Origin: Saprospiraceae bacterium
GTDB taxonomy: Bacteria > Bacteroidota > Bacteroidia > Chitinophagales > Saprospiraceae
Direction of reading: 5' to 3'
DNA length: 64,000 bases
NCBI GenBank assembly: GCA_013001595.1
Contig: JABDMH010000082.1
Location: forward strand, 1 to 64,000
The notes under the pieces were generated by a model. That model did not search any database and had not been told where the DNA came from. It was given only the letters and a program-made list of their open reading frames with translations. Below are positions 1-64,000 of the stretch, in pieces. The first letter of the stretch is position 1. Each line of letters opens with the position of its first letter. The position numbers and the translations under genes are program-made.

Positions 1-560
1 TCCACGTCATTGACCATTACTAGTTCCTTTATGTTTTTTCCTCCCTTTAATGATTCAATAAGTGGAATAAGTGGAATAAGTGGAATAAGTGGAATAAGTG
101 GAATAAGTGGAATAAGTGGAATAACAACTATATCGACCGCTTCTTTAACATGTTCAACAAAACATTGCCCCCAGCCTGTTGCTCTTTCCGCGCCAATACC
201 GCGTAGACCATGAGGAGGATACCTTGCATAGGACAAGGCAAGCTCTAATTGTTCCACTGTTTCGATATGCGGCACTATAATCCCATCTGCCCCAATATCA
301 AGTAATCTCTTAATAAGACCTTTCTGTAATTCCGCTATTCGGACAAATAAAACTGTATCACTACGCACGGTAGCCCGGATATGGTCTACTATATCACGTC
401 AGTCTAGATGACCATGTTCAACGTCAATTACAATAAAGTCTAAACTTAACGCAACAGCCATTTCTGTTATGCTACCTGATTCAAGGGTAACCCATAGCCC
501 ATAAATACTTTCGTTGTTTGATATTTTATTTTTCAGACTTAGTATTGCATCCCTTTTCAT
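1..560 (-). pseudogene. HpcH/HpaI-family aldolase (RhmA/GarL-like), truncated by window start, with in-frame TGA
   Basis: Minus-strand reading MKRDAILSLKNKISNNESIYGLWVTLESGSITEMAVALSLDFIVIDVEHGHLD*RDIVDHIRATV..LIKRLLDIGADGIIVPHIETVEQLELALSYARYPPHGLRGIGAERATGWG; TGA at 399-401 where the family usually has Trp or another residue. Confidence 0.8.
58..123. repeat. 9-bp tandem repeat, 7 exact copies of agtggaata; encodes (PLI)n on the minus strand
   Basis: Direct reading of 61-123 as seven consecutive agtggaata units, preceded by ata at 58-60. Confidence 0.97.
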
Positions 561-621
561 AATTGATCTTGATAATCTTAATTTCTACTCTTTTTAGATC
601 AGACTTTCACATGTAGCAGCA

Positions 622-1475
622 CAACTAAATATGCTTGGCATACGCTTTGATAATCGTATCTCTCAATAAAATTATTTCTGACAGGGTGTCTATCTCATTA
701 CAATTCTCCCAATCTATCCAAATGAATTTCAACCCGATCCAGACACTATAATTGTTCACTATTAATCTCTTGATTATGTCTTCATAGTCAATAATATTAT
801 GTTGGGCTGATGTTTGTAAGTATCCTTTTCTTGCTCCTCGAGCATGAAAATGGTTTGCATATTCCAACAAGATATCTACATTTTTATTCAAATAGCCTTC
901 CCTAATAAAATGAGTGTAGTCAAGCGTTAATGACAATCCAGGAACAGAAGATACTAATTCTTGGGTTGCCAATGGGTCAATAAAAGGTGAACCAATATGT
1001 GATTCTATAGCAAAGCCAATAGAAGTGTTTTTTACTTCATTCAACCGCCATTCTAATTCATGGTAGCAAAGGTCAGTGATCTTTTATTGCTTTGATTTGG
1101 AAAAAACAATCCAGGCAAACAAGTAATGTGATCTGCTCCAAGCTCTTCGGCATATTCTATGAGCTTAAGAAATTGCTCACGTGTCAATAATCGCATTTTC
1201 TAATTGGGATGATTTATTGCCTTATCTGAAAGACTTGTGTCGAGTTGTAAATAGCAATCAGATGGAATCAAACCTCTGTCATCTAATTTTATTCTAAGGA
1301 GCCTCGCATTTCTTTTAATGTCTTCAAATTCTTTTTCAGGTCATAAATGTGAACGCCCACTAAATAAACCAATATCCACTCCTTTACAATCCAGCATTAC
1401 CAATAGGTCCAATACTTGGTCGTGAGACAAAAGGGGGAAGGTGAAATCTGCGCAAGCAATTTTTAATTCTTTCAT
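622..1475 (-). pseudogene. Xylose-isomerase-like TIM-barrel sugar epimerase/isomerase, degraded
   Basis: MKELKIACADFTFPLLSHDQVLDLLVMLDCKGVDIGLFSGRSHL*PEKEF...NHPN*KMRLLTREQFLKLIEYAEELGADHITCLPGLF then a frameshift into LCYHELEWRLNEVKNTSIGFAIESHIGSPFIDP...; ORF 625..1044 is only the C-terminal half. Confidence 0.75.
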
Positions 1476-1703
1476 GATGTTGGCCCCCCTTCCCATTCAG
1501 CTGTTGCAAGATAGCCTCCATCAATAAGAATACTAGTTCCAGTTATTCCGGAGGAATCCTATCAAGACAGATATGCGACTACTTTTGCTATTTCACTTGG
1601 TTGTAGCAATCTTCTGATGGGTACACGATTCAATCTTGTTCGAATTTTATCTTCATCAACCATATGTTCTCTTAAGAGTGGAAAAATCCGTTGAGCTCCT
1701 GAC
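1472..1703 (-). pseudogene. Short-chain dehydrogenase/reductase, C-terminal fragment
   Basis: SGAQRIFPLLREHMVDEDKIRTRLNRVPIRRLLQPSEIAKVVAYLS**DSSGITGTSILIDGGYLATAEWEGGPTS; SDR C-terminal signature with two consecutive stops and no N-terminal half. Confidence 0.7.
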
Positions 1704-2750
1704 CTACGCATTGCCTGCGAGGTAATTCCCATAACCCATAAATACGGTGGAAAGCATCAATATAAGAATGCCCAAGAAAATCAGTCTCATCGTACGTCCG
1801 CTGCTTCCTTTCCATTCGTGGGTGATCAATCCCCACATGGTGCTAAAAATGATGACAAATGCAAGGTGAATGCTGAAGCTCGCAAAGTCATGCTTACCCA
1901 TTTTAGTAGTCCCCATTCCGTAAAACATAAATTCCATAAAACCTGTAATACCGGCGATGGCACAGAAGAGATAATTCACTTTTAGCGAGGCACCCCTTGC
2001 ACCAAAGTAATCGCCCAAACTGCTATTTTTGATATTCATAAATACACATATTCCGGCATTGGTGATAAAGCCACCACCCATAATCACAATGAGGACGGCA
2101 CTATTTTTCCATAATTCGGTAGTGCCATATTCTGTAGACATTTCAGCGATGGGTGCTCCGGACTGCATGGCGAAGGCAAAGCAGGCGCTCATCACACCTG
2201 AAAATGCCGCTACCATTAGTCCTTTCTTAAAATTAAAATCTTTGATGTACTTCTGTTTTTCTTCTGCTGTTTGCTCCCGTTCCTTAGACACACCAGCCCA
2301 ACCAGTAAAGAAAATGCCAATCAAACAAATAAATACGCCCCCGATCGTAACCTGTCCGGCGAGCGAGCGTAGTATCTGTCCAAATTCACCCATGAAAATC
2401 GGTGGCACCAATGTGCCAAAAGCCGTGGTCAAACCCAGTACCATGGCCATGCCCAATGACATTCCCAGGTAGCGCAAAGAAAGACCGAAAGTAAGGTTTC
2501 CGACTCCCCAACAAACACCAAAAACAAACGTCCAAAGTAGGCTTTCGCGATCAGCTCCAAGCAGGATGTCCAGGAGATGAGGGACGGTAAAATAGGCGAT
2601 CATCCATGGCATGATGATCCAGGTGAAAAGGCCATTAACCAACCAGTAGCTTTCCCACGACCAATTCTTGACCTTTTTAAAAGCGATATAAAAGCTGCCG
2701 GCTGCGAAACCTCCGATCGCGTGCAATATTATTCCTAGTGCAGGATTCAT
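1704..2750 (-). CDS. rhaT: L-rhamnose/proton symporter RhaT
   Basis: 348 aa; MNPALGIILHAIGGFAAGSFYIAFKKVKNWSWESYWLVNGLFTWIIMPW, multi-TM, characteristic RhaT. Confidence 0.93.
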   Translation of the reverse strand: MNPALGIILHAIGGFAAGSFYIAFKKVKNWSWESYWLVNGLFTWIIMPWMIAYFTVPHLLDILLGADRESLLWTFVFGVCWGVGNLTFGLSLRYLGMSLGMAMVLGLTTAFGTLVPPIFMGEFGQILRSLAGQVTIGGVFICLIGIFFTGWAGVSKEREQTAEEKQKYIKDFNFKKGLMVAAFSGVMSACFAFAMQSGAPIAEMSTEYGTTELWKNSAVLIVIMGGGFITNAGICVFMNIKNSSLGDYFGARGASLKVNYLFCAIAGITGFMEFMFYGMGTTKMGKHDFASFSIHLAFVIIFSTMWGLITHEWKGSSGRTMRLIFLGILILMLSTVFMGYGNYLAGNA

Positions 2751-3037
2751 GAAATTACTTTACAGTGATTTATTTAGACAGCCGACTGTATACACCGTGA
2801 CCCAAAATGGAAAATATCCACTGTATTTCACGAGGCGGTATCAAACTGTTTATCAGATTACTTTCGGGTGAGAGACCAGGGTTGCTAAAACCACATTTGG
2901 TAAAGTCCGCTGTATAAAATTCTACGCTCCTATTTTCGCTGGGGTTCCCACCTCCGTATACAAGGCTGGGATATGGCAAGACATTCGATATGGTTCCGAA
3001 ATCTTGAGTCAGAAGATTAATATTCTCTATATCCCGA

Positions 3038-4261
3038 TTATTTATCAGATACAAAGACATTTTGTATAGCTTGCAGGTATCCATAACCATATAAGGTGCA
3101 GGGCATCAAATAACTTGTTTCGGTCCACTCGTTCCAGCTATTTACGGTAATCAGCGGAACTTGCCCGGGATGGTCGTCTACATATTTCTTTGCATCTCTT
3201 AAAGCTTTCTCAAAATTGTCTGGTGTATTATTTTTTACCACTCCCGCTTTGAAATGTAGAAATCGGGGATTATTATCCCAGCCGACCGAAACGTGCGGAT
3301 AATAAGGAACATCCTTCTTAGTAGAGACTTTTTCCCATTCAGCAATAACATCCGGCATAATGTCAAGATAATCTCGGTCAATATCCGTAAAATGCACAAA
3401 TTGATAATGGGTAATTCCATCGAACTCCAATTGATGAACTACTTCGTTGTATGCGCCAATTACACTTCCGTCATCAGCGGTTAAATTTTTATCAGCTTTG
3501 CGTAAGGAGACTTGAAGATCAAGGCCCGGAAAACCAGCTTTTTTAGTCTCCTCTCTAAACCACTCCAATGCCTCGAGGGTTTGTTGTACTCCGCCAAGAC
3601 CTGCAATCAGTGCGCCAATGTCGTAGATCATAAAAGATGGTTTGCTATTCACTTTATAGTAGGAGGGATGACTAAAGTACTGTTCAATGATCCGGTGACA
3701 GACCACCTCAAATTCTTCCCGATCAACACTCCCTTTCCAAATGAGATGTTCATTTGGCAAGCCGGCTCTTCGTTTGTCCCAAATCTGATTTACATCGTGG
3801 TTGGCCCACATGATGTAAAATTTTACACGATCGTTGTTACGGGCTTTGAGGTAGCCTTCATTCAAATGTCCTTCCAGAAAGGGCATCCCATCGTACCAAT
3901 ACCAGTCAAAGATGAAAACGTTTACCCCATGATCTGCAGCAGCATTGATTTCCATTTCAGCAATATAGGGGTCGGCCTCGTTGACATATCCCCACAACGG
4001 AAATCTTGGTTGGTCGTGCCCTTCGTATTTTGGTTTATTAGATATGACCGACTGCCATTCTCCTATTCCATCGGGCCAGAAAATCTTTGCCCGATCGTCG
4101 GGGTGATAGGATGGCCAGACATATGCTGCAATATCATAACTCTGCTTTTTCTCTGCATCATTTCTACCATTGTCATTATTTTGGCCCACCACACCAAAAG
4201 TCAGTAGGAATATGGCATTGAGCATTATATATATTTTTTTCACCACTTTTTGATTTCTCAT
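3038..4261 (-). CDS. Glycoside hydrolase family 99-like (WbsX-type) secreted protein
   Basis: Signal peptide; YDIAAYVWPSYHPDDRAKIFWPDGIGEW...GVNVFIFDWYWYDGMPFLEGHLNEG...NSWNEWTETSYLMP. Confidence 0.82.
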   Translation of the reverse strand: MRNQKVVKKIYIMLNAIFLLTFGVVGQNNDNGRNDAEKKQSYDIAAYVWPSYHPDDRAKIFWPDGIGEWQSVISNKPKYEGHDQPRFPLWGYVNEADPYIAEMEINAAADHGVNVFIFDWYWYDGMPFLEGHLNEGYLKARNNDRVKFYIMWANHDVNQIWDKRRAGLPNEHLIWKGSVDREEFEVVCHRIIEQYFSHPSYYKVNSKPSFMIYDIGALIAGLGGVQQTLEALEWFREETKKAGFPGLDLQVSLRKADKNLTADDGSVIGAYNEVVHQLEFDGITHYQFVHFTDIDRDYLDIMPDVIAEWEKVSTKKDVPYYPHVSVGWDNNPRFLHFKAGVVKNNTPDNFEKALRDAKKYVDDHPGQVPLITVNSWNEWTETSYLMPCTLYGYGYLQAIQNVFVSDK

Positions 4262-4298
4262 GTTAATACAATTGATGTTTTAAAAAAAATAATTAGAA

Positions 4299-5741
4299 TT
4301 ATATTTTCACAAGGTCAAAATCCATAGCCACGGCAAACATCTCTAACTCTTTTGACAGGTCGCCTACACCCATGGCAATATGATGCGAAGGTCCCTGTTG
4401 GCACCATTTATCAAAAAAGGTATGGATGGGTTGATTGATTTTTACCCTACAATTTGGATTGCCTATATTAAGAACTTCTCCAGACACAATTTCTCCTGTG
4501 GTATAAATCATTTTAAACGTACCATCACAACCAAATTGACTTACATTAAGAAGCGTCGCTGGCCCCTTGACGACATCAAAGTCGATCCCCAGTCCATGGC
4601 CGGTCTTGCCATGATGGACATCGAGATTTTTAAGCCTAGGTTTACCTTCACTCATATTAATATTGCTTGGCCCATCGTGTCCCAACAAAATAAAATCCTG
4701 ATCGTAGTCTATGGCAAAAAATTCAACAAACATACCTCCTCCCCCTAGTAAATCCAGCATTTTCATACCCATCGCTGTTCTAAGATCTCCTTCCGTCACA
4801 CCAGGTCGGCCCAAAGATGCCAGACGAGAGACGGCCAGTCCCGATTGCGCGCGCATCTGAGTGATCGATTCTTTTTCACCCCACCAATAATAACCAAATG
4901 CGTAAATATCATACCTGGTAATTATTTCTTCGTAGGCGACGGCCAATTGTGCTGAAACTTTCATGTGCTCATTGGTCACCGATTCATCCACTTCGTACAG
5001 CTGCCTAAATTGATGATACATGGCTTCCAATTGTGCTGGTTTCACACGATGGAATGCTTCTTCAATTTCCTCCACCTCCGGACGGATGATCATTCTACCG
5101 GTAGCCTTCAGCCAACGATGTTCGTCGGTCGGCATATCGACCATTCCGGTGTAGGTATTCCCGATGATCCCAACATTCATAGCCCGGAAAGCCCGTGCAG
5201 AAGCTGCACCGTTACAATCAGCCCGAACCTCGTCCCAAAAACGTTGAGAACTAAAGGGGCCGGTCCGTACCACAAATCCCTTACCAAGGGTCATTAGTCC
5301 CGCCGCATACTCCGGAATACAACAGGGCCCCTCATGATAGAGATATTCTGCCGTGTCTGCTGTTGCGTAATCGTAAGAATTATCAATATGCGTATTGAGA
5401 ATACGAATCGGAATATCCAACTGTCTAACACAAGGGAGTAGCACCATACCCGTTGTATATCCCAGGGGACAAACTAAAATAATATCGATCTTTTCTTCGG
5501 TAAAATATCGGCCAGCACTTTCCGCTTTTTCTTGGGTATCCACCAATCCGGGAGATACCACCTCACCTATCTTTTCGAGATGGGTAGTAAGTTCATGGTA
5601 CATTTTCATGCACAGATCTTTCAACCCGGGAAATTGATCCCAGTAGATAAGGTGTCCTGTCGCCAAGAGTCCAATTTTGGGTTTCGCCAATCTCGCTTTC
5701 AATTTTGAGTTAGACATAAGGTGAGCTGTTATTCGCGCCAA
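4299..5741 (-). CDS. L-fucose/L-arabinose isomerase-like protein (copy A)
   Basis: 480 aa; PKIGLLATGHLIYWDQFPGLKD...GLVDTQEKAESAGRYF...CDGTFKMIYTTGEIV...GPSHHIAMGVGDLSKELEMFAVAM; sugar isomerase fold motifs. Confidence 0.78.
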   Translation of the reverse strand: MARITAHLMSNSKLKARLAKPKIGLLATGHLIYWDQFPGLKDLCMKMYHELTTHLEKIGEVVSPGLVDTQEKAESAGRYFTEEKIDIILVCPLGYTTGMVLLPCVRQLDIPIRILNTHIDNSYDYATADTAEYLYHEGPCCIPEYAAGLMTLGKGFVVRTGPFSSQRFWDEVRADCNGAASARAFRAMNVGIIGNTYTGMVDMPTDEHRWLKATGRMIIRPEVEEIEEAFHRVKPAQLEAMYHQFRQLYEVDESVTNEHMKVSAQLAVAYEEIITRYDIYAFGYYWWGEKESITQMRAQSGLAVSRLASLGRPGVTEGDLRTAMGMKMLDLLGGGGMFVEFFAIDYDQDFILLGHDGPSNINMSEGKPRLKNLDVHHGKTGHGLGIDFDVVKGPATLLNVSQFGCDGTFKMIYTTGEIVSGEVLNIGNPNCRVKINQPIHTFFDKWCQQGPSHHIAMGVGDLSKELEMFAVAMDFDLVKI

Positions 5742-5852
5742 TTATGACATTTTATCTTTTAGAGCTTCATTTAGGCCAAATTCTTCCGAAAAGCTCGTGA
5801 AAATCTTATTTCGTGATTCATTTTCATCGTGACAATACCGCAAAGGATGGAA

Positions 5853-5881
5853 GATGTCCCTGATTTCAAATCTGATGTCCC
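5853..5881. promoter_or_regulatory. Candidate operator: direct repeat GATGTCCC-N13-GATGTCCC around a near-palindrome tgatttcaaatct
   Basis: Exact 8-bp repeats at 5853-5860 and 5874-5881, 21 bp start to start, about 110 bp upstream of the minus-strand start at 5741. Confidence 0.4.
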
Positions 5882-5895
5882 ACTTTTTTTTCGCA

Positions 5896-8800
5896 TCATA
5901 GTACCTCGCTTAATTTAAATGAATACCTGCCAGAACCCACTTTAAGCATAATATATTCACCTTCATCTAACCCCTCAAGCACACCTTCGACGCCATCATG
6001 AAATTTATTATTCGCCCAGACATTCATATCATTTTCAGAAATCACAACATCCTTCTTCCCTGATTTTGGAATACTTAGGAAGGCTTCTGAATTTGCCGGA
6101 ATTACAACATCTATTGTAAAAGTACTATCCTCGATGTTCCATGACGATCGGATTTCTCCCCTGACGGTGTGGACAGATGCTTTTGCAAATGTCAAATCCT
6201 TAAGAGGATAGGGTTTAATTCTAAACTCCTGATATCCGGGTTCCATATTTGAAGCACCATAAAAATTGGGCCCCTGGATACCTGCAATAAAGTGGTAAAA
6301 ATACTCATTCACTCCTGCCAGCATGGTCATGTTGTCCGATCTTCTTCGACCTCCTAGTACGGCATAATCTCTACCCCAACTTTCCCATATGGTAGTAGCA
6401 CCCTGATCTACCATATAACCCCAACCAGGGTAGGTTGTGGTGTTGACGATATCATACATCACCTTGCCAAGACCATTGGCGGTTAGGGATTCAATCAGAG
6501 CTGTGATACCAGCATGTCCCACCCGCAAGTGGCTGTTGTCATTGCCAATGATGTTCTGTGCTATATTTTTGATTAGTTTTTCGCGATGTGTATCTGGTAC
6601 AAGACCTATCGATAATGGAAGCAATTCTGCGGTTTGAGACTTGGATCCATAATGGCCAGTTGACTTATCGAGCCACTTTTCGTTGAAGGCACTTTTCACT
6701 TCTTGAGCCAATTGCGTATAGCTCAACTGATCTGCTTTCAGCCCTAATACTCTGGCCATTTCAGACACTATTAAAATATTTCTATAATATAGCGCAGTCC
6801 ATGAAAGACTTGGTGGAGTCTCATCTGATCTCCATTTCTCATAGCCCGGCGCATGCCCTGGTACCATATGATCGCCCAACCAGCCAATCGTCACAATTGA
6901 CCCCTCGCACATATTGCTTTTGATATAATCAACCCAGTTTTTTATCGTCTCATAATGCTCATCTAAAAGCGATCGGTCATCATAAGCTTGATATAGGTAC
7001 CAAACCAACATGGCATAAGCCGAACCCTGTGACACGTCGGGATCCCGAGGCTTCCCAGGAAAAGCAGGAATCACATCTCCCACACTGCCATCCTGCCGAG
7101 CGGCTAATCTTATATCGGTAGCATATTTTCGCCAGAACAAAGGCATATGCTTCCTGGTGAAAAGACTTGCTGCAATACTCGCTGGTTCGTTGTAGCCATA
7201 AGGTTCTCTATGCAAACAATCCAACAGAAAGCCCTTCAAACTATTGCTAAGCGTCCGGTTTACATTATCATGAATGGCATTGAATAAATCATTTGAGCAT
7301 GTAAAGTCTCCTCTTAAGTTTTCGTCATTACGAACCATTTGACCTTGAATATCATCCGGGGATGGTTTGTATGAACATCCTACTAACTGCACGTATTGGA
7401 CCGGGTGATAAACAAATCGAGGTTGATAACTCTCACCACTGGGGTCACCCTTTAAAATATAATAATCCCTTTCTTGCTCTCCAGGCCAGGGTCCTTCGTC
7501 AATCATTCCATTTTTGAGTAGGCGGGTTGAATAATCGATCATTATTTCATCACCGGGTTTGCCCTTGATATTTAATTTAATCCATCCACCAAATAACTGA
7601 TCAAAATGACAGACAAATATCCCTGGTTTTGGTTCTGTAATTTTAATGGGTCTAAGCGTCTCAACAACTTTCATGGCGGGCATAATCTGAGCACTAAGCA
7701 GCCCACTGGGCCCATCGCTCTCTTCTGCTTCGAGCCATGAATGATCATCAAATCCAGCCTCACTCCACCCATCCTGCTCTTTTCGAGCATCATACTTCTC
7801 CCCAAAATCCATATCATTTTCCTCCATCGGTGCGTAAGAATATTTCCAAGTTTTATCACTCGAAAGATGCATTGTAGTACCATCTTCGAATTCGATATTC
7901 ATTTGGAGTAATAATTGGGATTTGTCACTCCAATTTTCAGCATAGTCTAGGACCTTTGCACTATACCAGCCATTACCCAGAAAAACACCCACAGCATTCT
8001 TTCCTCGTACCAACTGATCCGTGATATCATAAGTCATGTACTTAACCAACCGGTGATAATCTGTAAATGCCGGAGATATTACATCATCACTGATCTTATC
8101 TCCATTTATATAGCATTCGCTCAAGCCAAGACCAGAAAAATATATCCTTGCCCGAGATATCTTTTTATCGATCACAAACTCCTTTCTAAGCAATTGGGCA
8201 TCGCCAGATGGATCAGATCGGTGCCGATAATTATTAGCCAAAGTACCGTCGAATCTCCACCAACCGGCTAGGTCATTGGTCAAAATATTATTGTTCATTA
8301 CTTCAATGATCGACTCTTCCGGGAGGGCATTCCGATAAATACTTAACTCATCTATCCCGCCTTTGAAAAATTGTTCTTGATTGGAATGTGAACCAATATA
8401 GGCTGTCGCATATCCTCGAGGGTAAATGAGGCCAGGATTTGTAAAAGTTTTAATTTCCTTACCATCTAAATAAATCCTTTTGGCAATGCGATCGTAGGAA
8501 ACCGATATGTGATGCCAGCGCCCATCTGCAAAAAAATCATCCGGAAGGATGGCGCAATCCTCTGTATACACACCGCTGACACCCAATCCGAACCAAATAC
8601 CTTTTTCCCCATGTTTTGATCCAATGGCTAAAACCTGTGTTGCGACACCGTCATCTTTCCGATAAATGGTCTGCCACTCATCGGTAAATTCGTCTGGCTT
8701 TACCCAGGCGCTTATGGTAATGCCATCTTCCAATTTTGCCAGTCGATGAAACCTAGCCTTTATGGGTTGATCAGTGCCATTAAGTGAAACCGCTTCACCT

Positions 8801-9306
8801 GCTTTCCCATCTGTATAAGAAAGATCATTAAATAATCTTGTACCTATCCATTTTCCTTCCCAGTCCTCCTCATTCATAAGACCCATTTCAAAGGTTGCAG
8901 GCTCGCTCCAATCTGATACCTCACCTTTCTCATCCCAAACCCTGACTTTCCAGAAGCTTCTTTCGCCGCTCGTCAATGACGGACCTTGATAAGGAATATT
9001 TACAGAATTACTTGTCGCAATCTTCTTACTATTCCATTTATTACCTATATCTCTATTTAATCGATCTAAATCATCGGAAACCATAATTTGGAAAGCACTT
9101 TGCATTTGCCCCCGCATATCTGATTTAAGGATCCAACTAAATCTTGGCATCGGAATATCAATTCCCAGGGGATTGATGGCATACTCACATCGTAATTCCT
9201 CCACCTTAAGAGTACCCTCCGTTTCTTTTTCACCATAGATAAAATTTAGTGGTAGCATACAGAGTATAAAAAATCCTACAGAACTCACTCGACCAACATG
9301 ACACAT
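5896..9306 (-). CDS. Alpha-L-rhamnosidase (GH78) with inserted LamG/concanavalin-A-like domain
   Basis: Bac_rhamnosid modules (SWILKS, WKVRVWDEKGEVSDWSEPATFEMGLM, DCLHREPYGYNEPASIAASLF) and internal LamG-like DGITISAWVKPDEF...RWHHISVSYDRIAKRIYLDGKEI...GGIDELSIYRNAL. Confidence 0.9.
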   Translation of the reverse strand: MCHVGRVSSVGFFILCMLPLNFIYGEKETEGTLKVEELRCEYAINPLGIDIPMPRFSWILKSDMRGQMQSAFQIMVSDDLDRLNRDIGNKWNSKKIATSNSVNIPYQGPSLTSGERSFWKVRVWDEKGEVSDWSEPATFEMGLMNEEDWEGKWIGTRLFNDLSYTDGKAGEAVSLNGTDQPIKARFHRLAKLEDGITISAWVKPDEFTDEWQTIYRKDDGVATQVLAIGSKHGEKGIWFGLGVSGVYTEDCAILPDDFFADGRWHHISVSYDRIAKRIYLDGKEIKTFTNPGLIYPRGYATAYIGSHSNQEQFFKGGIDELSIYRNALPEESIIEVMNNNILTNDLAGWWRFDGTLANNYRHRSDPSGDAQLLRKEFVIDKKISRARIYFSGLGLSECYINGDKISDDVISPAFTDYHRLVKYMTYDITDQLVRGKNAVGVFLGNGWYSAKVLDYAENWSDKSQLLLQMNIEFEDGTTMHLSSDKTWKYSYAPMEENDMDFGEKYDARKEQDGWSEAGFDDHSWLEAEESDGPSGLLSAQIMPAMKVVETLRPIKITEPKPGIFVCHFDQLFGGWIKLNIKGKPGDEIMIDYSTRLLKNGMIDEGPWPGEQERDYYILKGDPSGESYQPRFVYHPVQYVQLVGCSYKPSPDDIQGQMVRNDENLRGDFTCSNDLFNAIHDNVNRTLSNSLKGFLLDCLHREPYGYNEPASIAASLFTRKHMPLFWRKYATDIRLAARQDGSVGDVIPAFPGKPRDPDVSQGSAYAMLVWYLYQAYDDRSLLDEHYETIKNWVDYIKSNMCEGSIVTIGWLGDHMVPGHAPGYEKWRSDETPPSLSWTALYYRNILIVSEMARVLGLKADQLSYTQLAQEVKSAFNEKWLDKSTGHYGSKSQTAELLPLSIGLVPDTHREKLIKNIAQNIIGNDNSHLRVGHAGITALIESLTANGLGKVMYDIVNTTTYPGWGYMVDQGATTIWESWGRDYAVLGGRRRSDNMTMLAGVNEYFYHFIAGIQGPNFYGASNMEPGYQEFRIKPYPLKDLTFAKASVHTVRGEIRSSWNIEDSTFTIDVVIPANSEAFLSIPKSGKKDVVISENDMNVWANNKFHDGVEGVLEGLDEGEYIMLKVGSGRYSFKLSEVL

Positions 9307-9388
9307 AATTAGTAATTTAATTTAGTAGAGCTTCAAGATTCGTCTAAAGGACTCTTTAAAAATTCGGCCTTTTCATGTTCTAGACATT

Positions 9389-10867
9389 CTATAGCCAGCA
9401 AACATCCATGCCAAGTTGCCTTGCAAAACATTCCAGTTGTTTACCCACATGGCCAGGCGCTGCAATGGAATGATGGCTGAAACCATGATGCATCAGTTCT
9501 TCAAAATATTGCTTGACTGGTTTGTGAACCCTGACGATCATATATGATTCATTAATACTCATGGGGGGTGTATCTAGTAATTCTCCCTCGCTGATAAGTA
9601 ATCGCCAGCCCTTTGTATCTTGGATAGCATGGGTCATTGTGATGGGCCCCGGTTTATAGGTAGATTCAAATCCAACCGAGTTTCCCTCAAATCCCCAATT
9701 TTCGCAGGCCGGTTTAATATATACAGGGCGGTCCTCACGACATTCTCGTGGATCGATAAAACCGTGTCCAAGAAGCATGATTGCATTCAAGGACTTATCC
9801 ATTTCTTCCCACTCACCATAAAAAGCTGTATGCCCAGTAAAATCCTTAAGCACCTTACTCAAAATACAGCCCAACACATCCCCTTCCGTAACCGCCACTG
9901 CTTGATCTTTGGAGAGTATTTCCGATAGACCGAGATAGCACGAAGCATTGGCTTTGACCTCAATATGGTGTTGACCAAGTAAGACCAAACCATTCAGTTT
10001 ATATCGCTTGACCAGATCTTGGAGTGCTATGCCCAGACGTGCCGATCTGGTAATGTCTTCATCTTCAAGGTCAACGACCGTGAATTCTGATCTTGACTGC
10101 TCACATAAGGCTTTGATACGTGGATCGGTATCACCATTTTCCTCGTATATATTCATCAGGTGATCGATGTTGATATCCATCACATGTGGACCAAATTTTC
10201 CCGTTACTGCCGTCTTATCAAAATTAAAATCATACATACCTCGGAAGACGTGCCCCACCACACCAATGGTCATATTCCTGAGATTCTTTATGGTAGTAAA
10301 CACCTGAATCAGGCGATCAATATCCTCATAGGCCTCGTCGTCGTCAATTGCACCCGCCACTGATTCATATTTTTCATATTTGCCCATCTTTCTGAAGCCT
10401 CCCGTGAGCTGAATGACGCCCATGGGACCAGAATTGCGGAGACTCTGATCATAACCTGAATTAAAATCTATTTTACTATGGGCCTGTGATGCAAAGCAAA
10501 TCAATGGAATGTTGTCGGCAAGATGGCCAAGTGCCTGGTGAACGAAGTAATCAGGACAATAGGTGCCCTCGGATATAATAAGCAAATCGATGTGGTCATG
10601 CTTAAATCTTCGTCCGGCTTCATCTGCCGTATCCAGTGTTTCGACAAGACCAGGATAAATGATATGGTGATTTTGGCTCAGGCGGTCAGCGATCGTCTCC
10701 ATATCCTGAACCACCTGCTCACGAAGTCCCTCGTACATGCGCCAATATTCAAAATAACCACAAGCAAGAAAACCAATCTTTAGTTTTTGATCATCACTTT
10801 TCTCAGTTAGTAAATCGCCACTCTTTTTCCCTTTGGTGACTTCAAATGATTGAATGATCTCTTCCAT
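9389..10867 (-). CDS. L-fucose/L-arabinose isomerase-like protein (copy B)
   Basis: 492 aa; LKIGFLACGYFEYWRMYEGLREQ...YPGLVETLDTADEAGRRF...GFSHHSIAAPGHVGKQLECFARQLG; same architecture as the 4299..5741 product. Confidence 0.77.
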   Translation of the reverse strand: MEEIIQSFEVTKGKKSGDLLTEKSDDQKLKIGFLACGYFEYWRMYEGLREQVVQDMETIADRLSQNHHIIYPGLVETLDTADEAGRRFKHDHIDLLIISEGTYCPDYFVHQALGHLADNIPLICFASQAHSKIDFNSGYDQSLRNSGPMGVIQLTGGFRKMGKYEKYESVAGAIDDDEAYEDIDRLIQVFTTIKNLRNMTIGVVGHVFRGMYDFNFDKTAVTGKFGPHVMDINIDHLMNIYEENGDTDPRIKALCEQSRSEFTVVDLEDEDITRSARLGIALQDLVKRYKLNGLVLLGQHHIEVKANASCYLGLSEILSKDQAVAVTEGDVLGCILSKVLKDFTGHTAFYGEWEEMDKSLNAIMLLGHGFIDPRECREDRPVYIKPACENWGFEGNSVGFESTYKPGPITMTHAIQDTKGWRLLISEGELLDTPPMSINESYMIVRVHKPVKQYFEELMHHGFSHHSIAAPGHVGKQLECFARQLGMDVCWL

Positions 10868-11039
10868 ATCTCTGATTTTTAATGCTTAAATTAAGACAAC
10901 TTCCAAGTTCTTCAAAACTTCGGATGAAAATCCCAGCAGATAATTCTTGCATAGGCTGTCACACATAAGTATCAATGTGCATGGCCAATCTCCTTTGCCA
11001 ATTCCTTGATCTGATGAACGGTCATTTTATGCCATCGAC

Positions 11040-12242
11040 CTATTCGCGTCTATCCAAAGACTCTTTTTTAGATCCCACCAATTTTGTGGCTGTAGCTTCC
11101 GGGGGTTTGAGATGAGTATCCATCCATCCGTACATGAGTTGTCTAGATTCATGAGCTACGGAATGTCCGCGACCGCGGACATAAAAAGCAAAATTTTCGG
11201 GGGCATCTTCCAGCTCATAAATATCCATCAGTTTCATCATCAGCAAAACTCTCTGCCTTTGAGTGAGACCATCGCCGTAATTGAGTCCAGATAAATCTAA
11301 AAAAGCACGAGGTGCAATCAACGCCATGATTTGGTGAAAATCTATGGGTGGCATTTCACCATGTAAGAGACCATCCCGGATATATTTAAAATAGACATAC
11401 CAATGATCTCGAGCCCAGGCTTCGACCTTGCGATTATGTCGAAAAAAAGACGCGGAACAATTCGAGGCGGAGGCTTTGATCTGTTCATCGTAAGCAGCTA
11501 AGAAGAAAGATCCATGACCACCCAGTGAATGACCCAGTGCACCTATCCGTTCTTTGTCCACCTGATCGAGCGTTTCTAAAACATCTATGGCTATGGAATG
11601 CTCAAAAGTAAACTTGCCGACAGCGGTCCAATTGGGATGCTTCTGATAAAAGGTGGCTGTTTCATATGCACCTTCTGTGGGAGTCCGATGTCCAGATACA
11701 AAATGTTCCGGGGCAATGACAACATAACCCTGCCGGCATAAATGATCCAAGTAAGCCTTATCCGGATTGTCAATCAGTCCTGCAGCACGCATTTTTCCAT
11801 GCTCGTAGATACCGTGTAAGACTACAATGGCCGGAGCCACACTTTCTAAATGAAGTGGAATACCCAGATACGCATGGGCGCGTTCGTCTTCCGCCACAGC
11901 ATAGCTGACGAGTTGACGCTTATACAATCCTTCAACCAAGACCTCTTCGTGAACTCGCAGATCAAGTGCAGGTTTTTGCGGCTTGTATGCATCCCGGAGT
12001 AGATCCAAGTACCGCTCCCTAAGTTGCAATTTACGGACAGTCCAATCTTCCTTTGTTTTTATTCCGTGGGTGAGGTCATCCCAAGACGATTTGATTTCTG
12101 GTACGAGAAAAAGTTCCGTTTGACTAACTTGGGCAGAGAGCCGCAAGGTGCACAGCCCGGTAAACAGTAAGATCAATAGATGGCATCTCTTCATGATTAA
12201 TATTAGAACATTTTGCTGAAAACGGTCAAACATTAAAGCCAA
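11040..12242 (-). CDS. Secreted alpha/beta hydrolase (acetyl-xylan-esterase / dienelactone-hydrolase-like)
   Basis: AIVVLHGIYEHGKMRAAG...GALGHSLGGHGSFFLAAYDEQIKASASNCSA; GHSLGG nucleophile elbow. Start may be the internal Met MKRCHLLILLFTGL. Confidence 0.78.
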   Translation of the reverse strand: MALMFDRFQQNVLILIMKRCHLLILLFTGLCTLRLSAQVSQTELFLVPEIKSSWDDLTHGIKTKEDWTVRKLQLRERYLDLLRDAYKPQKPALDLRVHEEVLVEGLYKRQLVSYAVAEDERAHAYLGIPLHLESVAPAIVVLHGIYEHGKMRAAGLIDNPDKAYLDHLCRQGYVVIAPEHFVSGHRTPTEGAYETATFYQKHPNWTAVGKFTFEHSIAIDVLETLDQVDKERIGALGHSLGGHGSFFLAAYDEQIKASASNCSASFFRHNRKVEAWARDHWYVYFKYIRDGLLHGEMPPIDFHQIMALIAPRAFLDLSGLNYGDGLTQRQRVLLMMKLMDIYELEDAPENFAFYVRGRGHSVAHESRQLMYGWMDTHLKPPEATATKLVGSKKESLDRRE

Positions 12243-12386
12243 AAACTACTCGTTCATATGGTCTATCCAGTTGATACTACCCAATCGATACACCATATAA
12301 ATAAGGGGCTAATAATTCCTTCCGCAGGAGTCGGATTCGTTCGAAATTCAGATACTGAAAAAAGCAGGCCTATATTTTTTCAGATC

Positions 12387-13205
12387 CTATCTTAATTCCA
12401 GCAATGCCCAAACCGGCTTATGATCGGAAAGGTGTTTTTCCATTTCAAGGATATTGCCATCAATAGCTTTCATTCTTTGGGGATTGTATATTACATGGTC
12501 AATGACCTCGCCACTCCCAGTGTCTTCAGGTTTCAGCGCATTATATGTATTTAGCTTTGTACAATCCATACCTAACTCCTTCCAGCTCACATCTAGTCCC
12601 ACCTCCATAAACATCTTGTGATACTGGCTTATTGAGTCATCGCTTATGGGTACAAAGTTAAAGTCACCGGCAACCACAGCCAGTTCCCTATGTTGTCTTT
12701 CCTTCAGATAATTTACAAAGGTCCGTACTTTGTTGGTCGTTTCATCTATATGAGCCTGATCCCTCCACCCGAAAGGAAAGTGAACCGAATAAATGACAAA
12801 CTCAGTATCATCAATCTTCATTTTGGCACGGGTGGCTGTATGCAGCGAATCAGCCATTAAAACCTCCTCGTAATCGTAGAGCGGTAATCGGCTAGCAATG
12901 GTTTTGTATTTATCCTTATGTCCGGCAGTAGAATATCTTCCTACCATGATATGATTCAGATTCATAACTGACCCAACCTCCTTTGTCCAGTCACCACCGG
13001 GTGCTTCGGAAAAACAAATCACATCAAAATGATAGTCTTTCAGCGCCTCACCTATTTCAGTGGCCGATGCATGCTTGCTGTATTCCACATTATATGCAGC
13101 CACCTTTATCTGAATCGCATCTTCATTCTCGACTTGCTTAGGTGTTGGATTATTTCCACATGAAAATGTAAGCAGAGCTACAAGTACCAATAATAGAATT
13201 CTCAT
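12387..13205 (-). CDS. Endonuclease/exonuclease/phosphatase-family lipoprotein
   Basis: Lipobox LLTFSC; VAAYNVEYSKHASATEIGEAL...FDVICFSEAPGG...VVAGDFNFVP...HLSDHKPVWALLE. Confidence 0.82.
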   Translation of the reverse strand: MRILLLVLVALLTFSCGNNPTPKQVENEDAIQIKVAAYNVEYSKHASATEIGEALKDYHFDVICFSEAPGGDWTKEVGSVMNLNHIMVGRYSTAGHKDKYKTIASRLPLYDYEEVLMADSLHTATRAKMKIDDTEFVIYSVHFPFGWRDQAHIDETTNKVRTFVNYLKERQHRELAVVAGDFNFVPISDDSISQYHKMFMEVGLDVSWKELGMDCTKLNTYNALKPEDTGSGEVIDHVIYNPQRMKAIDGNILEMEKHLSDHKPVWALLELR

Positions 13206-14024
13206 TTTTTTTAGAATCTAGCTTATATATCATTGAATTAAGATCAACTTCTTCCTACGTCTTGGCACATCAATATTCACTTAGCAACCACCATCTCAAA
13301 CATCACCCCTCACCGATTAATCAACATCTTCAAAGAACCACGGTTAAACACCTACATTTTTGGTTTGAATTCTATCAATATTGACAATTTCTGGAATGAC
13401 ATGTTCAACACGTCCTTGCTGGCGAGATATGCTACTTAGTCAACCCAGTCTACAAAATCGCCAAATCAAAAATGGTTCTCTTGGCGATCTTTTCATTTTG
13501 TAAAGATGCCACTTTCTAGCGTACGCACTTGGTTATTTTTCCGGCCACTACAAAGATAATTTGGAACGCAGGTGACCATACCCATATAGCCTAAAGCAAA
13601 AAACCAGATCTGCACATTAGAGGGCTGTTCATCCTCCAAATTACAGCACTAGACCTATTTCCTAGATCTTTCCTAGGCAACATTCTTGAAGGGTTTACCA
13701 TGCTGGCTCATGTTTTTGGTCTATGAGGCAGCTAAATCGCAACCTTTGGTAGTGTTTTTGCATGAAAGGGTAACTCTTCGACGCTGAACTTCAGAACTTC
13801 ATGGACCATAGATTTAGGTACATCCTTGCTGAGGAGTTATTTTCATGTTCCCTATCCCCCTTACATTTACTGTCTCCAAATGGCGTTTCCTGGCAATGCA
13901 GTTTTGTCCCGCATTTGCTAGGTACGAAACACATCGATTATAATCCGGTCATCGTTCAAGAAAACGATATTAGGTACTATTCTATACAATGATCTATGTC
14001 GTCAAATACTCCTATTTTTTCTTC

Positions 14025-15101
14025 TCACTGCATGAGGTATTCCAACGAGAATCTGCTCTGCGGGCGGATTAGGAATCTATCCACTACAGGAGAATAGGTT
14101 TGAATATTAATAGTGTTTTTCTCAGGATAGAAAGTTAAGATCCGTAAGAAACCACTTCCCGCCTTGATCTCAGGGATGTCCCAATACCAGTAATCCGACT
14201 GAATCTGGTGCACGGTATTTCCCTTCTGGCCTTTGCTGGTCAGCAAGTTCTCTCTGGCATGTCCAGAAAGAACCAGAAAAATATTCTTGTGCTTGCTGAT
14301 GAATTTATTCCAGGTTGCTTTCCCTGAGTTACCCTGTACCATGTACCTGTCAACATCTGTTCGTTGTCCCTTCTTTCCCGCTAGATACGCATGGGTAACA
14401 ATGATGATCCGATGGTCAGGATAGTGTTCAACAACATCATTAGCCCATGCGAGGGTCTCGTCCCTGGGTTTAAACTCCAGGGTGAGTATAAGAAACTTCA
14501 TCCCACCAGCATTCATGAAGAGGTAGTAGTTTTCGGTCTTGCCTTCTTCTCGAAAATGTAAATTTTTATTACTGCCGAAATGTAAGTCGTATAAAGGGTT
14601 ATTTATAAATCGCGAAGGTTTGAAGTAGGAGCTGAATCGGCTTTCCCGAGAATGACTTGTCTTACGATCACTTGGTGAGTATCCCATATCATGATTTCCC
14701 GAACACATTATATAAGGGACATGGTGGTCAATGGTCTTGAAAGCTGTATCAGCTATCTTCCATTCTTCATCGTGGTCAGTTTGGGTGATATCTCCAACAT
14801 GAGCCACCATGACAACATTCAGCTTCTTCCTGTTCTTTCTGATCCACTCAGTCTGCGTGAAGAAACAGTGTCGCTGATCACCAATACCTGGCCAATGCTT
14901 CTGTGTCTCTTTATGTCTGACATCAGCATAACCCTGAGTGTCCGGCAGAACCACAATCGTGAATGGTTTATGCAGTTTTCCTTTCCCATAGGAGATACAT
15001 CCGCTATTCAAAATTAACATTGCCATGAAAGCAAGCGACAAGAGTAACTTCGTTCCGATATCGATATTTTTTTGATCCATGCCTAGCTTTTTTAATTCCA
15101 T
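14025..15101 (-). CDS. Metallophosphoesterase (calcineurin-like)
   Basis: FTIVVLPDTQGYA...VMVAHVGDITQTDHDEEW...YIMCSGNHDMGYSPSDR...IIIVTHAYL...LVLSGHARE. Confidence 0.87.
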   Translation of the reverse strand: MELKKLGMDQKNIDIGTKLLLSLAFMAMLILNSGCISYGKGKLHKPFTIVVLPDTQGYADVRHKETQKHWPGIGDQRHCFFTQTEWIRKNRKKLNVVMVAHVGDITQTDHDEEWKIADTAFKTIDHHVPYIMCSGNHDMGYSPSDRKTSHSRESRFSSYFKPSRFINNPLYDLHFGSNKNLHFREEGKTENYYLFMNAGGMKFLILTLEFKPRDETLAWANDVVEHYPDHRIIIVTHAYLAGKKGQRTDVDRYMVQGNSGKATWNKFISKHKNIFLVLSGHARENLLTSKGQKGNTVHQIQSDYWYWDIPEIKAGSGFLRILTFYPEKNTINIQTYSPVVDRFLIRPQSRFSLEYLMQ

Positions 15102-15453
15102 TCAAGGTTTAGAACCTCAAACTTCTGTTCGATAAATTTCAATGTTTTATCACAGTATCAAAAATTCTAAAAGAAACTCACACGGGTACTGGTTTGGAAG
15201 TTTTGATTCAGCGGATTGGCCTGGCAATGATTTCGGTCCGAGCCCCTGCACTCACCATCCTGCCTCCTTCCCGGTATCAAGGGTTTGCGTTTAACTTGTT
15301 GGTAAAGACGAAGAGGTCATTTTTCCGGTGTAGCTTTCAATACCTGTAATTAATGAAGCCGTATTACTATTGACATCCTGATCATGATTAATCTGCTTCG
15401 GTCATGGTACTGTCAATAGAACAGGCGTGTCTCACCCATTTGCAAACTTCAGC

Positions 15454-16470
15454 CTACTTAGATGCCTTCCCCGGCCACTCCCAATCCAATAAATCACCAC
15501 TCCAAGCAATCCCTAAGGAGGCATTTTTATCAAAGTCTCCTTCTTGCTCCGTATTCGGACCCGAACCATGAAAAAACATCAGATACTTTCCAAATCGTGG
15601 ATCTCCTTTTAGGTTTATGACCGTACCAGCTGTAATTCTTCCTTTTGCCCATACCCATTGATCTTGTCCCAATGTGATCGGCCTTCCCCAATCCGTCCAA
15701 ATTCTAAGATCTGATGACCGCTTAATGGATATTGCATTAGAAGGAGAATGGAATAGGATATACTCATTATGTTCGTTTAACACACTGACATTTTCTCCAG
15801 ACTCTGTATGGCCATAAAATGTCCAGTTTCGCAAGTCATGACTGTACGACATACTCACGCCATTTTGTTTATAAAAGCACCACCATTTACCCTTCTCATC
15901 TTTATCTTCTAACAGATAGGGATCAATCATTCTACCCATATCGGCAATTTCAATCTCGGGACCCTTAACTCTTATTATTTCGGGCTCACTCCAGTTTTCC
16001 AAGTCCAGACTGCGCATGATGTAAATCCTGGCATCGGCCGATCCGTACCTGGTCGCATCTGTATCTCTGAGTCCGGGTCGAGGATACGTCTGCAAACAAA
16101 GGATCCACTCATTTTCAAATCGGATTACGTTTCCGGGGCTGCAGAAATTTAGATTCTGATCTCTTGGCGTAATTATTTTAGCCGAGCTCCAGTGCATTAA
16201 GTCCGCTGATTTATTAGTCGCGGTGTATGAATAAATCAGACTGTCTTCCGACCGCACAAGTGTGTAAAAGAGATGAAATATATTTTCATGAAATAAAATT
16301 GCTGGATCGCGGTAGGCTATTGAATCGTTTCCTTTAAATACAATTGGAGATTCTAGGGCACTTAGCATGTTTTCCTGTGCCTGTGAATTCTGGCAGGTAA
16401 GGAGAAGCAACAGAATCAATAAATTTAGCTTAGTTAAGCCTTTCCTCGTCTTCTCATCATTAGCACTCAT
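15454..16470 (-). CDS. GH43-like five-bladed propeller glycosidase
   Basis: Signal peptide; ESPIVFKGNDSIAYRDPAILFHENIFHLFYTLVRSEDSLIYSYTATNKSADLMHWS. Confidence 0.72.
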   Translation of the reverse strand: MSANDEKTRKGLTKLNLLILLLLLTCQNSQAQENMLSALESPIVFKGNDSIAYRDPAILFHENIFHLFYTLVRSEDSLIYSYTATNKSADLMHWSSAKIITPRDQNLNFCSPGNVIRFENEWILCLQTYPRPGLRDTDATRYGSADARIYIMRSLDLENWSEPEIIRVKGPEIEIADMGRMIDPYLLEDKDEKGKWWCFYKQNGVSMSYSHDLRNWTFYGHTESGENVSVLNEHNEYILFHSPSNAISIKRSSDLRIWTDWGRPITLGQDQWVWAKGRITAGTVINLKGDPRFGKYLMFFHGSGPNTEQEGDFDKNASLGIAWSGDLLDWEWPGKASK

Positions 16471-16495
16471 GTTCCTAATAATTTGTCTGTTTTAT

Positions 16496-17095
16496 TCATT
16501 TGGCCGGCCGTAAAGGGTTCCATTTTTTAAGGAATGTTATCTTCGGCTTACCCGTTTTTTCATCCATATGAATGGGAAGAAACAAATATCTTGATTGATT
16601 TATATCTGCTTTGTTTGGAATCCACCACTGATCGCACAAGGCCATCACAATGTCGGACTCCTTTAGATAAATGAGATCGGTCACCTGGGAGTTCCAGGTA
16701 CTTTTCTCACTAATATCATCCTGTTTAATATAATTTCCAAGCGGTGAATCGGCCACTGCGCATACGGTCTCTGGTCCAGCCCAACCATGCACGCCTGAAC
16801 CAACCGCGATGTACTTTCCTTTGTACTTGATCAGGCTGGGTGCTTCCACTCCTTTTTCGAAGGCATAAATTCCATCCTTGTTGCTGCTCAGGTAGTCATC
16901 ACTCAATCTATCGATTCGAATCGCATATCGGCCGTTACAACCATCACAAAACTTAGTAGCCACCGTCTCGTGATCGCAATAAATAACATATGCCTTGCCA
17001 TCATCATCCTTAAATACATTCATATCTGATGCAAACCCATTAGAGGTACCCAACTCTCGTGGGCCAAGTGACGTGAATGGACCTTCGGGATGAGA
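16496..17095 (-). pseudogene. C-terminal half of a GH43-like glycosidase, N-terminus deleted
   Basis: Frame reads SHPEGPFTSLGPRELGTSNGFASDMNVFKDDDGKAYVIYCDHETVATKF...EAPSLIKYKGKYIAVGSGVHGWAGPE; no signal peptide or N-terminal blade; joined out of frame to the sulfatase remnant. Confidence 0.72.
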
Positions 17096-17867
17096 TATAA
17101 CCGAGCCATTTATCGAAAAGCCCTGTCATCGGATGGGATTCGAGACCCAAATAAACCTTGTCGCGTTGGGATTCGATCGTACCGCTCTTGTCTGATTCGA
17201 GTATGCTTAAAAAGTTTTGTCCGGTCATGTCTTCTGTTGCTTCCAAGCCAGCAGCTTCCAAAAACGTGTATGGGGGAAGTTCAATCGTACTTAGGTCACG
17301 TCCATCTGGTTCGTATTTAAATGGGCGTTGGCCCAAATTCGTACCCCACCAAAAACAAAATGGTTCATCCTGGTTCTTGTTCTTGAGAAATTGTGAAATG
17401 ACAACTTCTTTACCGGTAAGTGGCTGCCGTAGATCATCGGGAGACAACCAACCAGGGCCCCATCCCTTGCCTTGATGGGCAATTTGATAAACTGCCTTTT
17501 TAAGCAAATCTGGATAAATCTCAAAATCTTGGTGCAGGGTCCCTGCGAAAACGGCAGCATCTCGCAAGCGCCAAATATCCTGGCTCGTCAACAGAACAGA
17601 GCGGGCTGGATGACATACGGGTGAGCTTGCGAACGCATTGGTGAACCTGATGCCCTCTTTAGCAACCTTATCGATGTTTAGAGTTTTTGCAAATTCCCCT
17701 CCATATGATCCCCAATCCTTCATAGACATGTCATCGGCAATCATGAATAGAATGTTGGGTCGATTATCAGCAGTACCATTCTCAGACTTTTCTACCTGGC
17801 CAACACCTAGCAAAGCATTTAGTAAGAATATGACTGTAATGCAGCCTATTTTCAAATTCTTAATCAT
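17090..17867 (-). pseudogene. Sulfatase with internal deletion; N-terminal CHPAR motif retained, C-terminal region lost
   Basis: NILFMIADDMSMKDWGSYGGEFAKTLNIDKVAKEGIRFTNAFASSPVCHPARSVLLTSQDIW...PDGRDLSTIELPPY|TFLEAAGLEATEDMTGQNFLSIL; the usual section between ELPPY and TFLEAAG is missing. Confidence 0.8.
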
Positions 17868-17876
17868 AAGTCCATT

Positions 17877-19133
17877 CTACATTTCATACTGAGGAATCTT
17901 CATCCACTCCCCACCATTGAGTGCGGATTGGTGGGCGATCACTCCGGCAAGAGTCATGTTTAGCGCCTCACTCACATCTACGATGGGTTTTTGATCCAGG
18001 AGAATGGATTCAATAAAGTTGTTGGTAAGTTGCCCATGCGAACCTCCGTGGCCACCGGGCTCAACACCGGGTGGCAGCGGGGGGCGGGCACCGTTGATTG
18101 CTTCGTCGTGTGGCTGCTGGCCATAGACCCTGCCCTTTTCACCGTGCGCATTTTTCATATCCCAGCTGACAGCCATGCGCGAAATACCATCCTCGCTGGT
18201 TTTGAACATGGCCACTTCTGTACCAAAAGGATTGTTGTATTGGTTATCCTTGTACTCGTCATATATTCCTGTCGTACCCAATGCTGAAACTTCTGTCAGT
18301 CGCCCCCCTGAGACGGAGATATAATATGCGGTTGAATGGGTGGGGTACCACATGGGTGGCAATCCTCTGCGCCATCCGTAGTAGTCAATCTCTCCGTTTT
18401 TGGGGTTGAAACTGGTAAGTCCCTGTAGACCAAAGTCATGGTAGTACTCTCCCTCAGAATAAACAATCTTACCCAATGCCCCTGCCTGGTATTGCTTTCT
18501 TTTCTCGTAGAGATCCGCATGAAAGGTTGATGTCTCATTCATCATGTATTTCATGCCACTTCTTTTGACGGCATTAAATAATTCTTCCGCTTGCCCCTCT
18601 GCTTCAAATCCAAAAACTGCAGGCACCGCAGAGACCACATGCTTGTCATGATTAAGTGCCATAATCGCCAGGCGTGCATGACTGGGTGCGTCTGTCGCAA
18701 TATATATAGCCTCGATACTTTTGTCCTTGATCATTTCCTCACAAGAAGAATATGTCTTAGGAGCACCGACTGCCTTAGCCAATGCTGCACAACGCGCGGG
18801 ATCAAGATCTGATGCGGCAACCACTTCAACATTCGGATGATTTTGATAGGAAAAAGAAGCACCAAAGTGACATAAACCATAGCCAGCGATACCTACGCGG
18901 ATTTTTCGGTCTGATTTTGATTGCCAACCATCCGAGGACTCAGGTACTATTTGCTTCGTCTGCTTTTTGTCTACCTCTTCGAACCCAGGAATGACATTGC
19001 CATCGGCATCTTTAGGTAGATTTTTATGACCTCCACAAGAAGTTAGTGAAAATGCTCCCACGGCTGTCGCCCCAATCCCAAGCTTTTGCATGAAGTCTCT
19101 TCGGTGGAGATTAGGTTTAACTTTATTTTTCAT
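17877..19133 (-). CDS. Gfo/Idh/MocA-family oxidoreductase with twin-arginine and lipobox-like signal
   Basis: HRRDFMQKLGIGATAVGAFSLTSCGG leader; IRVGIAGYGLCHFGASFSYQNHPNVEVVAASDLDPARCAALAK. Confidence 0.87.
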   Translation of the reverse strand: MKNKVKPNLHRRDFMQKLGIGATAVGAFSLTSCGGHKNLPKDADGNVIPGFEEVDKKQTKQIVPESSDGWQSKSDRKIRVGIAGYGLCHFGASFSYQNHPNVEVVAASDLDPARCAALAKAVGAPKTYSSCEEMIKDKSIEAIYIATDAPSHARLAIMALNHDKHVVSAVPAVFGFEAEGQAEELFNAVKRSGMKYMMNETSTFHADLYEKRKQYQAGALGKIVYSEGEYYHDFGLQGLTSFNPKNGEIDYYGWRRGLPPMWYPTHSTAYYISVSGGRLTEVSALGTTGIYDEYKDNQYNNPFGTEVAMFKTSEDGISRMAVSWDMKNAHGEKGRVYGQQPHDEAINGARPPLPPGVEPGGHGGSHGQLTNNFIESILLDQKPIVDVSEALNMTLAGVIAHQSALNGGEWMKIPQYEM

Positions 19134-19270
19134 AACTATATACTGTTTACTGTTAGTGTTATATTTTTCTTCTGTTCAATTCTTCATTTAATGATCGACG
19201 AAAACGCCGGTATAAGCTCCTCCTGCGAGGAAGTGATTTTTATTCTCCGAGGCTGTTTCAATCTTATTCA

Positions 19271-20449
19271 TTACCAATCTCCTATGCTGTTGTCTTTATA
19301 AAAAGTGCGTTGTAAAATCTCTTGTTTGAAAGGGTGTTTTTTTATTTCCTCTTCATTGATTTCAATGCCCAGTCCGGGTTTTGTATTCGGAAAAACGATC
19401 TGACCTTTAGGCTCCATAGTGAAGCCTTCAGTCACTATATCTTTTCTCCAGGGTACATCTTCAGTCACCGTTTCGCAGATGATGTAACTGGGTTGTGAAA
19501 AACCAAACTCCAAAGATGCCGCTGTGCTGATTGGGCCTTGCGGGTTGTGAGGAGCCAGGGCAATACGGTGTGCCTCGGCCAGTGCAGCTATGCGTTTGGC
19601 TTCACTGAGACCACCGCAATGTGTTATGTCGAGTTGGCAAATTTCACATCCACGAGCCTCAAACAGATCTTTGAATTGAGCCAGGTGCGTCAAGCGTTCG
19701 CCGGTGGCCACAGGAGTGGTCAGGGCTTTATTGATCATGCTCAAACCTTTGATACTTTCCGGCCAACAAGGTTCTTCGTAGAAATAAAGGTTGAAAGGCT
19801 CCAGTGCCTTTCCGAATTTGAGGCCCATTGCCGGAGAAGGTCGTGCATGGCAATCGACCATGATGTCAATGTCTTCGCCCACTGCCTCGCGCATGGCGGA
19901 CACATTATTTATGGCATAATTGATGGGTTTAGACCCTTCGATGGGCATGGTAGATGGTACGGCCATGGTTTTGAAAGCCGTGTATCCTTTTTCCACAGCT
20001 TCCTGAGCCAATTCACCAAATCGTTTGTGATCGTCATCGGCTGTTTCGTAAAAATCTTCCATCCTACCACCGCCAAGATGGGCATAGGTTCGGATATGGT
20101 CGCGAACAGGGCCTCCCCAGAGTTTGTTGCATGGAACGCCAAGAGATTTGCCCATGATGTCCCATAAGGCAATATCGATGCCTGCGATGGCTGTCGAGCG
20201 AACGATACCATTGCCATGCCAGAAATGCTGACGGTACATCATCTGCCAGAGATACTCGACACGGGTGGGGTCTTCTCCGATGAGCAATTGGCTCAGGTCT
20301 TCTATGGCCCCAACAACTCCACGAGTGTGCCATTCGAGCGTAGCTTCTCCCCAGCCAAAAAGCCCGGGTTCATCGGTGATCACTTTCACAAAGATCCAAT
20401 TACGCATTTTCGCATGACAGACATGAGTTTCGATTTTTGTTATTTTCAT
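19271..20449 (-). CDS. Enolase-superfamily sugar-acid dehydratase (galactonate-dehydratase-like)
   Basis: [46 protein letters not shown]...[26 protein letters not shown]...DCHARPSP...EEPCWPE; start placed at the internal Met at 20449. Confidence 0.86.
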
Positions 20450-20456
20450 TTCAATA

Positions 20457-21830
20457 TCAATTGTGCAACATGGACTGAATTGTTTTTTTACAAGTGTCGA
20501 TAAGTATTTCCAGCCCACCTTGGTCAAATGGGGTTTGCCATACCGTATAAATATCTTCGGTATACAAGTGTGATTCTGGCAAGTAGCCATTTGCTCCATT
20601 GATCAAATTCATGACAATAATGGTGGAATTGGGAAAGGCTTTTCTTAATTCAATTTGTAATATGGAATAGGCTTCTGCCGGGCTTCCAATAAAGAAAGCT
20701 TCTCCTACACGCCATATCCAAACTGGCAGATGAAAATTATTTGTATCACCAAGTGACTGCTGCACCCTCAATTTTCTTAAAAGCCTTTCCTGGATGACTC
20801 GGTCTGTCGCTTGTTCTAATTCCCTTTTTATTTGAGCATGATCCTGCCAGTCAGGTTTTATTTTTATTGGAACTTGTTCCACTTTGGATTTTAAAACTTC
20901 AGAATAGGCTTTGTTTTTCTTCAGTGTCCAGACTGCCAAGGGAGCTCCGGACTCCTGCATTCTGTCAAACACTAACTCATCACTTTGAGATAACCCATGC
21001 ATGGTGCCTAGCACTGAAAAACCTAATTTTCTACCGTGTAAATCGGCAATATCTGTATCACTGGTATACTGATGTGCTGGTGCCAGTTCACCACAAGCAC
21101 CTAATAAAAACAGACACAGGGCATTTGGATATTGCTCCTCTACTGTTTCCCGCATGGCTCCAACATAATCCGGGGATATCAGCTCATTTTCCCAGGCTAA
21201 CGTAGTTGGGTGGCAGGCATAGTTGACCAGTATCCCGAGTACATCTCCTTCACTGCTTGTTACCTTGCCCACTACAAGTGTTTCATCTGCTGTGACTTTT
21301 GGGTTGTAACCAGTAATAAATCTCTGGCTACTTGCATCTTTCAGATCACGATTTGTAGCCAAATCACAACTTCCCTTAAACCAACTTATGTAGGCGTTTT
21401 CTATATTTTGTCTGGCTTCCAAAACCGCCTCTATTATTTGCTCCTTTATTTTATTTAAATAGGGCACTACCCATTTCCCTCCAGGTTTATCGGCATTGTC
21501 TCGTGAGAGAAACATAACTGAATGGGTGTGAGAAACGCCAATCATCACTTGCGCCGAATTGGTCCCTAATGCGTCTATAACTGCCTTACGCATTTCCCAC
21601 TCATCTTCCCTATTGGCGTACAAGGTCCCGTCGAAATTGACAAGAACATAAAGATCCTCCTGGCCATCTCCGGATGCCATCACCATGGCAGTGGCATACA
21701 AGGGTTTATGAATGCCCTTTGCGCAGTCGGATATAGCAGCTCCCCAGCATCTTGAATAGATACCAATAGACGGGGTTATATCTTGCCTCCCAAAACCAAT
21801 CTTACTTTTGAATATCGACTCTTTACCCAA
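20457..21830 (-). CDS. Neutral/alkaline ceramidase-like (N-terminal domain family) protein, no obvious signal peptide
   Basis: [22 protein letters not shown]...[13 protein letters not shown]...[31 protein letters not shown]...[11 protein letters not shown]. Confidence 0.78.
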
Positions 21831-21844
21831 TTGTTTATTTTATT

Positions 21845-22615
21845 TTAACTATTTGAATTACCTAAACTCAAACCGCCGTCCATCAATAGCGTAGACCCTG
21901 TCATATGTCTATTATTGGGATCGCACAGTACTAAGACTTGTTTGGCTACTTCGCCTGGTTCGATAAATTCGTTTACCGGTATTCGTGCTTGAATGGACTC
22001 TTGTAGTTGCGGCTGATCCTTCATAATTTCCCCACTCAGGCCTGCATTAATAATACCAAGCGCTATCTCGTTGACCATAATATTATTCTCTGCATATTCG
22101 GCGGCCATGCATTTACACAACATTCTCAAACCAGCCTTTCCCACGCAATAAGCTGGAATATCTTTATGCACCCTATTCGCTGCCCAACTTCCTATGTAAA
22201 TTATTCTCCCCTTTTTCTTCCTTTCCACCAGCTTGTTTGCAGCTGCCCGGGACATATAAAAACAGCCACTCAAATTGACTGATAATTGTTGGTTCCAATC
22301 ATCAACGCTTATTTGCCTGATATTGCTAATTCTGACAATGGCAGCATTGGGTATAATAAGCGTCGGAACACCTAAATCATTTGATATTGTACTTATCCAG
22401 TCTTCAACTGATTTTGGATCAGACACGTCCACTTTAGTATACACAACTCCACGGCCCAAATCCTGGAGTGAAGCAACAAAAGGTGCTGCTTCATGTTCCT
22501 CTTCGATATCACCTATCGCGATGTCAGCGCCACAGCTGGCCAGCTCACGGGCAATCGCCCGTCCAATATCACCCAGGCCACCACTGATCAGTGCAATTTG
22601 ATTCTTTAATTCCAT
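21845..22615 (-). CDS. Short-chain dehydrogenase/reductase
   Basis: ELKNQIALISGGLGDIGRAIARELASCGADIAIGD...NAAIVRISNIRQ...YIGSWAANRVHKDIPAYCVGKAGLRML. Confidence 0.9.
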   Translation of the reverse strand: MELKNQIALISGGLGDIGRAIARELASCGADIAIGDIEEEHEAAPFVASLQDLGRGVVYTKVDVSDPKSVEDWISTISNDLGVPTLIIPNAAIVRISNIRQISVDDWNQQLSVNLSGCFYMSRAAANKLVERKKKGRIIYIGSWAANRVHKDIPAYCVGKAGLRMLCKCMAAEYAENNIMVNEIALGIINAGLSGEIMKDQPQLQESIQARIPVNEFIEPGEVAKQVLVLCDPNNRHMTGSTLLMDGGLSLGNSNS

Positions 22616-22785
22616 GTGTATTTATTAGACTTCACTTTAAAATAATCAATATGGCTAAAAAGCACCTTCCTCTTTCAGTTTTTGTTCCTCACAAACCTGG
22701 CAACCAACGAGGATGCGATACCTTTGCAGCCTTGGGTGAAAGAAATAATCTATAGGGCACCTCCGAAAACTCTTTCAGAACAAGG

Positions 22786-24627
22786 CTATCGAAAAAACCA
22801 GAACAAATAAATAATTAATCCGACAAACAACAACCACCAGAACAATACATTACTGTACCACTTACCGCCCAAGCCGCTAAAAATGTTTAATTTCTTCCAA
22901 TTGATGGTAAGATCATCGGTTACTTGATCTGCTCTGGGAGGGGCGGTCAATAAACTAACTATTACACAGACCAACACACAAAACACCCAATTTATGGAAG
23001 CTTGATTTAGGAAGGGCTTGGCCCAAGGCAAATGCTCTGAATTGAGATAATATCCCAGATTGCGCATGCCCAAGTTATTGGTCCAGTCCATCAAATAATT
23101 GTTGGAATAAAAATTCAATATAAATCCAAAAGCAAAGCCCAAGGTCACTGCCGTTATAGCTCCATTCGAATTGATTCTTCGAAAAAGAATCCCCAATAAA
23201 AAGACCGCTGCAAATGGTGGCGCAAAAAAGGCATACAAGGATTGAATGTAAATAAAGATATTTTCAGATTTAAAATAGGATATGCTATATGCAATAAAAA
23301 TTGCAATAATCAACACCCATATGGAAGAACGAACCCCAATTTTAATTAAACGCCGTTCAGATACTTCCGGGTTGATCATGCGCTTATAAATATCCATTGT
23401 ATAGATTGTTGATGTAGAATTCAGAACTGAGTTGACCGTAGATTGAATGGCTCCAAATAAAGCTGCCAGAAAGAGCCCAACCAATCCTGCCGGAACAAAG
23501 GACTGCAATAATATCACATAGACTTTGTCCGAAATCTCCTTTACTGAATCCCAATCGCCAAGTAGCAACTCTGGCTTTGCCGCAAACAATATCAGTCCCG
23601 GAACGACCAATAGAACTGGTATAAATATTTTAATAAACCCTGCCAGAACCATTCCCATACGGGCATGCCACATATCTTTTGCACCTAAGACACGTTGGAT
23701 CATAAATTGGTTAATGACATTATACCAAATGCTGATAGAAAATGTTATTAATATGAGTGATGTCCAGGGTGTGAAAGTATGTGAACTAGGTTGAATTACT
23801 GATAATCTTTCTGTAGCTCCGGAACCTCTATATCCGTTTATTTGGTCAGCATGTTTCGCCGCTGCTTCCAGCCATTTACCAGCTGTAGCTTGGTTTTTTT
23901 CCATCATGATACCCCAACCCTCAATTACAGATCCCGTAGCTCCGGAAAGCCATTTCAAGCCTAGCCAGGTAACCGCAATACCTCCCATCAACATGACAAT
24001 CAGGGTTATAAAATCGGTCCAGGCTACAGATCGTAGTCCTCCGTAAATGGCCCAAACACCAGATACTGTACCTAATATCACAATGGCCAATAGCAAGTTC
24101 CATTCCATCACAAAAAAAGCCCCATTTGAATCCTTAAAAGGCAGTTTTGTGTTCAGAATTCCGAAATCAACAATTTCAGTGACCACGATTCCGCCGATGT
24201 AAAGCACCGCTGAAAGAAACGCGACCACGCTTGCCACGATCGAAACAACTGCAAAAAATTGTCGCATGGAATTATTAAATCGCTTTTCGAGAAATTCTGG
24301 AATCGTAAACACCCTTGAAGCCAATAAAAAAGGAATAAAAAGCCAGATCAATAAAGAGAAAGATCCTACGTTTCCCCAGTCGAACACCGCTGCACATACT
24401 CCATAAATAAAGGCTGAACCCATTACCCCAATAAACTGTTCGGAACTCATATTTGAGGCGACCTGCGAGGTGCCTACTACATACCATGGAAGTGATCGGC
24501 CTGCAAGGAAATAGTCCTCTGATACATTTTTTTCCTTTTTTCCAACAAGATATCCAACCGCACCTAGTACAATGAAGTAAGCGATAATAACTGCATAGTC
24601 CAATATTGCCAGCGAAAGTCCATTCAT
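22786..24627 (-). CDS. Sodium:solute symporter (SSS/SGLT family)
   Basis: 613 aa, multi-TM; NVSEDYFLAGRSLPWYVVGTSQVASNMSSEQFIGVMGSAFIYG. Confidence 0.92.
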   Translation of the reverse strand: MNGLSLAILDYAVIIAYFIVLGAVGYLVGKKEKNVSEDYFLAGRSLPWYVVGTSQVASNMSSEQFIGVMGSAFIYGVCAAVFDWGNVGSFSLLIWLFIPFLLASRVFTIPEFLEKRFNNSMRQFFAVVSIVASVVAFLSAVLYIGGIVVTEIVDFGILNTKLPFKDSNGAFFVMEWNLLLAIVILGTVSGVWAIYGGLRSVAWTDFITLIVMLMGGIAVTWLGLKWLSGATGSVIEGWGIMMEKNQATAGKWLEAAAKHADQINGYRGSGATERLSVIQPSSHTFTPWTSLILITFSISIWYNVINQFMIQRVLGAKDMWHARMGMVLAGFIKIFIPVLLVVPGLILFAAKPELLLGDWDSVKEISDKVYVILLQSFVPAGLVGLFLAALFGAIQSTVNSVLNSTSTIYTMDIYKRMINPEVSERRLIKIGVRSSIWVLIIAIFIAYSISYFKSENIFIYIQSLYAFFAPPFAAVFLLGILFRRINSNGAITAVTLGFAFGFILNFYSNNYLMDWTNNLGMRNLGYYLNSEHLPWAKPFLNQASINWVFCVLVCVIVSLLTAPPRADQVTDDLTINWKKLNIFSGLGGKWYSNVLFWWLLFVGLIIYLFWFFR

Positions 24628-24711
24628 AAGAATTAAAAAACCTAGTTCAGTATTTTAAATAAAGCGTGACAAAATGGCTTCGCATCGGCAATGAGAGATG
24701 GCAAAGTAGTT

Positions 24712-24975
24712 CTACCCTAAATCCAGAACGGCCAATTCACCACGTTTAAAATGGCTCATCAGTACCTCTTTAGCCCGCTTTAAGTTCTTGTTTTTAATTG
24801 CCTCAATTAGCTGGCGGTGTTCCCTATCAGTCTGCATATAGTCTCCTATTTCGCCAGTGGTTACCAGACCCTCCCCCAATAATCTGTTTAATGCTTCTCG
24901 AATAGCCAATAGTCCCAAATTCAACTTTTCGGCCCATCCATCCTCTTTGAGACGTGTATTTGGCTGTATTCGCAT
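24712..24975 (-). pseudogene. GntR/FadR-type regulator, N-truncated and internally deleted
   Basis: RIQPNTRLKEDGWAEKLNLGLLAIREALNRLLGEGLVTTGE directly followed by FCD C-terminal DREHRQLIEAIKNKNLKRAKEVLMSHFKRG; only 87 aa. Confidence 0.7.
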
Positions 24976-25058
24976 GGTTATTATTTGACGCCCTTATTCC
25001 AAACAGGCAGTATTTGACTGAGAACCGTTTTTCATAAATAAATGCTACATTTCGTCTA

Positions 25059-25113
25059 ATGTATACATAATATGGCTAGTATTGTATACGAAATAAAATT
25101 GATTCTGTGTACA
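25059..25113. promoter_or_regulatory. Candidate operator array: three TGTRTAC palindromes at 23-bp centre-to-centre spacing
   Basis: atgtatacat (25059-25068), ttgtatacga (25082-25090 region), tgtgtaca (25106-25113); GTRTAC cores at 25061-66, 25084-89, 25107-112. Confidence 0.6.
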
Positions 25114-25135
25114 AATATTCACTCAGTTTATTATT

Positions 25136-26464
25136 ATGCAAGGGGAAACCAACCAATCACTAAGTAGTCTTGAGATCATTGATAGATCATCTAAATACAT
25201 TGCTGGCGGGGTGGTTTCCCTTAATAGAAAAGTCTCACCCGGTATCGTATTCGACAGCGCCGAAGGCAGTAAGTTATACGATGTAGATGGCCGTGAATAC
25301 ATTGATTACCACGCTGCTTTTGCACCCTATTTATTGGGGCACAACTTCCCATATGTGAATGATGCTGCGATTAAATCGTTAAGTGATGGTTGGTCGCTGA
25401 TGGGCTCAGGCACCAATTATTGGGAGGCTACCTTATCACAAATGCTTTGTGAATCTGTACCTTCCTTAGAGCTGGTTCAAATTACAAATACAGGAAGTGA
25501 AGCTACAGCACATGCCATTCGTCTGAGTCGAGCATACACCGGCAGAGATCATATTATCTTACCCCTGGGAGGATACAATGGATGGCACAACGAAGTGGCG
25601 AGAAAAGTGATGACTACCATTGACGAAATTGGTCCCCGAGTATCTCCGGGTGAATACCCCTTTATGGCAATGTCTGGGGGCATACCAGAAGACACCAAAA
25701 AGGTGGTACATATTGTAAATTTCAATGACCTTGGATCAGTGGAATACGTGATGAAGAAATATCCGATAGCTTGTGTAATGACCGAACCGGTATTGCAGAA
25801 CGTAGGGATTGTCTCCCCGAATCCGGGCTATCTCAAAGGCCTTATCGAACTATGTGAACGCCATGGTTCATTATGCGTTTTTGACGAAGTAAAGACAGGC
25901 TTTCGAACCGGACTGGGCGGCTATCAGGAATACTGTGGCGTCAAGCCGCATTTGTCCGTTTTCGGTAAAGCAGTGGCTAATGGATTCCCACTCGGCGTAA
26001 TTGGGGGCAAACGAGGAATCATGGAATTGTTTAATGACCCTGATGATAAAAAAAGGGTTCTTATTGCGGGTACATACAATGCCCACCCCGTGAATACCGC
26101 TGCGGCCATTGCTACCATCGAATTTCTTAGAAGAGATGGGGTTTATGAATCTATTGACAAATCCAGCCATCTACTGTATGATGGGCTAAAGATGCTTTTT
26201 GATGAGAAGGGAATTGCATCAACTCTTGCGAATAACAAATCGGCTTTTTGTGCTTATTTCTGTAATGAGGCCCCACAAGATCTTCATGATGTCTTAAAGA
26301 ACCATAATTTTCAATTGGATCTTACCTATCGCCAAGAACTAATTAAACGGGGTGTTTACCATATTCCTATTCCATGTAAACAGGGTTCGGTGAGTTATTC
26401 TCATACTGAGGAAGACATTAATAAGACATTAGAAATCACTCGGGAGGTTCTAAAGGTAATATGA
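25136..26464 (+). CDS. Class III aminotransferase (glutamate-1-semialdehyde aminomutase-like)
   Basis: GSKLYDVDGREYIDYHAAFAPYLLGH...ITNTGSEATAHAIRLSRAYTGRDHII...CVFDEVKTGFRTGLGGYQEYCGVKPHLSVFGKAVANGFPLG. Confidence 0.92.
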   Translation: MQGETNQSLSSLEIIDRSSKYIAGGVVSLNRKVSPGIVFDSAEGSKLYDVDGREYIDYHAAFAPYLLGHNFPYVNDAAIKSLSDGWSLMGSGTNYWEATLSQMLCESVPSLELVQITNTGSEATAHAIRLSRAYTGRDHIILPLGGYNGWHNEVARKVMTTIDEIGPRVSPGEYPFMAMSGGIPEDTKKVVHIVNFNDLGSVEYVMKKYPIACVMTEPVLQNVGIVSPNPGYLKGLIELCERHGSLCVFDEVKTGFRTGLGGYQEYCGVKPHLSVFGKAVANGFPLGVIGGKRGIMELFNDPDDKKRVLIAGTYNAHPVNTAAAIATIEFLRRDGVYESIDKSSHLLYDGLKMLFDEKGIASTLANNKSAFCAYFCNEAPQDLHDVLKNHNFQLDLTYRQELIKRGVYHIPIPCKQGSVSYSHTEEDINKTLEITREVLKVI

Positions 26465-26765
26465 CTTCAAATTTGTCAATTTATTGGACCTAGCATATTC
26501 AGTGGTTCGTGTTCTTACTCCAAATACTCAAGTCCAAGAATTGATTCGAAAAATTCACTTTAACCCAAGTTACTACTGGACTCTGGAGTGTGGTATAAAT
26601 TCTGTTGGTTCGCAGTGAAATCTAAGGGATAGTTCCCCATTGGAGGAGCTGGTCTTCTTCAGGCCCAAATGGGTCCTGTCTTCCCAATCAGACAAAATAA
26701 ATCAATACCTGTCTTCTTTAAAATACAATATAGTATCTTTGGAGTCTTTACTAACGGACAAAAAG

Positions 26766-28049
26766 ATGGACAAGAAAAATGTATTTCGTCAAATCATTGC
26801 CGAATTCATTGAAAATCCGCTGCCTAAAGCGTTACCTCGACATGTTGAAATCCCTTTGGATACTCCAAAAATCATATCTCTTCTGGGACCTCGAAGGTCT
26901 GGTAAAACCTATGCCCTGTTTTATGCAATGCAACAGCTTCACAAAAGTGTGGAGCGAAGTAGATTGATTTATCTCAACTTTGAAGATGACAGGCTTTTCC
27001 CCTTGCGATTAAGGGATATGGATAGCTTGCTGCAAGCCTATTTTGAATTATATCCAGACAATAAGGATGGAAGAGTCTGGTTCTTTTTTGATGAAGTTCA
27101 GGAAGTCCAGCATTGGGAGAAATTCGTACGAAGGGTCTGGGATACAGAAAATTGCCGGATCTATTTGACTGGATCTTCCTCTAAACTACTAAGCAGAGAG
27201 CTTTCCACGACATTACGAGGTCGAACCTTACCCTATGAGATTTTTCCGCTCAATCTTAGTGAATTTTTGAATTTCAATAACATAGAAATCCATCCAGAAA
27301 CGTCGAAAGGTCAGGCAACTATCTTGCATTGGTTTGATCGCTGGCTTCGACAAGGTGGATTTCCTGAGTTGGTTTTTCTATCAAGAGATTTGCATCGGCG
27401 CACGATTGACGAATATCTGGATTTGATGCTTTACAAAGACCTGACTGAAAGGTTCTCTTTAAAAAATCCTTCGCTACTCAAGTATTTATTGAAATACGTG
27501 ATTAGCAATCTAGCCAATCCTTTGAGCATCAACAAGATCTTCAACGACATTAAATCTCAAGGCTTTAAACTGAGTAGGTCAACGGTTTACGACTATCTAT
27601 CCCATCTTGAAGAAGCGTTTTTAATATTTAGGGTTGACATTTGGCATCGGTCCATACGATCGCAATCACAGACCCCTAGTAAAACCTACATCATCGACCC
27701 TGCGTTCAAATTTGCCATGACAATTGGGGATGATACTGGTCGAGTCTTGGAAAATGCCGTTTTTCTTCATCTGAAGCAACAGGGATTGAAGTTGCATTAT
27801 TTTCTAAAAAAACAAGAAGTTGACTTCTTTTGGGAAAATGGAAAACCAATTAATGTATGTTTAGATTTTCATACCGATGACACCAAAGCACGCGAAATCA
27901 AAGGTATTTTGGAGGCCTTGAATTTTTTGGATGAAAAGGAAGGCTTAATTTTAACTCGTGACAGAACAGAAGACATTAAAACAAATGGAAAGAATATTTT
28001 AATCAGACCTGCATGGAAATTCTTTTTGGAAAAAACCAACTCCATTTAA
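26766..28049 (+). CDS. AAA ATPase with C-terminal DUF4143-like nuclease-fold domain
   Basis: IISLLGPRRSGKTYALFYAMQQL (Walker A), VWFFFDEVQEVQHWEKFVRRVWD, CRIYLTGSSSKLLSRELSTTLRGRTLPYEIFPLNLSEFL; start moved to MDKKNVFRQ. Confidence 0.85.
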   Translation: MDKKNVFRQIIAEFIENPLPKALPRHVEIPLDTPKIISLLGPRRSGKTYALFYAMQQLHKSVERSRLIYLNFEDDRLFPLRLRDMDSLLQAYFELYPDNKDGRVWFFFDEVQEVQHWEKFVRRVWDTENCRIYLTGSSSKLLSRELSTTLRGRTLPYEIFPLNLSEFLNFNNIEIHPETSKGQATILHWFDRWLRQGGFPELVFLSRDLHRRTIDEYLDLMLYKDLTERFSLKNPSLLKYLLKYVISNLANPLSINKIFNDIKSQGFKLSRSTVYDYLSHLEEAFLIFRVDIWHRSIRSQSQTPSKTYIIDPAFKFAMTIGDDTGRVLENAVFLHLKQQGLKLHYFLKKQEVDFFWENGKPINVCLDFHTDDTKAREIKGILEALNFLDEKEGLILTRDRTEDIKTNGKNILIRPAWKFFLEKTNSI

Positions 28050-28199
28050 ATATTTATGAATTGCATTTGGTAGACTTTCAATTATAGATATTGATAAAGC
28101 AAAACTCTACGATATCTAAACCAATGGTCATGCTACACCGGATGCCACTAGTTAAGGGAACACGATCTCTCCTACCTCATCTACTATTATGCATCACAT

Positions 28200-29100
28200 C
28201 CTATTTAATTTCTCCAAAAGATCCGTAGTTACTTTAAAAACAGTTCCGTGCCTCGTTCCTTCCGGAAATTTAATTTGATCGGAAATATCTTCCCAATTTT
28301 TCAAATCCTTCGAGCGGACAGCTCCCATCTTGTGTTTGCGGTACTTGTCAAAATAAACCATCTAATAATCCCCAATTTTTATAGGCGTGGGACCCTCGGC
28401 CCAATAATCACCCTGATTGGTTCGGTCGATTTACTATACTTTTTTGGTCAATTCCATACTCCTTGCTACCCGAATATTTTCTCAGGCGGTTTACGCGTTT
28501 CACTTTTTAAGAACATTACATATACTCCATCTTCTTTGATTAAAGTACCGTCAATCACATTGAATCCTTGATCGTACAACAGCTTTGTTGGGCTGAATTT
28601 GATAAAATCTTTTGTGGTCACGAAATACATTCGATGGTTGTAATCGCTATCACCTTGATCATCTGTTTCTGGAAATCGCCCAGGAATGGTCGTTGACCAG
28701 AAGATCATACATTTATTTGATTTCTCATCGAAATAACCTCGGGTGCCCAGCAATTTCTTGCCTCTTTCTCATGCTCCATGACTGGTATGTATTTTCGCTC
28801 TGACCATTTTATTAAATCTTCAGAATATGCATACCTCGATTCCTTGTTCATTCCAACTCACGGTCCATAACATGTGAAATTTCCCAGCGGGACCTTGTAT
28901 GATACACAGGTCGCGCATGGGTTTATCATCACCGACCGTAGGGGTAAGAAATGATTTATGATCATTCAGCGCCTCTCACCTTAGTCCATCGCGGCTGTAG
29001 GCTAACCGTCTTCTCTATTTCCCACGAAGTAAGTAAACAGATAGGCATCTGATGACTGTGCTAAGAGAGGAGAACCTGAAATTAACAGGAAAGGGATAAA
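28200..29100 (-). pseudogene. GH43-like glycosidase, multiply frameshifted
   Basis: Fragments in several frames: RDGLR*EALNDHKSFLTPTVGDDKPMRDLCIIQGPAGKFHMLWTVSWNEQGI / YAYSEDLIKWSERKYIPVMEHEKEARNCWAPE / FDEKSNKCMIFWSTTIPGRFPETDDQGDSDYNHRMYFVTTKDFIKFSPTKLLYDQGFNVIDGTLIKEDGVYVMFLKSETRKPPEK; TGA at 28976-28978 at a Trp position. Confidence 0.75.
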
Positions 29101-29277
29101 GTATGGTAGATTTCATAGCAACTTCTTTGACAGTAGTCCATAGGAAGATCTGAAAAAGCTTTATTCTTTTTTCATCAAATGTCGTAGCCTTGCCCATATT
29201 TCACCTCTTATTGCCAATGCCCTTATCTTTCTTACTTTTAAAGTATCAAAGTCACATGAATATCTGTTTATTTTGCA

Positions 29278-31245
29278 CTATTTAATTCTACCTTCTTGAT
29301 GTAGATGAATAGTCCATTGCGCAGAGTCACTTCTGTTTGCACGCACGAACCATGGTATAAGTATCAAATCAACTTCCTCTTCATCAACTAAACCTGGCAC
29401 CTTCAGCTTGTGAATTCCTTCAAGTAAATCAGGATACCAATGTGCAACCACCCGCTCAGTAACTTCCTCAGGCTTCATATTTACAACCATAGCTCTCTCA
29501 ACTGGAAATGAAACATCCTCACTTTCCAGGCAATAAACAAGTGGCCCTCTGGCAAAAACAACCTTTCCCATATCGGCTTTGACCATAGAATTGGGTTCAA
29601 TCATACGAATAGGCATATCGAATTGGAGTTCCACCTTATCACCGCTTTTCCATTGTCGGTCGATCCGCAAATATTTACCACTTTCCACAGTTTTTCTATT
29701 TTGCCCTGGCCACTTCACGGCTGCAGTTTTGCACCACGCCGGAATGCGCAAACGAAGACTAAAAGCAGTTGCAGTTTCGCCGGTAAAAACCACCTCGACC
29801 CTGCCATCAAATGGATATTCCGTCTCAACAGAGAGACCAATTCTTCTACCATCCTTTAGCGACTGATTGATCTTAGAGCTTGAATAAAGATTGACAAAAA
29901 CACCCTTGTCATCAAATGAATACAGATATTCTGGCAATGCACCCATAAAACGCCAGCAATTAGTCATACAACATGAGGTTCCATTAACTTCTGGCAGCAT
30001 GCACCGTGCATTAATCGGGACAAAGCCATGGTCAGACTTCTTACTCAAATCCCCTACCATTCGCATGGGGTTATAATAAAAAGAACCTTTCCCATCCAAT
30101 GCAATAGCACCTAAATAATGGTTATAAAGTGTTTTCTCTATGGCGTCAAAATACTTGCTTTGAGGATCGATCGCATGCATTCTCCACGTGAACAGAATAT
30201 GAGCAACTGATGCACAAGTCTCCGCCAAATGACGACTATCGTGATCCTTTCTCTCATGGGGTAAATCATAAGGAAGTATGGAATAATTTTCTCCATGAGA
30301 ACCAACTGCACCCGTAGCATAGGTACTTGTAGTATTTATATAATCCCAAAGCCCTTCCAGATGCTCAATCAAATCGTCTCTGCCAGATTCAAGATAAAGA
30401 TCTGCCATACCTGCCAGCAGATACCCAACTCGAACGGCATGCTGGCCACCTCCAGCTTTCACTTGCTGTATGGTCGGACCCTCTACGCTACATAGCTCTT
30501 TAGTCAATGTTTGCGAGAATTTGAGATAGTCCTCTTTCCCAGTTGCACGGTAGAGGCGAAGAAGCCCTAACTCATACTCCGAATGCTCGCGTAAAGCGGT
30601 GGTGGTAAAGTATTCATTCTTATTATCGTATTCTCTGATCTGATAATCTGCCCATCTTGAGGCGGCCTCCAACAGACGAGTCTCCTTTGTTGCCCGGAAG
30701 TGAGCTACTGCCGCCTCATATAAATGACCGGCGATATAAAGATCATGTTTCACTTTAGGATCCCAGCGCTGCTTTTGATTTTTCTGTGCATTGATATACC
30801 CATCCTCATCCTGGACCTCAATAATTAAATCTGTAATGCGATCAATCTCCTTCTTAAGTTTTTCATTCCCAGTTCTCATAAAAACGTAGCAGGCACCCTC
30901 TAGCCATTTATACAAATCACTATCTGCAGCCAATCGATACTCCGGTGGTTCTACTCCCTGTGCAGCAGCTTCAAAAACTTTGGGAATGGGACTTTTAAGA
31001 CCCAGCATCAGGCTTTCTAAATTTCTATCAATTCGTTTTCCAAGGTAACCAGCAACCTGTATGTTATTTATAGCCACGGGCTGCACCTTTGCCATTTTTT
31101 TCGACCAGTCAGCTGCACCGAAGGAAGGGATTTCACCCTCCTTGATTTTCATATTCGAATCAGGGGAAACGCATTGAATGAATAAAATATTAGTTAATAC
31201 AAGAAGTGCAGCGTTGAATATCTTACTAACTAATTTACTATTCAT
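29278..31245 (-). CDS. Beta-L-arabinofuranosidase-like (GH127/DUF1680) lipoprotein
   Basis: 655 aa; VAINNIQVAGYLGKRIDRNLESL...LYIAGHLYEAAVAHFRATKETRLL...GTSCCMTNCWRFMGALPEYLY...DKVELQFDMPIRMI. Confidence 0.88.
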   Translation of the reverse strand: MNSKLVSKIFNAALLVLTNILFIQCVSPDSNMKIKEGEIPSFGAADWSKKMAKVQPVAINNIQVAGYLGKRIDRNLESLMLGLKSPIPKVFEAAAQGVEPPEYRLAADSDLYKWLEGACYVFMRTGNEKLKKEIDRITDLIIEVQDEDGYINAQKNQKQRWDPKVKHDLYIAGHLYEAAVAHFRATKETRLLEAASRWADYQIREYDNKNEYFTTTALREHSEYELGLLRLYRATGKEDYLKFSQTLTKELCSVEGPTIQQVKAGGGQHAVRVGYLLAGMADLYLESGRDDLIEHLEGLWDYINTTSTYATGAVGSHGENYSILPYDLPHERKDHDSRHLAETCASVAHILFTWRMHAIDPQSKYFDAIEKTLYNHYLGAIALDGKGSFYYNPMRMVGDLSKKSDHGFVPINARCMLPEVNGTSCCMTNCWRFMGALPEYLYSFDDKGVFVNLYSSSKINQSLKDGRRIGLSVETEYPFDGRVEVVFTGETATAFSLRLRIPAWCKTAAVKWPGQNRKTVESGKYLRIDRQWKSGDKVELQFDMPIRMIEPNSMVKADMGKVVFARGPLVYCLESEDVSFPVERAMVVNMKPEEVTERVVAHWYPDLLEGIHKLKVPGLVDEEEVDLILIPWFVRANRSDSAQWTIHLHQEGRIK

Positions 31246-31402
31246 AATTAGGTTTTATTCTATCTATTCTTTTTCTCCGTTTAGCATATCTTCGATAACG
31301 GATGGAAACAAGCGAATGAGGAAAGGTCTTTACACTCCTTTGAAATAAATTTGATGCCACTATGTCTGAATACACAACTAGAAATTATAAACAAGTTTCC
31401 AA

Positions 31403-34381
31403 TCACTGACTTTTCCCAAGCTCAGTCAGGTACTTTAAAAGGTCGATTAATTCAGTCTCATTTAAGGCATCTGTTAAACCAGTTGGCATCATTGAAACCT
31501 TACTTGTCTCACGAGATCTAATTTCACTTTTTTGTATGGAAACTTCTGCTCCCGTAGAAGTTTTTATTGTAATCTTGTTCGTGTCTTCAAAAATTATTGG
31601 CCCCTGATAAAAATCTCCATTTCCTGTTGTAATTGCAGATGATTTATACCCCTCTTTTATCTTTTTACTCGGTTCTGTTAAGGATTCAACGATGTAATCT
31701 GCTGGCGCACTAGCACCTATACTACCCAAGTCAGGGCCGATATCACTTAAGCCTACTCCATTAAGTTTGTGGCATGAGATACAAGCAAGTGCAGGCCTCT
31801 GATATATTTCTTTTCCCTTTTCTGCGTCACCTTCTCTTAATTTAGCTATGAGTTCCTGCGTGCTTTGTCCATTATTCGGTGCGCCAGCATTGATTTCGAT
31901 TGCCCCAGCTTTGGCTAAAGCAGCTATTAATTCTTCCGCTCCTTCTCGCCCGGATATCTGTACATATCGAGTAGCATGCCTGGCGGTTCCGGCAGGAATC
32001 GTTTTTCCTTCCAACTCTTTGGTTAAAGCTCTAAAGGCACCTTCCTTTCTCACGATTCTCCTTATAAGGTATTCAATGGTTGCGTTATCAATTTCTTTGC
32101 TCAAGGTGTTGGCTATTGCTTCAATCCCTTTTTCCAAGTCAACTTGTACAAGTGAATTTACTGCCAGCTTAGTTGTATTGATTGAATGGTCTTCATTAAT
32201 AATTTGAACAAGGAAATCACGAATATTTGGTGTGCCGAACATGGCGAGGGATTCCGCAGCACTTTTTTTAATGGCATCGCTTGCATCCGGCTCTTTAAGA
32301 TTTTGTTTCAGTACATCGATAAATTCCTTGCTGTTCCAATGACCGACCAGAGCGCAAGCAGTTGCGTGGTCAACATTATTTGACGATGCGAAGAGATTTT
32401 GAAGCACCTTCGTTTTATTTTCATTGGGAAATACACCTCTATTCTTAACTGCAACTAGTAAGCCGTTTGCCGCTTCGGTTGTATATGGACTGCCTTCTGA
32501 ACTAGAAATGGCGGTAAGAAAATTCAGCTGCTCGACATTACCTAACAGACCAATAACCGGTAGGATGTCCGTATCTGGGTATTCGCTTTTCTTAAATAAA
32601 TCTATTAACGGCTGAGTTGCTCTGGGGTCTTCTGTATTCTTAAGGGCGAATATAAGTGCAGTATTTTCTGCTTGAGGTATCAAGTCTCCATTAAGTACAA
32701 AGGGGAGCCAATATTTGGATAACATTCGACAAGATTGACGTAATGCAAATGCGTAAGAATCATCCATATGATCATTGTAGGCCAGCAGTGCAACGTCGAA
32801 GGCCTTAACTGAAGTGAATTGGCTGAGCGCCGTAATCGCCTCGCGTCGCACACCAGGATCAGCATCCTGAACGGCTACTTTAAGTAGGTCAAGGGCATCA
32901 GGTACTTTTTCATTCCAATAGTAGAGCACCCTGGCAGCGGCTGATCGCGCACCTGCTGTTTTCGATTGTAATACAGATTTCAATAAGTCTACATCGATTA
33001 AATTAAGGGTCTGAACGGTCCACAGTGCTTCGAGTCGATGGTGATCGTAGTCGGGATGCTGGGTATCAAGCGAACTCAACCACTTGTCTAGAGCCGACAT
33101 CACCTGGCTGGCCTCTTTAGTCTTCAACGTTTGTTTGGCCATTAGCCTTACCCAGTTTTCATCAGCCTTCAGGAGCTCCAACAATTCAGGAATGCTCGAA
33201 TCCTTATAGTTGGGCTTTTGAAGCAGTGGCCTTCCTTTTACGGTAATCCTCCATATTCGACCATGCTGATGATCTCTACGTTCATCGCGAAAGTCAACTT
33301 CGCCGTGTTGTATAATAGGGCTATACCAATCTGCCACATAAAGGGCTCCATCAGGTCCCATTTTTACGTCTACGGGACGAAAAGATTTGTGTGTTGACTT
33401 TAAGAAGGTAGGCTCAAGTGTCGCTTCGTAAGAGCTCCCGTCTTCTTTCAATGAGTACCGGTCTGTGATATGTGCACGGAAATCGTTGGTAATGATGTTA
33501 CCCGTCCATGATGGTGGAAAATGTTTTCCGCTGATAATCTCAATACCACTGGCTTTGGGTCTGGTTGGTGTAAGTGTGGGTAAGGACTGTGATTCGCCAG
33601 GGGAAGCTCTAAAAACTGAGTTTGGAAAGCTGTGTCCAAAACCTGTACCTGCCCCATCAGATTCGAAAGACTGGCCCCAATAGCTGACTGCGTGCCCCCA
33701 GGGGTTCACATGTCCCTTTGTGAAGATTTCCAAACGTCGCGTGTCAACGTCATAAGTCCAAAGACCGCCCCCGTTGAGGTGACGAGGGCCATAGGCAGTT
33801 TCTACATGTGACGCAATGTAGAAACCTTGCAGCAAATACATTTTCCCTCCAGGCCCCCAACCAAGTCGGTGCAGGGTGTGGTGCGTATCTTCTGTCCCGA
33901 AACCTGTAAGTAAAACATCTGATTTATCGGCTTTTCCATCGCCATCTGTGTCCCTTAGGTGAATGAGCTTGTCACCGTTTGCAACATAGGCTCCACCCTC
34001 GTTGTCTGGAAGAACGCCACCAGGGATAATGAGCTTATCATAAAAAATGGAAGACTTATCAGCCACCCCATCCTTATCAGTATCTTCAAGTATTACTATG
34101 CGGTCGCTCGGTTCCTCATTTACGTTTAATTGAGGGTAGATATGGCTGCCACAAAGCCAGAGTCTACCATCAGAGTCAAAATTGATTTGCGTAGGTTTTT
34201 CTATCAACGGCGTTGCAGCATAGAGGTTGACTTCAAAGCCCTCAACGACAGAAAAGGAGGCCAGTTCCTTCTCGAGATCTGGTTTTGGGATGTCCTGTAG
34301 CGCATTTTGGGCTTGTAAGCTTTGCGTCAACAAACTGATGCAAATGAACAGCTGAAATGTTCTTTTAATATTTGTCATCAT
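31403..34381 (-). CDS. PVC-type heme-binding/HEAT-repeat protein with C-terminal cytochrome c
   Basis: ASFSVVEGFEVNLYAATPLIEKPTQINFDSDGRLWLC...; HEAT-like repeats; CISCHKLNGVGLSDIGPDLGSIGASAPADYIVESLTEPSKKIKEGYKS. Confidence 0.87.
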   Translation of the reverse strand: MMTNIKRTFQLFICISLLTQSLQAQNALQDIPKPDLEKELASFSVVEGFEVNLYAATPLIEKPTQINFDSDGRLWLCGSHIYPQLNVNEEPSDRIVILEDTDKDGVADKSSIFYDKLIIPGGVLPDNEGGAYVANGDKLIHLRDTDGDGKADKSDVLLTGFGTEDTHHTLHRLGWGPGGKMYLLQGFYIASHVETAYGPRHLNGGGLWTYDVDTRRLEIFTKGHVNPWGHAVSYWGQSFESDGAGTGFGHSFPNSVFRASPGESQSLPTLTPTRPKASGIEIISGKHFPPSWTGNIITNDFRAHITDRYSLKEDGSSYEATLEPTFLKSTHKSFRPVDVKMGPDGALYVADWYSPIIQHGEVDFRDERRDHQHGRIWRITVKGRPLLQKPNYKDSSIPELLELLKADENWVRLMAKQTLKTKEASQVMSALDKWLSSLDTQHPDYDHHRLEALWTVQTLNLIDVDLLKSVLQSKTAGARSAAARVLYYWNEKVPDALDLLKVAVQDADPGVRREAITALSQFTSVKAFDVALLAYNDHMDDSYAFALRQSCRMLSKYWLPFVLNGDLIPQAENTALIFALKNTEDPRATQPLIDLFKKSEYPDTDILPVIGLLGNVEQLNFLTAISSSEGSPYTTEAANGLLVAVKNRGVFPNENKTKVLQNLFASSNNVDHATACALVGHWNSKEFIDVLKQNLKEPDASDAIKKSAAESLAMFGTPNIRDFLVQIINEDHSINTTKLAVNSLVQVDLEKGIEAIANTLSKEIDNATIEYLIRRIVRKEGAFRALTKELEGKTIPAGTARHATRYVQISGREGAEELIAALAKAGAIEINAGAPNNGQSTQELIAKLREGDAEKGKEIYQRPALACISCHKLNGVGLSDIGPDLGSIGASAPADYIVESLTEPSKKIKEGYKSSAITTGNGDFYQGPIIFEDTNKITIKTSTGAEVSIQKSEIRSRETSKVSMMPTGLTDALNETELIDLLKYLTELGKSQ

Positions 34382-35298
34382 AATTGCTCTAATAATAACG
34401 TAATTGCAGCTTCCTGTTTTGCAATAAATGGCTCAATCTGGGCAGGTTCTTTCTGAGCAATCCGTTGTTCATCTTTGCGTTCTCCGTATACAAATGCATC
34501 ATTGCGTGGACGCCAACGGTGAAAAAAGAGGGTATTCTTTTTGATAATCGCATCTCGAATTTGATCGGCCCTTTCAGAATCAATTTTAACTACGGGTGCA
34601 GGCAATGTCAATGCTTGCGCAATCATCTCTCCTGCTTTGCGGTATCCGTCTACTGAAAGGTGTATGCCGTTTGTTGTGTATTTCGTCTCTTTGCTGAATG
34701 GGGTAAATAGATCAATGAAACTGTAATTTCCCTTCATCCCTACCTCTTTGGTAATTTCAGCATATTTCTTAAGTTCCCGATTTCGTGCTTCTATGTGTTT
34801 TGCAGGTATTCCAAAACCTTTTTCCATGGGTAGGACAGAAATAAGGATCAGTTCAGGGCAGTATTGACCGAGCATTTCCAAAAGGCGGTTTAATCCTTTT
34901 CTATAAGCATCTACGCCAGCTTCATTATCAAAGGATTCATTAAAACCGTAAGCGATCAAAATTTTATCAGGCTCAAGGTCACTGATCTGTTTGGTCAATA
35001 TCCCAAAGCCATTGGCAGGATCTCCAAATCGTCCCCCTCCACGTGCTCTTGTGCGTGCGTGTGCGTAGACATTGTCCCCGCTCCAGCCAATGTTGCGAAA
35101 AGTGATGTTTTTCTTAGGAAATCTAATGGATAATGACGTTTCAATTTCTCCGTTATCAAAGGCATTTTCAAAGAAAGCATTCCCCAGAAATACAACCGTT
35201 TCATTCTGCTTAAAGCCAAGTGACTCCTTAGAAGTACATGCTGTAAGGAGGGTGCCCAATATTAGTAAGAGAATTATAGGTGTGTGTTTTGATTTCAT
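34378..35298 (-). CDS. SGNH/GDSL-family lipoprotein hydrolase
   Basis: LLTACTSKE lipobox; ETVVFLGNAFFENAFDNGEIE...ITFRNIGWSGDNVYAHAR...LIAYGFNESFDNEAG; overlaps 31403..34381 by 4 nt. Confidence 0.78.
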   Translation of the reverse strand: MKSKHTPIILLLILGTLLTACTSKESLGFKQNETVVFLGNAFFENAFDNGEIETSLSIRFPKKNITFRNIGWSGDNVYAHARTRARGGGRFGDPANGFGILTKQISDLEPDKILIAYGFNESFDNEAGVDAYRKGLNRLLEMLGQYCPELILISVLPMEKGFGIPAKHIEARNRELKKYAEITKEVGMKGNYSFIDLFTPFSKETKYTTNGIHLSVDGYRKAGEMIAQALTLPAPVVKIDSERADQIRDAIIKKNTLFFHRWRPRNDAFVYGERKDEQRIAQKEPAQIEPFIAKQEAAITLLLEQL

Positions 35299-35421
35299 AT
35301 TTCGAATTCTAGTGCTTTACTGTTGTGCCATGTGATTAATAGTTCAGACTCATATTCCTTTTACTACTTGCTAGGCACCCTACCAAACTTTAATGTCGAC
35401 ATTTCACTTCTCTCTTCCCTA

Positions 35422-36831
35422 CTAAGGTCTATTTAAATGAAACGGGTATTTAACAATTTTACCAAAACCATTATTTCCAAATAAGGTGATGTTCTCTGGA
35501 ATATCAAATAGATTCTCATCTCTTAATGGCACTACATCCTTATGAACCAAATTCTGATTTCCAATGCTATCATAGGTTGCAGTTACAACTGTATAAATAT
35601 CTATTTCTGACGGGGTATTTTCTCGAGTGGGAAAAATATGAACCCACTTTATTTGATTAAAAGAACCACTAGCAATTGTCCAAGGCTTGTCATCGTCATT
35701 TACACGAGGTTTAGCACCCCAACTTCCCTCACCCACGTACATTGTGCCGTTCTCGTTGTCCCGTCTAAATCCCATATTCACTTCATTTAATGAGCTATCA
35801 GGCTTTATCGGAAAAGTGATTTTATGCATATGCGAATCACCATCGAATGACAGATCCAACCCATACTTATCGAATAACCAAACCCATTGATCGTATTGAT
35901 AATCATTTTCCCTTTTCCCAGCAGTATGCGGCCTGAATGGCTTGTGGTATCCGGCAATTTTAAAGGTACAATCTTCATGATCTCTCAAATCCTTCTCAAG
36001 CCATTGTTTTTGAGCCCCACCTGTTTCAATTTCCGTATTAAGTGAAATTAAATGAACCTGATTACCTCCCAATGTCAAAGAATAATAGTTTCTAGAGGAA
36101 TCGCTATCATGATACGGTGTATTGAAAATATAGCTTAGATTGCCTTTATCACCATTTTCATGGTTACCATGTACCGGAAAAATGGGTATCATGAGTCCAT
36201 CTGAGGTAGTAGTTAGACTATGCCAATCTGTAAGCCATTGCTGCCAATTTTTTGCATCAGTTCCCCTTCCACTTGTAAAATCCCCGTTAAACATGACAAA
36301 TAAAGGGCGCAATTTACTCACCATACCATTGCTGGCCCTTCCTGCCTCAAGTGGTAACCCTTCGCTTTTGGTGTCTCCACCAGTTATAAAAGTAAATGGA
36401 CTCGGTTTCGAAGGAGCTGTTTTAAACCAAAACCGATCACTTACACCAAAAGTATCCTTGACTACAAAGAAGTAGTTGGTTCCTGGTTGCAATCCCTCGA
36501 GATTGGCAAAATGCGTATTCATTTCGTACCTGTTGTTATTTGCTGATGGACTTACTTTCTGATTGTATTTCCAGTACTTTCTACCCTGGTCTTTTGTGTC
36601 GAAATATACTTCTACTTCAGAGTCTTGCAATTGATCCCAGGCAAGTGTTACTGAGTTTGTTGGATCTGAATTCCAGACCAATCGGTATTTGTCGGAGGCA
36701 GCTTCTTCTTCAGGGACTTGCTTGCAAGAAAAAACGACAACCAACATAAACAGCAGCAAAGTAATTGGGAATTCTCTTTCATTCATTCTATTATTGTTTA
36801 ATTTCTTCAGTGTTTCCATATCCTGCCTCAC
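35422..36831 (-). CDS. Purple-acid-phosphatase-like metallophosphoesterase with N-terminal FnIII-like domain
   Basis: NSVTLAWDQLQDSEVEVYFDT...FTFITGGDTKSEG...FVMFNGDFTSGRG...IFPVHGNHENGDKG...IAGYHKPFRPH...LSFDGDSHMHKITFPI. Confidence 0.85.
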   Translation of the reverse strand: MRQDMETLKKLNNNRMNEREFPITLLLFMLVVVFSCKQVPEEEAASDKYRLVWNSDPTNSVTLAWDQLQDSEVEVYFDTKDQGRKYWKYNQKVSPSANNNRYEMNTHFANLEGLQPGTNYFFVVKDTFGVSDRFWFKTAPSKPSPFTFITGGDTKSEGLPLEAGRASNGMVSKLRPLFVMFNGDFTSGRGTDAKNWQQWLTDWHSLTTTSDGLMIPIFPVHGNHENGDKGNLSYIFNTPYHDSDSSRNYYSLTLGGNQVHLISLNTEIETGGAQKQWLEKDLRDHEDCTFKIAGYHKPFRPHTAGKRENDYQYDQWVWLFDKYGLDLSFDGDSHMHKITFPIKPDSSLNEVNMGFRRDNENGTMYVGEGSWGAKPRVNDDDKPWTIASGSFNQIKWVHIFPTRENTPSEIDIYTVVTATYDSIGNQNLVHKDVVPLRDENLFDIPENITLFGNNGFGKIVKYPFHLNRP

Positions 36832-36920
36832 AATTTTCTATAGGTTGGAAAGAATAACTAATCAAATTAGGTCCATCAACCTAATGAACGAATATTCTAG
36901 CAGCGAATAGCTCTCTCGTA

Positions 36921-38234
36921 TCATTTTGAACTAGGGTTCCATTCCAGAATTGACACTTCCTGCGGTGGAACATTTTCCAAGGCCCCTCCATCTCCCTGAC
37001 CTACTTTCTGAAGGTACAGATGGAGTGCTTTAGTATTTTTCCATATTTCTGTGTCATAAGATGGTTCCCACATTCCTACTTCGAAATCAGTAAGGTCCTT
37101 ATATTGCCATTTCTTTTTTGAAAGATCTTCGCAGATGGCAACCGAGACTCTATCCTGTCTCTCTTTGTCCCTGAATAACATATACACCTTTTCCTTAGGA
37201 CCATCCGAATTAGCCAGAATCTGACATCTTGATATGGGTATCTTCTTTTCACCCCGCCCACTGAGTGTGAAAGGTGTTGTTCGATTGCCGATTTGTTGCC
37301 TTTGCCATTGGACGCCGTCGTGGTAAATCAACTGATATTGGGGAACATTTGTCCCCTGCTCTCTCCAGAAGGTGGCAATATAAGGACGTCCTTTTGAATC
37401 TGCACACATGGATGTCGTGTTTGCCAATTCGCTATTTTGAGGAATTCGTACCGCATATTCCGCATTGCTTTCTGTGATAGGAAGCTCATAAAGTTCACCA
37501 CTAGATTTTTGCCAGGTTATTCCTCCATCTGTTGATTTTGCATAGGCCATGTCATGATTCGTTGCTACATCTCCTGTTTCTCTCCATACCCATGAAATGT
37601 GGATGGTACCTTTTGTGTCTGTACACATCTGCCAATAAGCATTGCGCTCCCCTTCACCGTTGATGAAGGCATCCTGACGCTGCGTCCATCTCTGAGTTTT
37701 GAAATCATAATGATTCATCATAAGATTCCCTCGACCCGAAGCACCATCTCGGTAGAGAAAAAGCAAATTGCCATTGGACAATCGGTAGAACTCCGGGTAA
37801 GTCACTTTATTCTCTTTAATTCCTGTCATTTGCATTTTTTCCGTCAGTTCAAGTGAGCCAGGAACCTTACTACGACAATAACGCAATGGATGGTTGTGAT
37901 GGTCCCAGGACATATGCAAATAACCTGCACCATCTGCCATGATGCTGATAGAGTTGTGCGCATCAATCACTTTGCCTTTGTATTGGGTCTCATGTGTTTC
38001 CCAATTCGTCGAGCGGAGATTACGCTTGGCAAGTACGACTGATGAGTCCACATCATAATATGCAACATATTGCAAGTCATTATGTGACACCACGGCATTT
38101 CGTCTAAAAATGACCGCATTAACTGAGTTTTTCGCCCATCCCTTGCCAATGGAAACAATACGTAAGTCAGTAGATTCTTCCGAGCATCCTATTGATGCCG
38201 CCATAATTAGAAATAGTAAGTATGTTCGGAACAT
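36921..38234 (-). CDS. BNR_4-family seven-bladed propeller, possibly a polysaccharide lyase (PL24/25-like)
   Basis: Lipoprotein leader; SHNDLQYVAYYDVDSSVVLAKRN...IDAHNSISIMADGAGYLHMSWDHHNHPLRYCRS...GNLLFLYRDGASGRGNLMMNHYD. Confidence 0.72.
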   Translation of the reverse strand: MFRTYLLFLIMAASIGCSEESTDLRIVSIGKGWAKNSVNAVIFRRNAVVSHNDLQYVAYYDVDSSVVLAKRNLRSTNWETHETQYKGKVIDAHNSISIMADGAGYLHMSWDHHNHPLRYCRSKVPGSLELTEKMQMTGIKENKVTYPEFYRLSNGNLLFLYRDGASGRGNLMMNHYDFKTQRWTQRQDAFINGEGERNAYWQMCTDTKGTIHISWVWRETGDVATNHDMAYAKSTDGGITWQKSSGELYELPITESNAEYAVRIPQNSELANTTSMCADSKGRPYIATFWREQGTNVPQYQLIYHDGVQWQRQQIGNRTTPFTLSGRGEKKIPISRCQILANSDGPKEKVYMLFRDKERQDRVSVAICEDLSKKKWQYKDLTDFEVGMWEPSYDTEIWKNTKALHLYLQKVGQGDGGALENVPPQEVSILEWNPSSK

Positions 38235-38321
38235 TTATCTGTAATCAAACTCATTAAAATGAGTTGCCTATTTATCTGATTATTGCATCGTTCTCTTCAA
38301 ATCACTTTTTCAGTAATACCC

Positions 38322-39896
38322 TTACTCCTTCTCGATAGAAACATCTTTACAACCTTCAATACACGTAAGTCTATTAATCAGTTCTTTACCTGTTCTTATG
38401 TTTCTAAATGTTGCTTCTTTTACATTTCTCAACACCAAGGCTTTGTCTCCACCTTTGGCATCTAGTTCCACACCTTCAAACTTCAGGTTTTTAACATCAT
38501 CAAATACAAACCCTGAACGAAAATCCGGATCCTCGAGCGTAAATGAAACATTCTTCATTTTAAGTCCATCAACATGACGCACAAACATAGCCCAGGCAGG
38601 TAGCTCACCAAACATATGGAATTCAGGATAGGCACTTTCGTTCTCCGGTATATTGTCTAAAAAATAAATCGACTTGTATGCCAATCCATTATTAGAACGA
38701 CCTGGGTAGGTCACAGAAATATTCTCCAAAGTCACATTTTGGACATTATGTCCTGGAAGCCCGGCTATCGAAGCTGGGAAGGGGTTATGAAAAAATGGTA
38801 ACTCCGGCCCTCTTAAGTCATAAGCGGCATCTGGCCGGTCAAAAGGTATTTGTACTCTCATATTTTTAATGGACACATTTTTTAGAGATCCTACTTGGCC
38901 ATCTACGTTTCGATGGCCAAGACGGATAAAAAAAGCATTGCCAGTATTTACAGCTTCTATATTTTGCACTTTCACATCTTCCAATATACCTCCGTCAACA
39001 GACTCAAGTGCAATGGCAGATCTAAAGGTATCGTAAACCTTGATGTTCTCAACAGTTACGTTTCTAAATCCTCCCAGAGATGCTGTTCCAAACTTAATAG
39101 CACTGGCACTGGATCGCACTTTGCAATTTCCGATGTAGATGTTCTCGTTCAAGAAACCTGCCGAGTGAGACTTTAAGCAGATTCCATCGTCAGCGGTGTT
39201 GACATCACATCCGGTAATCCTAACATTCTTACTATCACTGACATCAATGCCATCATTATTCCAATATGCATCGCTATCGACAATGACATTTTCAATTATC
39301 AAGTCTTCACATCGTTCAAATGACAATACCCAATTCGCACCATTCCTGAAGGTGACACCTTCAATATTTACACCTCTGCAATGAGCCAATTGCATGAGCT
39401 TTGGTCGCTTATTAGGACGCATTCTTCTATAATTATATGACTGATCAACATCAATCCCCGAATGATGTAAACTATCTGCGTTCAAAGCTACCCTCCTGCC
39501 TCTACCATTGACTTCTCCTGACCCACTAATGGAAATATCCTGCTGGTTTTCTGCCAATATAAAAGCCATGCTATAGCCCAGTTTGAAATAATCCCTTGGA
39601 TCCAAACTGCCAAGAAGCATCGCCCCTTCTTCCAAATGAAGATCAAGATTGGACTTCAATACAATGCTACCGCTCACAAAAGTACCTTTAGGAATGAGTA
39701 CCTTTCCTCCACCATCTTTACTGGCTGCATCAATTGCTGCTTGAATATATTCAGTCTGTAGGGATTCGATATTGGATGTTGCTCCAAAATTTGTGATATC
39801 GTAAATCTTATTCTGAGCATGCACAGTAGAATACGTGACACAACACATTATAAGAATGAATAAAGCAAATTTCGATTTTAATATTTTAATTTTCAC
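38322..39896 (-). CDS. GH28 polygalacturonase-like (copy 1)
   Basis: YDITNFGATSNIESLQTEYIQAAIDAASKDGGGKVLIPKGTFVSGSIVLKSNLDLHLEEGAMLLGS...NNDGIDVSDSKNVRITGCDVNTADDGICLKS. Confidence 0.92.
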   Translation of the reverse strand: MKIKILKSKFALFILIMCCVTYSTVHAQNKIYDITNFGATSNIESLQTEYIQAAIDAASKDGGGKVLIPKGTFVSGSIVLKSNLDLHLEEGAMLLGSLDPRDYFKLGYSMAFILAENQQDISISGSGEVNGRGRRVALNADSLHHSGIDVDQSYNYRRMRPNKRPKLMQLAHCRGVNIEGVTFRNGANWVLSFERCEDLIIENVIVDSDAYWNNDGIDVSDSKNVRITGCDVNTADDGICLKSHSAGFLNENIYIGNCKVRSSASAIKFGTASLGGFRNVTVENIKVYDTFRSAIALESVDGGILEDVKVQNIEAVNTGNAFFIRLGHRNVDGQVGSLKNVSIKNMRVQIPFDRPDAAYDLRGPELPFFHNPFPASIAGLPGHNVQNVTLENISVTYPGRSNNGLAYKSIYFLDNIPENESAYPEFHMFGELPAWAMFVRHVDGLKMKNVSFTLEDPDFRSGFVFDDVKNLKFEGVELDAKGGDKALVLRNVKEATFRNIRTGKELINRLTCIEGCKDVSIEKE

Positions 39897-39919
39897 TATA
39901 GTAGTTTTTGCTCCTGATC

Positions 39920-41392
39920 TTAAAACTCTAAGGAAAGATCAGTAACATCCTTCAAGACAATCATCTTCTCCTTGTTGCAATTCTTACCAACCTGAACATT
40001 CTTTATAGAAAGTCCTTTCACATCATGAGCCATAAAAATAGGGCGAGGGTCTATCTCATTTGTGTCAATTGAGAAATTGCTTATTGAAATTCCATCTATG
40101 TGCCTGATAAATAATCCCGAAACAGGAAGATTATGCCAGTTTGTCGGTTGCGGGTATGCCTTTACTTTTTCTTCCACATCATCAAGAGTAGCTAGATACT
40201 CTCCTTCCTTCAATCCTCCTTGCTGCACAATATTGAAGTTGCTCAACTTTATATGCTCAATCTTGTAACCTGGAACTCCTGTTATAGAGCAAGCATAATT
40301 TGCACTTCCATAAGCGGTAATATTATTGATGGAAATATTACTCATTCTACCCATTGCTGGTTCAGGAGCGTCAACGCGGTGTTTTCTACCCCTACCCGCA
40401 AGTCTCACATAGACTGGGCATTTGGTACCTTCGATTGTTAGGTTATTGACAGAAATACCCTCCATAACGCCTCCATCAACTATTTCAAGTGAAAGGCCAG
40501 TAATGCCAATGGCATCCGGATTTCGATTTGGTGCTGGCTTATCAGGATGAAGGGAAGGTCTAATGATACAATTACTTATATTAATGTTTCGAAAACCCCC
40601 AGTCGATTCTGTTCCCATTTTAATGCCATTGCAAAAGCTGCTGGCTATGCAATTATTGATCACAATATCCTCGCAAGGAGCTGGACCCGTACTTTTTAAT
40701 ACGATGGCATCATCACCTGTGTCGAAAGTACTGTTGGTGAGTATTACCCTTCGACACCCGTCGATATCGATCCCGTCATTATTTCTATTGCTGTGATTAT
40801 AAACCCTTATATTGTCAACGGTGAGATCCTCGCAATCTAGATAGTGCTGGTTCCATGTTGCTGAACTTATCAATGTAATGCCAGATACACTAATTTTCTT
40901 GCAGCTAATTAGTAGAATGTTTCTAGGTCTGCCATCCCTATCGCCAGCTGGTGCGTCAGGTCGACCCGTATGATGTGAACCCTGCCCGTCTATGGCACCT
41001 GTACCTGAGATGGCGATATTTTCAGCACCCTCAGCGTATATGAGGGAGTACCAGCCGCCATCATCTTTTTGTGATCGGTATTTTGATTGCGGTTGACGAG
41101 GATAGTCGTCATAGTTGGTACTACCTAGCAATCGAGCACCTCGTGCCAGGTAGATTTCCACATTATTTTTAAGTACGATGGTTCCGGACATGAAATTCCC
41201 TGCCGGTATCAATACTCTACCCCCACCACCATCATGAGCAGCATCGACAGCCGTTTGGATTGGCATTGTACAAATGTCTTTGCTATTAGGTACAGCACCA
41301 TAATTCGTGATGTTATAGGTGGTTTCTTGTCCTAAACAATAATTAGAAAGCATGGAAAACCACACTATAATTGTCGATATTTTTAATTTCAT
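39920..41392 (-). CDS. GH28 polygalacturonase-like (copy 2)
   Basis: YNITNYGAVPNSKDICTMPIQTAVDAAHDGGGGRVLIPAGNFMSGTIVLKNNVEIYLARGARLLGS...NRNNDGIDIDGCRRVILTNSTFDTGDDAIVLKS. Confidence 0.92.
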   Translation of the reverse strand: MKLKISTIIVWFSMLSNYCLGQETTYNITNYGAVPNSKDICTMPIQTAVDAAHDGGGGRVLIPAGNFMSGTIVLKNNVEIYLARGARLLGSTNYDDYPRQPQSKYRSQKDDGGWYSLIYAEGAENIAISGTGAIDGQGSHHTGRPDAPAGDRDGRPRNILLISCKKISVSGITLISSATWNQHYLDCEDLTVDNIRVYNHSNRNNDGIDIDGCRRVILTNSTFDTGDDAIVLKSTGPAPCEDIVINNCIASSFCNGIKMGTESTGGFRNINISNCIIRPSLHPDKPAPNRNPDAIGITGLSLEIVDGGVMEGISVNNLTIEGTKCPVYVRLAGRGRKHRVDAPEPAMGRMSNISINNITAYGSANYACSITGVPGYKIEHIKLSNFNIVQQGGLKEGEYLATLDDVEEKVKAYPQPTNWHNLPVSGLFIRHIDGISISNFSIDTNEIDPRPIFMAHDVKGLSIKNVQVGKNCNKEKMIVLKDVTDLSLEF

Positions 41393-41420
41393 ATTCTAGA
41401 TTTCATTGCTTAGTTAATAT

Positions 41421-41656
41421 TTAACTTCGAGAAACTAAAGGCATGCCAAAATGAGATACCACTTGGAATGAGACTTCCCCTCCTCCATTCCCGCAGGCAG
41501 CATCTATCGCTGACTGCATCGAGTACTTGTTCACGATATGCTAGCTGGCCTTAGCTTCAAACTTAGTGATGTCATACAACTCGGATTGAGAGCTTAGTGT
41601 AAAACTCAGCCTAGAAGGGCCATGGTAAGCATCGATGAAATTATTATAATTTTCAT
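41421..41656 (-). pseudogene. GH28 N-terminal remnant (third copy)
   Basis: MKIIIISSMLTMALLG, +1 shift, LSFTLSSQSELYDITKFEAKAS*HIVNKYSMQSAIDAACGNGGGEVSFQVVSHFGMPLV*; matches the N-terminus of the two intact GH28 genes. Confidence 0.7.
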
Positions 41657-41688
41657 TATAAATGTCTCGGCATAAACAAATATCTAAT

Positions 41689-41729
41689 AAAAAAGTCCGA
41701 ACGGAAGTATTCCTTCGCTCCGACCTTTA
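41689..41729. terminator. Imperfect A/T-flanked hairpin between the GH28 cluster and the amidohydrolase
   Basis: aaaaaagtccgaacggaag-tatt-ccttcgctccgaccttt; about 13 of 17 pairs possible. Confidence 0.35.
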
Positions 41730-41994
41730 ACTAATTTTCACTTCTGAAAAAACTTCTGAAAGAACACGAAAACCGATGCTCTCGACCTAGTGTCCGGGAT
41801 TTTGTATAAGTTCATTAGGCGACAAATCGATTTCAGTTTAGGGTGTAGGCCTCAACAAATGCTTTTCAGCTAATTCGCTTGTGGCAGTCTATGTATTCAT
41901 TGCCTTTGCCCACTCAACGTTAAAAAATTTGTAGTTTAAGCTAGTTTTGAATATCCTGGCATGCTGAAAAAGATTTCAGTCGCCGATCCAAAAT

Positions 41995-43347
41995 GTGAGA
42001 AAAAACATTAAGCACTTCATGAAATTTGTATCCAAGACCCATGCTTCACTTGTATTGTTAGGCACTATTGCATCCTCGTTGCTGCCCCTCACTGGTCTTG
42101 CACAGACCTATTCGCACCTGCCGCATGATCAGAGTGTCATCATCCAACCCGTTAATCACCAACACATCGAAGCAGGTGATGGGACTACTGCTATCGAAAA
42201 TGTCACCATCATTGATGGACGTGGAGGAAGCCCCTTGGAAAATGGTACCGTATTGGTCGAGGGTAGTCGAATTAGGGCTGTAGGTCATCGAGATGAGGTA
42301 AACATTCCCAACAACACTACACGTATTGATGGCACTGGTCAAGTGCTACTTCCAGGACTTATAGATGCACATTTTCATTTAAACAATAAGCTCGTACTTC
42401 TCTTTTTACAAAAAGGCATCACCACATTGCGTGACCCTGGAGCATGGATTGAGACCTACGGCCAAGTCAGGGCTTCTGGAGAGACCATACCCAGACTATA
42501 CCTTACCGGGCCGCACTTCGATATGGGTACACCTGCCTATCCAAAGAATTCAGTTATCATTAGAGATCCACTTGAAGCTGATTATAACGTCCGATTATTT
42601 GCCGATCAAGGTGCCTCCGCAATCAAGGTATATTTTCGTTGTTCTTTGGAAATCATCGAACAGATCTGCCAGACTTCCGATCAACTTGGCATACCAGTAA
42701 CCGGTCATTTGGAAATAACCGACATCTACAATGCCGTAAACGTGGGGATAGATGGACTTGAACATATAACTTCCCTTGGTACTACCCTCATACCTAAACG
42801 TGAAGCTGAAGCCTACCGGCAACGGATACTGGCAGACAACGGTGCCAGAAAGATGGGGCGCTACGAAATGTGGCGCAACATAGATGTCGAAGACAAACCC
42901 GCTGGGGCCTTGGCAGATTTCCTCGCTGCCAAGAGGACATTTGTGTGCCCTACCCTAGGCGCTTTTGAATATCAGATGGATCCAGATAAACCAGACACGG
43001 TGAAATACGAGGGATTTCAACAGATGTTGGCCTATAACAAAGTATTATTTGATCATGGAGTACACTTGGTGCTGGGCTCCCATTCATGGTCACCTTATGA
43101 CAAGTTGGGTGGTGCATACCACAATGAAATGGAACTATGGCAAGAATGTGGCATTCCACCTATGGATATTATTCATGCCTCGACCCTACAAAATGCCAAA
43201 TTTTTGAGGGTCGAAGATCAACTGGGAAGTATTGAACCGGGAAAAATCGCAGATTTATTTTTAATCGAAGGGGATCCTTTGCAAGATATATCGGCCATGC
43301 GAAACGTAAAGAAAGTCATGCTTAATGGCAAATGGCTCAACGAATAA
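41995..43347 (+). CDS. Secreted amidohydrolase (imidazolonepropionase-like)
   Basis: IENVTIIDGRGGSPLENGTVLVEGSRIRAVGHRDEV...VLLPGLIDAHFHLNNKL...GITTLRDPGAW...GSIEPGKIADLFLIEGDPLQDI. Confidence 0.88.
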   Translation: MRKNIKHFMKFVSKTHASLVLLGTIASSLLPLTGLAQTYSHLPHDQSVIIQPVNHQHIEAGDGTTAIENVTIIDGRGGSPLENGTVLVEGSRIRAVGHRDEVNIPNNTTRIDGTGQVLLPGLIDAHFHLNNKLVLLFLQKGITTLRDPGAWIETYGQVRASGETIPRLYLTGPHFDMGTPAYPKNSVIIRDPLEADYNVRLFADQGASAIKVYFRCSLEIIEQICQTSDQLGIPVTGHLEITDIYNAVNVGIDGLEHITSLGTTLIPKREAEAYRQRILADNGARKMGRYEMWRNIDVEDKPAGALADFLAAKRTFVCPTLGAFEYQMDPDKPDTVKYEGFQQMLAYNKVLFDHGVHLVLGSHSWSPYDKLGGAYHNEMELWQECGIPPMDIIHASTLQNAKFLRVEDQLGSIEPGKIADLFLIEGDPLQDISAMRNVKKVMLNGKWLNE

Positions 43348-43377
43348 CCTCTGTATTTGTATATGCCATCATTTCAC

Positions 43378-45261
43378 TCAGATCGGTACTGAAATCATGT
43401 AGGTGCAGCCTTGGCCAACAGTTGCTTCGCGATGAATAGTCCCCCCCAAATAATCGATTCGTGCCTGCATTCCTTTGAGTCCCAGACCACTATTCTCTAG
43501 ATGTTCGGGATTAAAACCCACTCCGTTATCAGCAAGGTGTACCATTAACTCATTTCCCACGAAATCTATACTAAGGTGTACCCGCGAAGCTTGTGCGTGT
43601 TTTTGGATATTTTGAAAAATTTCTTGAATAACCCGATACAGGTTGACGCTAGTGGAATCGGGTAACTCTACTGGCTGACTGGGAATTTCCACGGAAATAT
43701 CGATATTATCACGCAATTTAATGTCATTGACCAAGTCCTCGACTGCATCTAGAAATCCAAGGTCCATCAAAGCGCCTGGCATCATATTGTGTGCAATGCG
43801 CCGCACTTCCTTACAGGCATGATCAATCAGCTCTTCAGTACGATCAATCAGCTTTAGGTCATCAAGCTTATCAATCTCACGTTGTACACTCTTTATTTGC
43901 ATTCTGGCCGATGACAATAGCCCTCCTAATCCATCATGTAGGTCCTGAGCTACTCGTTTACGTTCTTCTTCCTGTCCATCTAACATCGAATTCATTACCA
44001 AGAGTTTTTGTTGTTTTTCCAAATTTTGCACCTTTTCCAAAGCCAATCTCCTATTTTTTCTATATCTATCGACGAGAAATGATATAAGCAGAAGCGCACT
44101 GAGTAGCCCCAGCATCAGCAGATTTCGCTGTGCAGTGCGTTGACTCACGATCAATTGTTGTTTTGAGATTTGACTGTCTTTTTTTGTGGATTGATATTTA
44201 GCTTCAAGTTCTTGCAGTTGATCCCTAGAATCCTGATAAATCAGGGAGTCGCGGATACCAAAGTACTGCTCGTGAAAATGTAAGGCATCCATATAATTAC
44301 CCTCGGACTTGTGAATGCTGTACATAATCTCCTTTATCGTGGATTCGCTCCTTAAATCCGCAAACTCTTTGAGAAATTCTAGACAGCGCTCGGCAGCAGA
44401 CTCAGCTTTTTTGAAAGCTTTCTTTTTATAATGAAAGTATGCCAGATGCTTCCAGTAATTGACCTCTATGGAAGGAGCCCTTACACTATCAAGAATCGCC
44501 CTACTCCTTTCCAGACATTCTAGGGATTCATCTAAATCCATCGGTTTCTGTTCGTGAAGTAGCCCTGCGAGATTGGTTAGGGCCAGTGCCTCATACCTGA
44601 GATCAGATACTGCATGGTAAATTCCTGCAGCTTGACGTGTATATGTGATGGCCTTTTCAAAGGAATTAATACTTTGGTAATTATTGGCCAGGTTGATATA
44701 AATATCTCCAAGAATGGAAGTTTCTCCAAATGACTTCGCCAAGACTTCGGCTTTTTTCAAACACTGCTGGGAGGATTCTATCCTTCCAGCCATATTAAAA
44801 ACACTGCTCTGATTACTGAGAATTCTTGCTTGCTTCAAGGCATCTCCCAATTCCTCAGCCAGATCTAGCGCCTCTTGATAAGCTACAATTGATTCTTTAA
44901 AATTGTTGGCGAATTGTAAATTATTGGCTTTCGCGTTGTATCCTTTGCAGAGGTATTCACGGTTTTCAATTGTACTAAAAATCGCCAAAGATTGATCCAC
45001 ATAAAGAGTTGCAGAATCAAACCGACCTTGATCCATATGTACAAGAGAAGTATAGTACATGGCCAATCCCTGTTGCAATGTAGAATCTTCTGCCAGCGCC
45101 TTAAGATAGGCTGTTCGATACAGAGACAGCGCTGAATCGGGATTTGACCATTCCAGAGCCTCACCCACCGCCAAAAGGTCACTTATCGAATGGTCGACAT
45201 GCTCAGTATGTCGGTCCAGAAAGGAGAAGATGACTAGAAGTCCAATGAACATATGCATCAT
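43378..45261 (-). CDS. TPR-containing sensor histidine kinase (NarX/DesK-type HisKA_3)
   Basis: N-terminal TPR stretch; RKRVAQDLHDGLGGLLSSARMQIKSVQ...YRVIQEIFQNIQKHAQASRVHLS...LADNGVGFNPEHLENSGLGLKGMQARIDYLGG. Confidence 0.92.
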   Translation of the reverse strand: MMHMFIGLLVIFSFLDRHTEHVDHSISDLLAVGEALEWSNPDSALSLYRTAYLKALAEDSTLQQGLAMYYTSLVHMDQGRFDSATLYVDQSLAIFSTIENREYLCKGYNAKANNLQFANNFKESIVAYQEALDLAEELGDALKQARILSNQSSVFNMAGRIESSQQCLKKAEVLAKSFGETSILGDIYINLANNYQSINSFEKAITYTRQAAGIYHAVSDLRYEALALTNLAGLLHEQKPMDLDESLECLERSRAILDSVRAPSIEVNYWKHLAYFHYKKKAFKKAESAAERCLEFLKEFADLRSESTIKEIMYSIHKSEGNYMDALHFHEQYFGIRDSLIYQDSRDQLQELEAKYQSTKKDSQISKQQLIVSQRTAQRNLLMLGLLSALLLISFLVDRYRKNRRLALEKVQNLEKQQKLLVMNSMLDGQEEERKRVAQDLHDGLGGLLSSARMQIKSVQREIDKLDDLKLIDRTEELIDHACKEVRRIAHNMMPGALMDLGFLDAVEDLVNDIKLRDNIDISVEIPSQPVELPDSTSVNLYRVIQEIFQNIQKHAQASRVHLSIDFVGNELMVHLADNGVGFNPEHLENSGLGLKGMQARIDYLGGTIHREATVGQGCTYMISVPI

Positions 45262-45411
45262 GTAAAAAAAATCAAAAATTTACCAACCCTAAATCTCAAT
45301 TGCATTCATTATATGATTAAGGTAGCTGTCAAAGTTGATATTCCTCGGGAGTTTCGAAATCCCACAGGAGAGTGAGAAATCACAATACCCCTTTCGGGGG
45401 ATCTCAAATGG

Positions 45412-46044
45412 CTAGAGATGGCCTTTTTCCAAGGCCTTCTTAATGAGCTCGGCACTGTTCTTTGCATTGAACTTCGAGAGAAGGTGCTTCCGGTGTGTTT
45501 TTACAGTATGAAAAGAAATGAAAAGTTTTTCACCAATTTCCTGGTCAGTGAAGCCCTGACTCAACAATTCAAGCACTTCCTTTTCCCTTTTAGACACTGT
45601 AAACACCGTCTTATTCTTACGCGCTAAGAAATCAATAGATGTCAATCTGTCCTGCAATTGACTACTTACATAACGCTCCCCCTGAGTGACAGCACGAATG
45701 GCCTTTTCGATTTCTTCTGCCGAGTCGTCCTTTAGTAAATATCCAGAAGCCCCATGTTGAACCATTCTTTTCAAATAGCTTTGTTGATCGTACATACTGA
45801 GTGCAATTACCTTCACATCGGGATACTTTCTAGTCACCTTTTTACAAGTTTCCACCCCATTTAAGACGGGCATGTTAATATCTAGTAGAAGCACATCGGC
45901 TTGGTTTTCTTCCAGAAAATCTAGCACCTCCTGACCATTTTTTACAGCACCCACCACTTTTACGTCTTCAATACTTTCAAATATTGATACAAAGCCATCC
46001 AATAATACCTGATGATCATCCGCAAGCAACACACGTATATCCAT
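45412..46044 (-). CDS. NarL/LuxR-family response regulator
   Basis: MDIRVLLADDHQVLLDGFVSIFESIEDVKVVG...LLLDINMPVLNGVE...KREKEVLELLSQGFTDQEIGEKLFISFHTVKTHRKHLLSKF; start placed at internal Met 46044. Confidence 0.94.
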   Translation of the reverse strand: MDIRVLLADDHQVLLDGFVSIFESIEDVKVVGAVKNGQEVLDFLEENQADVLLLDINMPVLNGVETCKKVTRKYPDVKVIALSMYDQQSYLKRMVQHGASGYLLKDDSAEEIEKAIRAVTQGERYVSSQLQDRLTSIDFLARKNKTVFTVSKREKEVLELLSQGFTDQEIGEKLFISFHTVKTHRKHLLSKFNAKNSAELIKKALEKGHL

Positions 46045-46361
46045 GTGCTTTAAGATAGTAATTTGCCCAGAACCATATTCAGGAAATCCGTTGACGGTGT
46101 ATGGCAGTCTGTCTGGTGTGTTCCTCAGTGTAGACCACATTATTTGTCAGCACCGATTACTCGGGACTCCGCAGTCAGTCAGTTTCTAATACTCTGTCCA
46201 CTGGAATTTGTTGAATAACTCTGAGATTATTTCTTCGAGAAGCAAGGCGAGAACATGGCATAGCCTGAGCTATCGCGTCCCGACAGATATAGGGATGTAA
46301 CAAAGCATCTTGGAAAAAGGAGTCAGAAGTAACGATAAGCTTTCAGTAGACTGTGTACTAA

Positions 46362-46901
46362 CTAGTTATTGAGAGCACCATCATCTACCCAACATGCGAT
46401 GGCATCAATTTCATCTTGTGTAAGGGTTCCTTCCTTTGGCATATTTCGTGATTGCGTCCTTGCCTTCATATCCCCAGGATTGAAGTTTGAAAACACACGA
46501 TAATCCACATTACTTATGCCATCGTGACAACCGGAGATGGCGCAGCTAACGCGGATGATGGGCTCTACTTCATCCTTGTAGCTTATACCTGACCGAACCA
46601 GAACATCCTTTGAACTAAAGCAACCATCAGCATTTTCAACAGTAATGGAATAGACCCCCGGCAATAAATCCCTGAAGGAGCCGACAGATGAGAATGGACC
46701 ATCATCGAGCTTAAAGCGCATGATTCCAGAGCCAACTTCAGGAATTACCACAATACTACCTTGGGCAAGTCCGCATTCCGAATCGACAATCTGGACCTCA
46801 AAGGAAAGTATAATATTTTCGCAATCGACCCTTGAGGTCTCGTTATCGCATCCAGCAACAACTAAAAATATAATCAGTGTTCGAAATAGGAAGGATGACA
46901 T
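46362..46901 (-). CDS. Lipoprotein with cytochrome-like CX4CH motif
   Basis: VVAGCDNE lipobox; IIRVSCAISGCHDGISNVDYRVFSNF...MPKEGTLTQDEIDAIACWVDDGALNN. Confidence 0.65.
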   Translation of the reverse strand: MSSFLFRTLIIFLVVAGCDNETSRVDCENIILSFEVQIVDSECGLAQGSIVVIPEVGSGIMRFKLDDGPFSSVGSFRDLLPGVYSITVENADGCFSSKDVLVRSGISYKDEVEPIIRVSCAISGCHDGISNVDYRVFSNFNPGDMKARTQSRNMPKEGTLTQDEIDAIACWVDDGALNN

Positions 46902-47043
46902 ACCGTAATTTAGCTTTAACCAAAATCATCTGTCGAACAAATGGCCTCTAAAAAGGTTGAAGAAATTCATTTCTGTTCTCTTGATCATGTCTGAATGAAG
47001 TGGCACTGATGTGAGTCTCATGCAGTCCATTTTCGCACAATAG

Positions 47044-48018
47044 TTGACAAATAATTTCTATCTTTTGCTCAACAATGAATCACCTTTAGAAATGAAAAGA
47101 CGCCCTTTTGTTAAGAAAATGATCGGTGGAGGTCTATTGATGAGTCCCATGATGGGCACGCAAGATTTGGCACGAGTATTTGCACAAGAGAACCTATCGT
47201 GCCAGCAATACACTTGGTTCACCTTTTTTCGCAGAGAAAAGAAAGAATGGGTTGAAAACCTTGATCATTCTTTTGCCTCTCTCCGTAGAGCTGGGTTTCA
47301 AATGTTTGAACCCACCTTCGAAAACGTGGCAGATGTGAATGCCATCCGAGATCTAGTAGCCAAGCACGAGATTTCGGTGAAATCCTTTTATGTGAATTCA
47401 GTCTTGCACGATCCAGCTGATGTGTCAGAAAGTATGGATCTCGTAGTATCCATTGGCGAAGCGGCTCGGAAACTGGGAGCCGAAATAATAGTAACCAATC
47501 CGTCACCTATTCAATGGGGAGGTCCGGAGAACAAATCAGATAAACAACTTATCCATCAAGCCCAATCATTGGAGAAACTTGGTAAGGAGCTAAAATCCAT
47601 TGGGCTTACGTTGGCCTATCACAACCACGATGCTGAAATGCGTGAGGGTGCACGAGAGTTTCACCACATGCTTTCAACAGATCCGGACTATGTATCACTT
47701 TGCTTAGATGCGCATTGGATATATCGCGGATCGGGTAATTCTTCTGTGGCGCTTTTCGACATTATTAATCTATACCGTGACCGGATCGTCGAATTGCATC
47801 TACGTCAATCGAAAAGAGGTACATGGACCGAGACTTTTGGAGTGGGTGATATTGACTACAGCCGCCTGGCGGAAGACTTATCAAAGCATCAAATGAAACC
47901 TCTAGTCGTAATGGAACAAGCAGTGGAAGAGGGAACTCCTCATCGATTGCACAGTATCGAAGCTCTGTCGGCCAGCCGAGTCAATGCTACCTATACTTTT
48001 CAAAATCTGTTGCACTAG
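47044..48018 (+). CDS. Sugar phosphate isomerase/epimerase (xylose-isomerase-like TIM barrel)
   Basis: QQYTWFTFFRREKKEWVENLDHSFASLRRAGFQMFEPTFEN...YHNHDAEMREGAREFHHML...LCLDAHWIYRGSG...VELHLRQSKRGTWTETFGVGDIDY. Confidence 0.82.
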   Translation: MTNNFYLLLNNESPLEMKRRPFVKKMIGGGLLMSPMMGTQDLARVFAQENLSCQQYTWFTFFRREKKEWVENLDHSFASLRRAGFQMFEPTFENVADVNAIRDLVAKHEISVKSFYVNSVLHDPADVSESMDLVVSIGEAARKLGAEIIVTNPSPIQWGGPENKSDKQLIHQAQSLEKLGKELKSIGLTLAYHNHDAEMREGAREFHHMLSTDPDYVSLCLDAHWIYRGSGNSSVALFDIINLYRDRIVELHLRQSKRGTWTETFGVGDIDYSRLAEDLSKHQMKPLVVMEQAVEEGTPHRLHSIEALSASRVNATYTFQNLLH

Positions 48019-48071
48019 TCTGAAACGACATACCTCTGATTAACCTTGTCTAGCTCAGAAAAGAAGTAATC

Positions 48072-49436
48072 ATGGCCGAAAGTATCAATCCCGCCTCAGG
48101 CGAAATCCTGGCAACCTACAGAGACTATTCAGCCAATGAAATCGGAGTCAGAGCGTCCCAATCTAGCCAAGCTTATGCTAGCTTGAGAAGGACGGATTTT
48201 ACAGCCCGCTCTAAATGGATGTACGAAGTGGCCGATCTTCTGGAAAAAGAAAAGGAGAAATGGGCAGGGCTGATGACGCAAGAAATGGGCAAGCTACGCA
48301 CAGAGGCACTGGCTGAAGTAGAAAAGTGTGCTTGGGTTTGCCGCTTCTATGCCGATAATGCAGCAGAATTTCTCAAGGATAGGATGATCACCTCAGATGC
48401 ATACAAGAGCTATGTGTCTTATCAGCCACTGGGTTCAATTCTAGCCATAATGCCCTGGAACTTTCCTTTCTGGCAGGTCTTTCGTTTCGCAGCCCCGACC
48501 TTAATGGCTGGTAATACGGCTGTTCTAAAACACGCCTCCAATGTACCGCAATGTGCCCTGGCCATCGAAGAGATTTTTCACCATTCTGGCTTTCCGACGG
48601 GTAGCTTTCAAACCTTATTGGTACCCGGCAAAGCAGTGGAAAAACTCATTGCCATGCCTGAGATTAAGGCAGTGACCCTCACGGGAAGTGGACCTGCTGG
48701 CAGGTCGGTAGCTGCAGCTGCTGGTAAGCATCTTAAAAAAAGCTTATTGGAATTAGGTGGTAGCGATCCCTACATCATCCTAGAAGATGCAGATGTACAT
48801 CGCGCAGTAGATATTGCTGTGAAAGGTCGATTGCTGAATTGTGGCCAGAGCTGCATCGGTGCCAAGCGATTTATTGTAGTTGGAGATAATTACGAATCCT
48901 TCTTGCACCTATTTACATCTAAAATGGAAGGTTATAAAATGGGAGATCCCTCTGACATAAATACCGAACTAGCTCCCATGGCCTCTCAGGAATTGCGTGA
49001 TGAGTTGCATCTGCAAATAGAAGATGCTGTCAGTGCCGGCGCCAACCTCGTGCTTGGAGGAAAGATTCCAGATAGAGCTGGGGCCTACTACCCTCCCACC
49101 ATCATGACCGATGTAAAAAAAGGAATGCGTGCCTACACCGAAGAGCTATTTGGTCCAGCCGCAGTGGTCTACAGAGCTAGAGATGAAAAAGAAGCAATCA
49201 AGATCGCCAACGACAGTCCATTTGGCCTTGGAGCATGTGTAATTAGTACAGATGTTCAACGAGCGGAATCCATCGCCAGAGAACAGCTAGAGGCTGGATC
49301 TTGCTTTGTCAACGCACCGGTGGCCTCGGATCCCAGGCTACCATTTGGTGGCATCAAGGAAAGTGGCTATGGCCGAGAACTGGCAGAAGATGGCATCAAA
49401 GCGTTTATGAATATAAAGACGGTATCAATTGTGTAA
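48072..49436 (+). CDS. NAD(P)-dependent aldehyde dehydrogenase (succinate-semialdehyde-dehydrogenase-like)
   Basis: INPASGEILATYRDYS...ILAIMPWNFPFWQVFRFAAPTLMAGNTAVLKHASNVP...LELGGSDPYIILEDADV...GRLLNCGQSCIGAKRF. Confidence 0.93.
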   Translation: MAESINPASGEILATYRDYSANEIGVRASQSSQAYASLRRTDFTARSKWMYEVADLLEKEKEKWAGLMTQEMGKLRTEALAEVEKCAWVCRFYADNAAEFLKDRMITSDAYKSYVSYQPLGSILAIMPWNFPFWQVFRFAAPTLMAGNTAVLKHASNVPQCALAIEEIFHHSGFPTGSFQTLLVPGKAVEKLIAMPEIKAVTLTGSGPAGRSVAAAAGKHLKKSLLELGGSDPYIILEDADVHRAVDIAVKGRLLNCGQSCIGAKRFIVVGDNYESFLHLFTSKMEGYKMGDPSDINTELAPMASQELRDELHLQIEDAVSAGANLVLGGKIPDRAGAYYPPTIMTDVKKGMRAYTEELFGPAAVVYRARDEKEAIKIANDSPFGLGACVISTDVQRAESIAREQLEAGSCFVNAPVASDPRLPFGGIKESGYGRELAEDGIKAFMNIKTVSIV

Positions 49437-49440
49437 ATAG

Positions 49441-49758
49441 CTAAATGTCGAATCACCCTTTGTGGTAAAAAGAGGAGAATACTACTATTTGTTTATTTCA
49501 GCGCGCCCCTGGCCTAATGGTGGAGAAGATGTTTTTAGAAGTAAAACCCCATATTTATGGAAAACAATGGATCTAGTGAAAAGAATCGACCCGTGGCATG
49601 CTCTCGAAGTAGTACGAGATTTAGACGGAAAAGTGGTATTTGACCTTTGCACAGGCACTATAGAAATACCTGCTAACGATTTCAGATTGGCACCCTTTAC
49701 TTGGAACGATGGCCTGGAGGATGAAGAGACATCCGTGCCCATTCCCTGTTGTGAGTAA
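49441..49758 (+). pseudogene. C-terminal fragment of a GH43-like glycosidase
   Basis: Frame reads *LNVESPFVVKRGEYYYLFISARPWPNGGEDVFRSKTPYLWKTMDLVKRIDPWHALEVVRDLDGK...; stop at 49438-49440, no N-terminal half. Confidence 0.65.
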
Positions 49759-49847
49759 AGAATATCTAGTTGCTGTGCATATTCTCTAAAAGCTAGGATG
49801 GTACAGTAAAAAAGGAAAATTGCCCCCCATAAACTCAACCTATTAGA

Positions 49848-51509
49848 ATGCACATAATAGATTATATCGTCATACTAGTGTTCTCTCTGGTAATAGTGCT
49901 GGCAGGCTTGTCTTTTCGCAAACGAGGCGCCGATATGAAATCCTATTTTGCTGCTGGCGGTGCAGTTCCTTGGTCTATGAGCGGATTATCCCTGTTCATG
50001 AGCTTTTTCTCGGCAGGCACTTTTGTAGTCTGGGGATCTATTGCCTATGAACTGGGATGGGTTTCAATCACGATACAAATGACCATGTGCATAAGCGGTT
50101 TCTTAGTAGCTTACTTTATAGCACCTGCCTGGAGAAAAACAAATAGCCTCACTGCTGCCGAGTTTGTTAGAGATAGATTGGGAGACAACGTACAGAAATT
50201 CTACACCTACCTCATTTTGCTACTGTCATTGGCATATGCCGGAGCCTTCCTATATCCTGTTGCAAAAATCATTAATGTTTCTACTGGATTTTCTGTCAAT
50301 GCCTGCGTCATTGTTCTGGGTGTTCTGATCTTACTTTACACCGTCGTAGGTGGCCTGTGGGCTGTCATTATAACAGATGTACTTCAATTTGTTATTCTTT
50401 CTGCTTCTGTAATTATAGTGGTGTACCTATCGCTTAAAGAAGTAGGGGGTTACCAACAATTTGTAGAGAAGGTGCCTGACAACTTCTTCGATTGGACAAG
50501 TGGTGAGTATACCTGGTGGTTCATTGTTGCAGTAGCCATTTTTAACACCATTTTCATTGGTGGTAATTGGGCATATGTTCAACGATATACAAGCGTTAAA
50601 GGTCCCAAGGATGCCAAAAAGGTAGGCTTAACTTTTGGTTGGTTGTATTTGCTAAGTCCATTTTTATGGATGCTGCCACCAATGATTTATCGAGTACTAA
50701 ACCCATCTTTACCTGGTCTGGAAAATGAAGGGGCATATTTGTTGATATGCAAACAAATACTCCCCCTCGGAATATTGGGACTCATGCTCGGTGGAATGGT
50801 CTTCGCAACAGCAAGCTCAGTAAATACAACTTTAAACCTTGCCGCTTCTGTGATAACCAATGACATTTATAAAATAATAAGACCTAATGCAACGATTCAG
50901 CAAACCATGTCCGTTGCAAAAGGCTCTACCATTCTATTTGGTGTTGGCACAATCATAGTGGCACTATTAGTCCCAGCCGCAGGAGGTATTGTGAATGTTG
51001 TATTAAGTGTTGGTGCGGTAACAGGTTGCTCCTTATACGGCCCAATAGTTTGGGCGCTTTTTTCTAAAAGACACTCAGGGAAATCAATCCTATGGATTAC
51101 AATACTAAGTCTGTTAGTCAACACAGTACTTAAGGTTTTTGCAGATGCTCTACTGGGTGAGTCTTTATCGAGGGCCAATGAAATGCTTCTAGGTTCCGCT
51201 TTACCTTTATTCCTTTTAGGGATCTATGAACTATATGCCAAAACACAATACGAACAAAGTCAAGATTATGTGAAGTATAGTCTACAGAAACCAAAGGATA
51301 CAATTGAAGAAGATATAGAGGTTGGACAAAACACCTTTGGATTCAAGGTGCTTGCAGCTACTCTATTTGCCGTAAGCATCCTGATCATAATTCTAGGATT
51401 CCTCACCAAAGAATCTAGAACAATAGTTTTAGTTGTAGGCGTATTGATCTTAATTACATCAGGTATCATTCACCCAAGAGTCGGAAATAAAACTGTAACT
51501 AATACCTAA
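49848..51509 (+). CDS. Sodium:solute symporter (SSS family)
   Basis: 553 aa; MKSYFAAGGAVPWSMSGLSLFMSFFSAGTFVVWGSIAYELGWV, multi-TM. Confidence 0.91.
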   Translation: MHIIDYIVILVFSLVIVLAGLSFRKRGADMKSYFAAGGAVPWSMSGLSLFMSFFSAGTFVVWGSIAYELGWVSITIQMTMCISGFLVAYFIAPAWRKTNSLTAAEFVRDRLGDNVQKFYTYLILLLSLAYAGAFLYPVAKIINVSTGFSVNACVIVLGVLILLYTVVGGLWAVIITDVLQFVILSASVIIVVYLSLKEVGGYQQFVEKVPDNFFDWTSGEYTWWFIVAVAIFNTIFIGGNWAYVQRYTSVKGPKDAKKVGLTFGWLYLLSPFLWMLPPMIYRVLNPSLPGLENEGAYLLICKQILPLGILGLMLGGMVFATASSVNTTLNLAASVITNDIYKIIRPNATIQQTMSVAKGSTILFGVGTIIVALLVPAAGGIVNVVLSVGAVTGCSLYGPIVWALFSKRHSGKSILWITILSLLVNTVLKVFADALLGESLSRANEMLLGSALPLFLLGIYELYAKTQYEQSQDYVKYSLQKPKDTIEEDIEVGQNTFGFKVLAATLFAVSILIIILGFLTKESRTIVLVVGVLILITSGIIHPRVGNKTVTNT

Positions 51510-53822
51510 GTGCGAAAAAAATTAAGTGCCGATATGATTAAAAAAGGTTTTGAAACAAGCCGCGAGAACAAACTTCTCACAATAAAATCCGATCTAGTTG
51601 TTATTGGAGGTGGACTAGCAGGGGTTTGTGCGGCCATCGTTGCTGCCAGAGAAAACACTAAAGTAATTCTAGTTCAAGATAGGCCGGTTCTTGGTGGAAA
51701 TGCTTCCAGTGAAGTAAGACTATGGGCATTAGGAGCAACTTCTTCGATGGGCAACAATAATAGATGGGCTAGAGAGGGAGGTTTGATAAATGAAATTCTT
51801 TTAGAAAATTTAAAGCGAAATAGAGACGGAAATCCACTCATTTTTGACACCGTCCTATTGGAAAAAGTACATGAAGAAACTAACATCACACTATTGTTGA
51901 ATACCGCAGTTTACGAAGTTGAGAAATCGAATGAAAGAACTATTAGGAGTGTTAAGGGATTCTGTAGTCAAAACAGTACAAACTATGTGCTTGAAGCTCC
52001 CTACTTTTGTGATTCCTCAGGAGATGGAATTGTGGCATTTCAGGCTGGAGCCTCATTTAGAATGGGAGCTGAAACGTCACGAGAATTTGACGAGGGCTTC
52101 GCCCCAAATGTAGAAGACTATGGAAACCTACTTGGACATTCTATCTATTTTTACACCAAAGATCTAGGCAGACCAGTCAGCTATACTGCACCCTCTTTTG
52201 CTATAGATAATGCTTCAGAATTGCCACGAATTCGCAATTACAGTTTAAACGAACACGGCTGCAAATTGTGGTGGGTCGAATACGGCGGAAGACTTGATAC
52301 CATTCACCAATCCGAAGAAATCAAGTTTGAGTTATGGAGAGTCGTTTATGGAATATGGGACTATGTAAAAAACAGTGGAACGTACCCCGAAGCCAAAAAC
52401 CTGACCTTAGAGTGGGTAGGGACAATTCCAGGTAAACGCGAAAGCAGGAGGTTTGAAGGTGACTATATGCTCGTCCAAAAAGATATTGTAGAGCAAAGGG
52501 ATCATTATGACCGAGTAGCATTTGGGGGCTGGGCCATGGATTTACATCCTGCAGATGGAATATATAGTAAGTACAGTTCCTGTACTCAATGGCATACCAA
52601 AGGTATTTATTCAATACCCTATAGATGCTATTATAGTAAGGACATCGAAAATCTTTTTATCACCGGAAGAATAATTAGCGCATCACATGTTGCTTTTGGC
52701 TCCTCCCGAGTCATGTTAACCTGTGCACACGGAGCACAAGCAGTTGGAAAGGCGGTTGCTATATGTCTCAGCCACAAATGGACGCCCAGAGAGCTGGCGG
52801 AAGAAGACAAAATCCCGAAACTGCAACTGGCGTTGAGTAGGGATGGCCAAAGTATTCCAAGGTTAGCCCTCCAAGATACGGATGACTTAATGCAACATGC
52901 AACTGTGTCATCGTCTTCAGAACTAAAAATCAAGGCCATAAAGGAATCAGGAGAGTGGAAAGCACTACCAGTAAATATGGCGCAAATACTCCCATTGGCA
53001 GCAAATAAAAAATATATTTTCAAAGTTAAACTAAAATCCTCGGAAGACACCAGGATTACCATAAAGTTGAAACGTAGTTCAAAACCAATACACTTTACTC
53101 CAGATGTCGAGATAACATCCAAAACTTATGACTTAAAAAAGGGAATACAAGAGATTACCTTTAATTGTGATAAGGAAATTGCGAAAGACTGTTATGCCTA
53201 TGTATGCTTCATGAAGAATGAAATGGTTAAAATTATGTTGTCTGATGAGCGATATTCTGGAATCATGACTGTTTTACAAAAGGAAAATCCTGCAGTTTCC
53301 AATTATGGAAGACAAGAGCCTCCAAAAGATATTGGGATTGACACATTCGACTTCTGGACTCCAGAAAAAATGCCGGCTGGTCAAAACATCGCACTGACCA
53401 TAGTGCCTGCCATCAAGAATTTCTCTCCCATCAATATTACAAATAACTGTATCAGACCTACCTCAAACGGATACTCCAATGTTTGGGTGGCCGATCCAAT
53501 GGATGCAAATCCCAAGCTAAGAATTAGCTGGACCAAGAAGCAAAATATTACAATGCTCCGTCTCTTCTTCGATTGTGATTATGACAACGCACTACCATCT
53601 GTATTTGTTACTCATCCAAATTCGGAAATTCCCATTACCGTCAGAGAGTATAGAATTTACGATGAGCACCATCACCTTCTTCATGAGAAGTTAGACAACT
53701 ATCAAGCCGTTAATAAGGTGATATTTGATAAACCTGTACTTACCGATAAGCTAGAAATCGTATTCACCAAAAAAGAATCAAATATACCTGTTTCGGTATT
53801 CAAAATTACAGCATATTCCTAA
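51510..53822 (+). CDS. FAD-dependent oxidoreductase (FAD_oxidored type) with large C-terminal extension; GTG start
   Basis: SDLVVIGGGLAGVCAAIVAARENTKVILVQDRPVLGGNASSEVRLWALGA...APYFCDSSGDGIVAFQAGA...NLFITGRIISASHVAFGSSRVMLTCAHGAQAVGKAVAIC. Confidence 0.88.
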   Translation: MRKKLSADMIKKGFETSRENKLLTIKSDLVVIGGGLAGVCAAIVAARENTKVILVQDRPVLGGNASSEVRLWALGATSSMGNNNRWAREGGLINEILLENLKRNRDGNPLIFDTVLLEKVHEETNITLLLNTAVYEVEKSNERTIRSVKGFCSQNSTNYVLEAPYFCDSSGDGIVAFQAGASFRMGAETSREFDEGFAPNVEDYGNLLGHSIYFYTKDLGRPVSYTAPSFAIDNASELPRIRNYSLNEHGCKLWWVEYGGRLDTIHQSEEIKFELWRVVYGIWDYVKNSGTYPEAKNLTLEWVGTIPGKRESRRFEGDYMLVQKDIVEQRDHYDRVAFGGWAMDLHPADGIYSKYSSCTQWHTKGIYSIPYRCYYSKDIENLFITGRIISASHVAFGSSRVMLTCAHGAQAVGKAVAICLSHKWTPRELAEEDKIPKLQLALSRDGQSIPRLALQDTDDLMQHATVSSSSELKIKAIKESGEWKALPVNMAQILPLAANKKYIFKVKLKSSEDTRITIKLKRSSKPIHFTPDVEITSKTYDLKKGIQEITFNCDKEIAKDCYAYVCFMKNEMVKIMLSDERYSGIMTVLQKENPAVSNYGRQEPPKDIGIDTFDFWTPEKMPAGQNIALTIVPAIKNFSPINITNNCIRPTSNGYSNVWVADPMDANPKLRISWTKKQNITMLRLFFDCDYDNALPSVFVTHPNSEIPITVREYRIYDEHHHLLHEKLDNYQAVNKVIFDKPVLTDKLEIVFTKKESNIPVSVFKITAYS

Positions 53823-54017
53823 TTCATTCCTAGGACGTATCTCATAGTCACAGTGATGTTGACCGCCGGAAGAGTATCCCTGACAGACGGACCAAGACAG
53901 AGGACCCAATCGTTATCTAGATCTATTAAGCCGGGGAAAATCCGGGGCTGGTTAGTATCTTTCATTTTCAAACAAAGATTCTTACAAGTTGGCGTGTAAA
54001 TATTAACTTGAAGACAG

Positions 54018-54489
54018 TCATCCTCTTGCCTTTTCACGGACCCACTCGATGTAATCTGTTTGACTTATTTTCAGAATTCCAAGAAGGCACATCATCATCA
54101 TAATCTGACCCCGATGGTAACTCCCATGGTTAAAAACCGTCTGAATCATTTCTCTTGATGGGATCGAATATGCCATCCCTTGATGCTCAAATTGGATTTC
54201 TTTCTCCAAATCAGCATCTTCCACAAACTTCCTCAAAGCCGCAGATGTTAGTTGCCATTCGCCAAATAATTCCGGATTACTCCCTTCAAAATTAAAGACG
54301 CTTCCCATCTTTTAGCCGAGAAAGCCATCCAGTTTCGGCAAACCAAATATGCCTGGCCGTCGCACGAATAGTAGGAAAACTCCCATCAAAAATCCTCATC
54401 AATAATTTCTGATCGTGCCCCAATAAGTCATCAATCAAGCGATTATTCGCCCATATATTATAGTCGGCGTAGTCAAGATATCTTTTGCT
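54018..54489 (-). pseudogene. DinB-family protein, frameshifted and missing its start
   Basis: SKRYLDYADYNIWANNRLIDDLLGHDQKLLMRIFDGSFPTIRATARHIWFAETGWLSRLKDG then frameshift near 54300 into SVFNFEGSNPELFGEW...TVFNHGSYHRGQIMMMMCLLG. Confidence 0.78.
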
Positions 54490-54600
54490 TCACAATTAGT
54501 CCGTTGGCTTCGCTTTGAGTTGAAAATCACTACTTGCATTAGTGTAAACCTATCTGAGAATCACAGGTCTTCTTTTTCCCAGCACAGGTTTATTATACTT

Positions 54601-55395
54601 TTAGTTTGTCTTTTGATAAGGTACCACGGAAAGGACTTCTGACATGCAATCTAGATGTGCCTGATATTTATCATTTCCATCAACCACTATCCAAGGAGAT
54701 TTCTTAGTACTGGTCAACTTAAATAAATTCTTTTCGTACCGGTTGTACTTATTCCAAAGAGACTGGGCATTCTCGTCTACGCTGGTTAGCTCCCATCTTC
54801 TAAGGGGATTCTTCCTTACCAATTCGATCCTATCTGCCTGTTCTTGTTTGGTGATTTGCAAATAAATCTTAATGAGGATTATTCCACTATCGATAAGCAT
54901 ATTTTCAAAATGAATAACATCGTGCATAAATTGCTGATATTGCTTCTTTGTGCAAAAACCATTGACGGGTTCGACAAGTCCACGATTGTACCAGCTTCGG
55001 TCAAAAAACACCAATTCACCGGGATGGGGTAATCGAACAACATAGCGTTGGAAGTACCATTCAACCAAATCATCCTCGGAAGGTTTCGGCAATGCAACAA
55101 GTCTTGAGGATCGAGGATTCAGATGATCCATAAAGGCACGGATGGCACTACCCTTTCCCGCAAACTCGCCCCCTTCAAAAAGAATCAATACGCGTTCATT
55201 ATTTTCAACAACCCAATTCTGGAGATGAATCAACTCGACTTGCTTGATCCTAAGTTCTTTTCGATATTTCAAAAAGGTCAAAACTTCTTCGGTATCAGGT
55301 GTTGAAGATGACAAGAGTTGTTTAACACCACTCTTAGAGCTCAGCATTTTTAGTTCAGACTTTGTGTATTTCATGATTTCAGGGAGTTTTCTCAA
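54601..55395 (-). CDS. Polyphosphate kinase 2 family, divergent Walker A
   Basis: RVLILFEGGEFAGKGSAIRAFMDHLNPRSSRLVALPKPSEDDLVEWYFQRYVVRLPHPGELVFFDRSWYNRGLVEPVNGFCT. Confidence 0.9.
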   Translation of the reverse strand: MRKLPEIMKYTKSELKMLSSKSGVKQLLSSSTPDTEEVLTFLKYRKELRIKQVELIHLQNWVVENNERVLILFEGGEFAGKGSAIRAFMDHLNPRSSRLVALPKPSEDDLVEWYFQRYVVRLPHPGELVFFDRSWYNRGLVEPVNGFCTKKQYQQFMHDVIHFENMLIDSGIILIKIYLQITKQEQADRIELVRKNPLRRWELTSVDENAQSLWNKYNRYEKNLFKLTSTKKSPWIVVDGNDKYQAHLDCMSEVLSVVPYQKTN

Positions 55396-56252
55396 TGATC
55401 GTATAACATTGAACGATGAAATCGCTCTACTGCATTGGGATCTGGGTGTATGACTGTTGTTGCTTTGTCCCTGCCATCATATTCAAAGCGTGAAAGCAGA
55501 TAGCGAATAGATTCCAATCTAGACTCTCTTTTATCGTTTGCCTTGACAATAATCCAAGGAGCAAAACTCGTGTGCGTCTTACTGAACATTTCTTCCTTGA
55601 AATAGGTAAATTCTGCCCAAAGACCCTGCGCTTTCAAATCTACCGGACTTAGTTTCCATTGTTTTAATGGATCGACCTTTCTTGAATTAAATCTCCTCTC
55701 CTGCTCATCACGAGAAATCGAAAACCAAAACTTAATGATGTGCACCCCATTCTCAAAAAGCATGTGTTCAAATTCCGGCACCTGCCGCATGAATTCATCA
55801 TACTCTTCTTTTGTGCAAAATCCCATCACCGGTTCTACCACTGCACGATTATACCAACTGCGATCGAAGAAAACAATTTCTCCAGGATTTGGTAATTCCT
55901 TCACATGGCGGCGAAAATACCACTGACCTCGCTCTCTTTCTGTAGGTTTACCAAGCGCAACCAGACGTGTGGACCTAGGATTTAAGTATCGCTTAAATCT
56001 GCGGATGGCTCCACCCTTTCCCGCTGCATCCCGCCCTTCAAATACAACCACTACCCTTTTCCGATGCTTCAAAATCCAGTTTTGCAGTTTTAATAACTCA
56101 ATTTGAAGATGTTGCAAGTCCTCCTCATACTGCATCTTACTCCGGATGGCGTCTAAATCAACCCCATGATTATGTAGAATCTTCAATAGGTCCTGCTTGC
56201 TATGAATGTCTTCAAGCTGTTCATTGGTGAAAGTGAATTTGCTCATTGCCAT
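55392..56252 (-). CDS. ppk2: Polyphosphate kinase 2
   Basis: RVVVVFEGRDAAGKGGAIRRFKRYLNPRSTRLVALGKPTERERGQWYFRRHVKELPNPGEIVFFDRSWYNRAVVEPVMGFCT. Confidence 0.95.
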   Translation of the reverse strand: MAMSKFTFTNEQLEDIHSKQDLLKILHNHGVDLDAIRSKMQYEEDLQHLQIELLKLQNWILKHRKRVVVVFEGRDAAGKGGAIRRFKRYLNPRSTRLVALGKPTERERGQWYFRRHVKELPNPGEIVFFDRSWYNRAVVEPVMGFCTKEEYDEFMRQVPEFEHMLFENGVHIIKFWFSISRDEQERRFNSRKVDPLKQWKLSPVDLKAQGLWAEFTYFKEEMFSKTHTSFAPWIIVKANDKRESRLESIRYLLSRFEYDGRDKATTVIHPDPNAVERFHRSMLYDH

Positions 56253-56385
56253 TAATTACATTCTAGATTTTATAAAATGATTTCTTCTTTCAGTCAGGTG
56301 ATACAAATAGATTTTAATTCTAGAGACAAATCAACTCCCAACAGAATCGTTGACATTTCAGCCTCCATAATTAGCCCCGTCGTGA

Positions 56386-57483
56386 CTATTCGACCATTTT
56401 AATGCAAAGCGCACCAGGAATTCCATGGGTCGTTTTCTTGTAACTAAGGACGCCGGTGTCGGCATCGATCGCGAATTGCACTACAGAGTCCGACCTTCGA
56501 TTTGCGACAAATAAAAAACGATCGTCAGGAGTTATAAAGAAATTTCTTGGCCAATCTCCCTTTACATCATAATGATCAATAAATTCCAGTGTTCCATCTG
56601 AGTGGACCTTGAAAGCAGCCAATGAATTATGTCCTCGATTACTGGCATATAAATATTTTCCATTGGAGGTAAGGTGAATATCCGCAGCCTTACTGAAATC
56701 GGAAAAACCCTCTGGAAGTGCGCTGTACGTTTCTATTTCTTGTAGCTCACCCTTTTCTTCGCTCCATTGGTAGGCACCTACGGTAGAATTCAACTCATTG
56801 AGTAGATATAGATATTTATTATTTGGGTGAAATTCCAGATGTCGCGGCCCAGCACCAGGAGCCACCGTACAGCTACCGTGTTTGTTCAGCTCACCGCTTT
56901 TACCATCTAATCTGTAGATTACTACTTGATCCATTCCGAGGTCAGGTACCAGTGCAAATTTATTTTCTGGTGACGTCATTATCAAATGCGGATGGGCCGC
57001 TTGCTGGCGTTTTTCATCTACAGAGGAACCTTCGTGTTTGATGGCTGAAATCGCTGATGATAGGCTGCCATCATTTTCAATTTTGAAAGAGGCAATTCCA
57101 CCCCCCCCATAATTTGCTACCAAGACGAATTGTCCTGATTTGTCAACATAAACATAACACGGTCCCTTATTTACGGTCGATTCAATATTAATGAGTGATA
57201 AAGAGCCATCATTAGGGTCAAACACAAAGGCACGGACTTGGTCGTTAGCCACAGAATACAACCAAGATTTTTTCGGATGCATGTTGTGGTACGAAGAATT
57301 GGTTACCACCTCGGTTTTATGGATCAATAATAGAGAGCCATCTGATGAATGATAGTCAAAGACATAAAGACCGTGAGCACTCTCCTGAGCATTCGATGAG
57401 ATAATCATTTTCGGTCCTTGGGCTGTCATACTTGATACAATTAATAGATTTATTAAGAAATAGAAGCTTACGGTCTTATTCAT
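56386..57483 (-). CDS. Lactonase family (6-phosphogluconolactonase-like seven-bladed propeller), exported
   Basis: [32 protein letters not shown]...[29 protein letters not shown]...[14 protein letters not shown]. Confidence 0.9.
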
Positions 57484-58382
57484 TGTCCTACATTATTTAT
57501 TTGTTCGAGCGCTAAGGTGAGTGCTTGGGTACCCTTACGTCCATAGCCCTGCGCCTGGACTGCTTTATAAATCTGGTGCACTAAGGCTAGACCGGGCAAT
57601 GCCAAATTCATATCCCTGGCTTCAGACAAAGCAATTTCCATGTCTTTCACAAAATGTTCCACATAAAATCCTGGTTCGAAATTCCGCTTTACAATACGTG
57701 GAGCGAGATTAGACAATGTCCAACATCCTGCTGCTCCACCGCTGATTGCCTGCAGCATTACATCAAGGTCCAAACCTGCTTTTTGGGCATACAACAGACT
57801 TTCGCACACACCAATCATGGTACCCGCTATGGTAATTTGATTGCACATCTTCGTATGCTGACCAGAGCCCGGCTTCCCCTCATACACGATGCTCTTTCCC
57901 ATAATCTCCAGAAGCGGCATAACGGCATCGACGTCTTGCTTATGCCCCCCGACCATTATGGACAAGGTTCCACTTTTTGCGCCTACGTCTCCACCGGATA
58001 CAGGGGCATCAACCGCGCCCACATCTTTGGCAGCACATGCTGCATTAATTCTTAGTGCTAGACTGGGAGCAGTTGTAGTCATATCCACCACAATACTCGA
58101 CGGCTCAATACCATGCATAATTCCATCTTGCCCAAAGTATACCTCCTCTACATCTTTTGGAAAACCCACTATTGTAAAGATAACTAGTGAGGCAGCTGCG
58201 ACTTCGCCAGGCGTATCTTTCCATATAGCACCTTTTTCTAAAAGTGCCGCAGCTTTAGATTTTGTCCGATTATATACGCTAAGATTATAGCCATTATCGA
58301 TCAAGTGACCGGCCATGGAAACACCCATTACTCCAGTGCCAATCCATCCAATTTTCGTTTGCTTTGTTAAAGTCAATGTCAT
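57480..58382 (-). CDS. 3-hydroxyacid dehydrogenase family / 2-hydroxy-3-oxopropionate reductase-like
   Basis: [35 protein letters not shown]...[23 protein letters not shown]...[23 protein letters not shown]. Confidence 0.92.
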
Positions 58383-58434
58383 TTTGTGTTTGAGTTAAGT
58401 GATTAACAAGTGGTCATTGCTTCTAGTACTTAAT

Positions 58435-59619
58435 TTAGTGCGCTGTAACAATATACTTTGTACTTGAACGATAAATCTCGCCCGGTGAAAGAACCACACT
58501 GGGAAAGTGTGACTGATTTGGCGAGTCTGGGAAATGCTGTGTTTCGAGGCAAAATCCGGCATGGGCATTATAGCCTCGACCACCTTTACCTTTAATAGAT
58601 CCATCTAGAAAGTTGCCTGTATAAAACTGCACACCTGGCTCTGTGCTATGAATCTCAAGTGTTCTGCCGGTCTTATATGCGTATACCAATGCCACGGGCA
58701 TCATTTCATCAGAACCATGATCGTGATCTACATCGTGCTTATGCAACACATAGTTGTGGTCATAACCGCCACCCTTTTTCAATTGCTGGTCATCTTGCTC
58801 AATCCTAGCACCCATTATGGTTGGGCTACGAAAATCAAAAGGTGTACCATCCAACGAATCCATATCACCTGTTGGTATCAAATTATCGTCTACCGGAGTA
58901 TATCGTGTAGAGTTGAGCCTGAGCGTATGTTCTAGAATATCGTCCTCACCATCACCATTCAAATTAAAATAAGTGTGGTTGGTGAGATTTAAAATTGTCT
59001 TTTTATCTGTTTTAGCCCGGTAATCTATGGTCAGCGTGTTCTCAGGATCAAGGGTGTAAAATACTTCCACGTCAAGATTTCCTGGATAACCTTCTTCCAT
59101 ATCAGGGCTACGTCGGGATAATTTCAAGGATGGAATTTTTGCTTCGACGACGGTAGCGTTCCATAGGTGTTTATCAAAACCCTTGATTCCACCATGGAGA
59201 TGTTCGCTGTTATTGTTTTGAGCCAATTGATAGGTCTTACCATCCAAGGTAAATTTTCCATCATTGATCCTATTGGCATACCGGCCCACAATTGCCCCAA
59301 AGTATGGATGATCCGTGAGATAACCATCCAGATCATCAAAACCAAGGACGATATCCTTTAGCACTCCGCTCCTGTCCGGTGCCAACCACGACACAATGAT
59401 GCCGCCGTAGTTTGTGATCCTCAACTCCATACCATTTTCATTGGTTAGTATATAGAGGTCTGCTGGTCCTTGCGGGGTCAACCCAAAGTCAGCTTTTGTG
59501 ATGGTTACCAATGGCGATGTTTCTGAAGGCACGTTATTTTTTTTCTTATCCCCTTGGCAGGCTCCGCTACATAAAACCACTGCCGACAAGATCCAGCACT
59601 TGAAATCTATTCTTTTCAT
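58435..59619 (-). CDS. galM: Aldose 1-epimerase, lipoprotein
   Basis: LCSGACQG lipobox; MELRITNYGGIIVSWLAPDRSG...GAIVGRYANRINDGKFTLDGKTYQLAQNNNSEHLHGGIKGFDKHLW...NLTNHTYFNLNG. Confidence 0.94.
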   Translation of the reverse strand: MKRIDFKCWILSAVVLCSGACQGDKKKNNVPSETSPLVTITKADFGLTPQGPADLYILTNENGMELRITNYGGIIVSWLAPDRSGVLKDIVLGFDDLDGYLTDHPYFGAIVGRYANRINDGKFTLDGKTYQLAQNNNSEHLHGGIKGFDKHLWNATVVEAKIPSLKLSRRSPDMEEGYPGNLDVEVFYTLDPENTLTIDYRAKTDKKTILNLTNHTYFNLNGDGEDDILEHTLRLNSTRYTPVDDNLIPTGDMDSLDGTPFDFRSPTIMGARIEQDDQQLKKGGGYDHNYVLHKHDVDHDHGSDEMMPVALVYAYKTGRTLEIHSTEPGVQFYTGNFLDGSIKGKGGRGYNAHAGFCLETQHFPDSPNQSHFPSVVLSPGEIYRSSTKYIVTAH

Positions 59620-59941
59620 CTCATCAAAAAGGATATGGTTAAACTTTGGCCTAAATTAGGAAAAGCTTTGAAAATCATTTTTAAGTAGATGGTGAAATTT
59701 TTCAAAAAATCATTGATTTTGATGGACAAACATATCTACAATAGTTATAATCTTTGAGCTCATATGGATGATCACAACTGCACAGAGAAATATCTCTGGA
59801 TTTGGTATTGAAAACGATCGATTAGCTGGGAAGTATGCCAAACTGCAGTCTAAAAGTCTATCATGTGGAATATGTACGACCATACTATTGCCCTGACTAA
59901 ATACGTACCTTTATCCCTTCATGAATGGTAAGGATTGGGAT

Positions 59942-61072
59942 ATGTATAGATTTTTATTGATCGGTTCGATTATTTTGGCATGTTCTACAAAGCCAGAATC
60001 GGAAAAAGCAGATGTACAAGTAACTGGGGCGCAATCATCTGTAGTAGCGGATGAAAAGTCGCAAGGTGGTGAAAACTACTTTATTGAAGCCTATATGGCT
60101 GCAGTGGAAGACATTAAAGAAGATCCTAGCGTTGCCAAGAACTTTGAGGGCATGGTAGCTATTGAGGGCAGCACTTTTGAAATGGGTGGTGATAATGATC
60201 AAGCCAGAGAAGATGAGATGCCCAAGCATCCCGTAAGAGTAGGTTCATTTTGGATGGACGAAACAGAGGTCACTAATGCACAATTCAAAGCTTTTGTAGA
60301 TGCCACTGGATATAAGACCATTGCAGAACAAGAGATCGATGTGGATGAAATGATGAAGCAACTTCCGGCAGGGACACCTCGCCCTGATCCAGAGCTTCTG
60401 AAGCCATTTTCACTCACCTTTAATGAGCAAGCTCCAGGGCGCGACGTCTACTATCCATCTGAATGGTGGAGAATGGTTCCTGGCGCATCATGGAAGTATC
60501 CTGAAGGACCCGGCAGCACCCTTGATGGTTTAGAAAATCATCCCGTAGTACATGTGGCCTGGTATGATGCTCTTGCGTACTGCAAATGGGCGGGAAAACG
60601 ACTTCCCACCGAGGCTGAATGGGAGTATGCAGCGCGAGGCGGCGGTAAAAATGGCGTCTACCCCTGGGGAGATGAAAGCATCAATCCCGAGTTTGCCAAT
60701 TACTGGCAGGGAGATTTTCCGACTAAGAATACCGTGGACGATAAATTCCTTAAAACTTCACCTGTGAAGCATTTTGCCTCTAATGCCTTTGGATTGTATG
60801 ATATGGCTGGAAATGTATGGGAGTGGACAGCAGATTGGTACCATTATCACCATTACTATCAAATAGCGCAGGAAAATGCTGTGGAGAATCCAAAAGGTCC
60901 CTCCAAGAGCTATGACCCTGATGAACCAACGGTACCTAAGAAAGTAATTCGAGGTGGTTCCTTCTTATGCAATGACTCCTATTGCTCAGGCTATCGAGTA
61001 GCCTCTCGAATGAAATCAAGTCCAGATACAGGTATGGAGCATACCGGATTTCGATGTGTGCGTGATAAATAA
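59942..61072 (+). CDS. Formylglycine-generating enzyme (SUMF1/FGE family), predicted exported lipoprotein
   Basis: MYRFLLIGSIILACSTKPE leader; GMVAIEGSTFEMGGDNDQAREDEMPKHPVRVGSFWMDETEVTNAQF...MAGNVWEWTADWY...VIRGGSFLCNDSYCSGYRVASRMKSSPDTGMEHTGFRCV. Confidence 0.9.
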   Translation: MYRFLLIGSIILACSTKPESEKADVQVTGAQSSVVADEKSQGGENYFIEAYMAAVEDIKEDPSVAKNFEGMVAIEGSTFEMGGDNDQAREDEMPKHPVRVGSFWMDETEVTNAQFKAFVDATGYKTIAEQEIDVDEMMKQLPAGTPRPDPELLKPFSLTFNEQAPGRDVYYPSEWWRMVPGASWKYPEGPGSTLDGLENHPVVHVAWYDALAYCKWAGKRLPTEAEWEYAARGGGKNGVYPWGDESINPEFANYWQGDFPTKNTVDDKFLKTSPVKHFASNAFGLYDMAGNVWEWTADWYHYHHYYQIAQENAVENPKGPSKSYDPDEPTVPKKVIRGGSFLCNDSYCSGYRVASRMKSSPDTGMEHTGFRCVRDK

Positions 61073-61073
61073 A

Positions 61074-62030
61074 CTAGGCAAAGTCATTGAGCCATGCAGC
61101 ATCGTGAACCTTATCAGTTGCAGAAAAAGAAATAATGGCTAGTTCAAAGCCGCTCCATTCACCAAATAATTGTAGATCGTCATGATGACCAGCACCAGCA
61201 CCCATTAATGCCCAACATAAATCGTTGGATCCATCTATGGGAAGCAAACCACCGTTTTTATCTAAGAGGTAAAAAGCCCCTTCATTCCTGATGACCTGCA
61301 TCCCTGAGAATGCAGCTGGGAAGGATCCAATCCAAGGATTCCTTGCTATGGCTTTGGCATATTGCAACAAGAAGGTCTCAAATGACTGGAAAGAGGGCAA
61401 GCGGCCTGCGGACTTCTTCTCTACCTGGGGATTGAAAAGCTGAGCTCTCATTGGAAAAGTAGAAGGATAATATACAAGGGCACCCGTGTACGTTTTATTG
61501 TAATGATACTCCTGTGTATAGTCCGTTCTGCCCCATGCAAAATCTAGCAGCATTGCAACACGTTTACTATTCATTCCTGCGACCCAACACCGTCTCACCC
61601 TCAGATTTTCTTCTTGAGAATGGCTTATTCCCCATGGAACCCAATGATCAACGATCGCCTCTTCTTGAGGCAATTGCTCCTTCTTGATGATAAAACCTGC
61701 CACTGAAAGCAGCGTTTGCTGGAAAATTGCAGATTGGCTATCTAATTTTTGAAAATTGACAGTAAAAAGATGGAGTTTTGTTAGGGCTTGCAACAGATCT
61801 CTCTTCCAATGCTTATCAGATTTATTCAATTCAGAAAGTAATCTAATTCGCCTGGCAATTCCGGCCAGTTTCGCATCTACCATCCGACCTGCCAGTTCTT
61901 GAAGTGAATCAGGTGAAAAGTCGTACTCCAATAGGCCCACTCGTAGTAAATCCGATAACCAAGTCGATAACTGTTGCACCCCTCGCTGCATGAGTTGCAG
62001 ACGATCATCCGAGGGGAAGGGTCTATCCAT
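61074..62030 (-). CDS. Protein resembling the C-terminal part of SWIM zinc-finger family proteins (no SWIM motif)
   Basis: RGVQQLSTWLSDLLRVGLLEYDFSPDSLQELAGRMVDAKLAGIARRIRLLSEL; start chosen at MDRPFPSDD, overlapping the rnc 3' end by 8 nt. Confidence 0.45.
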   Translation of the reverse strand: MDRPFPSDDRLQLMQRGVQQLSTWLSDLLRVGLLEYDFSPDSLQELAGRMVDAKLAGIARRIRLLSELNKSDKHWKRDLLQALTKLHLFTVNFQKLDSQSAIFQQTLLSVAGFIIKKEQLPQEEAIVDHWVPWGISHSQEENLRVRRCWVAGMNSKRVAMLLDFAWGRTDYTQEYHYNKTYTGALVYYPSTFPMRAQLFNPQVEKKSAGRLPSFQSFETFLLQYAKAIARNPWIGSFPAAFSGMQVIRNEGAFYLLDKNGGLLPIDGSNDLCWALMGAGAGHHDDLQLFGEWSGFELAIISFSATDKVHDAAWLNDFA

Positions 62031-62778
62031 TTTGGCCAGCACTGATCTCTTCGGAGTGAATGCGCGACAGCGCAATGCGGGAAGCTATTTGTTCGGCACT
62101 CTTCTTATTAAACTCCTCAGCTTCACCCATTTTGGCACCATCGACGAGCACTGCCACTTTAAAGCGATCTCTTTTATCTACTTTGAATCGATCCAGCACT
62201 TCATAAGAGATTTCCAATCCGTTTTTCTGGCACCACTCTAAGAGTTGACTCTTGAAATTATCATCTTTCTTCTCCAGTTTATGAATGTCGAGGTAGGCAC
62301 GTAGTATGCGATTAACCACAAATCTACGAGTGATATCATAGCCTTTTTCCAGGTATACTGCCCCTACCAGGGCTTCCAGTGCATTGCCCATCATAGACTT
62401 ACTGAGTTTGGTGCTGTTATACTCTAGCAGCAACATATCCAAACCCATACGATCGCCAATATCATTGAGGGTCTTTCTCTTAACGATCTTGGCCCTCATT
62501 TTTGTTAGAAAACCTTCGTCACTGTTGGGATATTTCTTAAATAGATACTCGGCAACAATGGTGCTTAACAAAGCATCACCGAGATACTCAAGCCGCTCAT
62601 TATTTTGATGCACTTTCGGACCCGTGGAATCCTGATTATTATTATTTGATTTATGAAAAAACGCCTGTTGAAAGAGTGCCATGTTCGAAGGAACAAAGCC
62701 CAATATTGGTTTCAACTTCTTCGCCAGACTGCGTCTTGGAGAGAAGAAGAAATTGTAATAACTTTTTATCAATGTCAA
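62023..62778 (-). CDS. rnc: Ribonuclease III
   Basis: NNERLEYLGDALLSTIVAEYLFKKYPNSDEGFLTKMRAKIVKRKTL...MGNALEALVGAVYLEKGY; C-terminal dsRBD. Confidence 0.96.
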   Translation of the reverse strand: MTLIKSYYNFFFSPRRSLAKKLKPILGFVPSNMALFQQAFFHKSNNNNQDSTGPKVHQNNERLEYLGDALLSTIVAEYLFKKYPNSDEGFLTKMRAKIVKRKTLNDIGDRMGLDMLLLEYNSTKLSKSMMGNALEALVGAVYLEKGYDITRRFVVNRILRAYLDIHKLEKKDDNFKSQLLEWCQKNGLEISYEVLDRFKVDKRDRFKVAVLVDGAKMGEAEEFNKKSAEQIASRIALSRIHSEEISAGQNG

Positions 62779-62784
62779 ACCTAG

Positions 62785-63999
62785 CTACACTTTTTTAAAA
62801 ATCACACAGGCGTTTTTTCCCCCAAAGCCAAAGGTATTGCTTAATGCCAGATCAATCCCCTTGGTTTCTGACTTGTTAAAGGTAAGATTTAGCTTGGAAT
62901 CTATAGCTGGATCATCGGTCGAATGATTGATGGTCGGTGGGATAAATGAATCCCTCATTGCAAGGATAGAAGCCACCGCTTCAATAGCACCTGAAGCACC
63001 CAGCAAGTGTCCAGTCATAGATTTTGTAGAACTAATGCTTAAGTCGTATATATGGTCACCGAATACGCTCTTGATGGCCTTCAACTCAGCAATATCACCG
63101 AGGGGTGTTGATGTACCATGCACATTGATGTAATCTATCTGCTTGGGTTCAATTTGGGCATCCTCCAGGGTAATCTTCATGGCAGCGGCAGCTCCGGCAC
63201 CTTCCGGATGTGGGGCAGTTATATGATGTGCATCTGCGGTTGTTCCCCCACCGACTAACTCGGCATAAATCTTTGCCCCTCTTGCTTCGGCATGTGCCAG
63301 GCTTTCCAGCACCAGACAACCACCGCCTTCCCCGAGCACAAAACCATCTCTATGCAAGTCGAAGGGTCGAGAAGCAGTGGCGGGATCATCATTTCGCTGA
63401 GATAACGCTTTCATCGATCCGAAACCACCGATGCCAGCCTTCGTCACTGCAGCCTCAGAGCCACCGCTGATGACTACATCTGCTCTACCTAGCCGAATGT
63501 TATCAAGTGCAGAGATCAAAGCATGTGTAGCTGATGCACAAGCTGAGATCGTACCAAAATTGACACCCCGAAACCCATATTTGATCGAAATCTGTCCCGG
63601 TGCGATATCCGCGATCATTTTGGGTATCATGAAGGGATTGTACCGTGGTGTCTGACTATTGGTGTTGAATTCAATCTCTCGTTCTAACGATCGTAAACCG
63701 CCTATGCCCGATCCCCAAATCACTCCAACCCGATCAAGATCCAGTGTCTTTAGATCTAGCTCAGCATCAGAAATTGCTTCATCAGCAACGATCAACGCAT
63801 ATTGCGAAAACTTGTCAAGCCTACGTGCTTCTCTCTTGTCAAAATATGCTTCAACATCTAGATCTTTGATCTCGCAAGCAAAACTCGTCTTAAACGCAGA
63901 GGCATCAAATTGAGTGATGGTGGCAGCACCGCTACGTCCCTCCTTCAACGCTTTCCCAAAGGCTTCCACATCATTACCAATTGGAGTTAGGGCGCCCAA
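62785..63999 (-). CDS. fabF: Beta-ketoacyl-ACP synthase II, truncated by window end
   Basis: GALTPIGNDVEAFGKALKEGRSGAATITQFDAS...FGTISACASATHALISALDNIRLGRADVVISGGSEAAV...HGTSTPLGDIAELKAIKSVFG. Confidence 0.97.
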   Translation of the reverse strand: MGALTPIGNDVEAFGKALKEGRSGAATITQFDASAFKTSFACEIKDLDVEAYFDKREARRLDKFSQYALIVADEAISDAELDLKTLDLDRVGVIWGSGIGGLRSLEREIEFNTNSQTPRYNPFMIPKMIADIAPGQISIKYGFRGVNFGTISACASATHALISALDNIRLGRADVVISGGSEAAVTKAGIGGFGSMKALSQRNDDPATASRPFDLHRDGFVLGEGGGCLVLESLAHAEARGAKIYAELVGGGTTADAHHITAPHPEGAGAAAAMKITLEDAQIEPKQIDYINVHGTSTPLGDIAELKAIKSVFGDHIYDLSISSTKSMTGHLLGASGAIEAVASILAMRDSFIPPTINHSTDDPAIDSKLNLTFNKSETKGIDLALSNTFGFGGKNACVIFKKV

Positions 64000-64000
64000 A

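Follow-up and report, generated by a model that had tools for sequence, protein, structure and literature searches.

Atu1419 of Agrobacterium fabrum is a structurally characterised GntR regulator of the FCD/VanR group; its operator is ATGTATACAT, the G of which is read by Arg45, and two sites located 190 bp apart are looped by a tetramer (PMC7797058). Double sites at a constant distance, for which cooperative binding has been proposed, are described for the FadR-subfamily divergons in a 2015 comparative survey (PMC4494728). NanR of Escherichia coli, an FCD GntR protein, fills three adjacent sites cooperatively with three dimers; its operator consists of GGTATA direct repeats at short intervals, and the cooperativity depends on an N-terminal extension of 32 residues (PMC8012715). 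BusR has a GntR-type wHTH that reads a fixed 22 bp operator spacing as a ruler, an RCK_C domain with a coiled coil, and GAC half-motifs facing the same side (PMC8517857).

The locus compared here with these systems lies in a 64,000-nucleotide stretch of a Saprospiraceae genome (hereafter the window). A scan of the window located TGTATAC at 25060-25066 and 25083-25089 and TGTGTAC at 25106-25112, all on the forward strand, with core centres at 25063.5, 25086.5 and 25109.5. This confirmed the three palindromes of an earlier note on this DNA, with start positions 25060, 25083 and 25106 and an exact spacing of 23 and 23 bp. The window shows no enrichment of the TGTRTAC 7-mer alone (14 occurrences against 9.9 expected); the significance of the array rests on the spacing. 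The unit is better written as the 8-bp palindrome TGTWWACA, which gives putative operator site 1 at 25060..25067 (TGTATACA; with flanks ATGTATACAT, identical to the Atu1419 operator), site 2 at 25083..25090 (TGTATACG) and site 3 at 25106..25113 (TGTGTACA). Two further perfect TGTATACA palindromes occur in the window at 2787-2794 and 8563-8570; both are solitary, with no partner at 23 bp. Similar right flanks had also been claimed for the array, but this similarity is weak: the two AT-rich spacers, counted by eye, agree at 6 of 15 positions. As the spacers differ, the array is not a recent 23-bp tandem duplication, and such an origin was rejected.

Site 1 lies about 24 bp from the original start codon (25035) of a reverse-strand GntR (FCD type) pseudogene at 24712..25035. 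The window GntR can be aligned with its intact orthologues from this codon to its end, and it carries an in-frame TAA at codon 14 (24996-24994). It also lacks 105 residues of the effector (FCD) domain, lost in frame at about 24843 (residues 65-169 of the orthologue in locus L038), and has leucine in place of Arg42; this arginine is shared by all 13 aligned intact orthologues and corresponds to Arg45 of Atu1419. A residual frame (24712-24975) is open from an internal ATG. The remnant scored 21.5 bits with PF00392 (GntR wHTH; cut-off 27) and 23.8 bits with PF07729 (FCD; cut-off 24.3), the latter over positions 89-124 only, whereas the orthologue from L041 passes both (48.6 bits against the cut-off of 27, and 75.6 bits, respectively). 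Judged by these lesions, as read from a draft assembly, the window GntR is a dead member of the FCD/FadR subfamily.

On the other side of the array, an intact class III aminotransferase gene (glutamate-1-semialdehyde aminomutase-like; 25136..26464, forward strand) is a putative target, its orthologues being 50-70% identical. The leftward operon, on the reverse strand, has as its first intact gene a sodium:solute symporter (22786..24627), also a putative target, and continues with an SDR dehydrogenase, a ceramidase-like protein and a galactonate-dehydratase-like MR/MLE enzyme (19271..22615). All structural genes of the cluster have open frames. The dehydratase and dehydrogenase families make a sugar acid the likely substrate. 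The same enzymes are grouped in planctomycete loci and in Dyadobacter (L047), where an intact GntR gene of the same family lies at a distance of a few kilobases. An AAA_14/DUF4143 ATPase gene (26640-28049) directly follows the aminotransferase gene of the window and marks the edge of the cluster.

One important question is whether relatives that retain the GntR gene also retain such sites. Orthologous loci were collected by scanning GTDB genomes with the divergent aminotransferase, which returned Bacteroidota loci at 64-70% identity, and further GntR orthologues were added by protein search. The GntR gene is divergent from the aminotransferase gene, as in the window, in five loci (L038, L041, L042, L050, in which a contig end truncates the GntR gene, and L051), and all five contain two intergenic TGTWWACA-like palindromes with centres 23 bp apart: TGTAAACA-N15-TGATTACA in L038, CGTATACG-N15-TGTAACCA in L041 and L051, TGTTTACA-N15-TGTAAACA in L042 and TGTAAACA-N15-GGTAAACA in L050. 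Another pair, TGTTTACG-N15-TGTTTACA, was found in L077, similar 23-bp pairs occur in L047, L075 and L080-L082, and L039 has two 23-bp pairs with no adjacent GntR gene. The site sequences differ among relatives (TGTAAACA, TGTTTACA, TGTATACA) and the 23-bp spacing is constant. No 23-bp pair was found beside the GntR gene in L078, L079, L083 or L085; in the last two, which are relatives from the same family, a single TGTATACA upstream of the gene takes the place of the pair.

Pair statistics were computed over 28 flanking regions, from which near-duplicates and the window itself were left out. With at most one mismatch, 11 of 22 pairs lay at exactly 23 bp, against a mean of 0.01 in shuffled sequences, and in 300 dinucleotide shuffles no spacing exceeded 2 pairs; allowing two mismatches gave 17 pairs at 23 bp in 13 regions. 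The earlier note had let its proposal stand or fall with whether orthologous promoters share the sites and their spacing; relatives do share them, and the proposal was not refuted. The GT and AC of the core are kept in 28 to 31 of the 31 sites of relatives, position by position, and the palindromes have the GT-N2/3-AC core of FCD/FadR-subfamily operators (PMC4494728). The occurrence of pairs in relatives supports the proposal of an operator array in the divergent control region between the GntR and aminotransferase genes, and the same palindromes at the same spacing beside intact GntR genes point to the family of the collapsed GntR as the cognate regulator, as had been suggested.

The genome-wide search that had been proposed found TGTRTAC-N15..17-TGTRTAC twice in the 6.2-Mb genome, both times at the array (0 in the control). 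When 399 genomes from the order were searched for the triple, only the window's own had it, with no match in the other 398. Relaxed TGTWWACA pairs are at background both in the whole genome (29 against 27 in the reversed control) and in a gene-blind scan of 299 genomes of the order (7 against 11 in the control), so that nothing points to a large regulon and the motif is not diagnostic by itself. One pair of the latter scan directly adjoins a GntR orthologue, although the total equals background. A near-match at C1:78401 adjoins a glycine-cleavage-type gene; nothing else supports this site. An aminotransferase search of congeners returned only paralogues of at most 35% identity, so that none of these congeners carries the locus.

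The sites also overlap candidate promoter elements. The -7 box of Bacteroidota has the consensus TAnnTTTG (PMC9723704). A candidate box for the aminotransferase gene, TAGTATTG (25077..25084, forward strand), shares its last TG with site 2, and one for the leftward GntR/transporter operon, AATATTTG (25112..25119, reverse strand), shares its last TG with site 3; each has one mismatch to the consensus. Across the loci a single fixed register was observed, in which the last TG of TAnnTTTG is the first TG of the site: perfect boxes occur at 8 of 67 site strand-ends, among which the window sites are counted but contribute none; the corresponding count for background TG positions is 11 of 1091. With boxes overlapping sites 2 and 3, an occupied array would cover both divergent promoters. 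The common unit in relatives is the pair, and the third site is therefore probably an addition. From the -7-box register and from how far the sites lie from the original start codon of GntR (about 24 bp in the window, about 22 in L042), we infer that sites 1 and 2 are probably the ancestral pair, to which site 3 was added. Triples with 23/23 bp spacing were found upstream of the GntR gene in L038 and L080 and downstream of it in L047; in every one of them, one or more of the sites are degenerate.

On sequence grounds, the three palindromes are very probably operators. In the model proposed here, they would serve an FCD (FadR-subfamily) GntR repressor that controls its own gene and a catabolic cluster of the sugar-acid type. 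We infer binding, cooperativity, repression, derepression and an inducer as follows. Each 8-bp palindrome would take one dimer; dimers 23 bp apart would be direct neighbours on the DNA, probably binding cooperatively, and would mask the -7 elements of the aminotransferase gene (site 2) and of the GntR/transporter operon (site 3), until an inducer from the pathway frees them from the sites. Looping, raised in the earlier note, was set aside: it is not needed for contiguous sites, an arrangement that suits side-by-side dimers. In the window genome the repressor gene would have decayed while operators and enzyme genes were kept, which would leave the array orphaned and the cluster most likely expressed without GntR control. 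We consider this model as a whole, from the operators to the loss of control, to be quite probable.

It has to be weighed against readings in which the array has another origin or the regulator still works. That the 23-bp regularity arose by chance, or from a tandem repeat that has since diverged, would agree with the unenriched 7-mer; its probability is nevertheless negligible, because independent relatives share the spacing despite different site and spacer sequences. The genome is a draft in 161 contigs and the GntR frame is otherwise preserved, as would be expected if the lesions were assembly or sequencing errors in an ordinary working repressor circuit. This is very unlikely, given three independent lesions (the stop, the 105-residue in-frame loss and the change of arginine to leucine) in one gene whose neighbours are all open. 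The frame from the internal ATG could in principle encode a small protein that still binds the array, since it is open over 87 codons and its product is 65% identical to the L038 protein over the remaining part. Such a protein would lack the first helix of the winged helix, the 105 FCD residues and the conserved base-reading arginine, and both Pfam domains score under their cut-offs, so that a working product is highly improbable.

A further alternative is that the array is not orphaned, its sites being occupied by a transcription factor of another family or by the one other intact FCD GntR of the genome, C67; capture by a paralogue had been envisaged in the earlier note. The three sites do still match well although their regulator is dead. 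Against this, the genome contains only three other GntR-domain ORFs, one of them with FCD, and none is an orthologue of the lost GntR (for C67, no match at E<=1e-30). The C67 gene has no TGTRTAC upstream, the sole match in its locus being downstream, and similarly spaced sites elsewhere in the genome are not above background. Occupation by another regulator is thus unlikely, and the orphaned array remains the preferred reading.

This system is a further example of the known FCD-GntR type and follows a spacing rule of its own. Like Atu1419, the family combines wHTH and FCD, would be autoregulated and has a palindrome overlapping a promoter, and the equivalent of Arg45 is conserved in the intact relatives; the sequence relationship to Atu1419 is only distant, however, and contiguous 23-bp sites stand in place of looped ones. 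The GT-N2-AC core and the double sites between a regulator gene and a divergent structural operon recall the FadR-subfamily divergons, but that survey analyses no FadR-type regulators from Bacteroidetes, and neither the window family nor its motif or 23-bp rule was found in the sections consulted (PMC4494728). Three adjacent sites filled cooperatively would resemble NanR; however, the sites of the window family are TGTWWACA palindromes at 23 bp and not GGTATA direct repeats, and its proteins begin directly at the wHTH. A fixed spacing read by a GntR-type wHTH is shared with BusR, in contrast to which the window has full palindromes and the family has FCD (L041 has no RCK_C match). Literature searches yielded no account of FCD operators paired at 23 bp. 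As a tentative extension, this Bacteroidota family may be a hitherto undescribed one that reads a strict 23-bp ruler through dimer-dimer contacts unlike those of NanR and Atu1419, in two- or three-site arrays, one of which has outlived its reader; 23 bp being 2.2 helical turns, neighbouring dimers would be rotated by roughly 80 degrees.

The analysis defines an operator (TGTWWACA-N15-TGTWWACA) and a promoter geometry for a Bacteroidota regulator family. With the repressor gone and operators and enzymes in place, the window offers a naturally occurring example on which the consequences of a loss of local control are directly testable.

Some observations concern the relatives. In L083 and L085, the GntR protein has 'SRTA' in the recognition helix and the single TGTATACA lies close to its own start codon; most orthologues with 'SRMA/NRMA' in this helix carry TGTTTACA/TGTAAACA pairs. 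It is possible that recognition-helix residue and operator centre covary. In the planctomycete locus L044, an IclR-type gene (L044:7158-7949) precedes the aminotransferase gene where the FCD GntR would be, and L043 and L046, judged by eye, are arranged likewise, which suggests that the regulator has been swapped over a conserved enzyme set. In Dyadobacter, the triple 23-bp array (L047:1441-1494) follows the intact GntR gene (L047:732-1364) and precedes a SusC/SusD-like gene pair, so that GntR may also control uptake genes there.
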